Origin: Methylococcales bacterium | GTDB taxonomy: Bacteria; Pseudomonadota; Gammaproteobacteria; Methylococcales; Methylomonadaceae | DNA: 55,749 bases | Assembly (NCBI GenBank): GCA_003584865.1 | Contig: QVQE01000147.1 | Coordinates: forward strand, 1-55,749 | Reading direction: 5' to 3' | In this document: one piece after another, positions 1 to 55,749 of the stretch | Layout of the letters: each line of letters opens with the position of its first letter | Position numbering within the stretch: position 1 is the first letter of the stretch | The notes under the pieces: generated by a model | Database searches by the model: none | Told to the model about the DNA's origin: nothing | Seen by the model: only the letters and a program-made list of their open reading frames with translations | Translations under genes and position numbers: made by a program

Positions 1-2042
1 CGCTTTGAATTAGAAAATGTCGGCGGATCAAGAAAGATCAAATCATAATGCTGACTATCGGCTTGACTCGCTTGATTAGCCAACCATTCCAGACAATCAG
101 CCTGAATAAACGTATGCTCACCCGAATGAGTGTTTAACGCCATATTATTCTTAGCCCATTGCAGATAGGTATTCGACATATCCACGGTCGTAGTCGATTT
201 AGCGCCTCCCACAGCCGCATGAACCGTTGCACTGCCTGTATAAGCAAACAGATTTAAAAAGCGCTTATCTTTAGCTTCTTTTTGAAGCTGTAAGCGGATA
301 GGTCGATGATCGAGAAACAGCCCCGTATCCAGATAATCTTCAAAGTTAACTAATAACTTACAGCCGCCTTCTTCAATAACATGAAACCGACCCTGATTAT
401 CATGTTTCTCATATTGATCGGTGCTTCTTTGTTTTCGACGAATTTTTAAGAAAACCTGCTCACGGTTAACGCCCAAAACGTTTGGAATTTCTGCCAGTAA
501 ACCGGCTAAACGTTGATCTGCTTTATGTTGATCAATCGTTTTAGGCGGCTCATATTCCTGAACATTAACCCAGGTTTCTTCACCCTGATAAATATCCACA
601 GCCGCTGAATAATCCGGTAAATCAGCATCATAAACCCGATAGCAAGTGACCTGATGTTGCTTTGCCCATTTCGATAACTTCTTGATATTTTTCTTTAGTC
701 TATTAGCAAAATCAACTGCCCCAACTGCACTCTCATGATGAGGGCTAATCTTAACCTCGTCATGAGTCGAATCATGCTCTAAATCGGCAACAGGGCTTAA
801 TGCAGGTTGTGGAGTTGTAGTAATGGCCATAACCTGGGCAATACGTTCTTCCTGATTTCTGGCTTTAGGAATAAAAAAGTTATTCTCTTCAATGTTAAAG
901 CGCAATAACTTACACTCAAGCGCTCCATTAAATAAAGTAATGGGTTTCTGTGAGCGTATACCCAAGCGAAAACCCAGTTCAGGATTACTGATAATCATCG
1001 CAGCTTTCCAACCGACGAACCGAGTCTTTAAGGTGTTACCAAACTTGACATATAACTCTGCGGTTTCATCTTCATCACCTAAACGTTCACCATAAGGCGG
1101 ATTGCAGATTAACAAACCAAGCGGCCAACTATCGGCGGGCTTGGCTTCTTCAATATCCCGACGCTCAACATGAATCTTGTTTTGTAAGCCCGCATTAGCA
1201 ATATGTTGCAATGCTGTATTAACGGTATGACGATCTTGATCAAAACCGACAATAATAGGCAACTTTTCTAAACCGACTTTGCGACGCTGTAACGCTTCCA
1301 TACGCAGCTTCTTCCAGCATTCAGCATCGTGTTTTTTCCAGCCCGTAAAGCCATAGTACTCACGTAATAAACCGGGGGCATAATCTGCCGCTATCATTGC
1401 GGCTTCAAGTAATAAGGTGCCTGATCCACACATAGGATCAATGAGAGACGCCTTCTGTTTAGCCATTTCAGGCCAACCACACCGTAACAACATCGCTGCT
1501 GCCAGATTTTCTTTCATTGGGGCTTTAATGTTTACATCACGATAACCACGACGATGCAAACTCTCACCCGAAAGATCCAGACTCAGTTGGGCTTGCTCAC
1601 CTTGCAGATAAACATTAATGCGAATATTCGGTTGTTCGGTATCAATACTGGGACGCTTTTGAAACCTCTCACGCATCTGATCTACAATCGCATCTTTTAC
1701 TTTTAAAGCGCCAAAATGGGTATTGTTAATCGCTTCAGAATTTTTTGCACTAAACGACACTGCAAAGGTATCTTCAGGATTAATATGCTCAAACCAATTG
1801 ATTTGTTGCACACCTTTGTAAAGATCGTCTTGCGTTTTAACAGTAAAAGAACTTAATACCAATAAAATTCGATTGGCCGTTCTTGACCATAAACAGGCAC
1901 GGTAAGCGGTTTCAAGATCACCCTGAAAAGCCACACCTGCCATGGTCGCCTTGATATCATTAATACCCAGCGACTTAAGTTCGTCGGTGAGAATGGTTTC
2001 CATCGCCTTAGGCGTTGTGGCAAATAATTGATAAGTGGGCAT
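1..2042 (-). CDS. rlmL: Bifunctional 23S rRNA methyltransferase RlmL/RlmK (3' end of gene lies outside the window)
   Basis: Minus-strand reading from the ATG at 2042 gives MPTYQLFATTPKAMETILTDELKSLGI... with SLIDPMCGSGTLLLEAAMIA (methyltransferase motif) and a THUMP-like N-terminus. It is open to the window edge, so it is absent from the ORF track. Confidence 0.9.
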   Translation of the reverse strand, partial: MPTYQLFATTPKAMETILTDELKSLGINDIKATMAGVAFQGDLETAYRACLWSRTANRILLVLSSFTVKTQDDLYKGVQQINWFEHINPEDTFAVSFSAKNSEAINNTHFGALKVKDAIVDQMRERFQKRPSIDTEQPNIRINVYLQGEQAQLSLDLSGESLHRRGYRDVNIKAPMKENLAAAMLLRCGWPEMAKQKASLIDPMCGSGTLLLEAAMIAADYAPGLLREYYGFTGWKKHDAECWKKLRMEALQRRKVGLEKLPIIVGFDQDRHTVNTALQHIANAGLQNKIHVERRDIEEAKPADSWPLGLLICNPPYGERLGDEDETAELYVKFGNTLKTRFVGWKAAMIISNPELGFRLGIRSQKPITLFNGALECKLLRFNIEENNFFIPKARNQEERIAQVMAITTTPQPALSPVADLEHDSTHDEVKISPHHESAVGAVDFANRLKKNIKKLSKWAKQHQVTCYRVYDADLPDYSAAVDIYQGEETWVNVQEYEPPKTIDQHKADQRLAGLLAEIPNVLGVNREQVFLKIRRKQRSTDQYEKHDNQGRFHVIEEGGCKLLVNFEDYLDTGLFLDHRPIRLQLQKEAKDKRFLNLFAYTGSATVHAAVGGAKSTTTVDMSNTYLQWAKNNMALNTHSGEHTFIQADCLEWLANQASQADSQHYDLIFLDPPTFSNSK

Positions 2043-2067
2043 AGTGTGAGGTGTGGTTTTAAATAAA

Positions 2068-2113
2068 AAAGGCGTAAGACCCAGACTAATTGCCTGAAGT
2101 CTTACGCCTTTGT
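2068..2113 (-). terminator. Rho-independent terminator downstream of the FKBP gene
   Basis: Inverted repeat aaggcgtaagac...gtcttacgcctt with an A-run on the + strand, i.e. a U-run for minus-strand transcription. Confidence 0.7.
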
Positions 2114-2122
2114 GAAGCGTAA

Positions 2123-2605
2123 TTACTGAATTTTGATTAACTCAACTTCAAAGATTAACGTTGCATTGGGAGCAATAACGCCGCCAGCGCCATGCTCACC
2201 ATAAGCGAGTTCTGAAGGAATAAAAAAACGATACTTTGCGCCTTCAGTCATTAATTGCACGCCCTGAGTCCAACCAGGAATCACGCGATTTAAAGGAAAT
2301 GACGTCGGCGAACCGCGACCATATGAACTATCAAACTCAGTTCCATCAATCGTTGTACCTTTATAGTGTACGGTTACGTTATCAGTTGCCTTAGGTGAAA
2401 CAGTACCTGTTCCTTTGGTTAAAATCTCATATTGCAAACCCGTGTCTGTCGTTACAATATTCGGTTTTTTAGCATTTTCTGCTAAGAAAGCAACACCTGC
2501 AGCTTTATTCTCTTCTGGTGAAGTAGCATTTGCCATTGAAAACATAGTGACCCCTATAATAAAAACGGTGATAATTGAAATAACCTGAATTTGAATTTTT
2601 CTCAC
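2123..2605 (-). CDS. FKBP-type peptidyl-prolyl cis-trans isomerase with signal peptide
   Basis: VTVHYKGTTIDGTEFDSSYGRGSPTSFPLNRVIPGWTQGVQLMTEGAKYRFFIPSELAYGEHGAGGVIAPNATLIFEVELI is a typical FKBP domain. Confidence 0.93.
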   Translation of the reverse strand: MRKIQIQVISIITVFIIGVTMFSMANATSPEENKAAGVAFLAENAKKPNIVTTDTGLQYEILTKGTGTVSPKATDNVTVHYKGTTIDGTEFDSSYGRGSPTSFPLNRVIPGWTQGVQLMTEGAKYRFFIPSELAYGEHGAGGVIAPNATLIFEVELIKIQ

Positions 2606-2662
2606 GAATTTGCCTTTTAGTAACGAAGAAAGTCATATTTTAACAAAAAACGTCTTATATTT

Positions 2663-3235
2663 TTAATTGATTTCACACGTGCTTAATTGCCTTTGAAATT
2701 CTCTGGCTTTATTAGCTACTTTATCAGCCACTCGCTTTAATGAGGGCTTGCTTAAATACGTCTTACGCTGATATCCCCCCTGCCCTTCATGATAAGCAAG
2801 ATAAAGATTTTTTGCATCCGACTTGGATATTCCCAATTTGGCGTGACTGATGTGGCTATACCAACCGATAAAGTCAACTGCGTCAGAAAAATCATCACGA
2901 TCCGCCCACCAACTCCCGGCATCATCCAGATAAAGATCCCACGTACCATCCAAAGCCTGTGCATAGCCATAAGCACTCGTTGGTCTAAACCAGGGAATAA
3001 AGCCGAGTAACCAAGTACGAGGCGGCCTTGCATCCGCTACAAAGTGCGACTCTTGATGCATAATAGCCATTTGTACATTAATAGGCACGCCCCATTTTTC
3101 GGAAGACTCTTTAGCCTCTTCGTACCAATCCTCATTTTCTTTAAAAGTAGCACACAGGTTGTCGCCATTTCTAGGAGGAAGCGTGGTACAAGAAGCTAAA
3201 AAAATGAGTAACAATAGCATTAAACAATTTTTCAT
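2663..3235 (-). CDS. Lytic transglycosylase (SLT-like) lipoprotein
   Basis: The ORF track extends to 3292, but the likely start is the internal Met giving MKNCLMLLLLIFLASCTT (lipobox LASC). Contains AIMHQESHF and GYAQALDGTWDLY, motifs of the SLT family. Confidence 0.75.
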   Translation of the reverse strand: MKNCLMLLLLIFLASCTTLPPRNGDNLCATFKENEDWYEEAKESSEKWGVPINVQMAIMHQESHFVADARPPRTWLLGFIPWFRPTSAYGYAQALDGTWDLYLDDAGSWWADRDDFSDAVDFIGWYSHISHAKLGISKSDAKNLYLAYHEGQGGYQRKTYLSKPSLKRVADKVANKAREFQRQLSTCEIN

Positions 3236-3483
3236 AAATACACCAACGGCATAACACCTTCTTAACCCATCAATAACCGCTGAATAAACCACATGATGTT
3301 AAGCATGTTTAAAGATAGACAAAAAACGGTTCATTGTAAACGAATACCATTAAAAATCTATTAATTTAATGTATCTAATAAAGAAACAATGCATAAATAC
3401 CTAGCCACATTGTCAACATTTAGTATCTCCACTATAGTTAACTTGCAGTATGAAGACTTGTTCAACTTAATGAGGATTAACTC

Positions 3484-3657
3484 ATGAGCACCGTAACGAA
3501 AGACATTTTAATCGCTGTACTCTTTGTAACAGGCTTAATAGGCTTTATTTCGGGAGAGTTTATCATTTCATCGACCATTTTCGCCGTAGCCGCTATCGCT
3601 AGTTATATCAACGCCGACCAAAAGAAAAGAGGATCAAATCAGTTTTCATGGGATTAG
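3484..3657 (+). CDS. Small (57 aa) membrane protein of unknown function
   Basis: ATG at 3484 after a purine-rich gaggatt; translation MSTVTKDILIAVLFVTGLIGFISGEFIISSTIFAVAAIASYINADQKKRGSNQFSWD*. It is followed by a hairpin. Below the 60-aa cut-off of the ORF track. Confidence 0.6.
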   Translation: MSTVTKDILIAVLFVTGLIGFISGEFIISSTIFAVAAIASYINADQKKRGSNQFSWD

Positions 3658-3667
3658 AAAGTAAGAA

Positions 3668-3700
3668 AAAGACATCCATAATTAAGTTATGAATGTCTTT
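3668..3700 (+). terminator. Probable terminator hairpin after the small membrane protein ORF
   Basis: aaagacatccataa-ttaag-ttatgaatgtcttt, a near-perfect inverted repeat followed by a T-rich stretch. Confidence 0.55.
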
Positions 3701-3835
3701 GTTTGCGCCATTCTATTCTGTGTTTTGAGTAAGGTAACTTTTACTGGGCAATAGCTGAAGCTATTGCCCTCCAGGTTTTAAACCATTTTCGATTACTAAT
3801 TGCGCTCCATTGCGCTTAACTTAATGACAGCAGGG

Positions 3836-4921
3836 CTAAACAACCCGTATTCTTTGAGATCTTGCCCCCCAATTCCCGGACTCTGGTCTAAATACACCGG
3901 CACAGGCAGTACCACAAAAACGACAACACCCTTTATCATCCAGATTCCATTCAGACAATTGATACCAGTCCCGACCTATCAACAAGTTATGGCAGTGATG
4001 GCAATAAGTACTGTCTGCGGCTTTATTATGAGCATTACCAATATAAGCGTGATGTACACCATTTTTTAAGGCAATTTGTCTGGCCATTAATAATGATTCA
4101 ATGGGAGTACGCGGCTTATCTCGCATCTTCCAGTCGGGATGAAAAGCGGAAAAATGCATCGGCACATCAGGCCCCAGATTCTCGACCACCCATTGGGTCA
4201 ATGCTTCAAGTTCAGTTGCTGAGTCATTCTCACCGAGAATAAGGAGTGTTGTTAATTCTAGCCAGGTTGCTGTTTCATGTTTGATATATTTCAGGGTTTC
4301 CAAGACAGCTTCAAGATGTGAGCCAGTAATTTGATGATAAAACCGTTCAGTAAAGGCTTTTAAATCAATATTAGCGGCATCCATCCATTGATAAAACTCA
4401 GCTCTGGGTTCTGCACAGACATAACCCGCCGAAACCGCGACAGATTTAATACCCAAACTTCTACAGGCTTGTGCGGTATCAATGGCATATTCATGAAAAA
4501 TGACCGGATCATTGTAAGTATAGGCAACGCTATCACAGCCATATTGCTGTGCGGCTAGGGCAATAGCCTCAGGCGAAGCCTTGCTCATTAAGGTATCCAT
4601 TTCTCGTGATTTACTGATATCCCAGTTCTGACAAAACTTACAGGCCAGATTACAACCCGCCGTTCCAAAGGAGAGTACCGGTGTACCGGGTAAAAAATGG
4701 TTCAGGGGCTTTTTTTCAATCGGATCAATCGCAAATCCGCTGGAACGACCATAACTCGTCATAACTACTTCATTATCCAGATTTTGTCTGACAAAGCACA
4801 AGCCGCGCTGATCTTTATGAAGCGTACAAAAGCGTGGACAGAGATCACACTGAACACGACCCTCCCCTAAGTCATGCCAGTAGCGGGTTTTAACCGTATC
4901 ATGGGTAATAAAAGTAGTCAT
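3836..4921 (-). CDS. amrS: AmmeMemoRadiSam system radical SAM enzyme
   Basis: GTAGCNLACKFCQNWDIS radical SAM CxxxCxxC motif, N-terminal CDLCPRFCTLHKDQRGLCFVRQN, C-terminal CHHCHNLL...CRFCGT. Adjacent to AmrB and AmrA homologues. Confidence 0.9.
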   Translation of the reverse strand: MTTFITHDTVKTRYWHDLGEGRVQCDLCPRFCTLHKDQRGLCFVRQNLDNEVVMTSYGRSSGFAIDPIEKKPLNHFLPGTPVLSFGTAGCNLACKFCQNWDISKSREMDTLMSKASPEAIALAAQQYGCDSVAYTYNDPVIFHEYAIDTAQACRSLGIKSVAVSAGYVCAEPRAEFYQWMDAANIDLKAFTERFYHQITGSHLEAVLETLKYIKHETATWLELTTLLILGENDSATELEALTQWVVENLGPDVPMHFSAFHPDWKMRDKPRTPIESLLMARQIALKNGVHHAYIGNAHNKAADSTYCHHCHNLLIGRDWYQLSEWNLDDKGCCRFCGTACAGVFRPESGNWGARSQRIRVV

Positions 4922-5064
4922 TTTATGCTCCTGAAAGTCTTGCTAAATCATCTCACCCTTTACTGTTGAGGTCTTTTGTATGTGGCCAAGCAATTAGAGT
5001 AGAATGCAGTCTATTGAGTTACAACGGTTTAAATACGTTTTTCTACGACCTGGGAGCTTTTATC

Positions 5065-5844
5065 ATGAACAGACAACCCGCAGTAGCAGGTACTTTTTAT
5101 CCATCAGATCCAGGACAGCTTCATGAAATACTGAGTCACTTTCTGGCTGATTATGAACCTGTTACGCACGTACCGAAAGCGATTATTGCCCCCCATGCGG
5201 GCTATATTTATTCAGGCTCTATTGCCGCCAGTGTCTATAGCCGACTCAAGGCCGCACGCGACCGCATTACTCGTGTTGTCATGATAGGCCCTTCTCATCG
5301 GGTTGCTTTTAAAGGGCTTGCGTTAAGTAAAGCGCTTTCATTTATAACTCCCTTAGGTTCGGTACGCCTTGATCAAGAGGCTCTAAAAACCGTATCAGAC
5401 TTACCTTTTGTTGATTACCTTGAAGAAGCCCATATTTATGAACATAGTTTAGAAGTCCAGTTACCTTTTCTTCAGGACATGCTATCTGACTTTAAAATTA
5501 TACCCATCGTTGCGGGCGATGCCTCCCCTGAAGAAGTCAGTCAAGTGCTTGAAGCCTTATGGGGGGGTGATGAAACCCTCATTGTGATCAGTTCAGACTT
5601 AAGCCACTATCATGACTATGCGACGGCAAGACAACAGGATAAAGCAACCAGTGACATCATAGAACATTTGCAATATGAACAACTTGAACCCGGATCAGCC
5701 TGCGGCAAAGTGCCTGTAAGTGGTCTGTTAAAGTACGCCAGAGAAAATAGCCTAAGCATTAAGACCATCGATCTACGTAATTCAGGGGATACGGCTGGCG
5801 ATAAAAGCAGAGTGGTAGGGTATGGTGCTTATGTCATTGAATGA
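5065..5844 (+). CDS. amrB: AmmeMemoRadiSam system protein B (MEMO1 family)
   Basis: MNRQPAVAGTFYPSDPGQL...PKAIIAPHAGYIYSGSIAASVYSRL...VVMIGPSHRV is characteristic of the Memo family. Start moved from ORF-track 4966 to ATG 5065. Confidence 0.93.
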   Translation: MNRQPAVAGTFYPSDPGQLHEILSHFLADYEPVTHVPKAIIAPHAGYIYSGSIAASVYSRLKAARDRITRVVMIGPSHRVAFKGLALSKALSFITPLGSVRLDQEALKTVSDLPFVDYLEEAHIYEHSLEVQLPFLQDMLSDFKIIPIVAGDASPEEVSQVLEALWGGDETLIVISSDLSHYHDYATARQQDKATSDIIEHLQYEQLEPGSACGKVPVSGLLKYARENSLSIKTIDLRNSGDTAGDKSRVVGYGAYVIE

Positions 5845-6400
5845 GATTAATCAACAACGTTTAATGGCGATAGCAAAGCATTCTATAGACAATGGTTTAA
5901 CGACCGGCCGACCCTTAAGCATCGAGTTAGCTGATTTTCCTGAGGAATTAACTGAACATCGCGCCAGCTTTGTTACTTTAGAGAAGAATCATCAATTACG
6001 AGGCTGTATTGGCATGTTAGAAGCTGTCAGACCACTGGTCAAAGATATTGCAGAAAATGCCTTTTCAGCCGCCTTTAGAGATCCTCGGTTTCCTCCTCTT
6101 TCAAGAGATGAATTTAAGGATATCGAGATTCATTTGTCCCTACTTACCGTTCCAGAACGATTACTCTTTACCTCAGAACAGGACTTAATCAATCAGCTTC
6201 AACCGGCTGTTGACGGTTTAATTTTGGAAGAAACTTATCATCGTGGCACTTTTTTACCTTCGGTATGGGAGCAATTACCAGACCCCAAAACATTCCTTCG
6301 ACATTTAAAACAAAAAGCAGGTCTACCGGCTGATTATTGGTCTGATAATATCAGGGTTTATCGTTACCGGACAGAGGTAATAATATTAGCGCCTAAATAA
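5822..6400 (+). CDS. amrA: AmmeMemoRadiSam system protein A (AMMECR1 family)
   Basis: FVTLEKNHQLRGCIGMLEAVRPLVKDIAENAFSAAFRDPRFPPL is the AMMECR1 signature; overlaps the end of amrB. Confidence 0.93.
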   Translation: MVLMSLNEINQQRLMAIAKHSIDNGLTTGRPLSIELADFPEELTEHRASFVTLEKNHQLRGCIGMLEAVRPLVKDIAENAFSAAFRDPRFPPLSRDEFKDIEIHLSLLTVPERLLFTSEQDLINQLQPAVDGLILEETYHRGTFLPSVWEQLPDPKTFLRHLKQKAGLPADYWSDNIRVYRYRTEVIILAPK

Positions 6401-6425
6401 ATTTTCCGACCTGCTAAAGCTTGCC

Positions 6426-6509
6426 TTAATCGTCCCACGCATCACGCTCCGCACGAATAAAAGCGTCAACTTCAGCCGCACTTTTAAAGCAAGCGAGTGC
6501 TTTACCCAT
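6426..6509 (-). pseudogene. Possible remnant of a small antitoxin-like ORF
   Basis: Short minus frame MGKALACFKSAAEVDAFIRAERDAWDD*. The upstream in-frame sequence (AQAVFHPPLITDL) runs into a stop codon, so it looks like a degraded 3' part of a small gene. Confidence 0.25.
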
Positions 6510-6592
6510 TAAGTCTGTTATTAAAGGTGGATGAAATACCGCCTGGGCTGATAATGTCTGTCATGAATTGAAGGGGGTTACGCTACTCATAT

Positions 6593-8827
6593 TTATAACT
6601 CACATTCCAAGCCGTCAACACGTTGAAAACCTCTAGGCAAAGCAACGCCCCGTTTAGCACGAGTACTCGTGTAATGCGCTATATCAGCTGTTTTCAATAG
6701 CAAAAAGCGCTTACCCGAAAGCACTTTTAACGTAGTGTTCGTGGGTATGGATAAGACTGAAATGACATAATCTTTTTCCGACTGTAAATCTGATAGAGGG
6801 ATTTGTATCAGCTTATTACCTTTACCTCGCGCTAATGCCGGTAGATCCGCCACAGGAAAAATCAGTAATCGACCTTGCAGAGTAACAACCGCCAATAACT
6901 CCGACTCGTCTTGAACAGGCACCGGTTTTAAAACTTTAGCCCCATCAGGTAACGTAATAAGTAATTTACCGGCTTTATTTTTACTGGCTAAGTCTTTTAA
7001 CTGAATCCTAAAACCATACCCATAATGACTGGCTAACACATACCAATCCGCAGGGTTACCCGTTAATAAATGTGTAAATAATGCACCGGACGGAGGATTT
7101 AACCGTCCTGTTAAAGGCTCGCCCTGAGTACGTGCTGAGGGCAAATCATGCGATGAAGTACTGTAAGCTCGCCCAGTTGGGTCCAACAAATAAATCGACT
7201 GCGTTGAGCGCCCTTTTACTGCATCCAGAAAACTATCACCCGACCGATAATTTAAGCTTTCTACCTCAATATCATGGCCTTTAGCAGCTCTTATCCAACC
7301 TTTCTGGGACAGGATAATCGTTAACGGCTCGTTACTAATTAAAGCATTGGTTTCTAAGGCAACAGCCGCCTCTCTTGAAACAATAGGTGAACGACGCTCA
7401 TCACCATATAACTCGGCATCGCGTTCAATCTCTTTTCGAATTAAACGATTTAATAACAGCTTTGAAGCCAACGTCTTTTCCAACGAAGCCCGTTCTTTTT
7501 CTAACGCATCTTGTTCGCCCCGAATTTTCATCTCTTCAAGCTTGGCAAGGTGTCGCAACTTTAACTCTAATATCGCCTCGGCCTGGCTATCCGTTAAGCC
7601 GAAACGCTGCATTAAAACAGACTTAGGATAGTCTTCATGACGAATAATGGCAATCACTTCATCAATATTCAGATACGCTATTAATAAGCCATCCAGAATA
7701 TGTAGTCTTGCTAACACCTTATCTAATCGATATTGAAGACGTCTTCTTACTGTTTCAGTTCTAAAACTCAGCCATTCAACCAGAATATCTCTTAGACCTT
7801 TCACCTTTGGCCTGCCATCCAAGCCTATCATGTTCATATTGACACGATAGCTTTTTTCTAAATCCGTCGTGGTAAACAAATGCGACATAACCGCATCGAC
7901 ATCAATACGCTTGGATTTAGGAATGATTAATAAGCGGGTAGGATTTTCATGATCTGACTCATCCCTAAGATCTTCGATCATTGGTAATTTTTTCGCCAGC
8001 ATCTGCGCGGCTATTTGCTCCATCAACTTTGCGCCCGATACTTGATGAGGCAAGGCGGTTATGACAATAACGCCTTCTTCCTGCTCATAAATAGCACGCA
8101 TTTTTATCGAACCGCCCCCTGTCAGATACATCTTTTGTATCTCTTCGGCAGAAGTAATAATTTCTGCCTCGGTTGGATAATCAGGGCCTTTGATAAACTT
8201 AAATAGTGTTTCCAAAGTACTATCAGGTTCATCTAATAATTGAATACAAGCCGCTGCTACTTCACGCAGATTATGCGGGGGGATATCCGTTGCCATCCCT
8301 ACGGCAATCCCCATTGTGCCATTGAGCAGAATATTGGGCAATCTGGCTGACAGTAATACCGGCTCTTTTAAAGTCGCATCAAAATTATCCGACCATTCAA
8401 CAGTGCCCTGCCCTAACTCGCTTAACAACGAATTGGCATAAGCAGTTAACCGAGATTCCGTATAACGCATGGCTGCAAAAGACTTGGGATCATCAGGCGA
8501 ACCCCAGTTACCCTGACCATCTACTAATGGATACCGATAGGAAAAGTTTTGTGCCATCAGCACCATGGCTTCATAACAGGCCGAATCACCATGCGGATGA
8601 TATTTACCCAATACATCCCCTACGGTACGCGCAGATTTTTTATACTTTGCAGTCGCCGTTAACCCCAGCTCTGACATTGCATACACAATGCGCCGTTGTA
8701 CGGGCTTTAAACCATCGGCAATATGCGGTAAGGCGCGGTCAAGAATAACGTACATGGAATAATCCAGATACGCCTTCTCTGCAAAATCCTTTAAAGGCAG
8801 TTGTTCAAAGTTATCGGGTAGCGCCAC
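6593..8827 (-). CDS. parC: DNA topoisomerase IV subunit A
   Basis: [37 protein letters not shown]...[62 protein letters not shown]; a clear GyrA/ParC catalytic region with a ParC-like C-terminus. Confidence 0.96.
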
Positions 8828-9325
8828 TTAAAACTCATCCTCACATATCTCATCATAAAGTGCGCGACTTTTTTCTAAACTTTCCTGACGCATGGCGCGT
8901 CTCATTTCAGCCGCCTCATAATGCTTTTTTTCCGCTTCCGTTTCTAATAGTAAGCGAGGGACTTCAAACGATTTACCTTGTTCATCAATAGCTACCATGG
9001 TAAAGAAACATGAAGTCGTGTGTCTTTTTTCATGCGTCCTTAAATGTTCTGCAACCACTTTAACCTCGACTTCCATTGAGGAGCGCCCCACGTGATTAAC
9101 ACGGGCAAAAAATGTCACTAACTCACCGACATTGACTTGTTGCTTAAAGAAAACCTGATCTAATGCGGCAGTGACTACATAACTTTTACAATATTTTGCC
9201 GCACACGCATAAGCCACTTGATCCAACAATTTTAATAAAGAGCCGCCATGCACATTACCCGAAAAATTTGCCATATCCGGTGTCATCAGGACTGTCATTG
9301 TTAAAGATTTTTCTTGTTTGGTCAT
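8828..9325 (-). CDS. Acyl-CoA thioesterase (hot-dog fold, YciA/BACH-like)
   Basis: MTVLMTPDMANFSGNVHGGSLLKLLDQVAYACAAKYCKSYVVTAALDQVFFKQQVNVGELVTFFARVNHVGRSSMEVEV. Confidence 0.9.
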   Translation of the reverse strand: MTKQEKSLTMTVLMTPDMANFSGNVHGGSLLKLLDQVAYACAAKYCKSYVVTAALDQVFFKQQVNVGELVTFFARVNHVGRSSMEVEVKVVAEHLRTHEKRHTTSCFFTMVAIDEQGKSFEVPRLLLETEAEKKHYEAAEMRRAMRQESLEKSRALYDEICEDEF

Positions 9326-9399
9326 TGTTTAAAGGATAAATAGAATTATGTTTTTATAGATCACGTATTAACGTGTGTTCTGAAGACAGCGTCAAGCAT

Positions 9400-9429
9400 A
9401 AAAAAAGGCAGCTATAAGCTGCCTTTTTC
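9400..9429 (-). terminator. Rho-independent terminator of the rpsP-rimM-trmD-rplS operon
   Basis: aaaaaaaggcagctataagctgccttttt: GC-rich hairpin with a U-tract in minus orientation, just after the rplS stop. Confidence 0.85.
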
Positions 9430-9449
9430 GACCGTATAACAAAAAAGAC

Positions 9450-9797
9450 TTAAAGTTTTTCTTTAATACGAGCCGCTTTACCAGTTAGATCACGTAAATA
9501 ATACAATTTAGCACGACGGACATCACCACGACGTTTGACAGTAATCTCACTGATCAAAGGGCTGTGAGTCTGGAAAACACGTTCAACACCGGTGCCATGT
9601 GAAATCTTTCTAACAGTGAAAGCAGAATTTAATCCACGATTACGTTTTGCAATCACGATGCCTTCAAAAGCCTGAATTCTTTCACGCTCGCCTTCTTTAA
9701 CTTTAACTTGAACCACAACAGTATCACCTGGATTAAATTCAGGAATCTGTCTTAGTTGCTCTCTTTCCAATACTTCAATAATATTGCTCATCACCAC
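9450..9797 (-). CDS. rplS: 50S ribosomal protein L19
   Basis: [63 protein letters not shown]. Confidence 0.97.
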
Positions 9798-9800
9798 ACC

Positions 9801-10541
9801 CTATTCAACTTCACTTTTAAATTGTTGCAGCAGATCATTCTGTTCTGCACTTAAATTCATATTCTTTAATAAATCAGGCCGTCTTTGCCACGTTCTACCG
9901 AGTGCCTGCTTCATACGCCAGCTATTAATATCAGCATGATGACCGCTCAACAGCACGTCAGGTACTGAACAGCCTTCAAGTTGCTCAGGCCGGGTAAAAT
10001 GCGGGTAATCCAACAGTCCATTGATATGAGAATCTTGTTGTGCCGATTCTTCATGGCCGAGAACACCCGGTAACAAACGGGTAATCGCATCAATCACTAC
10101 CAAAGCCGCCAGCTCACCACCGCTAATGACATAATCACCGACTGACCATTCTTCATCACAATCCCTGTTAACAAAGCGCTCATCAACGCCCTCGTAGCGA
10201 CCCGCAACCAAAATCAATTGAGGGATCTGACAAGCTTCTGATAATAAGCGTTGTGTAATGGGCTTACCTTGAGGGCTTAAGTAAACAACCTTAGCTGCTG
10301 CACTGCCTGCCAACTTTGCCTGCTTCACCGCATCATGCAAAGGCTGATACTTCATAACCATGCCGGGACCACCGCCATAGGGGCGATCATCAACCGTTTT
10401 ATGCTTATCGCAAGTATAATCTCTAGGATTCCATACCGACAAACTCACTATTTCACGCTCAATCGCTCTGCCCGTTACACCGTAACTTGCAGCGCCTGTT
10501 ATCATTTCGGGAAATAGTGTGACGACATCAAAACGCATCAA
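9801..10541 (-). CDS. trmD: tRNA (guanine37-N1)-methyltransferase
   Basis: [13 protein letters not shown]...[18 protein letters not shown]...[13 protein letters not shown]...[32 protein letters not shown]. Confidence 0.97.
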
Positions 10542-10546
10542 CGTAA

Positions 10547-11053
10547 TTAAAAGTCAGGATCCCAATCCACAACCATTATCCCTACAGCCAAATCAATATT
10601 GACTATTGTTTGTCCCTGCAAGAACGGAATCACTCGCTCACGCTCTCCTTTAACAATAACAACATCATTTGCACCGGTTTCTAATAAACTTTCAACAATG
10701 CCTAACTGAACACCTAAATTTGTTTCAACACGCAAACCAATCAAATCAGACCAATAATATTCATCTTTTGCTGCTTTGGGTAATTGATTAGGAGAGATAA
10801 AAATATCCCATCCCATTAAACTCGCTGCTTCATCCCTATCATTAATGCCATCAAGCTGAGCGACAACGGCTTTACCTTGAAGATGACCATCAGTGACATT
10901 AAACGACTTGGTTTCATTGTCTTTCTTTAATAACCAAGGGGAATAATGTATGATATTCTCTCTATCATAGGTAAAAGAAAATACTTTTACCCAGCCCTTA
11001 ACACCAAAAACGCCAGAAACCTTCCCAACGTTTATATGTTGTAGCTTGGACAA
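10547..11053 (-). CDS. rimM: 16S rRNA processing protein RimM
   Basis: [22 protein letters not shown]...[11 protein letters not shown]...[18 protein letters not shown]; position within the rpsP operon. Confidence 0.95.
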
Positions 11054-11057
11054 CAGA

Positions 11058-11309
11058 TTAAGCGGCAGATTTAACTGCGTCTTTAATTAATTTTGCAACA
11101 CGGTCAGAAGGTTGCGCACCATTGGATTTCCAATAGTCTACGCGCTCACTGTCCAAGCGTAATTTTTCTTCGTTGCCACGGGCTAATGGATTAAAAAAGC
11201 CAACACGTTCAATATAACGGCCATCACGACCACTTCTGCTATCAGTTACTACAACGTGATAAAAAGGGCGATTTTTAGCGCCGCCTCTTGAAAGACGAAT
11301 GGTTACCAT
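11058..11309 (-). CDS. rpsP: 30S ribosomal protein S16
   Basis: [41 protein letters not shown]. Confidence 0.97.
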
Positions 11310-11447
11310 CTAATATCCTCAAATACATTTGATCATTGTTAATCTGCGTATTTTACGCGAATTTTTCCATAAGTGAAGAATAAATTGGAAATATTCAGCA
11401 CTTAGTTATTTTTTATCACGTAACTAACTGTTAAGTCAGTAAAAAAC

Positions 11448-12812
11448 TTACCTTCTCATGCCACGCATATTGCTTTTTATACCGCGTGCCATATTCGCCA
11501 TATTCGCCATATTCCCTGATTTAAACTTCTTCATCATTTTTTGCATCATCAGGAACTGCTTTAAAATACGATTAACATCTTGTAACTGTTGACCACAACC
11601 TGCGGCAATACGTTTTTTTCTGTTCCCCTTAATTAAATCAGGATCACGCCTTTCTTGAAAGGTCATTGAATTAATCACCGCAATCTGACGGGCTAAGGCC
11701 TTATCATTGACTTGATCTTTCATTTCCTGAGGCATGTTATTCATCCCAGGTAATTTCTCCAACATGGAAGTAACCCCGCCCATGCTTTGCATTTGCTGTA
11801 GTTGTTCACGAAAATCATCAAAATCGAAGGTTTTACCTTTTTGAATTTTACGAGCAAACTTTTCAGCCTTCTCTTTATCAACTTTTTGTTCAATCTCTTC
11901 AATAAGACCCAGCACATCCCCCATACCTAATATACGAGAGGCCACACGATCAGGATAAAAAGGTTCTAAGGCATTGCTTTTTTCACCAACCCCTATAAAT
12001 TTAATGGGCTTACCGGTAATATGGCGTATAGACAATGCCGCACCGCCGCGTGCATCACCATCCGCTTTGGTCAAAATAACACCGGTCAAGGGTAATGCAT
12101 CATTAAAGGCTTTTGCTGTGATAGCCGCATCTTGTCCCGTCATACTATCAACGACAAATAATGTTTCGACGGGGTTAATCGCAGCATGCAGGGCTTTAAT
12201 TTCACCCATCATTTCATCATCAATATGCAAGCGACCTGCAGTATCGATAATAATGACATCCAGGAATTTTTTCTTGGCGGCATCAATTGCATTTCTGACA
12301 ATATCAACGGGCTGTTGCGTTAAATCACTTTCAAAAAAGTCCAGATTCAGCTCATTAGCCAGCACCTGCAACTGTTTAATCGCCGCCGGACGATAAACGT
12401 CAGCACTGACCACACCGACCTTCTTCTTTTGATTTTCTTGCAGCCAACGCCCTAATTTAGCAACCGTGGTTGTTTTACCTGCCCCTTGCAAGCCCGCCAT
12501 TAAAATGACGGCGGGGGGCACGGCATTTAAGTTAAGACCTTCATTAGCCGCCCCCATGACTTTAACCAACTCAGACTGAACCAGTTTGATCATCGCTTGA
12601 CCGGGACTCAGGCTAGCTTGTACTTCCTGACCTAAAGCCCCTTCTTTAACACGCGCAATAAAATCGGTAACCACTGACAACGATACATCAGCCTCAAGTA
12701 AAGCCATACGCACTTCACGCAAGGCATCTTTAATGTTACCTTCAGTCAGGCGTCCCTGACCTTTAAGTTTTTTAAGCGTACTACTTAATCTATCGGTTAA
12801 ATTATCAAACAT
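11448..12812 (-). CDS. ffh: Signal recognition particle protein Ffh
   Basis: LMAGLQGAGKTTTVAKLGRWL...VVSADVYRPAAIKQLQVL...DTAGRLHIDDEMM plus a Met-rich M domain. Confidence 0.97.
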   Translation of the reverse strand: MFDNLTDRLSSTLKKLKGQGRLTEGNIKDALREVRMALLEADVSLSVVTDFIARVKEGALGQEVQASLSPGQAMIKLVQSELVKVMGAANEGLNLNAVPPAVILMAGLQGAGKTTTVAKLGRWLQENQKKKVGVVSADVYRPAAIKQLQVLANELNLDFFESDLTQQPVDIVRNAIDAAKKKFLDVIIIDTAGRLHIDDEMMGEIKALHAAINPVETLFVVDSMTGQDAAITAKAFNDALPLTGVILTKADGDARGGAALSIRHITGKPIKFIGVGEKSNALEPFYPDRVASRILGMGDVLGLIEEIEQKVDKEKAEKFARKIQKGKTFDFDDFREQLQQMQSMGGVTSMLEKLPGMNNMPQEMKDQVNDKALARQIAVINSMTFQERRDPDLIKGNRKKRIAAGCGQQLQDVNRILKQFLMMQKMMKKFKSGNMANMANMARGIKSNMRGMRR

Positions 12813-12999
12813 ATCGAGGTCTTTGTGGTTTAAACTAAGGAAACTACCCGCTGGTACAAATGCGCTAGGACTATTTAATCCAATATATTACCATATACAG
12901 GAAACGCTTTGCACTCGTTGCAATAACAGAAGCCTTTAAACACTGTAGACTGTATAAACTTAGCAAACTCTGTTTTTTACAAAAATTAATCATAAACCC

Positions 13000-13800
13000 A
13001 TGAACGCCACTGCAATAGCCACTCTATCTATTTGTGCTTACCTCATCAGTACTTTGCTAATAATCAAGGATTTTGATCAACGTCGCTTGCAACGCAGTGC
13101 CCTTTATCTGGGATGGACAGCAGCCACGACACACCTTTTATATACCGGACTATTATTTCAGCAAAACAACGGTTTTAACTTTAGTTTTTTTAGCACAGGT
13201 TCATTGATTGCCATGATTGTTGTCTGGCTTCTATTAATAGCCAGTCTTAATAAACCCGTTGAAATGCTAGGGTCGGCTATCTTTCCAATTGCGGCGGGCA
13301 TGTTAGCTCTGGAACTTAATTTTTCCCATCAGATTCAATCCCTTTCACATTATACCTGGGAAATGAGCGTCCATATCCTAAGCTCCATTATTGCTTTTAG
13401 CCTGTTGAATATCGCTGCACTGCAAGCTATTTTATTGGCACTTCAAGAGCAACAGCTAAAAAGACATCCACCCAAGCGTTTTATTCAATCATTACCGCCA
13501 TTACAAACCATGGAGTCTTTGTTGTTTCAAATGGTGGGCGCAGGCATTTTGTTTCTGACCCTTTCTCTGGCAAGTGGCTTTTTATTTATTGAGGATTTGT
13601 TTGCCCAACACCTTGTCCACAAAACCGTGTTATCAATACTCGCGTGGATTATCTTTACTGGGCTTCTAACAGGCCGACGCCTTTATGGGTGGCGTGGACA
13701 AACAGCCGTAAAATGGACTTTGATTGGTTTTATACTGCTGTTATTGGCTTACTTTGGCAGTAAGTTAGTCTTAGAACTCATCTTACATCGATCAAGTTAA
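13000..13800 (+). CDS. Cytochrome c assembly (CcsA/YpjD-like) inner-membrane protein
   Basis: Multi-TM protein with YTWEMSVHILSSIIAFSLLNIAALQAILLALQEQQLKR and the conserved neighbourhood opposite ffh. Confidence 0.85.
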   Translation: MNATAIATLSICAYLISTLLIIKDFDQRRLQRSALYLGWTAATTHLLYTGLLFQQNNGFNFSFFSTGSLIAMIVVWLLLIASLNKPVEMLGSAIFPIAAGMLALELNFSHQIQSLSHYTWEMSVHILSSIIAFSLLNIAALQAILLALQEQQLKRHPPKRFIQSLPPLQTMESLLFQMVGAGILFLTLSLASGFLFIEDLFAQHLVHKTVLSILAWIIFTGLLTGRRLYGWRGQTAVKWTLIGFILLLLAYFGSKLVLELILHRSS

Positions 13801-14382
13801 ATAACAAATGGAATCAATCGATAACGCACTTTAAGCTGGTATTGCCTGTAAAAAGGATCAAGCACCAGGAGTTTTTCTTCTCTGATGATTCTTAAGGCAC
13901 GTCAACCGGTATACGTGTCGTAATAACCCGTTTAATTATCACCTCAACCAATTAAATAGGCTAAAACCCTCGCTTTTACGGCACGACATGTAAATCTTAT
14001 TAAATAAACATTGCTTATTTTGATGCAATACGCGCATGATGAACCGATCAAGCCAGTATACAGACAAAAACGCCCACCACAAATAAGGACTTATACGTAT
14101 GCCAAACTCTACCTCAATACCCATCGGTGACGCTAGGAAACTAGAATTACTTCAACAACTGGATAATCAATTACCGAATTATTCAAAAGTAACGGGACTG
14201 ATGCATTAGAAATTTAAGCTGATCATAGCACCGATATTTTTACCCTATTGACCATCAATGACCTCAGCTACTGCCTGCAAAAACAGCTAAAGCTATTTTA
14301 CTCCACCTTTAGGTTGTTACCCTATGAACTATAGCTTCGCGTTATGGATGTTTAATTTCTCAAAGACTATAGGCTCAAAAAA

Positions 14383-17235
14383 ATGCCCGCTCAGATAAAC
14401 CCCAAAAAACCGGCAACCGGTTTTCCCATCGTTGGAATTGGCGCTTCGGCAGGTGGCTTAGAAGCACTACAGCAATTTTTTCGGAACTTCCCGGTTGATA
14501 GTGGCTTATCGTTTGTGGTGGTCTCGCATCTTGACCCTACACATCCCTCAATGCTGGCTGAAATCTTGCAGCGTGCTACGATAATGCCGGTTGTGGAAGC
14601 CGTCGATGAGCTAAAAATCGCACCTAACCACGTTTATATCATACCGCCTAACCGAGTTATGATTATTTCTCGGGGTTGTTTACAACTCTCAATGCCTGAA
14701 GAGCCGCAGGGATTGCGCATGCCGATAGACAGTTTTTTGCGTTCATTGGCTGATGACCAACAAAACTTGGCGGTCGGCATTATCCTGTCCGGCACTGGCA
14801 CCGACGGAGTACTTGGATTACAGGCTATCCAGGGTGTTGGCGGTATTACCGTTGCTCAGGAACCAACTGATGCCAAGTTTGACGGCATGCCCACTCATGC
14901 TATTCAAGCAGGCTACGTCACCCATATTCTGCCTGTTGAGAAAATGTCAGCATTGCTAAGCCCTTTTGCCCGTACTTTAATTGCTCCTGTTAAACCACAG
15001 CCTGTGTCTAAGGTAATAAGCGGTATAAATGGCGTACTAAACCAGTTGCTTACGGTTACCGGTAACGACTTCTCACGCTACAAAAAAAGCACCATTGGGC
15101 GTCGTATTGAGCGTCGAATGGTACAGCACAATATAGAAAACATTGAACTCTATACCCGTTATCTTAAGGAAAATACCTCCGAGGCGCACTTACTCTTTAA
15201 GGAGCTACTCATCAATGTGACCAATTTTTTTCGTGATCCCGAGGCCTTTGAGGTGCTGGAGAAAAATATCCTGCCCTCACTGTGCAATGATAAACCCGAT
15301 GACTATGTGTTCAGAGTCTGGGTGGCCGGTTGCGCTACTGGAGAAGAAGCCTATTCCATTGCGATTTTATTGAGCGAGCTGCTTGAGGTGACTCATCAGG
15401 TCTTCAAGATTCAGATTTACAGTACCGACCTGGATGATGACGTCATCAATATTGCCCGTGCCGGTATTTATCCCCTCACGATCACTCAGTATGTTAATCC
15501 AGAACGATTACGGCGCTTTTTTATAAAAGAGGAAACCGGCTATCGCGTCAAGAAACAACTTCGCGAAATGGTGATATTCGCCATTCAGAATGTTCTTAAA
15601 GACCCTCCTTTTACTAAACTGGATTTGATTAGCTGCCGTAACTTAATGATTTATCTGGAACCAGAAGCACAGAACCAATTGATTCCCGCTTTTCACTACG
15701 CGCTTAAACCGGGGGGAATACTCTTCCTGTCACCCTCGGAGGGTATCTGTAATCATACCGATTTGTTTGTAGCGCTCAACCGTCAATGGAAATTTTATCG
15801 GGCTAAACATGACTTTGTTAGGTCTGGCACTCTGTTGACTAACCCAACAGGCAGAGCCTTAGTACACACATCTAAACCGCCTGCGGTGGTTAAAACCCAA
15901 TCAGTCAGCTATGCCGAATTGGCTCACCAGATGCTGCTACAATGCTTTGCGCCTGCGGCCATTATTACTGACACCCTGGGCAATATCCTTTATCTGCATG
16001 GCGATACCGAAAAATACCTCCGCCATGTGACAGGTCTGGCCAGCCTCAATGCCCTCGATATGGCCTGTGAGGGTTTGTATTTGCATGCCGCTATTCGCTC
16101 AGCTGCCAGTAAAGGCAAACCGACACTCAACCGTGAAATGCAAGTTAAAACTAACACGGGAATCACTACCGTGAGTGTTAGTGTTCGCCCCTTATCCGAC
16201 CCGGACGGTGGTCAATGCCTGCTCATTAGCTTTCAGGATATCGCAAACCCAGCGACTGACCCCCTGTTAAAACGGATTACCAAACCCTATCAACTAGAGC
16301 GTATAGAAGAATTGGAGCACGATTTGGCATATCTGACCGAGGGCTATCAGTCCAGTGTCGATGAACTTAAATCCACTAATGAAGAAATGCAATCAACCAA
16401 TGAGGAAATTCAATCGACTAACGAAGAACTGGAAACCTCCAAGGAAGAAATGCAATCCGTTAATGAAGAACTCATGACGGTCAACTCCGAACTACAGGCT
16501 AAAATTGAACAACTGATTGGCCTACAGAACGACATGAAAAATCTGCTGGATAATATCAAGGTCGGAATTATTATTCTCGATCAACATCTGTTGATTCGTA
16601 GCTTCACGCCTGAGGCAAAACACATCTATCCCCTGGTGACTACTGATGTCGGTAGACCCCTAAGTGACTTTAAATCAAGTGTAGCGTCAATTGACCTGCT
16701 GGCAGCCGCCCAGACCGTGTTTGATTCTTTAACGCCTTTTGAGCGTGAGCTAAAACTAAATAACAATATCTGGATGTCGGTGCGGATTCAACCTTACCGT
16801 ACACTGGAAAACAGGATTGATGGCGTTGTACTGACGTTTACCGATATCAGTGCCAGTGTTAAAGGCGTAGCGACGCAAGCCGCGCTTAATTTAGCCGATG
16901 GTATTGTCAATTCTATACTTGAACCCATTCTGGTTCTTGATGAGGCGCTAAAGGTAGTTTTTGCCAACCAGACTTTTTACCAGTATTTTAAAGTCAGGCC
17001 GGAGGAAACTTTAGGAAAACCTGTTTATGAGTTTGGCAACGGCGAATGGAATCTTCCAGAACTGCGTGAACTGTTCGGCGAAGTGGTCTCAAAAGGTCTA
17101 CCCTTTAACGATTTTTTAGTGGCTCAACCGGTTGCTCGGCAGGAGTCTCCCATGCTGCTAATGAATGCACGTCCGTTAATCAACAACGACAGCCCATTGC
17201 AACTGATATTATTATCAATAAAGCTTAATACATGA
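14383..17235 (+). CDS. CheB methylesterase - CheR methyltransferase - PAS fusion protein
   Basis: N-terminus PIVGIGASAGGLEALQQFFRNFP (CheB), VWVAGCATGEEAYSIAILL (CheR SAM motif), coiled coil STNEEMQSTNEEIQSTNEELETSKEEMQSVNEEL, C-terminal PAS domains. Confidence 0.95.
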   Translation: MPAQINPKKPATGFPIVGIGASAGGLEALQQFFRNFPVDSGLSFVVVSHLDPTHPSMLAEILQRATIMPVVEAVDELKIAPNHVYIIPPNRVMIISRGCLQLSMPEEPQGLRMPIDSFLRSLADDQQNLAVGIILSGTGTDGVLGLQAIQGVGGITVAQEPTDAKFDGMPTHAIQAGYVTHILPVEKMSALLSPFARTLIAPVKPQPVSKVISGINGVLNQLLTVTGNDFSRYKKSTIGRRIERRMVQHNIENIELYTRYLKENTSEAHLLFKELLINVTNFFRDPEAFEVLEKNILPSLCNDKPDDYVFRVWVAGCATGEEAYSIAILLSELLEVTHQVFKIQIYSTDLDDDVINIARAGIYPLTITQYVNPERLRRFFIKEETGYRVKKQLREMVIFAIQNVLKDPPFTKLDLISCRNLMIYLEPEAQNQLIPAFHYALKPGGILFLSPSEGICNHTDLFVALNRQWKFYRAKHDFVRSGTLLTNPTGRALVHTSKPPAVVKTQSVSYAELAHQMLLQCFAPAAIITDTLGNILYLHGDTEKYLRHVTGLASLNALDMACEGLYLHAAIRSAASKGKPTLNREMQVKTNTGITTVSVSVRPLSDPDGGQCLLISFQDIANPATDPLLKRITKPYQLERIEELEHDLAYLTEGYQSSVDELKSTNEEMQSTNEEIQSTNEELETSKEEMQSVNEELMTVNSELQAKIEQLIGLQNDMKNLLDNIKVGIIILDQHLLIRSFTPEAKHIYPLVTTDVGRPLSDFKSSVASIDLLAAAQTVFDSLTPFERELKLNNNIWMSVRIQPYRTLENRIDGVVLTFTDISASVKGVATQAALNLADGIVNSILEPILVLDEALKVVFANQTFYQYFKVRPEETLGKPVYEFGNGEWNLPELRELFGEVVSKGLPFNDFLVAQPVARQESPMLLMNARPLINNDSPLQLILLSIKLNT

Positions 17236-18845
17236 GCGATAAAAAAGATCAGGTCATTAAACGGCTGGCGCTCTCCGCAGAAGAGCTTCTGCATGAACTG
17301 CACGTGCATCAGATTGAACTAGAGATGCAAAATGACGAATTACGCAGAGCCTATGAAGAGCTGGAAACATCACGAGACCGTTATGTTGATCTGTACGAGT
17401 TTGCACCTATCTGTTATCTGACACTGTCAAAGGAGGCTTTGATCACTGAAATCAATCTTACCGGTTGCAAGATTTTTGGCCTGGAGCGCAAACAGCTCAT
17501 ACAGCGGCGCTTTGCCAACTTTGTTATTGATGCTGAAAAAGAACACTGGTATCGATTGTTTTATCATGTGATGAAAACTAACCAAGAAGATAAACACAGT
17601 TTCGATCTAAAAATGCAGTGTTTCGATAAATCGTTGATACAGGTTCATATTGATTGCCAACGCAGAACTGAACCCGACACGTCCACTATTTTACACATTG
17701 CGCTTACCGACATTACTGAGAGTAAAATTATTGCTGAAAAGCTGCGACTAGCCAATCTTCGTAAGGACCAGTTTTTGGCCATACTGGCTCATGAGCTTCG
17801 AAATCCACTCACCCCTATCAGAAATATGGTGCAATTACTGAATAAACAAAAAGGTAATGATCCCTTAGTCGAACGGGCTTGTAAGGTTGTTGATCGCCAA
17901 GTTACGCACATGGCAAGACTTCTCGATGATCTGTTGGATCTGGCTCGCATTATGCATGGTAAGATCAATTTGAAACTTGAGCCTTTAGCACTGACTGATA
18001 TTATTGCACATGCCGTAGAAACCAGTAACCCGTTGATGGTATCAAAGGCTCAGGTTTTAACCATTTCTCACGCTCAAACACCCCAATGGATTAAAGGCGA
18101 TAGTGTCAGATTGTCTCAGGTTATATCGAACTTACTTGACAATGCATCTAAATATACCCAAATGGGTGGTAAAATTAGTTTAAGTGTTTTAAGCGAAGAG
18201 ACCACTGTTACTATAAAAATTCAAGACAATGGCACCGGGATTTCGCCTGATATTATTCATGATATTTTTGAGCTTTTTGTCCAGGGTGACCGCTCCCTGG
18301 CTCATTCTCAAGGTGGACTGGGTATTGGCTTGACCCTAGTCAGTCAATTAGTTGAAAAACATGGCGGCACGGTTACTGCGAAAAGTCGAGGCGTAGGCTT
18401 GGGCAGTTTATTTTCGGTGCGCTTGCCGGTTATTTCAATGAACTATTCGACCATTGAAACCCAGAAGATCCAAATATCATCAAAATATCGCATTTTGCTG
18501 GTAGATGACTATGCCGATGCCGCCGAAAGCCTGATGATGGTTCTGGAAGCCGAAGGACATAAGGTAGACATTGCCAACTGCGGAATAAAAGCGATCGCAC
18601 TAGCCAAAACCAATACCCCGGACGTTGTGCTGCTGGATATTGGCCTTCCTGATCTGAGCGGTTATGAAGTAGCCAAAACCTTACGCACATTACCTGAGAC
18701 TCAAGATGCAATACTGATAGCCGTAACCGGCTATGGACAGCCTAGTGATATTGAACAGTCTAAAATAGCAGGGTTTGATCATTATTTACTCAAGCCGATA
18801 GACTTTAACACGTTACTAGCCATACTTGAGAATCTTGATAAGTGA
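17232..18845 (+). CDS. PAS-domain hybrid sensor histidine kinase with C-terminal receiver
   Basis: FLAILAHELRNPLTPIRNMVQLL (H-box), VISNLLDNASKYTQMGGKI (N-box), receiver RILLVDDYADAAESLMMVLEAEGH...DVVLLDIGLPDLSGYEVAKTLR. Confidence 0.95.
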   Translation: MSDKKDQVIKRLALSAEELLHELHVHQIELEMQNDELRRAYEELETSRDRYVDLYEFAPICYLTLSKEALITEINLTGCKIFGLERKQLIQRRFANFVIDAEKEHWYRLFYHVMKTNQEDKHSFDLKMQCFDKSLIQVHIDCQRRTEPDTSTILHIALTDITESKIIAEKLRLANLRKDQFLAILAHELRNPLTPIRNMVQLLNKQKGNDPLVERACKVVDRQVTHMARLLDDLLDLARIMHGKINLKLEPLALTDIIAHAVETSNPLMVSKAQVLTISHAQTPQWIKGDSVRLSQVISNLLDNASKYTQMGGKISLSVLSEETTVTIKIQDNGTGISPDIIHDIFELFVQGDRSLAHSQGGLGIGLTLVSQLVEKHGGTVTAKSRGVGLGSLFSVRLPVISMNYSTIETQKIQISSKYRILLVDDYADAAESLMMVLEAEGHKVDIANCGIKAIALAKTNTPDVVLLDIGLPDLSGYEVAKTLRTLPETQDAILIAVTGYGQPSDIEQSKIAGFDHYLLKPIDFNTLLAILENLDK

Positions 18846-18959
18846 ATATTATCCGAGGTGCAAATTATGGATACGTATTTATACGGATATGCTTAGTTAG
18901 CTAAATATCATACACTCATCCTTACCCTATCATTCTGACTCACCATTGCACTTGAAAAC

Positions 18960-20705
18960 ATGCTTTATAAATTGACTGGACATAGGAATAGCAAAAGGCT
19001 CCACAATACATTTCAGAAGCTGAGTCGCTCGTTTGACAATTATATACAGTGTTATAACTCATCACCCATCGCCTACCTGACTCTGAATGAACAAGGTGTT
19101 ATCAAGCAGGCCAATCCCTCTGCGACACACTTATTGACCGGTTCTAATGAAGTGCTTCTCGATGAGAAACTGGAGACATTTATTCATTCCTCAGACCAGG
19201 ATGATTATCATTTTTTCATCAAGGATCTCCTGGATAATAAAAATGATTCAATTGTAACGGTCAAACTGGTTAACCGGGGTATCGAATATCGCCAACCTGA
19301 ATGCTCGGGTTTTAGACTAATCGACTGTTCGCGGTCATTATGTAAACATCAGAATCCATTGCTTTATATTGTGTTAAGAGGCGTTGTTAATCGTAACATT
19401 AAAAATGGCGTAGAATTCTATTTATCCATTCAAAATGTCAGTGAGTCCTTGCGTAATCAGGAAATTATTACCTGCCTCAATCAGAAATTGGAAGAAAAGG
19501 TTTTTCAACAGAACGCTAAACTTGTCCAAAATAATCTGGACTTAACAAAAAAAATAACCGAGCTGACACAGTCAAAAAAACAACTGGCTGAACGGGAAGC
19601 AAAGCTCAACTCTATTTTCGATGCTTCGATGGAAGGGATTGTCACGTTTGCTCAGTCAGGTCTTATCGTTTCTACCAATATGGCCGTAGAAACCTACTTT
19701 GGTTATAGCCAACAAGAATTACTTAACCGGCCTTTTAATATCCTGATAGCCTCCTTACAGATCAACAAACCATTCCAAACGTTAATCCATCAATTAATAA
19801 CGAAAGACCCGACGGTACTAATAAATCAAATCTACGAGGTCAATGGGATTCGTAAAGACGGCTCTACCCTGCCTTTAGAAGTTTCAATTGTTAAATATTC
19901 AATTGATGGGGCACTCTATTTCACCGGTATCCTGCGTGATATCAGTTTACGGAAGCAACAAGAGCAGAAAGAGCAAACGCATCTAACAGAATTGGCCCAC
20001 GTTGCTCGTCTTTGTTTAATTGACGAAATGGGCTCCGGTATTGCGCATGAGATTAACCAGCCACTAACAGCGATTGCTAACTATTCGCAAGCCTGTTTAC
20101 GTTTGATGCATGTAGAGAAGCCTGATTTTACTCAATTGAGTGATATTTTGTTAAAAATACATCAGCAGTCATTAAGTTTGGGCCAGATTATCCACCGAAT
20201 AAAAAATTTAGTCAGTTACCAGGCAGCCATTCGTACTAATACTAATATTAATATGCTGATTCAGGAAGTAGTCAGTCTATGTATGCTGGATTTCAATAGA
20301 AACAACATCCATATTTGTCTTAATCTACTGGAGGATATGCCTGAAATTATGATTGACAATGTACAAATTGAACAAGTGTTATTACATTTGATAAGAAACA
20401 GCATAGATGCTTTGAAAAACTCAAAGAATCAGCGACAACTACTCATTCAATCGTGTATAAGAAACCTTAATCAAGTAGAAGTTAGCGTGCAAGATAATGG
20501 TTCAGGCGTTGATGAAGGTGAAAAAAATACAATACTCAATACATTTTTTACTACAAAAATTATGGGTCTGGGTCTAGGCTTGTCTATTAGTAAATCTATT
20601 GTTGAATCCCATCAGGGCATCCTGGACTTCACCAGTAAAACAAATGAAGGCACTACTTTCTATTTTTTGTTACCCATTAAGACTGTTTCACATGTCAGCC
20701 GCTAA
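18960..20705 (+). CDS. PAS-domain sensor histidine kinase, FixL-like
   Basis: Two PAS segments; GSGIAHEINQPLTAIANYSQACLRLM (H-box), VLLHLIRNSIDAL (N-box), GLGLGLSISKSIVESHQG (G-box). Confidence 0.92.
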   Translation: MLYKLTGHRNSKRLHNTFQKLSRSFDNYIQCYNSSPIAYLTLNEQGVIKQANPSATHLLTGSNEVLLDEKLETFIHSSDQDDYHFFIKDLLDNKNDSIVTVKLVNRGIEYRQPECSGFRLIDCSRSLCKHQNPLLYIVLRGVVNRNIKNGVEFYLSIQNVSESLRNQEIITCLNQKLEEKVFQQNAKLVQNNLDLTKKITELTQSKKQLAEREAKLNSIFDASMEGIVTFAQSGLIVSTNMAVETYFGYSQQELLNRPFNILIASLQINKPFQTLIHQLITKDPTVLINQIYEVNGIRKDGSTLPLEVSIVKYSIDGALYFTGILRDISLRKQQEQKEQTHLTELAHVARLCLIDEMGSGIAHEINQPLTAIANYSQACLRLMHVEKPDFTQLSDILLKIHQQSLSLGQIIHRIKNLVSYQAAIRTNTNINMLIQEVVSLCMLDFNRNNIHICLNLLEDMPEIMIDNVQIEQVLLHLIRNSIDALKNSKNQRQLLIQSCIRNLNQVEVSVQDNGSGVDEGEKNTILNTFFTTKIMGLGLGLSISKSIVESHQGILDFTSKTNEGTTFYFLLPIKTVSHVSR

Positions 20706-21309
20706 AACAGCTCACATAGTTTATGTCGTTGATGATGATTTTGCCGTGTGTGATTCGTTATCGGTTTTAATCCAGGCATCGGGATATAGCGTTAAAAGCT
20801 TTCTTTCAGCGAAAGAATTTTTAGATAACCATAACAATATGCGTCCCGGATGCCTGATACTCGATGTCAGGATGCAACCGATGAGTGGGCTTGAGCTTCA
20901 GGACAATTTATTGGCAAGAAAGATTGAAATCCCCATCATCTTCATCAGTGGTCATTCCAGAGTGTTAGACTCATCAAAAGCGTTTAGAAGTGGCGCTATA
21001 GAATTTCTTGAAAAACCTTTTGATAATGACATATTACTGATACGTATTGAGGAAGCCATAAAAAGTGATCTTGAAAACAGAGCAAAGACGAGTGAATATG
21101 AACTCATTAAACAACGGATGGCGTCACTAACACTGAGGGAGAAAGATGTTTTAATCTGTATTGTTAAGGGCTATTCGAATAAAGAAACGGCAACAATGTT
21201 AGATATAAGCTGTCGAACGATAGAAATACACAGATCCCGTGTGATGAAAAAAATGCAGGTACAACATTTTTCTGAATTGATGATCATGCTAAAAGAGCAA
21301 TTGATGTAG
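20692..21309 (+). CDS. FixJ/NarL-type response regulator
   Basis: ATG at 20692: MSAAKTAHIVYVVDDDFAVCDSLSVLIQASGY..., LuxR-type HTH LTLREKDVLICIVKGYSNKETATMLDISCRTIEIHRSRVMKKM. Overlaps the end of the kinase gene by 14 nt. Confidence 0.93.
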   Translation: MSAAKTAHIVYVVDDDFAVCDSLSVLIQASGYSVKSFLSAKEFLDNHNNMRPGCLILDVRMQPMSGLELQDNLLARKIEIPIIFISGHSRVLDSSKAFRSGAIEFLEKPFDNDILLIRIEEAIKSDLENRAKTSEYELIKQRMASLTLREKDVLICIVKGYSNKETATMLDISCRTIEIHRSRVMKKMQVQHFSELMIMLKEQLM

Positions 21310-21504
21310 ACGTTATAAACTGATGATGTTCCGCCATCGAATAGTGATGTGTTGACAACGATTACAGATAACTGACCGGATGAGTTATAGGTAGTTATAC
21401 TAATATTAATTATCCAATTGATGTGATTAAATGGCCTTGGCTTATTAATTATGTAGCCATAGGATTTAAATTTCATTAAATAATCAATTTATTAGGGGTA
21501 CTAT

Positions 21505-21684
21505 ATGTCCAAGATCAACGCTGAACTTAATCCAGATTTAAAAGTAACCAACGATGTGATCTGCCTACCCGATCATAATGCCAAAATTGCTGAGCTTGCC
21601 TATTTAAAAGCTGAAAGTCGAGGGTTTGCACCGGGGCGCGAAATTGAGGATTGGCTAGAAGCAGAAAGCGAATATTTACTGTAA
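21505..21684 (+). CDS. Small DUF2934-like protein
   Basis: 59-aa ORF MSKINAELNPDLKVTNDVICLPDHNAKIAELAYLKAESRGFAPGREIEDWLEAESEYLL*; IAELAYLKAESRGFAPGREIEDWLEAE matches the DUF2934 pattern from memory. Confidence 0.65.
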   Translation: MSKINAELNPDLKVTNDVICLPDHNAKIAELAYLKAESRGFAPGREIEDWLEAESEYLL

Positions 21685-21744
21685 CGTAATCTGTCATTGT
21701 TGCCAACGGGAAATACAGGGTAATGATGCGATAGTCCATTACCG

Positions 21745-22404
21745 TTATTGAAGTACAACACCTTGATCCACATCAGCCATCATCAACTGCCGTAAGGTCT
21801 GGGATATTTCCAGACCCAACCCCGTCAGGCATTGACTTTGAGCCTTAACCATCACCGCATAATCCGTACTGGAGCCAGGAAACTGGTATTCAGAGCGTTT
21901 ATCCAGAATCGTATTATTCTTATTCTTAATAAACCACTGTACAATCAAACGAGCCTGCCCGGCTGCATCGACATTAAACTCTACAATATCAATACCCACC
22001 TGATAATCAATCACCTGTCGCTGTGCCCATGGATAACGTACCAGTCTATCCGTATTTAACTGACTGGGTAGCACCTGATAAAGAGCGAGCGAGATATTAT
22101 GATCTAAATGTTCAGCCCAACGATGATCTTCAGAAAGCAAATACTGATGTGGGGTAATCGCCACCATGATTTGCGGTCGATTTAAATAGTCTGGAATTCT
22201 GATAGGGCCTAAGCCTATCACGGGCCCTTGATCCACCTTGTTGGCGTGAGCAGTATGAGTCACATCAACATCTGCAGTCAGCCGATAAAACTGTATAGGA
22301 TTTGTACCGTTAGTGCAGCCATTAACAAGCAATGCTAAAATCAGCAGACCCATTACAATAAAACCGCGCGGTGTTAGAGCCAAACCATCAATAACCGTTT
22401 TCAT
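21745..22404 (-). CDS. ABC-type transport auxiliary lipoprotein (PqiC/YmbA-like)
   Basis: Lipobox-like LVNGC, IRIPDYLNRPQIMVAITPHQYLLSEDHRWAEHLDHNISLAL; downstream of MlaD and MlaF homologues. Confidence 0.88.
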   Translation of the reverse strand: MKTVIDGLALTPRGFIVMGLLILALLVNGCTNGTNPIQFYRLTADVDVTHTAHANKVDQGPVIGLGPIRIPDYLNRPQIMVAITPHQYLLSEDHRWAEHLDHNISLALYQVLPSQLNTDRLVRYPWAQRQVIDYQVGIDIVEFNVDAAGQARLIVQWFIKNKNNTILDKRSEYQFPGSSTDYAVMVKAQSQCLTGLGLEISQTLRQLMMADVDQGVVLQ

Positions 22405-22410
22405 AGCCGT

Positions 22411-23409
22411 TTATTCCTTTCCATAAAGAATTGAATCCGGATGTCTCTCTAAATAATCGGTCAAGTTTTTTGTCGATTGCGCAGCATCGCGTAAGGCCTC
22501 TAAAGCTTGCCATAAGGGTGCGCCTGGGTCTGCAAGTGCCTCAACAGAGCCTACCGCCTGCTTAGATTCCAATAATACGCTAGTCGCGGTCTCTAAGGTT
22601 TTTTCTGTGGATTTTAATAACGGTATTATCTCCTGATTAAACTGCTTTACCAGCCCCCGTGTATCCGTTGTCGCGCCATTCATGTTAGTGACTAAAGGAA
22701 TCAGCGTAGCATTTAAACTCGCTATCAGTAACTCGGTTTCTTTTAAAGATTTACTCAAGGCAGCACGATCGGCTTTTAATTCATCCGAGGTGACAATAAC
22801 ACGTAATTCTTTTACCGTCGCGGCAAAATCTTTAACTATTTGTTCTATGGGTAACTGACGAAAACTAGTGAGGGCTTCTTCAGCGGCATCTTTAATTTGA
22901 TCAACGGTGGTTGGAACAGACGGCAGTTCGGGTAGACCTTTATAATTAAGCCCGATTAACTTAACGGGCATATCACGATAAAAATTAAACTCCACATACA
23001 ATAAACCCGTCAATAGACTTTGGGTTTGTAATTGGGCTTTAAGACCTGATTCAATTAATTGCCTGGCGTTTTCTTTACTGTCTTCTTCGGTCCTAGCTAC
23101 ATGCAGTGGGTGACCGTCAGAATCTAAAACCGCTGTTGGATCAATTTCAATCACCACCGGCTTAATAATATCTTTTGCCTGTTGACTTAATTCTAAAGAA
23201 ATTTCTTTTACGGTACCAATTTGTACACCTTGTAACTTAACGGGCGCCCCCACATTTAAACCATTTAACGCTGAATCAAAATAGATGACGTACTCAATTT
23301 TTTTCTTGAGAAACTGCCCCCCACCAAAAATCAAAACCGCCGTGATTAAAAGGGTCAGAGAACCGACCAGAAAGGCACCGATAGTATAGGGATTAACGGG
23401 TTTACTCAT
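22411..23409 (-). CDS. MlaD family (MCE domain) protein
   Basis: ATG at 23409: MSKPVNPYTIGAFLVGSLTLLITAVLIFGGG...YVIYFDSALNGLNVGAPVKLQGVQIGTVKEISL. Confidence 0.93.
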   Translation of the reverse strand: MSKPVNPYTIGAFLVGSLTLLITAVLIFGGGQFLKKKIEYVIYFDSALNGLNVGAPVKLQGVQIGTVKEISLELSQQAKDIIKPVVIEIDPTAVLDSDGHPLHVARTEEDSKENARQLIESGLKAQLQTQSLLTGLLYVEFNFYRDMPVKLIGLNYKGLPELPSVPTTVDQIKDAAEEALTSFRQLPIEQIVKDFAATVKELRVIVTSDELKADRAALSKSLKETELLIASLNATLIPLVTNMNGATTDTRGLVKQFNQEIIPLLKSTEKTLETATSVLLESKQAVGSVEALADPGAPLWQALEALRDAAQSTKNLTDYLERHPDSILYGKE

Positions 23410-24205
23410 GAGTGATACCTGCCCTGCTGATATTGAGAGTGTTATGTTCTGGTCTTTCTGTTTCACCACGGGTTAAAAACCGGAGTACTTTGGAGTCTGT
23501 CGATTCCGTTAATAGTTTTTTAGGCGCACCACGGGCTATCATGGTTTTAGTCTCTGCATCCAGAAAGACTGAGTTTGTACCAATAGCAAAGATACTGGCT
23601 AACTCATGAGTGACCATGACCACCGTCGCGCCCAAATTATCACGTAAACTAAGAATTAAATCATCCAGTAACTTGGCACTGATAGGATCTAAACCGGCAG
23701 AAGGTTCATCAAAAAACAAAATCTCTGGATCCAATGCCATAGCCCGTGCCAAACCGGCACGCTTTTGCATACCTCCGCTAATTTCTGAAGGGTAATAATC
23801 TTCAAATCCCGCCAAACCCACCAAGGCCAGTTTATAAGAAACAATTTGACGAATTCTCTTTGCCCCCAACTTTGTATGCTCAACAATCGGTAAGGCTATA
23901 TTTTCTGCCAAAGTCATTGAACTCAATAAGGCGCCACTTTGAAATAAAACCCCAGTGCGTTTCAAAATACGTTTGCGTGTTGACGCATCGGCATCCCAGA
24001 GACTCTCTTCACCATAAAATACATCCCCCCTGGTAGGGTTCTGTAAACCAATTAAATGCATGAGTAGGGTACTTTTACCACAGCCACTCCCACCCATGAT
24101 AATAAAAATATCCCCCCGATTAATTGTAAAATCCAGATCCCGTTGAATAATAAAATGCCCATACGACATAGTCATATTTTTAACAGTCAGACAGGTTTCC
24201 GTCAT
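23402..24205 (-). CDS. Mla-type ABC transporter ATP-binding protein
   Basis: IIMGGSGCGKSTLLMHLIGL, EISGGMQKRAGLARAMALDPEILFFDEPSAGLDPISAKLLDDLI. Confidence 0.93.
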   Translation of the reverse strand: MTETCLTVKNMTMSYGHFIIQRDLDFTINRGDIFIIMGGSGCGKSTLLMHLIGLQNPTRGDVFYGEESLWDADASTRKRILKRTGVLFQSGALLSSMTLAENIALPIVEHTKLGAKRIRQIVSYKLALVGLAGFEDYYPSEISGGMQKRAGLARAMALDPEILFFDEPSAGLDPISAKLLDDLILSLRDNLGATVVMVTHELASIFAIGTNSVFLDAETKTMIARGAPKKLLTESTDSKVLRFLTRGETERPEHNTLNISRAGITHE

Positions 24206-24206
24206 A

Positions 24207-25340
24207 CTAGATACCCAGACGATTACACATTAAGGTCATTAATGAGTCCGCCATGACAATAAAAACAATCCCGGTCACCACGGCTGAAGTCGCCGCCTCA
24301 CCCACCGCCGAAGCACTTCGTCCACATTGCATCCCTCTCATACAACCCGAAAGGGCAATCAACACACCAAATACAGCACACTTGGTAATACCTATCATCA
24401 AATCCATCAAGTGCACGGACTCTGCGGTACGATGTAGATATTCGAGTAAAGATACATCAAAGAAACCAACGGTAACCATTGCGCCCCCCACGATACCCAT
24501 CATGTCAGCATACAGACAAAGTAGAGGCATCACCAAAATAAGCGCAATCATGCGAGGTAACACCAAAAACTCCATCGGTTGAAAGCCCATCGTTTTAAGC
24601 GCATCAATTTCACTGTTAACCTGCATGGTACCCAACTGGGCAGCATAGGCGGCACCAGTGCGCCCCGACATAATAATAGCCGCCATTAAGCCGCCCATTT
24701 CCCGACTCATCCCTAACCCCACCAGATTGGCAATATAAATTTGTGCACCAAACAAGGCTAATTGAATAGCGCCTACGAAAGCTAAAATTAAGCCCACCAA
24801 TAAACTGATTAAAGTAATAATAGGTAAAGCCGATGGCCCGCAGTCTTGTATATTCATCCATAGATCAAGCCAGCGAAAGCGAGCTTTACCGCGCGTTAAA
24901 GCGACAACACTCAGCGCTGTTTCACCAATAAACACAATCAAGTCATGCGTTTCTTTAACGAAATGTAATGCCCCATGACCCAGACTTTCAATACAGGCTA
25001 TTTTAGTCACCGGTCGCCTTGCACCCACCCGCTCTGGCACGGCATAAACCAGACTTAACAAACCTTGAATGCCTTCAGGCAACGTAGTTGTATCAACGTT
25101 AATAGCCTGTTGCGCCCCTTGATCAATCAGATGAATAAGATCCGTCATTAACAAACTATCCCAACACCCTAAGGTTTTCGTGGAAAAAACCACTCGCTTA
25201 ATCCCCGCTTGCGTCATTTGTGTTAACAGAGGTTCTAAAGAAGGGATGTCTGCATCAAGTACCCAGTCACCGACCAGAGTCACTTCAAGAGTGTCTTGCT
25301 TGTGACTCGTTTTTAATTCACAAGGCGTGTTATTTATCAT
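24207..25340 (-). CDS. MlaE-type ABC permease with N-terminal STAS-like domain
   Basis: TLISLLVGLILAFVGAIQLALFGAQIYIANLVGLGMSREMGGLMAAIIMSGRTGAAYAAQLGTMQVNSEIDALKTMGFQPMEFLVLPRMIAL. The Met at 25340 forms an ATGA overlap with the upstream helicase. Confidence 0.93.
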   Translation of the reverse strand: MINNTPCELKTSHKQDTLEVTLVGDWVLDADIPSLEPLLTQMTQAGIKRVVFSTKTLGCWDSLLMTDLIHLIDQGAQQAINVDTTTLPEGIQGLLSLVYAVPERVGARRPVTKIACIESLGHGALHFVKETHDLIVFIGETALSVVALTRGKARFRWLDLWMNIQDCGPSALPIITLISLLVGLILAFVGAIQLALFGAQIYIANLVGLGMSREMGGLMAAIIMSGRTGAAYAAQLGTMQVNSEIDALKTMGFQPMEFLVLPRMIALILVMPLLCLYADMMGIVGGAMVTVGFFDVSLLEYLHRTAESVHLMDLMIGITKCAVFGVLIALSGCMRGMQCGRSASAVGEAATSAVVTGIVFIVMADSLMTLMCNRLGI

Positions 25341-28300
25341 GAGGGCGCCGTTGCCGTAGCGCATAATAACCGCGCATCAGTCAACACTTGCTCCAGTAAA
25401 GTTAAAGGCACTTCCGAATGATGACTTAACGATAAGGCACGCACAATAGAACCAACCTGTTCCTGATTTAATAGCTGTTGGGGTAAAGCTTCACTGTACA
25501 ACCACAGTACAGCAGCATCCATCGCGGGAACTTGAGCCAACCCGGCTTTATCAGCCGCCATCATTAACATGGCAGAGGCCAACAAATCCATCACGCCGGC
25601 GGTTGCTTGCTGTCCCATTAATATTTCCGCAGAACGCAGTTTTGCTTCTGCTGACTTAAAGAGTGGACTAATCGTTTTTTGTTCGACCTCGTCGGGTTCA
25701 AACAGTAAGCGTGATTCTGCAACAGGCGAACCCGTACCTAAACGTTGTAAACTCGCCAAGGTTTTAGCATCAATAATAGCCACAGGCACGCCGGGTTCAG
25801 ATAAATAGCCAGCCTCTTCTTCATCACTTTCGCTAGACTGATTAACCACCACCAATAAGCCACCCCCCGCACCCATGATACGCACAATACGTGCCTTGAG
25901 GGTCTGCTGTATGTTCTCTATCATCCGCCGAATGGGGGTTTCATCATCAATACTTTCACTATTCGATTTTTTAACGACCACCGCTTCAGTAGCCGTCGAG
26001 ACTGCTTCTTCATCTCCCAAGGTATCAGGCGGCCTGATGTCATTGGTGCTAGGCGTATCAACAGCTGTATCGGAATCAATAGACGGGTTGGCATCCGCCT
26101 CAGTAGAAGCAGTACGCGCAGGTTCGTCAGAAATCAAATTATCTATCAAGACTTGCAATAATTTTTTAGAAACGCCCACCACATCTTCGGTGGCTTCTGG
26201 GCTGATGACGTTATCAAATAAATCCCGCTTACCTTTGACCAGCCTAGCGACTTGTTGCTCATAAGAATCTTCTGCCAACAACAAAAATATTTGTACCTTT
26301 TGTTTTTGTCCCAAGCGGTGAATACGCGCAATGCGTTGTTCAAGAACCGCAGGATTCCAGGGCATATCCAAATTAATCAACACCGTCGCTGATTGCAAAT
26401 TTAAACCAATACCCCCCGCATCCGTAGAAATAAATACTTGAATAGCATCATCCTGCTGAAACTTATCCATCAGTTCGCCACGTTTGTGGGTCGGCACACC
26501 GCCATGTAAACGCACACAACCCAATCCCATAGATACCACTAATGACTGCACCATTTCTGTCATTAACGCCCATTGGGAAAAGATCACCACTTTACAGTTA
26601 CTTTGTAAACAAAGTTCTTCTAACAAACGCGCCAACTCATCCAGTTTAGGTGAACCTTGCGTTTCTTTATCCACCAGTCCAGCTGCATCACACGCCATCC
26701 GCGCCTGTTGCAAGGCGGACATCATCCGATTTTGTTCTCCCGGTGTTAACGGTCGACGTTTCGCTATCTTGGCTAATAATCCAGCGGCTGTCATGGCTGA
26801 ATTATGTAATTCAACCTGCTTCTTATCTAAAGGAATATCCAGCCAGACTTCGGTTCTATCGGGCAACTGGTCACTCACTAAACTCCGATTACGCCTTAAC
26901 ATCACTGAAGCAATGCGCCGTCTTAATTCTGACAAGTTCCGATATCCAATCACTTTACCCCGCTCATCCGTGACATGAAACTCTAACAAACACCGCCATA
27001 AAGGCCCGAGTACTCGGGCATCAACCACTTGCAGTAAACTGTATAAATCTTCCAGTCTATTTTCTAGCGGAGTACCGCTCAACACAAACACATAGCGTGA
27101 AGAAATCAGCTTGATAGTTGAAGCCATTTTCGTACGCCAATTCTTGATGCGTTGCGCTTCATCCAGTATCACTAAATCAGGCTTTAGCATTTCACTGATA
27201 ACACTTTGATCCCGAAGAATCAATTCATAATTAGCGATAAAAAAGAGTGCATCGGCCCGATATTGTACACTGCGATTTTCTGCGGCACCCTGAATGACTT
27301 GTACTGAATGCGAAGTAAACTTTTCAATCTCTCGAGCCCATTGATGTTTTAATGAGGCCGGACAGATAATTAAAATCTTCTTTACTCCCGCATGCTCACT
27401 TAACCAGGAAGCCGCACAAATCGCTTGCAGGGTTTTCCCCAAGCCCATATCATCCGCCAATAAAGCCCGACCGCGTGATGCTAAAAAAGCCACGCCTTCT
27501 GTTTGATAAGGAAACAGCCTGGCTTTAATACCGGGCAAAACGCCATTAGCCCGTAGAATGTCTTGAGTAATTTGTTGAGATCGCACCGCTTGTGCTGCAT
27601 CTTCTGCACATTGACGTGCATACTGAAGCGCATCTTCCCCAACGAATATATCTTCTCGCCCCAAAAGTTGATCAGCAAAACGGAAGAAGTCTTCAGGTAA
27701 ACGACCACAAAAAATACCGTCTTCATTAAAGTATTCTGTGCATAACGCCAACACATCGGCATCAATCTGCACGGTTTTATATAAACGAATGATGGGGCGA
27801 GTGGCTGATTCCCAAGTCAGATAAACAAAGGACAGTGGTGAACCCGCTGCTTTTAACTCTTTATAACCGGGTCTTTTCTTAGCGAAATGTAACACCGCTT
27901 CAATATGTTTACAGGTACCTAAACGATTAATCGCTAAATCTGGACAGGTACAATAATTGAGTCGTTGATCCAGTGAACGAATGTGTACTTGATAGGATTT
28001 CTTAGCGTGAGTCGTTGAAATAATAGAGGTCGCTTGCCAAATACCAAAACCTAAATTACCACTGATTAACTTAACATTAACTTCATTCCGGCCTTTCTTT
28101 GTCCGTTCTAAAATAGCCTCTTCGACGGCACTGCCTAAAATCTTGCTATCATCATAACCAAAGTGTTCTGCGTAGCTATACAGAGCAGCAATGGCATGTT
28201 TACAGACACCCGGCTCCGCACACTCACAACTGACAATGAGATTATTGTCTTCATCCTGGGTCAGTTCTATCCAATAGGGATTATCAACATCTTCGTCTTC

Positions 28301-28444
28301 TACTTGAGCGGTTAATAAATTATCTTGCACGTCCAGCGCAAAGACTCTATTCTCAGAATAATACGCTAAGCCCTGTTTGACAGTATCATCTGAGGCAACA
28401 GTCTTAAAGCGTTCAATATCATAGAGAAATAAATCATTATTCAT
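25337..28444 (-). CDS. SNF2-family DEAD/DEAH helicase with N-terminal SWIM zinc fingers
   Basis: CECAEPGVCKHAIAALY and CTCPDLAINRLGTCKHIEAVL (SWIM-like), LADDMGLGKTLQAI (Walker A), LDEAQRIKNW, STDAGGIGLNLQSATVLINLDMPWNPAVLEQRIARIHRLGQ. Confidence 0.94.
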   Translation of the reverse strand: MNNDLFLYDIERFKTVASDDTVKQGLAYYSENRVFALDVQDNLLTAQVEDEDVDNPYWIELTQDEDNNLIVSCECAEPGVCKHAIAALYSYAEHFGYDDSKILGSAVEEAILERTKKGRNEVNVKLISGNLGFGIWQATSIISTTHAKKSYQVHIRSLDQRLNYCTCPDLAINRLGTCKHIEAVLHFAKKRPGYKELKAAGSPLSFVYLTWESATRPIIRLYKTVQIDADVLALCTEYFNEDGIFCGRLPEDFFRFADQLLGREDIFVGEDALQYARQCAEDAAQAVRSQQITQDILRANGVLPGIKARLFPYQTEGVAFLASRGRALLADDMGLGKTLQAICAASWLSEHAGVKKILIICPASLKHQWAREIEKFTSHSVQVIQGAAENRSVQYRADALFFIANYELILRDQSVISEMLKPDLVILDEAQRIKNWRTKMASTIKLISSRYVFVLSGTPLENRLEDLYSLLQVVDARVLGPLWRCLLEFHVTDERGKVIGYRNLSELRRRIASVMLRRNRSLVSDQLPDRTEVWLDIPLDKKQVELHNSAMTAAGLLAKIAKRRPLTPGEQNRMMSALQQARMACDAAGLVDKETQGSPKLDELARLLEELCLQSNCKVVIFSQWALMTEMVQSLVVSMGLGCVRLHGGVPTHKRGELMDKFQQDDAIQVFISTDAGGIGLNLQSATVLINLDMPWNPAVLEQRIARIHRLGQKQKVQIFLLLAEDSYEQQVARLVKGKRDLFDNVISPEATEDVVGVSKKLLQVLIDNLISDEPARTASTEADANPSIDSDTAVDTPSTNDIRPPDTLGDEEAVSTATEAVVVKKSNSESIDDETPIRRMIENIQQTLKARIVRIMGAGGGLLVVVNQSSESDEEEAGYLSEPGVPVAIIDAKTLASLQRLGTGSPVAESRLLFEPDEVEQKTISPLFKSAEAKLRSAEILMGQQATAGVMDLLASAMLMMAADKAGLAQVPAMDAAVLWLYSEALPQQLLNQEQVGSIVRALSLSHHSEVPLTLLEQVLTDARLLCATATAPS

Positions 28445-28517
28445 ATCATAGAACCCAGGTAGAATGGAATTTGCATTTTACAATAAAAATCTTGTGACTA
28501 ATGTTTGCGTATGGCTA

Positions 28518-29630
28518 CTATTTAGAAGCTGGATTTGATTTTTCGACAAGCTGTACACGCTGGGTAATGCCACAGACTAGTGTGTAAGGTATAGTGTCAG
28601 CGCACTGGGCAATTTCTTCAACGGCTAAATCATCACCCCAAAGAGTTACTGAGTCGCCCGGTTTTGCCTGTGTCTGGCTTTCAAGGTCAACGGTTATCAT
28701 ATCCATTGATACCCTACCGATCAAAGGCACCCGTTGACCATTGACTAATACGGGTGTACCCACTTTGGCATAACGCGGATAACCATCACCATAGCCGACC
28801 GCAACAACGCCTAACGTGGTTGGTTTCTTACAGACCCAAGTACCTGAATAACCGACTTTATCACCTACTGCTAATTTCTTCACCGCAATCAACCGGGAAT
28901 GTAGGCTCATAATAGGTTTTAACCCTAAGTCTTTACCGGTATTCTCTGGAAAAGGAGAAATACCGTATAACATAACGCCAGGACGAACCCAGTCACTTAA
29001 CGCTTCTTTCCAGGCTATAATACCCGCAGAGTTTGCAATACTGCACTCGTTCCTAAACTTTAAATCAGTTTCAATCGTTGCCACCGTATTGTGAAATAAG
29101 TGGATTTGTTTTAGCGTCGTTGCGTCATGCATATCATCCGCACTGGCTAAATGCGTCATTAGATTGATAGGCTGATGAACTATAGAGCAATGCTTTAACC
29201 GTTGATAAACAGACTCAAACTCAGCAGCTTTAAAACCCAATCGATTCATCCCTGTATCCATTTTCAACCAGATAGCAATCTGCTGTTGCTCTGCCCTGCT
29301 TTCAAATATTTCAACCTGTTGAAATGAATGCACTACCGCATCTAATTGATAAAGCGTGAGTTCATCTAATTCTTCAGTGCAGGTAAAGCCTTCTAAAACA
29401 GCAATACGACTTTTTATGCCTGCTCTACGTAAACGTACACCCTCATCTACCCGTGCCACTGCGAAACCATCAACCGTTTGTAAGGCATCAGCTATACGTA
29501 ACAAACCATGCCCATAGCCATTGGCTTTAATTACCGCCATGATTTTTGAGCCGGGAGCGTAGCTACGTACTTTTTGCAAATTATGTTGCGCCGCTTCTAA
29601 ATTTAAAACAGCATAAGCCGCAGGGTTCAT
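28518..29630 (-). CDS. alr: Alanine racemase
   Basis: AVIKANGYGHGLLRIADAL (PLP Lys), WLKMDTGMNRLGF, GYSGTWV...VGYGDGYPRY, IGRVSMDMITVDL. Confidence 0.96.
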   Translation of the reverse strand: MNPAAYAVLNLEAAQHNLQKVRSYAPGSKIMAVIKANGYGHGLLRIADALQTVDGFAVARVDEGVRLRRAGIKSRIAVLEGFTCTEELDELTLYQLDAVVHSFQQVEIFESRAEQQQIAIWLKMDTGMNRLGFKAAEFESVYQRLKHCSIVHQPINLMTHLASADDMHDATTLKQIHLFHNTVATIETDLKFRNECSIANSAGIIAWKEALSDWVRPGVMLYGISPFPENTGKDLGLKPIMSLHSRLIAVKKLAVGDKVGYSGTWVCKKPTTLGVVAVGYGDGYPRYAKVGTPVLVNGQRVPLIGRVSMDMITVDLESQTQAKPGDSVTLWGDDLAVEEIAQCADTIPYTLVCGITQRVQLVEKSNPASK

Positions 29631-31036
29631 TCATAATCTCCAGAAGGATAAGAATGACCCGTAGAATTCTCAAAACGGGTATATTGTCCCAAAAAGGTAA
29701 GATGCACTGTCCCTAGTGGTCCGTTACGTTGCTTTCCAATAATCAGTTCAGCCATGCCTTTACTAGGACTGTCTTCGTTATACACTTCATCACGATACAC
29801 AAAAACAATCAGGTCGGCATCCTGCTCGATAGCGCCTGAATCTCGTAAATCAGACATCACTGGACGTTTATTAGGGCGTTGTTCCAAGTTTCTATTTAAC
29901 TGTGATAAAGCAATAACCGGTACATTCAATTCTTTTGCCAGCGCTTTTAAGCCTCTGGAAATATCAGAAATCTGTTGTACCCGATTATCACCACTGGACG
30001 GAGATTGCATTAATTGCAGATAATCCACCACAATCAATCCTAACTGGCCATGTTCCCGCGCTAAACGTCTTGCTCTTGCACGGACTTCAGTCGGCGTTAG
30101 TGCCGGTGAATCATCAATAAATAATTGGGTACCCGCCAGAAGGTTAATGGCGGATGTTAAGCGAGGCCAATCATCATCGTCTAACTTACCCGTTCTGACT
30201 TTATTTTGATCTATTCGGCCTAATGAAGACATCATTCGCATAGCTAAAGAATCGCCAGGCATTTCCATACTAAAAACAGCTACGGGCTTATCACTTTTTA
30301 AGGCAATATTTTCAGCCATGTTCATGGCAATAGTGGTTTTACCCATAGAAGGCCTACCGGCCACTATGATCAAATCAGCCGGTTGTAAGCCGGAGGTTAA
30401 TTCATCAAAATCGGCAAATCCGGTACTCGCACCCGTAATAGCCCCTTCTTGCTCAAATAAGGTTTCAATCTTATTGACGGCATGGGCAAGCAGAGATTTT
30501 ATCGATACAAAACCACCACCCTGCCCTTTTTGTCGTTGCTCGGCTATTTGAAAAACTTGTCGTTCTGCATTTTCCAATAACTCAGCCGTATCACGTCCCT
30601 CAGTATTAAAAGCAGAATTTGAAATTTCTGTGCCAATATGAATCAATTGGCGTAAGACTGAACGGTCTCTAACAATATTCGCATAAGCAACAATATTGGC
30701 GGCACTGGGGGTGTCCTTTGCCAGCATAATCAAATAACCCAGCCCACCGATATTGTCCAGTTCCCCAATGGCTTTTAAAGCATCCGATAAGGTAATGACA
30801 TCGAAAGGAATCTGTTTTTCTGCCAACTCTTCAATCTTTCTGAAAATAAGCTGATGGTTACGCCGATAAAAATCGGTCTCAACTACTTTGTCGGCAATCG
30901 AATCCCAGGTTTGATTATCAAGCATCAAACCACCTAAGACAGATTGTTCGGCTTGTATAGAATTGGGCGGAACTTTCAGAGCATCCAGTGAATAATCACG
31001 TTCCATTGAATAGTTTTCAGAATAGTTTTCAGACAT
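29627..31036 (-). CDS. dnaB: Replicative DNA helicase
   Basis: VPPNSIQAEQSVLGGLMLDNQTWD, LIIVAGRPSMGKTTIAMNMAENIAL, LIVVDYLQLMQSP, SQLNRNLEQRPNKRPVMSDLRDSGAIEQDADLIVFVYRDEVY. Confidence 0.97.
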   Translation of the reverse strand: MSENYSENYSMERDYSLDALKVPPNSIQAEQSVLGGLMLDNQTWDSIADKVVETDFYRRNHQLIFRKIEELAEKQIPFDVITLSDALKAIGELDNIGGLGYLIMLAKDTPSAANIVAYANIVRDRSVLRQLIHIGTEISNSAFNTEGRDTAELLENAERQVFQIAEQRQKGQGGGFVSIKSLLAHAVNKIETLFEQEGAITGASTGFADFDELTSGLQPADLIIVAGRPSMGKTTIAMNMAENIALKSDKPVAVFSMEMPGDSLAMRMMSSLGRIDQNKVRTGKLDDDDWPRLTSAINLLAGTQLFIDDSPALTPTEVRARARRLAREHGQLGLIVVDYLQLMQSPSSGDNRVQQISDISRGLKALAKELNVPVIALSQLNRNLEQRPNKRPVMSDLRDSGAIEQDADLIVFVYRDEVYNEDSPSKGMAELIIGKQRNGPLGTVHLTFLGQYTRFENSTGHSYPSGDYE

Positions 31037-31154
31037 GGGTATTAACAGTTAAACAGATAAGCCATCCACTTAAGGCGGGACTGTTTAAAGTTAAAGCTCA
31101 CACCGTATCCCAGCTTAAGTCGATAACTCAAAATCTTATTCTTATTGCCCACTA

Positions 31155-31493
31155 TTATTTTGACTCCAAAGCATCCAACGCACTGGCTAAATTGGGTGAA
31201 ATTTCAAAAATAGTATGTAAGCGAGTCAATTCAATTAATGACTGAACAACGGGGCTGGTCACTAAAACCAGGTGTCCTGATTTTATTTGCATATTTTTAA
31301 ATGCTGAGATGAGCACTGCACAAGCACTAGAATCAATAAAGGTGACTTTTTCCAAGTCTATAATAAGCTTGCCGCCCCCCCCTTTTATCAAACTAGTCAA
31401 ACGAATCCGCACTTCCGGCGTATCTGCCATAATAAAGCGACCCGATAATTCTATAATGTCAATATCATTATGCTTTCGTTCATGTAGAATCAT
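31155..31493 (-). CDS. STAS-domain anti-sigma factor antagonist
   Basis: DIDIIELSGRFIMADTPEVRIRLTSLIKGGGGKLIIDLEKVTFIDSSACAVLISAFK. Confidence 0.88.
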   Translation of the reverse strand: MILHERKHNDIDIIELSGRFIMADTPEVRIRLTSLIKGGGGKLIIDLEKVTFIDSSACAVLISAFKNMQIKSGHLVLVTSPVVQSLIELTRLHTIFEISPNLASALDALESK

Positions 31494-31576
31494 AAAAATT
31501 TCCTGGTTAAATTATAAAAACACTTACAACACAAATAGTTAATAAGTGTAAGGTTGTGTGTGAATTATCCGGACTG

Positions 31577-32065
31577 TTAAAAGTGTTTGATTAAAGTCAA
31601 CGTATTTTTGGACGACGTGACTGATATAGCATCAAAGGCTTCATCTTTGGGTGATGGCGTACAAACCCGCTCTCTTTCGATAAACTCCACAACTTTGTAA
31701 TAGTATTCATCCACACAAGCATTAATAATCCACCATCCTCGCCCATTTTCTGCCTCAAACTCAGGAAACGATCCAGGAGGAATGCTTTTCATGGATACCC
31801 CAAAATCAGTTATTTCAACTGATAAACACCCCGTTGTCTGCCTCCATTGCACAATAATATCATTGCCAACCTGATTTTTATAAGCATGTAAAATAACATT
31901 GTTGAGCGCCTCAATAACCGCAAGTTGAATATCCTGAGCGCATTTTTCATTTTTAGTTGCATAAAGACAAAGAGCACTGATAGCTTCGCCCAGGAGTGAA
32001 ACATTTTGGGGGTCACTGACTATTTTTAAAGTGATGATGTCAGGAGCACTTTTATTGGCTGTCAT
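31577..32065 (-). CDS. RsbW/SpoIIAB-like serine-protein kinase / anti-sigma regulatory ATPase
   Basis: DIQLAVIEALNNVILHAYKNQVGNDIIVQWRQTTGCLSVEITDFGVSM...NGRGWWIINACVDEYYY: HATPase_c N-box and G-boxes. Confidence 0.85.
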   Translation of the reverse strand: MTANKSAPDIITLKIVSDPQNVSLLGEAISALCLYATKNEKCAQDIQLAVIEALNNVILHAYKNQVGNDIIVQWRQTTGCLSVEITDFGVSMKSIPPGSFPEFEAENGRGWWIINACVDEYYYKVVEFIERERVCTPSPKDEAFDAISVTSSKNTLTLIKHF

Positions 32066-32124
32066 CTTATATTACCCACCTATAAATTTGGCTATCTCTT
32101 ATTATCAACACAAGAGCTTTTTAT

Positions 32125-33576
32125 TTAGTTAAACCAGGCTTTACTTGAAAACAATGATTTTACAGATTGCAACATATATAGTAAATCTTGTCTAAGACTA
32201 ACATGAGCAGCATAAAAAGAATCGCTCATCAACTTTTCATCGTCAGGCGCATCCACGGGCAGATTTAATTGCGTTGGCCCCAATAACCCGGCGGGTACTC
32301 GATCTGCCAGTTTCTCCCAATCTTCGGTTCGTTGAGATGCTATTTCGAGACTAACCGGTAAGGCACCTATCATATTAAGATCACCGCTAACTACCGCCAG
32401 AATGCGTGGTAAATATCGAAGCACAGGCGAACTTACATTCCATTCCCCTACCAGAAACTCCGTACGATGAGGCACACCAAAATCATCTAATTCTTTCTTA
32501 TTTCCTCGCAACCAATATTTACTATAGGGTTTCCCCGGGGTTTTTAACACACTAAGCCCTATAGCTAATGGCCATAATGGCAAGCTTATTACTAGTAATA
32601 ACACCCCAGCAAAACAATTAAAAAAAACACCCAAGGTGTTATTAATAGTCGCAGATTTAAGATCAGCAAGTAAAAAAGTATCGCTAATTTTCAGGATAGC
32701 CCCATTATCGACACGAATCAAATCATTCCCTCTCACTATTGCATTGCGTATTTCCACCAGTTCACCAATATATGAATAAGGTAATATAACGGATGATTCA
32801 ATAGTCGCCCGACGATCAACGATCACGTTATCGCCAATAACAACCTTACCTGAAAGTTCGACTGATGTATGCAGATGACAATTAGAACCAATCAAAGCCA
32901 CTCCCTGCTTTAAGTTTTGTGGATATACTTCAGAACAACGCCCCTGAGTAAGACCCAATACAGATTGACGACCTGGAATCAATAATGTCTTTAATTCTCC
33001 AGACACAGCATCCAGATTAGCCTGATAGAAACTTTTTAACGAATCAAGTCTTGCCACCACGCCCTCAACATCAACGCTCGCCTGTGATGAAACGGGCTGC
33101 GCTGATTCAGTCCATTTTAAACTATCAAAATTAGCTTTTAGCGGATCCAGGCAAAGTACCATATAGGCATTTTCACCACCATATAATGCCTGCACACAGG
33201 CCGAGTTCATAGAGCCAGCCTTTTGCAGAAACGTTTTCATATCGCCACTTCGAATAATATCACCTCGGAGTATTAGAAAAGGCGGCTCCCAGTTTTTTTG
33301 AATTCGCTCTAACTCTTGTTCTGGCGATACTTCACCACGAGTGACGCTATAGGTTAACGTCATCCCCCAGCGCTCACCATGACCCAATTCGGCTTTAACC
33401 TGTTCAGCATAAGAAGACAAAACCACATGAGCTTCCCGAATACCCGCATCAACCAATGCGTCTAGCGTATGTTCCAAGATCGATTTTCCAGCCAAGGGCA
33501 ACAAAGCGATACTGGACTCATTGGTCAACGGAAGTAATTCTTGTCCATTTCGATCAGCAAAAATAATAGCATCCAT
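32125..33576 (-). CDS. Fused nucleotidyltransferase-like / left-handed beta-helix / sugar-transferase-like protein
   Basis: N-terminus MDAIIFADRNGQELLPLTNESSIALLPLAGKSILEHTLDAL; hexapeptide-like GSNCHLHTSVELSGKVVIGDNVIVDRRATIESSVILPYSYIG; C-terminal LPRILAVVSGDLNMIGALPVS resembling a bacterial sugar transferase. Confidence 0.75.
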   Translation of the reverse strand: MDAIIFADRNGQELLPLTNESSIALLPLAGKSILEHTLDALVDAGIREAHVVLSSYAEQVKAELGHGERWGMTLTYSVTRGEVSPEQELERIQKNWEPPFLILRGDIIRSGDMKTFLQKAGSMNSACVQALYGGENAYMVLCLDPLKANFDSLKWTESAQPVSSQASVDVEGVVARLDSLKSFYQANLDAVSGELKTLLIPGRQSVLGLTQGRCSEVYPQNLKQGVALIGSNCHLHTSVELSGKVVIGDNVIVDRRATIESSVILPYSYIGELVEIRNAIVRGNDLIRVDNGAILKISDTFLLADLKSATINNTLGVFFNCFAGVLLLVISLPLWPLAIGLSVLKTPGKPYSKYWLRGNKKELDDFGVPHRTEFLVGEWNVSSPVLRYLPRILAVVSGDLNMIGALPVSLEIASQRTEDWEKLADRVPAGLLGPTQLNLPVDAPDDEKLMSDSFYAAHVSLRQDLLYMLQSVKSLFSSKAWFN

Positions 33577-34295
33577 CAGTAGGCTCCCCTGCCTAACAGA
33601 ACTGCAGGAATTGTTTTTAATAAAAGTTTTAGGTCAAGAAGTAACGACTGGGATTGAATATACTCCGTATCCAGTTGTACCTGTTGAGGAAAAGGGATGT
33701 TTGAACGACCTGAGACTTGCCAGATACAGGTTATACCTGGAATGACTTCCAGACGCAGGCGATCTTGCAAGGAATATTGATTAACCTCACTAGGAAGTGC
33801 GGGTCGAGGACCGACCAAAGACATATCGCCTTTTAAAACGTTCCACAATTGAGGTAATTCGTCAATCGAAGCCTTCCTGATAAAACGACCAATCGGGATT
33901 ATCCGTGGATCATTTTTCATCTTAAAAATAACCCCCCCGCTCATTTCATTCTCTTCCATGATCTCCTTAAGCCGTGCATCCGCATCAAGATACATGGAGC
34001 GAAATTTCCACATAATAAATAACACACCCCAACGACCGACACGGGTTTGTTTATAAAAAACTGGCCCAGGTGAGTTTAAATAAATAAGAACCATAATTGT
34101 AATAAATAGTGGCATTAATATGATCAATAATACGATTGAACCGACAATGTCTATTGATCGCTTTATTAAGTAGGCGCCCCGGATCACAGTCAACCATAGC
34201 AAACGCTTTAAGTGTAACCGTAAAGAAATATTATGTTTAAAATAGGACAGACGACTATAGCGGCGCAATAATTCATTGTGCATATCGGAACTCAT
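33576..34295 (-). CDS. Bacterial sugar transferase (polyprenyl-phosphate phosphoglycosyl transferase)
   Basis: RSIDIVGSIVLLIILMPLF...GPVFYKQTRVGRWGVLFIMWKFRSM...RFIRKASIDELPQLWNVLKGDMSLVGPRPALPSEV. Confidence 0.94.
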   Translation of the reverse strand: MSSDMHNELLRRYSRLSYFKHNISLRLHLKRLLWLTVIRGAYLIKRSIDIVGSIVLLIILMPLFITIMVLIYLNSPGPVFYKQTRVGRWGVLFIMWKFRSMYLDADARLKEIMEENEMSGGVIFKMKNDPRIIPIGRFIRKASIDELPQLWNVLKGDMSLVGPRPALPSEVNQYSLQDRLRLEVIPGITCIWQVSGRSNIPFPQQVQLDTEYIQSQSLLLDLKLLLKTIPAVLLGRGAY

Positions 34296-35611
34296 TATTT
34301 TTCCCCTTGATGGCTCTGTAACCAGACACGATAAAGAAATAAAGGGTTACCGATTATATATCGTCTCCACATACGACCTGGCTCCTGGAGTAACCGCCAC
34401 GTCCATTCCAAACCAACTTCTCGCATCCAAACTGGCGCACGTTTAATACGACCCGAATAGAAATCAAACAAACCACCTACCCCTAAACAAACATTGGGTT
34501 CTAATAACTCTCGGTTGCGTGCTAACCACAATTCTTGTTTAGGCACACCAAACCCAACGAATAAAATAACTGCACCTGATTTATTGATCATTTCAATCAC
34601 TTGGCTTTCTTGTTCGGGCGTAAAGTAACCATCATGAACGCCAGCGACTATTAGGTCGGGATACCTTTTTTGCATCGCTTTAGCAGCGAAATCAGCAATT
34701 CCAGGCATGCCTCCCAATAAAAACAAGCCGTGGCGATTTTTTGCTGCTCGTTCACACAATCGAGGAAAAAGGTCAGTGCCATTAATATTAGCCATCAGAG
34801 ACTCATTCAACATGCGGCAGCCAATGTTAATGCCGATACCATCCGGTAAAACGCGATCAGCGGCTTGTAAAATAGCTCGATAATGTGTATTCGTATAAGC
34901 AATATTCAAGCAATCAGGATTAACAAAGGCCAACAAGACTTTCTTCTTTTTCTCAATCTGATACTCAACCCAGTCGAGTGCTTCCAGCATAGTCGTATTG
35001 ACGATATTCACACCCCAAAAATTCAACATCGGCGGCACTACCCTAGCTTCATTACCACCTAAAAATGAACCCACTACACCACGTAAACTTAAACCCACAT
35101 GTTCCTTAACCGCGCCTCCGTAATAAAATTCACGGTCAGTCATTAGCTCATCGTCGTAAGCTAAACCCATTTTCTTCCTAAGCAGATACGGTGAAATAAC
35201 ACCCGGTGTTATATCAAATCGAAACAATGCGTTAGTCGGCAAATTCAATAACTCTTCATGAGTCATTGGACGAGGGCCTGCCCATGACAAATCTCCGCGT
35301 AACACATTTAATAAAACAGCTAAGGATTTACCCGGTAATGAACCACTAAATGATAGGCGTTCAAATTCATTTTGAAAGCGCCCAAGCTGAATTTGTCTCT
35401 TTAAAACATGTCCCGTTTGCAGATACGCAATAATACCTCTCAACAACAATAGAGGAAATAAAAGCAGCACTAATACTAAGCTACTCACTAAATCAAACAT
35501 ACGGGGCAAGCAAGATTGTATAAAAAGCAACCAAGGACTTAATAGTCGCCGGGAAACAGGTTTAATCTTCTGACCTAATGGTCCTGGTATTTTGGTATTT
35601 GACTCAAACAC
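34295..35611 (-). CDS. Degenerate sugar-transferase-like N-terminus fused to a WecG/TagA/CpsF-family glycosyltransferase
   Basis: N-terminal LLNVLRGDLSWAGPRPMTHEE; C-terminal VNIVNTTMLEALDWV...FVNPDCLNIAYTN...DRVLPDGIGINIG...NGTDLFPRLCERA...LFVGFGVPKQELWLARNRELL...GVGGLFDFYSGRIKRAPVWMREVGLEWTWRLLQEP. Confidence 0.9.
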   Translation of the reverse strand: MFESNTKIPGPLGQKIKPVSRRLLSPWLLFIQSCLPRMFDLVSSLVLVLLLFPLLLLRGIIAYLQTGHVLKRQIQLGRFQNEFERLSFSGSLPGKSLAVLLNVLRGDLSWAGPRPMTHEELLNLPTNALFRFDITPGVISPYLLRKKMGLAYDDELMTDREFYYGGAVKEHVGLSLRGVVGSFLGGNEARVVPPMLNFWGVNIVNTTMLEALDWVEYQIEKKKKVLLAFVNPDCLNIAYTNTHYRAILQAADRVLPDGIGINIGCRMLNESLMANINGTDLFPRLCERAAKNRHGLFLLGGMPGIADFAAKAMQKRYPDLIVAGVHDGYFTPEQESQVIEMINKSGAVILFVGFGVPKQELWLARNRELLEPNVCLGVGGLFDFYSGRIKRAPVWMREVGLEWTWRLLQEPGRMWRRYIIGNPLFLYRVWLQSHQGEK

Positions 35612-36134
35612 TGGTTTTCTCGTTAGACGGTTTCAAAGAGCGGGGTTTTATTATTGCCGGCACGCCAACTGCCAGACAATTAGCGGGAATATCTTGAAGT
35701 ACGACGGCATTGGCACCTATGACAGCGTCGTCCCCGATTTTAATTGCCCCTAAAATTTTAGCACCTGCACCAATATCAACGCGATTACCTATTACCGGCG
35801 CACCCTTTTCTCCGGTACGCCTCAAACCAATAGTCACGCCGTTGCGAATAACCACATCATCACCAATCACCGCGTCACCACTGATAATGATCCCCCCAAA
35901 ATGTTCGATCACCACACGCCGACCCACCGTTGTTTCACAAGGCAACTCAATACCCGTTAACATTTGCGATAATAACTTCAGCATTTTATAGACAAACGAG
36001 AAGGGCAGTCTCAACCACCTTTGTTGAATCTCGTATCGCCAGCATCCCAATCGATAAACTAACATGACCATTAAGCCTTGCCTCGTCAAATCACCTTCAT
36101 AAGTGCGCCAGTCTTCACGAATATTTTCAAACAT
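35604..36134 (-). CDS. Serine O-acetyltransferase-like hexapeptide acetyltransferase
   Basis: MFENIREDWRTYEGDLTRQGLMVMLVYRLG; VVIEHFGGIIISGDAVIGDDVVIRNGVTIGLRR...APVIGNRVDIGAGAKILGAIKIGDDAVIGANAVVLQDIPANCLAVGVPAII. Confidence 0.9.
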   Translation of the reverse strand: MFENIREDWRTYEGDLTRQGLMVMLVYRLGCWRYEIQQRWLRLPFSFVYKMLKLLSQMLTGIELPCETTVGRRVVIEHFGGIIISGDAVIGDDVVIRNGVTIGLRRTGEKGAPVIGNRVDIGAGAKILGAIKIGDDAVIGANAVVLQDIPANCLAVGVPAIIKPRSLKPSNEKTSV

Positions 36135-36148
36135 AGTTATTTACCAAT

Positions 36149-37117
36149 TTACCAAGGTTGTTTTGGGGAATTAAGCCCCCCCTGCGTATCCTGCCAAGCT
36201 TGCTGCCAAAGCTGTACTATGCGTTTGGATTCTGCGGCTTTAGCGGGCGAACTGTTTTTATTTAGCCTGCCCCGCAAACCATGCCAACCTTGCTCTAGCG
36301 CTTTCACTAACCAGCTGTAAACCAAACCATGCCATTTACGATAGTATAATAATTGACTGCGCATACGCCATAAGGTTAATTGTTTACCCGAACTTGAAAA
36401 AGCTAATTCGTCGACCGTTTCTGATGAGGCACCCCCTATATGAGTGATAACCAAATCTGGCCAGTAATAAACCTTAAAACCGGCTTTATGGATACGTCGA
36501 CACAAATCAACCTCCTCGTAATATAGAAAAAAACGAGGATCAAAAAGACTAATTTGCACTATTAAGTGTCGAGGCATAATAGCAAATGCACCTGGCACCC
36601 AATCAACTGCTTCCGCAGTCAAGGGGTTAGCCCAGGTACGATCGAAACGCCCAAAAAATCGAGAACCTGCAAAATGATAGGCCAAGCCGGATATCGTCAA
36701 ACCATCATTCAGTAAAGAAGGAAATAATCTGGCAGAAGGCTGCCAATTACCTTGTGGATCTTGTAAAAGCCCCCCTCCCATACCCGCATCAACATTTTCT
36801 TCCATGTGCTCCACAGCCTTGGCCAGGGCATCTGGAGGCAACACTGCATCTGGATTAAGTAACACTAAATAGTGTCCAGTTGCTATCTCTAACGCTTTGT
36901 TATTAGCATTACCAAAGCCTAGGTTTACATCACTAACAATTAATAGGACTTCTGGATAGTCTGCTCGAATAATAGCAACGGACTCATCTCGAGAGGCATT
37001 ATCTACCACAATCACTTCAAGGTCAGCCACTAGAGTCTGTGCCCGTAAACTGTCTAAACAAAAGCGTAACAAGGGCGCGCTGTTATACGTTACAATAAAA
37101 ACTGATAATAACTTCAT
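36149..37117 (-). CDS. Glycosyltransferase family 2 (rhamnosyltransferase-like)
   Basis: MKLLSVFIVTYNSAPLLRFCLDSLRAQTL...VDNASRDESVAIIRADYPEVLLI...NLGFGNANNKAL; start set at the ATG overlapping the upstream gene rather than 37285. Confidence 0.9.
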   Translation of the reverse strand: MKLLSVFIVTYNSAPLLRFCLDSLRAQTLVADLEVIVVDNASRDESVAIIRADYPEVLLIVSDVNLGFGNANNKALEIATGHYLVLLNPDAVLPPDALAKAVEHMEENVDAGMGGGLLQDPQGNWQPSARLFPSLLNDGLTISGLAYHFAGSRFFGRFDRTWANPLTAEAVDWVPGAFAIMPRHLIVQISLFDPRFFLYYEEVDLCRRIHKAGFKVYYWPDLVITHIGGASSETVDELAFSSSGKQLTLWRMRSQLLYYRKWHGLVYSWLVKALEQGWHGLRGRLNKNSSPAKAAESKRIVQLWQQAWQDTQGGLNSPKQPW

Positions 37118-38310
37118 GAATCCCCTCTTTCTGTGCGTTGCCATTGGGCATTGACACGCATATTGCGCCACAACTTGGTCAACAAAGTCAGCTTCCAAAG
37201 TATATAAAAAGGTACTGTGAGTAACACTTTTATATCCTTTAGCCCGCCTCCACCCAAGAAAATAGCAATCAAAACATGCATGCACACAAGCAATAGCCCG
37301 ACGATAGCATAATATTGAAGCAGTGTAATAGGGATAAGCAAAGTCAACAATAATAGCAATACATGAAAGGCTAGAGGTAACAACAATAGTTCAGCCAAAG
37401 GCTCAAACAGGTTTAATTTGCCACGGAGTACGCCCACAAATAACGTGGGCACATGGTCAATAATCAGCCTAAATCGCCCCCCTTCCCAGCGCGTCCGCTG
37501 CACAGCATGATTCGCATCTTGATTTGGCGTATCCGCATACACCGTCACTGTATCAAGAAAATGTACTTGATAACCAGCATCAACCAACCGTAAATGATAT
37601 TCCATATCTTCTGCAATAGATCCGGCTTTGTAAGGCACCGCTTCAAGAATCTTTCGACTTAAGCCAAACCCATTACCCAAAAGACCTACTGAAACATTTA
37701 GCTTTTCACGACCCAATAAGCGTAATTCATTAAAGGCTAACCAGGCAATATACTGAAGCCTGGTTTTTAAAGAATCATCGGGGTTTGAGATACGATAACG
37801 ACACTGAAGCGCATCGACACCTTGTGCAAAAGCAAACTGAAACTCACCGATTAATTTGTTATCTATGCGACTATCAGCATCAATCACCAAAAAACCATCA
37901 TACGCCTCTGCCAACAACGCTGTAAAAGCGTAATCCAGTGCATAACCTTTGCCGCGATTAACAGCGTCATGGCGAATCAAAACCCGAGCACCTGCGCTTT
38001 TAGCTCTATCTGCGGTATCATCCTGACAATTATCAGCAATAACGATCAAATCACAATTAGAAACCTGATTCAAACTGGCTTGCACATTACCGATACACGC
38101 AGAGATGCCATTAGCTTCATTATGTGCGGGTATAACAACAGCCAATTTAGGTAATGATATTTTGCTGATCGAATAATCTAACACCAAACCTTTTTTTGGC
38201 GCCAATGCAGCAAGGGTTAAGGTTAGTAACTCCAATGTGCCCGGTAGTGTTAAACAAAGTATCATTATCTTTGCCAACAACAGGATAAAAAAAACTAAAG
38301 TCGCGATCAT
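37114..38310 (-). CDS. Membrane glycosyltransferase family 2
   Basis: KLAVVIPAHNEANGISACIGNVQASLNQ...VIDADSRIDNKLIGEFQFAF...QRTRWEGGRF plus C-terminal TM helices. Confidence 0.92.
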   Translation of the reverse strand: MIATLVFFILLLAKIMILCLTLPGTLELLTLTLAALAPKKGLVLDYSISKISLPKLAVVIPAHNEANGISACIGNVQASLNQVSNCDLIVIADNCQDDTADRAKSAGARVLIRHDAVNRGKGYALDYAFTALLAEAYDGFLVIDADSRIDNKLIGEFQFAFAQGVDALQCRYRISNPDDSLKTRLQYIAWLAFNELRLLGREKLNVSVGLLGNGFGLSRKILEAVPYKAGSIAEDMEYHLRLVDAGYQVHFLDTVTVYADTPNQDANHAVQRTRWEGGRFRLIIDHVPTLFVGVLRGKLNLFEPLAELLLLPLAFHVLLLLLTLLIPITLLQYYAIVGLLLVCMHVLIAIFLGGGGLKDIKVLLTVPFYILWKLTLLTKLWRNMRVNAQWQRTERGDS

Positions 38311-38456
38311 CTAAATCCACACCTCAATATCAAATCAGCCATAAAAATATGCATTCACACACTAAAGGCGCTTTCTAACTTATAATTGGCTGTTAAAACT
38401 TCTTCCTATCTCAACCAGCGATAAGTATAACAAAACCATGCTTTAAAATGGCGAAA

Positions 38457-39680
38457 TTATAATTTCTCAAGGTGCAAGGATAATTTTTCAAAGAGATAAT
38501 GTACATTGCTATATAAATCATAGTCAGCCAGGACTGTTTCTCTTCCTGCTCTACCCAGTTGTTGACGTAAAGCGGAATTGATCACTAACAGTCTAATGGC
38601 TTTAGTTAATCCGTCAGTATCAGAGGCAGGAACCAACAAACCATTCTGACCGTTCACAATAAGCTCTGGAACCCCTGTAATTACAGTCGTTATACAGGGG
38701 ATTTCCATAGCCATTGCTTCCATTAATACCACTGGCAACCCTTCCGCAAAACTAGGTAATACAAAAATATCAGCGACTTTATAGTAATCGAGAATATGAT
38801 CCTGATCGACTGCACCAGTAAAAACCACTTGCAAACCAATCCCTAAAGATTCTGCATAATCACGCAAACTTTGTTCATCTGGCCCCATCCCCACAAAGGT
38901 AAGAGTGCAAAAAATACCCTCATTTTTTAATTGCGCTAATGACTCCAGTAAAATAGCTTGGCCTTTAGCAGAGGTCAATCGACCGACACAGAGTAAATTA
39001 CAAATCTCAGCTTCTTTTGCGTGAGTTAATGGCTTAAATCGCTCTGGATCTACACCCAATCGACAGACGTCAAACTTCGACCAAGCTTCTACTGGAGATA
39101 ACTTCATCAATTGACTACGCGCATAATGACTAATACAAAAAATAAAGTCTGCAGCTAAGATTTTTTCAGGTAAATTATAACCAGGAGCATCATAAAACTC
39201 GTCTGGCCCATGCACGGTAAAGGAAAAACTGTATCCAAACACAGTTTTAACCAGCATACCGACTGAAGCCGCTGGTGTCGCAAAATGTACATGCAAATGC
39301 GTTATGTTTTGTGACCGCATCCAATGACCTAAAAGCATCGCTTCTACTAAATAAAAAACATGGTATAGCAAACGCTTAATATCCCAACCACCTAACTTAA
39401 CGACATGTTTGAAACCCTTTAATAATCCAATGGGATTTAAAAACAATGTCTTGCCTAAAGCAATACTTGCCTTTAAAAGACCTTGTGACTTAACATAAAA
39501 AGTGTGTTCTGCTTCATTTCTTTCGATATCTGTCAGCTTTTCAAAAGTTCGATCAGGCAACCGAATTGATGAGACAACAATTGGAACTCCAAATTGGCGA
39601 AGTTGCTGGACTTCACGCAAAATGAAGGTGTGAGAGTAAGCTGGATATTGGCTTACTAGATATGCGATACTCTGAGTCAT
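38457..39680 (-). CDS. Glycosyltransferase family 4 (group 1)
   Basis: LLCVGRLTSAKGQAILLESLAQL...ADIFVLPSFAEGLPVVLMEAMAMEIPCITTVITGVPELIVNGQNGLLV. Confidence 0.94.
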   Translation of the reverse strand: MTQSIAYLVSQYPAYSHTFILREVQQLRQFGVPIVVSSIRLPDRTFEKLTDIERNEAEHTFYVKSQGLLKASIALGKTLFLNPIGLLKGFKHVVKLGGWDIKRLLYHVFYLVEAMLLGHWMRSQNITHLHVHFATPAASVGMLVKTVFGYSFSFTVHGPDEFYDAPGYNLPEKILAADFIFCISHYARSQLMKLSPVEAWSKFDVCRLGVDPERFKPLTHAKEAEICNLLCVGRLTSAKGQAILLESLAQLKNEGIFCTLTFVGMGPDEQSLRDYAESLGIGLQVVFTGAVDQDHILDYYKVADIFVLPSFAEGLPVVLMEAMAMEIPCITTVITGVPELIVNGQNGLLVPASDTDGLTKAIRLLVINSALRQQLGRAGRETVLADYDLYSNVHYLFEKLSLHLEKL

Positions 39681-40942
39681 GTCTTTGACCCGATCAATTC
39701 ACGATAATATTCAATAGCTCTAGCAATCTTGGCATCCCAACTATAATTGTTTTCAACGCGTATGCGACCTTCTTGCCCGCGAACTTTCCAGACTTCCGGC
39801 TGTTGTCGGACACTTTCAAATTGCTTAATCAACCCTTTTACAACATCGGCTTTACCTGTTGCCGGTAACTTAATACCCACACCGTCATCGACAATTTCAG
39901 CAGGGCCACCAAAATCAATGGCAATGACTGGTCGGCCAACCGCCATTGCCTCTAACAATACGGCCCCACCCGATTCTCGTACTGACGGCAGACAAAACAC
40001 ATGCGCTTGTTGCATGATTTTACCGACCGCTTTTAGTGGCAAATTACCGGTAAACTTAACTTTTTCACTCATACCGTTCTCTGCGGTCATTCTTTCTAAA
40101 TGGATTCGCTCTGGCCCTTCACCAACAATAGTGAGTTGCACAGGAAAGTCGAGCGCTTTTAAGGCTTCCAAAAGCATAGAAACACCTTTGAAAGGCAGTA
40201 AACGCCCCACAAATACTATTTGTAAAGGATTGCTATCCGAAGGGACAGGTGGCCATTCCTCATAGTTAAATAAATCTAAATCCACGCCGTTCTCAAGTAA
40301 GAATCGGCACTTCGATCGATAGCCAGCCGATATTCCTGCCAAAGTAGAACGTGTGGCAGTTAAAATCAATGATGCGTTCCGCGTTGATCCAATCAAAAAA
40401 TCTATCACTCGGCCAAAATTGCGAAGTGGATATAACCATTTCGACTCTGCTTTCATGATCTCTGGAAAGGTTGTAGGTGATGCCATAGCGCCATTCCAAG
40501 GCCCAAGAATTAATGGACGTCCCAATTGATATAATCTTGTCGCCGCCATAGGCGTTACCGGAGTAACCTGGTGTACAACATCCCAATCTTGACCACTCTT
40601 TATTAACTGCCTTGCTTTTCGAACTGCAAGCCAGTCATAAACGAAAAAATCCAGTGAGGCAATAAGGAACCGTGGATGTTCACTCCGAGGAAAACAAAAA
40701 GTGGCAAAGCGATAAAGCGGCCCAGCAAACCACTCAGTGTCAATAAAAATGACCGATGCGTCATCAAGTGGTATACCTGATGATTTCAACGCCTCCTGAT
40801 TGCGGATATGAGTTAATAAAGTAACTTGGCAAACTGCGGCTAATCGCTGATACCATTCCCAACCAATTTGAGATACAGATCCCATACCAGACCCACATTG
40901 ATAGGCAGATAATAACACGCGAATGTTTTTGTTTTTGTTCAT
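39677..40942 (-). CDS. Glycosyltransferase family 4 (group 1)
   Basis: IVFVGRLLPFKGVSMLLEALKAL...AHVFCLPSVRESGGAVLLEAMAVGRPVIAIDFGGPAEIVDDGVGIKL. Confidence 0.94.
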   Translation of the reverse strand: MNKNKNIRVLLSAYQCGSGMGSVSQIGWEWYQRLAAVCQVTLLTHIRNQEALKSSGIPLDDASVIFIDTEWFAGPLYRFATFCFPRSEHPRFLIASLDFFVYDWLAVRKARQLIKSGQDWDVVHQVTPVTPMAATRLYQLGRPLILGPWNGAMASPTTFPEIMKAESKWLYPLRNFGRVIDFLIGSTRNASLILTATRSTLAGISAGYRSKCRFLLENGVDLDLFNYEEWPPVPSDSNPLQIVFVGRLLPFKGVSMLLEALKALDFPVQLTIVGEGPERIHLERMTAENGMSEKVKFTGNLPLKAVGKIMQQAHVFCLPSVRESGGAVLLEAMAVGRPVIAIDFGGPAEIVDDGVGIKLPATGKADVVKGLIKQFESVRQQPEVWKVRGQEGRIRVENNYSWDAKIARAIEYYRELIGSKT

Positions 40943-41023
40943 GAGATACCCAATTAGTTAAAAGGCTCTTTTTCTTTATGTCGCCAGTTTAGTAACATTC
41001 AAGTGCTACAGTTTCCAAACGTA

Positions 41024-42205
41024 TTATTTTTTGCTATTAACGATAGAGAGAAGGTGATCAAGTCTCCTTTGAACAGTAGCTTCAAAATCATGATTGCGAG
41101 CAAAAACTGCACTGTTTTTTGATTTTTTGATCAGCTCGTCTCTATTACTATTCAAATCAGCTACAATTTTACAGATTCCATCAAGATCATTTAATTCAGC
41201 TCCCCACCCAACATCGAAAATCTCCAATAGACCGGAAAATGCTCTGTTTTTGTACCCGACTATCGGTACACCACAGGACAATGTTTCTAAATAGGTACAA
41301 GAGGGATCGCTTTGCCTATGTAAGCACACAAAAAGATCGACTGTCTGTTTAAGCTCAGGAATAAGTATTTTATAAAAATCAACTGATCCTAGCATAGAAA
41401 TATCATTTTCAAGATGATGTTTAGAAATGAACTTTTTCATTTCTGTTTCTAATTCGCCTGTGCCGTATATTTTTAAATGGAAGGGAATATTGATTTGTTT
41501 TAATTTTAAGGCAAATTTAACAAGATGATCAGCGCCCTTTATCCGGATCAACCGCCCTGAAAATGCAATACGCAGTGGCTTATATTCAGATAAGTAATTA
41601 ACTCTTTGTTCTAATTCATTATCTTTTATTATCTGGTTTTCAAAAACGCGGGTATCGAAGAATAATAAATTATTTTTTACTTCACTGTATTCACTATGAG
41701 CAGGTACGCCGTTTGATTGCAGACCGTCGCAAAGTTTAAAAGCTGCCACTCTTTTTCTTTCTTTTTCCCATATATAGAAAAACCTACGTATTTTTACGAT
41801 TGGGTTCGAGGTACTTAATGCAGCGATTTGATATCGAGTCTCGGGTATATATTCAATGATATAGACACATTTTATGTTTTCTTTTTTACATAACTTGCTC
41901 AGATGAAGTTGATTGTCAGAGTCGCCAGATGCAAGCACAATAGAAACGCCCTGTAGGTGAGTTGCACTTATTAATTCCTTTTCTATTAAAGTGATACACT
42001 TAAACGGTAACTCATTGTAACTTAAAGCTTTAACACCAAATTCAGGAAGTGGTTCGGTGCTTAATGAGATAATGCAAGACACATCCCCAGGCCATTTTTC
42101 AGTATACAACAGCATCCCATTATAAAATTTGAGATCAAATATTAATAAGTTATCCGATTTCCATACAGGTACAGAAGGTGTAATTGCTAAATGAAATGGT
42201 CGCAT
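41024..42205 (-). CDS. Glycosyltransferase family 4-like
   Basis: LRIAFSGRLIRIKGADHLVKFALKLKQINIPFHLKIYGTGELETEMKKFI...VDLFVCLHRQSDPSCTYLETLSCGVPIVGYKNRAFSGLLE. Confidence 0.85.
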   Translation of the reverse strand: MRPFHLAITPSVPVWKSDNLLIFDLKFYNGMLLYTEKWPGDVSCIISLSTEPLPEFGVKALSYNELPFKCITLIEKELISATHLQGVSIVLASGDSDNQLHLSKLCKKENIKCVYIIEYIPETRYQIAALSTSNPIVKIRRFFYIWEKERKRVAAFKLCDGLQSNGVPAHSEYSEVKNNLLFFDTRVFENQIIKDNELEQRVNYLSEYKPLRIAFSGRLIRIKGADHLVKFALKLKQINIPFHLKIYGTGELETEMKKFISKHHLENDISMLGSVDFYKILIPELKQTVDLFVCLHRQSDPSCTYLETLSCGVPIVGYKNRAFSGLLEIFDVGWGAELNDLDGICKIVADLNSNRDELIKKSKNSAVFARNHDFEATVQRRLDHLLSIVNSKK

Positions 42206-42237
42206 AAGGTGTAATTGCTAAATGAAATGGTCGCATA
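42176..42237. repeat. Perfect 31-bp tandem duplication at the start codon of the GT4-like gene
   Basis: aggtgtaattgctaaatgaaatggtcgcata at 42176-42206 is repeated exactly at 42207-42237. Confidence 0.97.
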
Positions 42238-42423
42238 CAGTGAAGATTATTAAATTGAAGGTTATCAAATATTTTCAAACGCATCTATAACTCTTAATCT
42301 ACGTTACCTAATCAAATGGCACTTAAAATATCATTTTCAGACACATTTAGCCGTCAAATGTACCATGGAGTCTTAGGGTTTACAAGAAAGTAGAAATTTA
42401 CTTTGCTTAACCATTAGAAACAC

Positions 42424-42699
42424 AGTGAATAGAATAGCTTACCTGACTATGGCTATTTTATATTCTTTGTGAAACAATTAACTAACAAAACCATAATTAA
42501 TAACCTTACAAAGATCTGTGCTCACCCAGTGGAGCTTGTGGCGTTTATTCGAACATTATTCGTTTATTCAAAGACCGCAGATACAATAAAATTTTAATTT
42601 ATTTTCTATATCATCATTGAACATAAACAAGCCGAGAGCAATAATGACTGTATATCTTAAACGAATAGATATCTTTATTTTAATAATTAGTTTATTGAT
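42424..42699. repeat. Direct repeat copy 1 (276 bp; has an 11-bp insertion relative to copy 2)
   Basis: agtgaatagaatagcttacctgactatgg...taattagtttattgat is identical to 44051-44315 except for the extra aaaattttaat after gcagatacaat. Confidence 0.97.
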
Positions 42700-42715
42700 T
42701 CCCTTTGTTATCTAG
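42644..42715 (+). pseudogene. Truncated 5' fragment of the GT87-like gene (duplicate of the start of 44260-45474)
   Basis: MTVYLKRIDIFILIISLLI is identical to the intact gene, then PFVI* after the repeat boundary. Confidence 0.9.
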
Positions 42716-43015
42716 ATAAGTACGTGAAAGATTCTGACTATAAATTTGATAAAGCAATGCTTGTTTATCATGGCTGACTTGAAGGGGCGCTAAGCCCTCA
42801 TCGAACTGCCAGGTTCCAAACTTTTTAGGAACCATAGCTTCCAGATTAAACTGCCCGTTCTGTTCTGCTAACTTCTGTGTTGGTTTTAATAAAAGTGTTG
42901 ATCCTGCCGCCAGCAACATCGCCAGCGAAAGGATAAAAGCTTTAATTGAAGAAGGTTGTTTGTTTTTAGTAATCACCAGGGACAGGTACTCCATACCGAA
43001 CAGGATGATATTCAT
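42692..43015 (-). pseudogene. Truncated EpsI-like (exosortase-associated, DUF3485) N-terminal fragment
   Basis: FILSLAMLLAAGSTLLLKPTQKLAEQNGQFNLEAMVPKKFGTWQFDEGLAPLQVSHDKQALLYQIYSQNLSRTYLDNKGNQ* resembles EpsI but stops where the direct repeat begins, missing the rest of the domain. Confidence 0.7.
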
Positions 43016-43025
43016 AAAACCGAAA

Positions 43026-43178
43026 TTAGTGTTACTTTATCGGCACCGCTTGATTTTCCTTGTTATCTTTACCTTTGGATTCACTTAACCTTTCAAACTC
43101 TCCCAAGTATTTTATTTTTGCAGAGTCATGTAGCTTTTTAATGATAGCATCAGCTTCTTTCTTACGCTTTTGGTTATA
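43026..43178 (-). pseudogene. Orphan C-terminal coding fragment (TPR/EPS-locus-like tail, no start)
   Basis: Minus frame ...AYLYNQKRKKEADAIIKKLHDSAKIKYLGEFERLSESKGKDNKENQAVPIK* lies between the PEP-CTERM stop and the EpsI fragment and overlaps the last codons of the PEP-CTERM ORF. Confidence 0.4.
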
Positions 43179-43794
43179 TAAGTAAGCTGTCTGATTTCTT
43201 AGACTTATTTACTTTCACAGCAATCAAGAACAGACCAATTAACATCATCGCCCATTGTTCAATCTCCGGGATAGCAGCAACTGTGATCGTAGTGTAAACT
43301 GAAGCCGTAGCTCTTGCAGCTATAGTATAGGCGACGTGAAGATCATATACTTGGCCTGATACTAGTGCGCCAAAGGTATACATTCCTGTAAGAGGATCAA
43401 TAGTAAGTGCAATAGTTTTACCTGTAGTTACGTCAATAAGCGTAGGCGTCATTCCTGTTGAAAACAGGTTTGAATTCATAGTCGCCGAGAACAGAGGAGT
43501 GCTTGCAACTACAGAGAAAAAACTATTGGCTACACCCGTTCCTGTCAAGTTTCTAAATGTGGAATTAATGCCGCCTTGATCCGCTAATAACCAAGCTGTA
43601 GCTGCAGTATTGGTTGTTGTACCTACCCCCCCATTAAAACTGGTTGCAGTTCCTGCTGAAGCTGCGTTAGCGTAAACTGTGGTTGAATTTGACGCCACAG
43701 CTGCAGCTGCAGCTGTATTAACAGCAAATGGCATTACCAAAGCAAGTGTTAAAAAAGCTAATAAACCTATTCTTTTCATATCCATGATCCTCAA
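43174..43794 (-). CDS. PEP-CTERM-type exported protein (PEIEQWAMM variant)
   Basis: N-terminal signal peptide MKRIGLLAFLTLALVMPFAVNTAAAAA; C-terminal IPEIEQWAMMLIGLFLIAVKVNKSKK = Pro-Glu motif, TM helix, basic cluster. Confidence 0.8.
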   Translation of the reverse strand: MRIMDMKRIGLLAFLTLALVMPFAVNTAAAAAVASNSTTVYANAASAGTATSFNGGVGTTTNTAATAWLLADQGGINSTFRNLTGTGVANSFFSVVASTPLFSATMNSNLFSTGMTPTLIDVTTGKTIALTIDPLTGMYTFGALVSGQVYDLHVAYTIAARATASVYTTITVAAIPEIEQWAMMLIGLFLIAVKVNKSKKSDSLLI

Positions 43795-43863
43795 TATCTG
43801 AAAGTAAAATAATTAGCTCATAAAGACGACAGTATAATATTTGTCAAAAACCTTCCCAACTAA

Positions 43864-43932
43864 GTTATGTTCTAATATTATACCAACATTTATTATACCA
43901 ACATTGTTATGTTCTAATATTATACCAACATT
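43864..43932. repeat. Short direct repeats gttatgttctaatattataccaacatt (two full copies plus one partial)
   Basis: 43864-43890 and 43906-43932 are identical 27-mers; attataccaacatt occurs again between them. Confidence 0.95.
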
Positions 43933-43934
43933 CC

Positions 43935-43964
43935 AAAACAAAACAAAACAAAACAAAACAAAAC
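43935..43964. repeat. Pentanucleotide microsatellite (AAAAC)6
   Basis: Six perfect uninterrupted AAAAC units. Confidence 0.97.
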
Positions 43965-44050
43965 TAAATGAATTGCATTAAGCTTGGTTGTTTTATATGA
44001 TAAAAAATTTAGCTAGACTTTTGGTAGTTCCAGGAAATAAATACAAGGGG

Positions 44051-44315
44051 AGTGAATAGAATAGCTTACCTGACTATGGCTATTTTATATTCTTTGTGAA
44101 ACAATTAACTAACAAAACCATAATTAATAACCTTACAAAGATCTGTGCTCACCCAGTGGAGCTTGTGGCGTTTATTCGAACATTATTCGTTTATTCAAAG
44201 ACCGCAGATACAATTTATTTTCTATATCATCATTGAACATAAACAAGCCGAGAGCAATAATGACTGTATATCTTAAACGAATAGATATCTTTATTTTAAT
44301 AATTAGTTTATTGAT
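44051..44315. repeat. Direct repeat copy 2 (265 bp), spanning the 5' region and first codons of the GT87-like gene
   Basis: See copy 1; same orientation, starts 1627 bp apart. Confidence 0.97.
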
Positions 44316-45474
44316 ATTTTCTTACAATATTCACTTTTTTATTGTCAATGGAGTTCTAGCTGACCTAGCCATCTACGAACGTGCTGCTGTTGCCTATTTG
44401 CAAAATAAAAATGCTTATAGGCCAGAAGTTGCTCAAAATTTATTTGTTTATAATCCTGTTATATTGCATTTATTTGCTTACTTAGAAAGGTTATTCGGAT
44501 TTACTCACTGTATTGCTGCAATATATTCATTTACATTGATATGGTTTGGCGTAGAGATTTATTTGTGCTTCCATAAGCTTCCTATCAAAAACGAATCCAT
44601 TAAAAAAGCTACAATCTTAAATTTTTGTTTGATCCAGATATCTGCTCTGGCATTTGGCGGTATCGGTTTTTTATCATTTACTACCGGAAATATAACTTTA
44701 TATACACATTTTTTATTGATTGCCTGCCTTTTAGGATTTTATAGAACGGATTGTATGCGGTACAAAATAATATTCTGCATATTGTTATTGTTCTTTTCTA
44801 TTATAAAACCGTACTTTTTGGCATACTTAGCCATTATATTTTTAATCTTTAATAATAAAAGTCAGATTATCCTTGCGTTAACATTTATTATTGGCGCATT
44901 TGGAGCGACATGGCTTTCTTCTATGTATTTTTATGCACCAGAATATCAAGAATTTATTAATGCATTACATCAACAGATTCTAGTTTTCAATGATATTGGT
45001 TTTTCAATTTTTGCTGTGGCAATCAACGCACATTTGTCCGAGACTGTATCAATAATTATACATATTATTTTTTCTATAATTATGTTGTATGCATTCGCAT
45101 TTTATTTGCCACGTTTTTTTTCTATCAAAACAGATTTATATGCTAGAACATTTCTTTTATATTTCTGTCTTTGCATAATAAACCCTAGAATGAAAGAATA
45201 TGATTTATATCCAGCTATAATTTGTATTTTTATGTTTTTCCATCAAATTACGTTGAAAAATAAACCTATAATGCTCCTAGGCATTATAGTTTCAATCATA
45301 CCTGAGCTTCTTGCAGTAATCTCTGAAGATTTTGTCATAAAATTACCTGCAATATTCACCAAGGCTCACCCTTGGCAATTATTAGGTTTAGTTATCATGT
45401 TCGGTGTTTTCGCCATCTATATTATGCAAGACAAGAATAAGGATTCACTGATAAAATCCTGCACTAGGTACTAG
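44260..45474 (+). CDS. GT87/DUF2029-like integral membrane glycosyltransferase
   Basis: Multi-TM protein MTVYLKRIDIFILIISLLIFSYNIHFFIVNGVLADLAIYERAAVAYLQNKNAYRPEVAQNLFVYNPVILHLFAYLERLFG...FTTGNITLYTHFLLIACLLGFYR; DxxxYxxA...YRP...YNP pattern. ORF-track start 44233 is TTG; ATG at 44260 is preferred. Confidence 0.7.
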   Translation: MTVYLKRIDIFILIISLLIFSYNIHFFIVNGVLADLAIYERAAVAYLQNKNAYRPEVAQNLFVYNPVILHLFAYLERLFGFTHCIAAIYSFTLIWFGVEIYLCFHKLPIKNESIKKATILNFCLIQISALAFGGIGFLSFTTGNITLYTHFLLIACLLGFYRTDCMRYKIIFCILLLFFSIIKPYFLAYLAIIFLIFNNKSQIILALTFIIGAFGATWLSSMYFYAPEYQEFINALHQQILVFNDIGFSIFAVAINAHLSETVSIIIHIIFSIIMLYAFAFYLPRFFSIKTDLYARTFLLYFCLCIINPRMKEYDLYPAIICIFMFFHQITLKNKPIMLLGIIVSIIPELLAVISEDFVIKLPAIFTKAHPWQLLGLVIMFGVFAIYIMQDKNKDSLIKSCTRY

Positions 45475-45538
45475 GCATTAATCAATAGCAAATCAAAAGA
45501 CTTTTGGATACCTACAGGGTATTTATACCTATTTTCTT

Positions 45539-46942
45539 CTACCATAACAATCCAGTCATAGGCAACCCAAAACCCAGTAACCAACGCCCATATATTAGAA
45601 TACCTACTACCCCTGTAAACATTAAAGTTGTTTTTATATCCTGACTAATGCTCGATAAGCCTTCACGATAAACACCAAAAGTGATTGCAAAGTAAAATGG
45701 CACATCATTCATAGCTACGATAATAATTGCTCCCAATATCCCATAATACTTAAACCCAAGCGGTATACTAATTACAGTAAATAGAAATCGAAAAAAATTG
45801 CCAAAAGCTGCATAGTTAGGCTTTCCAATGGCAAAAAGAGCTTGCTCGCTGGTTTGAGAAAGCATATTTGGCCATATCCCAATCGCCAGCAAAGGTAACA
45901 TCCAACTAGCCTGCTCATAACGTTTGTCATAAAGAAGCAAAATCAAAATATCACCAAAAGACACCAAGACCGCAAGCGCTAACGCCAGGATAATTAATAT
46001 TTTTTTTCGACTATTAAGTAATTGTTTTCTAAATTCAAGGCGTGGCATATGCGCCAAACGGGATAAAGTCGGATATATGATTTTACCACTAAGACCTGAG
46101 ACAATCTGTCTTGGCACATCTGACAGCGTTAAGGCAATAGAATAAACTCCCAGCATTTCAAGTGAGAATATTTTAGCCAGGATCACCCGATCCGCCTGAC
46201 CTGCTAAAAAAGTGAGTATGGTTGAAATAAAGATCCACTTTCCAAAATGAATGAGCTCTTGAGCCGCTGTTTTATCCCAGTGGAAGCGGTTGAGTTGCCC
46301 AGGTATTAAGAAATGACTCCAAATCATACTTATCAAGGCACCCGACAGAACACCTGCAACCAAAGCCCAAATTGATGGGCTTATCCATGCCCAGGTAATC
46401 ATGATTGTTAAGGACATTAATTGTGTAATTAACTCCTGTATCACTAACCTTTTTAATGCTAAATTTCGATAGCTTGTATACAACGCGGTAGAATTAAACC
46501 CGCTAATTATTATAGATATTGCAATCACTGGAATTAACCAGATTAATTGAGGATTTTGGTAAAGCATAGAGGCTGGATAGGCAAGGACTGCAGCAATTAT
46601 CCAGATACCAAAACCTCTTATAACCTGGATAGTCCATGCGGAATTAAGAAAGTCTGGATCATTACCACGCTTGCTTCGAATAATACTGGTGCCAATTCCA
46701 ATATCTGAAAACAAACATAATCCCAAAAGAATAACATTGACCAAGGATATCAATCCGAAAAGGTCAGGAAATAACAGACGGGTCAAAATAAGATTACTGC
46801 CAAACCGTAAGGCTTGGCTTAAGCCATAATTTGCTACAGTCCAATAAGCGCCTTGTGTGGCAGTCTTTTTCAGAGCTTTTAGGTCAGGTTCACCCTCGTC
46901 TTGGTTTAAAGACTGAGTGCTGTTAGTTAACTTTTTAGTCAC
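45539..46942 (-). CDS. Oligosaccharide flippase family (MOP/Wzx-like)
   Basis: ATQGAYWTVANYGLSQALRFGSNLILTRLLFPDLFGLISLVNVILLGLCLFSDIGIGTSIIRSKRGNDPDFLNSAWTIQVIRG. Confidence 0.92.
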   Translation of the reverse strand: MTKKLTNSTQSLNQDEGEPDLKALKKTATQGAYWTVANYGLSQALRFGSNLILTRLLFPDLFGLISLVNVILLGLCLFSDIGIGTSIIRSKRGNDPDFLNSAWTIQVIRGFGIWIIAAVLAYPASMLYQNPQLIWLIPVIAISIIISGFNSTALYTSYRNLALKRLVIQELITQLMSLTIMITWAWISPSIWALVAGVLSGALISMIWSHFLIPGQLNRFHWDKTAAQELIHFGKWIFISTILTFLAGQADRVILAKIFSLEMLGVYSIALTLSDVPRQIVSGLSGKIIYPTLSRLAHMPRLEFRKQLLNSRKKILIILALALAVLVSFGDILILLLYDKRYEQASWMLPLLAIGIWPNMLSQTSEQALFAIGKPNYAAFGNFFRFLFTVISIPLGFKYYGILGAIIIVAMNDVPFYFAITFGVYREGLSSISQDIKTTLMFTGVVGILIYGRWLLGFGLPMTGLLW

Positions 46943-46996
46943 CGTATTAGTACCTATGGCAGGTTAATGGATTGTGAACACAATTATTTAATTTTT

Positions 46997-48166
46997 TTAT
47001 TTAATTTTTTTTATTTTATTTAAAACATCTGCATGAAACGCTCGCGCTATTTGCATCGTTACTTCAGGAGTGAAATGCCCATCACTCACAAAATTTCTGG
47101 GATTCGTATTTGACGCAATGGTGTGCGTACTTAAGTAAGGAATATCCAATTGTTTAAGTTGAGACTCAAATGCCAAGGCAAGATGGTTCTTATATCCCTT
47201 ATCCTGAATGAGCAAAACATAAGGAATTTGACCTTTTGCCCTTACATCAGCAGCAAAGTCAGCAACAAGTGTATTCGCAATATCCAAAATGCCATCTGTA
47301 TTTATAAATCCATTTGCATTCCAGTATCTTGCCGTAACATCATGCACATGCTTTTGTCCAATACTACGACGAATCATTCTTGCCAAGGCAGAATAATCAA
47401 AAATATCTTTTTCAAATATCCAGCTATTATAAGTTGGAGATTTACTTCTAAGCATTTTGATATATACCTGCCACAATGAAGGATTGTCATAAAATGCAGT
47501 ACGTAATTCTTCTATAGAATGGATGATAGGATCTTCCTCTGAAATATGACCTTCTTTTAAGGTGTAGATCGGATAGGTATAAGGTGCTGCACCTTCAAAA
47601 TTGATAGTGGCCGTTGTTGGGGCTGTCATGTAAATTAGCGAAGAGGCTAAAATGCCTAGCACGACTACATCTGCCTGCTGATTCTTGGCATCTGCTTTGT
47701 AATAAGCATAAGAATGGGAAACCGTCGCTGCCGGCCCAGCTTTTAAGCGAAGCTCAAAACGAGGATCAACAACCTTTAGCGCCTCACAAATTTGATTGGT
47801 AAATGATTGTCCATAGGCAGCAATAAGAACACGATCATGACTAGATGCCATTTTAGGTTGATCATCCACTTCGTTTTCTAGTATCCAACCCGCATTGGCT
47901 ACCATGGAGGTAGATTCTTTATCTCTGCCCACCATATACCTGATTTTCCCTTCAGCCGAACGACCATAATCAAAAAAACTTTGAAGCTTGCTGGGTTGAA
48001 TCAGTGGTGATTTTGGCATTGCGAAAAAAATATTGAGCGAAATATCGATCAATATCAGCCAAACTAATGCCCATAGACTAGCGACAAAAACTCGTTGTCC
48101 AGTCAACATCGAAGTCGGGATATTATCAGACTCAGAATTGGAAATAGATGAATTGCTGACTGTCAT
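46997..48166 (-). CDS. SGNH/AlgX-like acetylation-associated protein
   Basis: Single N-terminal TM, VLIAAYGQSFTNQICEAL, C-terminal YLSTHTIASNTNPRNFVSDGHFTPEVTMQIARAF; overlaps the upstream MBOAT gene. Confidence 0.65.
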   Translation of the reverse strand: MTVSNSSISNSESDNIPTSMLTGQRVFVASLWALVWLILIDISLNIFFAMPKSPLIQPSKLQSFFDYGRSAEGKIRYMVGRDKESTSMVANAGWILENEVDDQPKMASSHDRVLIAAYGQSFTNQICEALKVVDPRFELRLKAGPAATVSHSYAYYKADAKNQQADVVVLGILASSLIYMTAPTTATINFEGAAPYTYPIYTLKEGHISEEDPIIHSIEELRTAFYDNPSLWQVYIKMLRSKSPTYNSWIFEKDIFDYSALARMIRRSIGQKHVHDVTARYWNANGFINTDGILDIANTLVADFAADVRAKGQIPYVLLIQDKGYKNHLALAFESQLKQLDIPYLSTHTIASNTNPRNFVSDGHFTPEVTMQIARAFHADVLNKIKKIK

Positions 48167-49778
48167 TAGATAACCCCATTATAAAAGCAAATATTAGGAG
48201 AGCATATACGCCACCATGAATAACCGCTGGATAATATGTATAAAAATGTATATTTTGGCGTTTGAATTGAAATATCTCGACAAAAATTAAGATAAAAATA
48301 CCTAATAGAGAACTAAATGGCGGAATTTTCATATGTAATGACATATTGGAAAAATCACTTAATAAAATTTGAGTAAAGGAGCTGATTTGATCAAAAGATG
48401 TTGCTCTAAACAAAAGCCATCCATAACAGATAAACACAAAAAAGAACATCATCCTAGGCAAGCGCATTAATAATGTTCCACAAAACTCGGCTGGTTTGCG
48501 TCCAACAAATAATCTATGAATAATCAACATAGCACCTTGGTATCCACCCCAAAGTAAGAAATTCCAGGCAGCACCATGCCATAAACCACCCAGCACCATA
48601 GTTAGCATTAAATTTCTATAGACCTTAATTTCCGAGCCACGATTCCCGCCCAGGGGTATATATAAATAATCCCGGAGCCAGGATGACAAACTAATATGCC
48701 AGCGACGCCAGAACTCAGAAGGATTTAAAGAAAAATAAGGCTGATCAAAGTTTTTTAATAACTCAATACCAAACCAAAGAGATACACCACAGGCAATATC
48801 AGAGTAACCCGAAAAATCACAATAAATCTGTATTGCAAATGCCACCGTGGCGGTAACAATATCTAACCAACCGACATCACCACTGGCATTGTAAACTGAG
48901 AATACTGAACCCGCTAATCCATCAGCAATCGCCATTTTTTTTACCAGCCCAAGCAGGATAAGGTAAGCGCCTTGACAGATATTTTCAAAATTTATGCGCC
49001 GCTCCCCCAGTATCCGTGGAATCAAATGCGATGCCCGCTCTATTGGCCCTGCAACTAAAGGCGGAAAATAAGATACAAATAGCGCAAAATCCCTTAAACG
49101 ACTAACCGGTTGCATCTTACCCCAATAGACATCACAGACATAACTTAAGGTCTGAAATGTGTAAAAAGAAATACCAATCGGAAGGATGATATCCAAATGC
49201 ATGCTAGGAGCGTCAACACCTAAACTCTTTAAACAGCCTTCAGCCTCAGCAACAAAAAAATTATAATATTTAAAAACGCCTAACATGCCTAACTGACCCA
49301 TCAGACTGCACCGTAAAAAGAAAATACGCTTTGTTTTTTCTTCCATGTGCTTAAGCACATAAGGATAAGCTATATTAGCAACGGCAACACCTAAACCCGA
49401 AAGACCCAATACGTTAAGTCCAAGGGAAGTGGGCGTTAATAACTGCTGCCAATCAATATTAATATTATTTAAATACGCGCCCTGAAAAACGACCGCATGC
49501 CAATCGGGCACCAGAAAAAATAATGCAAATCCAAGTAGATGACATGTCGGTGCAAGCCGTTGAGCCAACGTCATTCGTCCATTTGCTATCATCAACCCGG
49601 TACAAAAATCGAGTACTGTAGATAATGACACAAGGTAAAGGAATCGTATGTCCCATACACCATAAAAAGTATAGCCGGCAATCAACAATACCCAATTTTG
49701 GTAACGTCTACCACATAAATAGTAAAAGAGCAGAACAATGGGTAAAAAAATAGCAAACGAAAGAGAATTAAAAATCAT
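48132..49778 (-). CDS. MBOAT family O-acyltransferase (AlgI-like)
   Basis: MIFNSLSFAIFLPIVLLFYYL...LPIGISFYTFQTLSYVCDVYWG...FALFVSYFPPLVAGPIERASHLIPRI...YCDFSGYSDIACGVSLWFGIELLKNFDQPYFSLNPSEFWRRWHISLSSWLRDYLYIPLGGNRG. Confidence 0.95.
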   Translation of the reverse strand: MIFNSLSFAIFLPIVLLFYYLCGRRYQNWVLLIAGYTFYGVWDIRFLYLVSLSTVLDFCTGLMIANGRMTLAQRLAPTCHLLGFALFFLVPDWHAVVFQGAYLNNINIDWQQLLTPTSLGLNVLGLSGLGVAVANIAYPYVLKHMEEKTKRIFFLRCSLMGQLGMLGVFKYYNFFVAEAEGCLKSLGVDAPSMHLDIILPIGISFYTFQTLSYVCDVYWGKMQPVSRLRDFALFVSYFPPLVAGPIERASHLIPRILGERRINFENICQGAYLILLGLVKKMAIADGLAGSVFSVYNASGDVGWLDIVTATVAFAIQIYCDFSGYSDIACGVSLWFGIELLKNFDQPYFSLNPSEFWRRWHISLSSWLRDYLYIPLGGNRGSEIKVYRNLMLTMVLGGLWHGAAWNFLLWGGYQGAMLIIHRLFVGRKPAEFCGTLLMRLPRMMFFFVFICYGWLLFRATSFDQISSFTQILLSDFSNMSLHMKIPPFSSLLGIFILIFVEIFQFKRQNIHFYTYYPAVIHGGVYALLIFAFIMGLSNDSQQFIYFQF

Positions 49779-50002
49779 TTAATCAACAAATTCTTTTGAG
49801 TGGCGAGTTTGTCTAGTTTATCTCTATAGAGTACAGATAACAAGATACTGAAGAAAACCCAATTATCTAAACTCGCAAAAGGCGTAGCTATACGAATAAA
49901 ACCTACGTCACCATTGGCAATGGGTACCAGTCGAGACACCAGAGTGAGTTTGCGGGCGACTTTATTCGCCTTGGCGGGATATTCATTATTTCATGCACAT
50001 TC

Positions 50003-50353
50003 CTTAAGCGATAGAAATCTCCCTTTTTCCTGTCGCTTATGCGCCTTAAGCGACAGGAACTTCCCCTTTTCCTATCGCTTATGTTCCTTAAGCGACAGGA
50101 ACTTCCCCTTTTCCTATCGCTTATGTTCCTTAAGCGACCGGAACCTCCCCTTTTCCTATCGCTTATGTTCCTTAAGCGATAGGAACCTCCCCTTTTCCTA
50201 TCGCTTATGTTCCTTAAGCGATAGGAACCTCCCCTTTTCCTATCGCTTATGTTCCTTAAGCGATAGGAACCTCCCCTTTTCCTATCGCTTATGTTCCTTA
50301 AGCGATAGGAATCTCCCTTTTTCCTATCGCTTATGTTCCTTAAGCAACAGGTG
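50003..50353. repeat. 42-bp-period tandem repeat array (8 full units plus a degenerate partial) forming serial hairpins
   Basis: Units start at 50003, 50045, 50087, 50129, 50171, 50213, 50255 and 50297; consensus cttaagcgataggaacctccccttttcctatcgcttatgttc. Each junction forms cctatcgctta-tgttcct-taagcgatagg. Confidence 0.97.
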
Positions 50354-50481
50354 TTAATTCTCTTCCTGTTGGATTGAAATACAAGCTGAAATGACATCAA
50401 AAAATATAAATATAATTTACTTACTTTATATCAGAATACAGGTATGTGGTAATTCAATTCAGTTGTAACCCAAGCTAAACC

Positions 50482-51588
50482 TCAGTCTCGACTTATTATG
50501 CATTTTATAATTCTAACCATTGGCTTTCTAAGCTGATTGCCATAATACGTGACCAAAGCCGATACCATCAATGGAATTAAAAACATCATCATATTCGATT
50601 GAAAAGTATGCGATATTTTATAATAATCAGACAGTGCTGCAATACAGTGAATAATTGGGTAATGCACTGCGTAAATTGCAAAGGTTCCCAATGCAAGAAC
50701 TCTATTCAGTCTATATAGCATGTTAGGCATACGATCATCACTAATCCGTTTAAAAATATTATAAGTCGCTAAAAAATTTAAAATAATCAATAAACTCAAA
50801 AAATAATAATCTAAAAAAAGACCAGAATGACCCAGGCTACTTATAAATGTATTTTGTTTTTTAAATACAAGATCAGTGAAATATGACGACATCAAACCTT
50901 CACCACAATACGATTTATAGGTGATGTATAACAGTACTGAGAGTACAAATAATATTATCGATGTGATGAGTGAGAGCTGTGTTTTGATTACATAGTTATA
51001 TAGATAGTATCCACTGAGCCAAATTGGAAAGAGAATTAGAATTTTAGGACCCGCGATTAAGCATAAAAGCATAAACAACAGCTTTCGGTGTTTAACATTA
51101 AATCCAATCGCTACGAAAATGGCATAAAAAAACGCCTCATAACCTAAAGACCAAAAGGGACCATTTGAAAAAGCACCCACATCAAAAAACCACAACTGAT
51201 TTAGCAGTAATAAATTAACGCCGAGTCGTGGAATAAAGTGAGAATCATTAAACCACCAAGCTCCTTGATAATAATCAGGATTTATAGCCTGACCCAATTG
51301 ATCACACATTAATGTAATTAATAAAGCTGGCCAAGCGATAGATAATAATCTGGAAATTCTAGCCGAAACATATTCCGTCAACGCTGATTCACGCCTTTTG
51401 ACAACATCAGAAATAATAAAACCAGATAAAACGAAAAAAACCATTACGGCATCTGGACCAAGCCCAGGTAAATGAGTAGCACCAAAAATAGAACCAACCA
51501 AATATTCGTAATTTAAATGCCCCACAAAAACAATTAATGCAGCAAATAGTCTAACGAAATCAAGATAAGCGGAGTTAAATTTATTCAT
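50482..51588 (-). CDS. Acyltransferase family 3 (OafA-like)
   Basis: NSAYLDFVRLFAALIVFVGHLNYEYL...GPDAVMVFFVLSGFIISDVVKRRE...ARISRLLSIAWPALLIT. Confidence 0.92.
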   Translation of the reverse strand: MNKFNSAYLDFVRLFAALIVFVGHLNYEYLVGSIFGATHLPGLGPDAVMVFFVLSGFIISDVVKRRESALTEYVSARISRLLSIAWPALLITLMCDQLGQAINPDYYQGAWWFNDSHFIPRLGVNLLLLNQLWFFDVGAFSNGPFWSLGYEAFFYAIFVAIGFNVKHRKLLFMLLCLIAGPKILILFPIWLSGYYLYNYVIKTQLSLITSIILFVLSVLLYITYKSYCGEGLMSSYFTDLVFKKQNTFISSLGHSGLFLDYYFLSLLIILNFLATYNIFKRISDDRMPNMLYRLNRVLALGTFAIYAVHYPIIHCIAALSDYYKISHTFQSNMMMFLIPLMVSALVTYYGNQLRKPMVRIIKCIISRD

Positions 51589-51684
51589 ACTTGTATTGGA
51601 CTTAAAAGAGTAATGTTAGCTAACTAAACGTTATGGGGAGTCAACACGCTTCAATTTTTTGCACAGTTGAATTCGAGATCCCCC

Positions 51685-52785
51685 CTAACGAACAGTAACC
51701 CTAGTAGAGTTTGTTTTTTTTCCAAAAAAAAGGGGCTTAAGTAGTTTTTGTAGATTTCTTTCTATAAAATAATAAAAAAAACAACCCGCAAGAAAGGTGC
51801 ATATAAATAATGCAATGGTACCAGGCAAGGTATGTAAATATAACGCCAGATTAAATTTTTCAGCTAGCTTAAGTAAAAAACCCAACACGGTGTAATGAAC
51901 CAGATAAATTGAATATGAAGCGTCTCCAAAAAATACTAATAATGATGGAATAGTGCTCTTCAAGTATAGAGATCCTAAAACTAAAAGAGCCGATGGGATA
52001 CCTAATAGGGACATTCTATCAATATGATCAGCAATTGGACCCTCCTTTAAAACGGGCATAGCAATCAAAAGTACCAGCCCAGCCCAAAAAGCTAATGCCC
52101 CATATTTGAAATAGGGTATTTTTTTGTAGAAAAAAGCGACCAGACAACCGAAATAAAATTCAATTATTAAGGGACTTAACAATGTATTTAATATTAGCGA
52201 ATCAGTCTCAAAGTTTGAAAATTCAAAACCTAAAATAACCACGCCCCAAATAACAAAGAAAGCATGCATATATTTTGGACTTTTAAAATAAGTCAATGAA
52301 AATACAATATAAAAAATAACCTCATACGATAATGTCCATGCCACATGGACTATATATTTTTTTTGAGGCAATAATAATAATGAGCCGATAATATTGCTTA
52401 TTTCCAGCCTGTATCCTGACTGTTCTGATGGCGCAACAACAGCCATTGCAATCATAAAAACCGTAAAAAAAATATAAATCGGATAAATTCGAAAAGCCCT
52501 TTTCTTTAAAAATTGCAGCGTAGTTTCTTGACCAAATTTTGAAGTGTGCAGGATGATGAAACCGCTTAGCACAAAGAAAATATCTACCCCTAACGAACCC
52601 GGTAAAAATAATTCATTTAACCAGGTGTAATCAAGTTTTGCAGTCAGAATTTGAGTTTCATGGTGTAAAATGACAGCAATTGCTGCAAATCCCCTAATCA
52701 TTTGCAATGAATCAATTCTTGATGATAATTTTTTTAATTCCATAATATTCGCTAACATTAAAACTGTCGAAAAACCAAAAAACAA
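51685..52785 (-). CDS. Acyltransferase family 3 (OafA-like)
   Basis: SRIDSLQMIRGFAAIAVILHHETQIL...LGVDIFFVLSGFIILHTSKFGQETTLQFLKKRAFRIYPIY. Confidence 0.93.
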   Translation of the reverse strand: MFFGFSTVLMLANIMELKKLSSRIDSLQMIRGFAAIAVILHHETQILTAKLDYTWLNELFLPGSLGVDIFFVLSGFIILHTSKFGQETTLQFLKKRAFRIYPIYIFFTVFMIAMAVVAPSEQSGYRLEISNIIGSLLLLPQKKYIVHVAWTLSYEVIFYIVFSLTYFKSPKYMHAFFVIWGVVILGFEFSNFETDSLILNTLLSPLIIEFYFGCLVAFFYKKIPYFKYGALAFWAGLVLLIAMPVLKEGPIADHIDRMSLLGIPSALLVLGSLYLKSTIPSLLVFFGDASYSIYLVHYTVLGFLLKLAEKFNLALYLHTLPGTIALFICTFLAGCFFYYFIERNLQKLLKPLFFGKKTNSTRVTVR

Positions 52786-53069
52786 ATAGAAGTTTATTAT
52801 AAAAATTTGTTTAATTTAACCTAATGCTATCACTATGTTCGGCTATACCCATTCCTAGTCATCTTAACGTCATTTTTAACTTGTCTTTCAGTTATAATAA
52901 CTTAATAATCTAATAAAGATAAATACAATAATGCATTTATGGCTCCTCAAAATAACAATCTACTTGAACATCTTGTAGGTTAAGATCAATAAAAATCGTA
53001 TTTATTTTAAATAATACCTGTTTACTTGTAGATAATTGTATCAAGTTACTTTTGCAAAGGAGTTATCCC

Positions 53070-53828
53070 ATGAGTTTTAATCCCCACACCCAAGAAAAAG
53101 TTTTTGATGTCTTTCATAGATTTTACGTCATAAACCTTCCAAGTCGTTCTGATCGGCGTCAGGCTGTATTATCTGACTTAGCCAGAGCAGGTATCCCAGC
53201 TAATGATCCTAAGCTTCGAATTTTCTCTGCTGTACGACCTATCGATAAGGGGGATTTTCCTAGTATCGGCGCTCGTGGATGTTATATGAGCCATCTGGGT
53301 GTCCTTCAAGCGGCTCTTTCTGAAGGCATTGAAAATGTACTCCTCATAGAAGATGACCTTGCGTTAGAGCCTGCCGCTTTGCGTCCACAACCCCAGTTAG
53401 TTGAGATGCTTCGTAATGGAGACTGGGATTTTGCTTACCTCGGCCATGTGAAAAACAGTGATACTCCCAATGGACAACCTACTTGGCAACTCACTGATCA
53501 ACCGCTGGTATGCGCCCATTTAGTAGCCTTCAACAAAAGAATATTACCGGCTCTAGTAAACTATCTAGAAACCTGCCTAGAACGCCCAGAAGGTCATCCT
53601 GATGGTGGACCAATGCATGTAGATGGCGCCTACACCATGTTTCGGAAACAAAATCCAGAAACTAAAACACTCATTTGTATGCCGTCCTTGGGTAACCAGC
53701 GCAGTTCCCGTAGTGACATCTATAGCAATCGATGGTTCGACCGCCTCCCTATATTTCGCCAAGCGGTTGGGCTGACACGTAACATCATTAACCACATCCG
53801 AAGACTACATCGATTTAGCCGGCAATAA
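53070..53828 (+). CDS. Glycosyltransferase family 25 (LPS biosynthesis-like)
   Basis: FYVINLPSRSDRRQAVLSDLARAGIP...GARGCYMSHLGVLQAALSEGIENVLLIEDDLAL...AHLVAFNKRILPALVNYLE...HVDGAYTMFRK; ATG at 53070 after aaggagttatccc. Confidence 0.88.
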   Translation: MSFNPHTQEKVFDVFHRFYVINLPSRSDRRQAVLSDLARAGIPANDPKLRIFSAVRPIDKGDFPSIGARGCYMSHLGVLQAALSEGIENVLLIEDDLALEPAALRPQPQLVEMLRNGDWDFAYLGHVKNSDTPNGQPTWQLTDQPLVCAHLVAFNKRILPALVNYLETCLERPEGHPDGGPMHVDGAYTMFRKQNPETKTLICMPSLGNQRSSRSDIYSNRWFDRLPIFRQAVGLTRNIINHIRRLHRFSRQ

Positions 53829-53898
53829 AACAACCGCTAATAAAAACATAGCGATATCATAGATCAGATGACACCATTCTGAGTTGAACCCCTGATTT

Positions 53899-55290
53899 CT
53901 AAATGACTTTCCTAAATTTAAATAAGCGAGCATCGATTGGCGTTTTAGTTTTGCTATTGCTGTTGCCTTGATCACCATCCCAAGTACTGGTTCTTAAATA
54001 AGCATCGGATAAGCCAGTAATGATAAAAAACATCGTGCAACTCTGTAACATCATAGCAACCGTTGCAGTAGCGATGAAGTACATTAAATAAATTGCCGCC
54101 AAAGTAAAAGCCAGTGAACTCCCTCTTGGCTCAGCGAAGGGTTGAGCCATTCCATGCCTAATCAGTCTTACCATCATCACAAAAATAATGCCTAATATTA
54201 CAGAAACAGCGATGATGCCATGATTCAGATAGACCAGTAAAAAATTATTATCGATAGACTCTGCCCCTGGAACGTCGGGAAAATGCATCAAGCCCCAACC
54301 AAACCACAAGTGTTCAGCTGCAATCTCCATATATATTTCTATTAATTCATAACGATAACATGCGGTTTCTTGATTGGCATCCAGGGCATTTGCTCGACCA
54401 ACTGATGCATAATTTAAGAAGGCTCCTAACGCAGGAATACCGACAGCTACCATTACTATTAGAACAACAGTCATAGCCAAACCGCGATTTTTAAAGCGCC
54501 CAATAATAACAAGAGCGGCTCCGATAATACCCGCTAACCATTGACCCTTGCCTAATGTTGAAAGCACCCCACCCAACATCATTAAGGTAAAAACTTGCGT
54601 AGGACTGAACCAAGGTACCCAAGCTAATTGTTTGATTTTAACTGGCCAAGCCTCTGACCATTGTAACCATCGTTGAAATCGATAACCTACGGCCATAATA
54701 ACGCCATCCACCAAGCAATGCCCATAAGGCCCCGATGCTCGCGCCAAACCGAAACGAAAAGTGGTAATCCAGCCACTACCTTGCCCAGGAAAAAATCTAG
54801 CGAGTAGTAACTGCCACAAGTTAATACCCATTTTATTCTCGTATACGTTACAGATAAAAACCACACATAAACACAACACAACGCTCTTGACAAAGTCGTA
54901 TCGTAAATTAAAGGGTTCAACCAGACTTTTTGCAAAAATATAAGGGAAAAGCACTGAGGTCAATTCATTAAACATTAAGTTTTGCGCGTCTGAGTAACCT
55001 AGAGCCAAATACTGGGAGATAGAGACTGAAAGCGCATAAACAACAACCACAACATCTGTATAACTAAATCGATAACCTGGCGAACCCTTCATTATAAATA
55101 CGGCAAACAGTGCCACTGAGGAAGCCTGACTAAAAGTTGGATCTGGAATCCCCGGCGTTACCGCTTGAAAATAATCAGGTAATAACAGTAAGATAGGCAT
55201 ATAAGCATATATAAAAGCTTTCTGCACTGACTGTCCTTGTGCAACGCGATAAGTCCATATTCCAGCCAAATATATGATGAACGATAACAT
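53899..55290 (-). CDS. O-antigen ligase/polymerase-like EPS membrane protein
   Basis: Multi-TM protein; ...CYRYELIEIYMEIAAEHLWFGWGLMHFPDVPGAESIDNNFLLVYLNHGIIAVSVILGIIFVMMVRL is typical of Wzy_C/O-antigen ligase proteins. Confidence 0.8.
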   Translation of the reverse strand: MLSFIIYLAGIWTYRVAQGQSVQKAFIYAYMPILLLLPDYFQAVTPGIPDPTFSQASSVALFAVFIMKGSPGYRFSYTDVVVVVYALSVSISQYLALGYSDAQNLMFNELTSVLFPYIFAKSLVEPFNLRYDFVKSVVLCLCVVFICNVYENKMGINLWQLLLARFFPGQGSGWITTFRFGLARASGPYGHCLVDGVIMAVGYRFQRWLQWSEAWPVKIKQLAWVPWFSPTQVFTLMMLGGVLSTLGKGQWLAGIIGAALVIIGRFKNRGLAMTVVLIVMVAVGIPALGAFLNYASVGRANALDANQETACYRYELIEIYMEIAAEHLWFGWGLMHFPDVPGAESIDNNFLLVYLNHGIIAVSVILGIIFVMMVRLIRHGMAQPFAEPRGSSLAFTLAAIYLMYFIATATVAMMLQSCTMFFIITGLSDAYLRTSTWDGDQGNSNSKTKTPIDARLFKFRKVI

Positions 55291-55294
55291 CTGC

Positions 55295-55749
55295 TTAAGA
55301 TCTAACTACTCGTGCAGGAATACCTACAGCTACAGCCCCTGCGGGTATGTTTTTGGTAACAACGGCATTTGCACCGATAACAGCACCTTCTCCAATAGTA
55401 ACTCCACCTAAAATAGTGACTCCACGCCCAATCCATGCATTTCGACCAATATGAATTGGCCTGCCAAGATGACCACTATGCCGCACTGAACTACCGGGTA
55501 TTACGCGATGATTAGCATCTCTCACACTGGAGTATTCACCCATCATTACCCCATCCTCCAGAATAATTTCAGCAAAAGCCACTAGATGCACGCCACGTGA
55601 CAAAACCACATCATTGCCAATTTTAATGCGACCTTCCTCTTGTGTTTCCAAATAAAGATCACGGTATAAATACAGGTTTTCACCTAACTCTATTCGTCGA
55701 GTACCCTGTAACTCAGGCATGCTTAATACGACTGCGGAAGGATGCAATG
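55295..55749 (-). CDS. Hexapeptide-repeat acyltransferase (may extend beyond the right edge)
   Basis: GNDVVLSRGVHLVAFAEIILEDGVMMGEYSSVRDANHR...IHIGRNAWIGRGVTILGGVTIGEGAVIGANAVVTKNIPAGAVAVGIPARVV. Confidence 0.9.
   Translation of the reverse strand, partial: LHPSAVVLSMPELQGTRRIELGENLYLYRDLYLETQEEGRIKIGNDVVLSRGVHLVAFAEIILEDGVMMGEYSSVRDANHRVIPGSSVRHSGHLGRPIHIGRNAWIGRGVTILGGVTIGEGAVIGANAVVTKNIPAGAVAVGIPARVVRS

Follow-up and report, generated by a model that had tools for sequence, protein, structure and literature searches.

Tandem arrays with a pitch of about two helical turns upstream of FN3-domain genes in Methylococcaceae: a candidate system of helically phased protein-binding sites

Tandem repeat arrays linked to a family of genes with a fibronectin-III (FN3) domain have a single property in common, a pitch of 20–22 bp (approximately two helical turns) or a multiple of it. 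Read most simply, the shared pitch would place binding motifs in a row along one helical face, and we give about an even chance to the prediction, made from this pitch, that such an array is a helically phased set of sites through which a bound protein controls the downstream gene, in a system that has not been described. One member of the set is a 42-bp array in the window (the whole analysed stretch of 55,749 nucleotides), which belongs to a 2.5-Mb metagenome-assembled genome (MAG) of 197 contigs with sister MAGs labelled as uncultured Methylococcaceae.

The window array and its 42-bp superfamily

TRF found one strong intergenic array in the window, at 50000..50345 on the + strand, with a period of 42, 8.2 head-to-tail copies, 94% matches and no indels, which agrees with the eight units plus a partial one given in a preliminary description. 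The identity of units 5–7 and the divergence of the outer units, also noted there, were borne out by unit comparison, and these three identical units form the homogenised core of the array (50172..50297, +). The 11-bp stem, 7-nt loop and 13-nt spacer of the same description are an equivalent account of the layout, but the central arms are really perfect 13-mers, TAAGCGATAGGAA and its reverse complement, and not 11-mers. The 13-nt arms alternate strictly in orientation with gaps of 9 nt (CCTCCCCTT) and 7 nt (TGTTCCT), giving a class A unit of 13+9+13+7 = 42. The first forward arm, TAAGCGATAGAAA, lies at 50004..50016 (+) and the last, degenerate one, TAAGCAACAGGTG, at 50340..50352 (+); a terminus of the form TTAAGC..GGTGTTAA is common to the window array and the arsR-locus arrays of two related genomes (G012 and G000). 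An assembly artefact, raised earlier as a possible source of the repeat, is unlikely because the comparison of copy number among relatives, proposed at the same time, revealed orthologous arrays of differing copy number in two other MAGs (CAIMEB01/VK_bin-0278 and CAIOMN01/Ki2-D4_bin-0825). Two further repeats of the window are a second 42-bp signal (approximately 16347–16472) within a 950-aa open frame and a perfect 31-bp tandem duplication in two copies (42175–42237) that overlaps the start of the gene at 41024–42205.

The class A covariance model retrieved diverged 42-bp arrays of two more classes, B and C; the class B model widened this set and recovered class A in register, and class C was found in the same loci. 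The three diverged classes align by eye in register over the full unit and constitute one superfamily, whose range is limited to four sister MAG species of Methylococcaceae. Class B arrays keep a spacing of exactly 42 bp without indels, though their units have diverged. Class A arrays occur in three of the species, at the window locus and at a locus beside an arsR gene, and each genome has these two array loci plus solo copies. None was found in the remaining congeners, and the exact class A pattern was found neither in the rest of GTDB nor in viral contigs. Searches of viral, GTDB, phage and plasmid sequences for the repeat or the FN3 protein returned only two sister MAGs and single chance matches in unrelated organisms.

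The second class A locus (L030 11407–11755, L033 1–340 and L034 4613–4669) adjoins an arsR gene that is intact in G033 and a fragment in G012:C26 and G000:C128. In G012 and G000, an rpn-like (PD-(D/E)XK) gene precedes the array, which follows directly on its stop codon. The array has 1.3 units in G000 vs. approximately eight in the sisters, and in G000 an FN3-gene fragment also borders it. The class B1 arrays (L123, L125, L163 and L170) have one flank pair in common, with a cas2-like gene after the array in L123 and L125 and a truncated rpn-like gene before it in L123. The rpn gene was considered as a natural partner and rejected, being found beside the arsR-locus and B1 arrays only.

The preliminary description treated the hairpin as the key feature of the array, yet the hairpin is not what is conserved. 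The window array folds far beyond its shuffles (z of −20.9 and −15.4) because any array of perfect inverted arms gives such values. Arm variants at arm positions 8–9 (TA, CC, CA, TC and AT) are uncompensated, and pairing and covariation were no better than in shuffles, pairing in either phase. Inverted arms are also not general in the wider family, being significant in five of 37 related arrays upstream of FN3 genes (p≤0.05), and the hairpin or ncRNA reading is weak. The array matches no family in an Rfam scan (best score of 19.7 bits vs. a gathering score of 71.4), and the earlier failure to assign it to a described repeat family holds up. It is also not CRISPR, as had been stated, since a CRISPR array requires unique spacers; there are none, and the inter-arm gaps are common to the units. 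A protein-coding repeat was rejected as well, as 16 of 41 array periods are not multiples of 3 (20, 40, 41 and 61 occur). In class A, the best synonymous frame contains stops and no coding signal was found, and the coding test for class B was weak and inconsistent.

A shared pitch upstream of FN3-domain genes

Many class B and C arrays are followed downstream, in one orientation, by a gene of approximately 199 aa with a C-terminal FN3 domain, the only domain recognised in its product; the N-terminal half belongs to no recognisable family. The gene was found in 25 of 35 congeners; each of the four species with arrays has 19–24 matches, and the array clade has approximately 20 paralogs per genome. 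A phylum-wide search of 399 genomes found the protein in the window's own genome only and therefore indicates that it is rare and patchy. A small open frame of 21 aa is also present upstream of the FN3 gene in the array clade (L088 at approximately 3880–3950, L165 and L167), with the sequence MNNAKISFELAKIILSTQSLA in L088.

For the survey of pitch, FN3 homologs were picked by protein similarity and not by repeats. Genus-wide, strong tandem arrays were found in 41 of 88 upstream regions of FN3 paralogs, and many MAG contigs stop shortly upstream of FN3 genes, so arrays may be under-counted. The 41 arrays have periods of 20 (2), 21 (3), 40 (6), 41 (7), 42 (20), 60, 61 and 63 and no others, those of period 60/61 having only 2–2.5 copies. 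The paralogs are not mutually independent, a concern lessened by the 30 unrelated sequence clusters into which the array units fall. The 118 control windows contained four known arrays and one more, in a coding coiled-coil. The array-bearing upstream span extends from approximately −750 to −57 of the start codon, with a median array at −473 to −251 and one outlier reaching −883. A scan of 734 kb of G030 placed five of 14 arrays within the 11 kb (1.5%) upstream of 11 FN3 genes (binomial p of approximately 1e-6).

The same pitch was found in paralogs that lack a strong array. Forty such paralogs have peaks at 21, 42, 63 and 84 bp (z of 7.5, 6.3, 5.3 and 4.3, respectively), and the best lag is near a multiple of 20.5 in 60% of them vs. 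17% of controls; by eye, a short core recurs. Distant FN3 homologs in another family of the order have 21–22/44-bp arrays with a recurring short core and variable surroundings. In one case (L315 from 5850, G030:C14:81850–82027), a period-60 array lies approximately 290 bp downstream of the FN3 gene and not upstream.

The arrays might instead be satellites without function that build up by slippage, unequal crossing-over and gene conversion where the intergenic DNA around FN3 genes is permissive, and they would then carry the pitch of their generating enzyme. The difference in copy number between species, the homogenised central units and the existence of orphan arrays all fit this account; it is nevertheless unlikely, as the periods are multiples of 20–21 only across 30 unrelated clusters, the pitch is kept in degenerate arrays after unit identity is lost and the arrays are strongly enriched upstream of one gene family.

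Proposed phased binding sites and comparison with known systems

The suggestion of a protein-binding array in the preliminary description stands as a candidate reading. Under the proposed mechanism, the array would act at the DNA level through short binding motifs (approximately 7–12 bp) that recur every two helical turns on the same side of the helix. Each paralog family would have its own protein, either a regulator or the FN3 protein, whose co-operative binding to the array would set transcription of the downstream gene. The units would expand and homogenise through unequal crossing-over and gene conversion, and only the expansion steps that keep helical phase would survive. Several points count against a binding array: approximately half of the paralogs have degenerate periodicity only, some two-turn arrays have no FN3 gene close by, the window array is oriented away from the MBOAT gene, and a fixed pitch might equally come from slippage or conversion that favours one length.

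More tentatively, and with the balance against it, we suggest an undescribed system in which each FN3 paralog has a private upstream motif array, the motif diverging while the pitch stays locked near two turns, and in which the protein or a cognate factor recognises its own array only. Such private pairing, if true, would provide orthogonal protein–DNA addressing pairs inside one genome, amounting to approximately 20 orthogonal DNA-recognition modules per methanotroph cell were every paralog matched to an array of its own, and thus a natural set in which to study and reuse protein–DNA specificity.

Iteron arrays of plasmid replicons are direct repeats of approximately 20–22 bp in helical phase, located upstream of a protein gene and with a sequence private to each system. 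The FN3-linked arrays resemble them as phased repeats of approximately 20–22 bp upstream of a gene, but the FN3 gene is not a recognisable Rep initiator, the system has approximately 20 chromosomal copies per genome and the unit is often 40–42 bp, composed of two half-units that are inverted in classes A and B. Phased operator, upstream activating and centromere-like arrays are composed of short motifs repeated on one helix face upstream of a gene; the present family differs from them in having many unrelated sequences with one pitch. The open-licence literature subset that was searched yielded no description of a paralog family whose arrays have many unrelated sequences but one pitch. A repeat class defined by spacing and not by sequence escapes ordinary repeat and RNA-family searches.

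The alternating orientation and regular spacing of the arms in classes A and B recall BIMEs, REPs and REPINs, short extragenic elements that show these two features (PMC2817692). A BIME/REP-like or MITE-like selfish repeat, whose alternating short arms undergo tandem amplification and spread among intergenic sites, would also fit the several dispersed loci with ends in common. This origin is quite improbable, as the arrays are of low copy (two array loci and solo copies per genome for class A) and fall far short of the >100 copies per genome typical of REPs. They are also tied to one gene family in a single orientation, and the arms differ between arrays, which are unrelated in sequence and have pitch alone in common.

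TIGR arrays have two alternating repeats of 8–12 nt with spacers of approximately 9 nt, vary between loci and flank a protein gene (PMC12045711), and the present arrays resemble them in two alternating short repeats with gaps of approximately 9 nt (13/9/13/7 in class A), a locus-specific repeat sequence and an adjacent protein gene. A TIGR-like or other guide or small-RNA array, transcribed upstream of its protein gene, is very unlikely, however. The Nop domain (PF01798) is absent in all 35 congeners, with control genomes positive; the inter-repeat segments are not variable spacers (7% variable columns in strong arrays); the pitch is 20–22 vs. 18 in TIGR and the unit 40–44 vs. 36; and on the gene strand, terminators between the array and the FN3 gene are not in excess.

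Neighbours of the window array and its orphan status

The array is flanked, as first described, by an MBOAT O-acyltransferase gene (48132..49778) and an acyltransferase-3 gene (50482..51588), both on the − strand, and the start codon of the former is approximately 225 bp from the array, which lies on its 5' side. The natural partners of the array are not these two genes for EPS acylation, as the array is a displaced copy that stems from an FN3-gene element. G017 retains the MBOAT gene and has the orthologous position without an array, and in G033, an array is joined to a truncated acyltransferase-3 gene, of which the first 39 codons are kept, with most of the MBOAT region missing. The left array flank is at 49893..49999, the G017 orthologue (C60) matching the window as far as 49892 and diverging thereafter. 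Beyond the array lies a 94-bp piece (50361..50453, +) of the sequence that precedes genes of the FN3 family; it is 85% identical to G033:C53 and corresponds to approximately −235 to −142 from the start codon. No FN3 gene or fragment of one was detectable in the window. As the upstream piece is present and its gene is gone, the window array is an orphan.

Without its gene, the array would be either inert or co-opted by the MBOAT operon as an upstream element; its distance of approximately 225 bp from the MBOAT start codon, on the upstream side, makes such capture possible, and matched loci with and without the array are already present in related genomes.

The edge of the G033 array, with the truncated acyltransferase and the loss of MBOAT, and the arsR and FN3-gene fragments beside arrays in G000:C128 would suit a role of the arrays as recombination platforms, by which FN3 cassettes are shuffled or mobilised; the arms resemble recombinase half-sites. 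Such a role is distinctly unlikely, since deletions are promoted by any long direct repeat, no recombinase is linked to the arrays and the hairpin or half-site symmetry is missing from most of them.

Two-turn arrays also occur without a nearby FN3 gene at the B1 loci beside rpn/cas2 and at G030:C46, in addition to the window. The G030:C46 array (L303 9175–9562) has the core GAGCACTCCGTTAA, and approximately 440 bp downstream of it is a large TPR/beta-barrel, polysaccharide-export-like gene; an export/EPS-type context is common to this array and that of the window.
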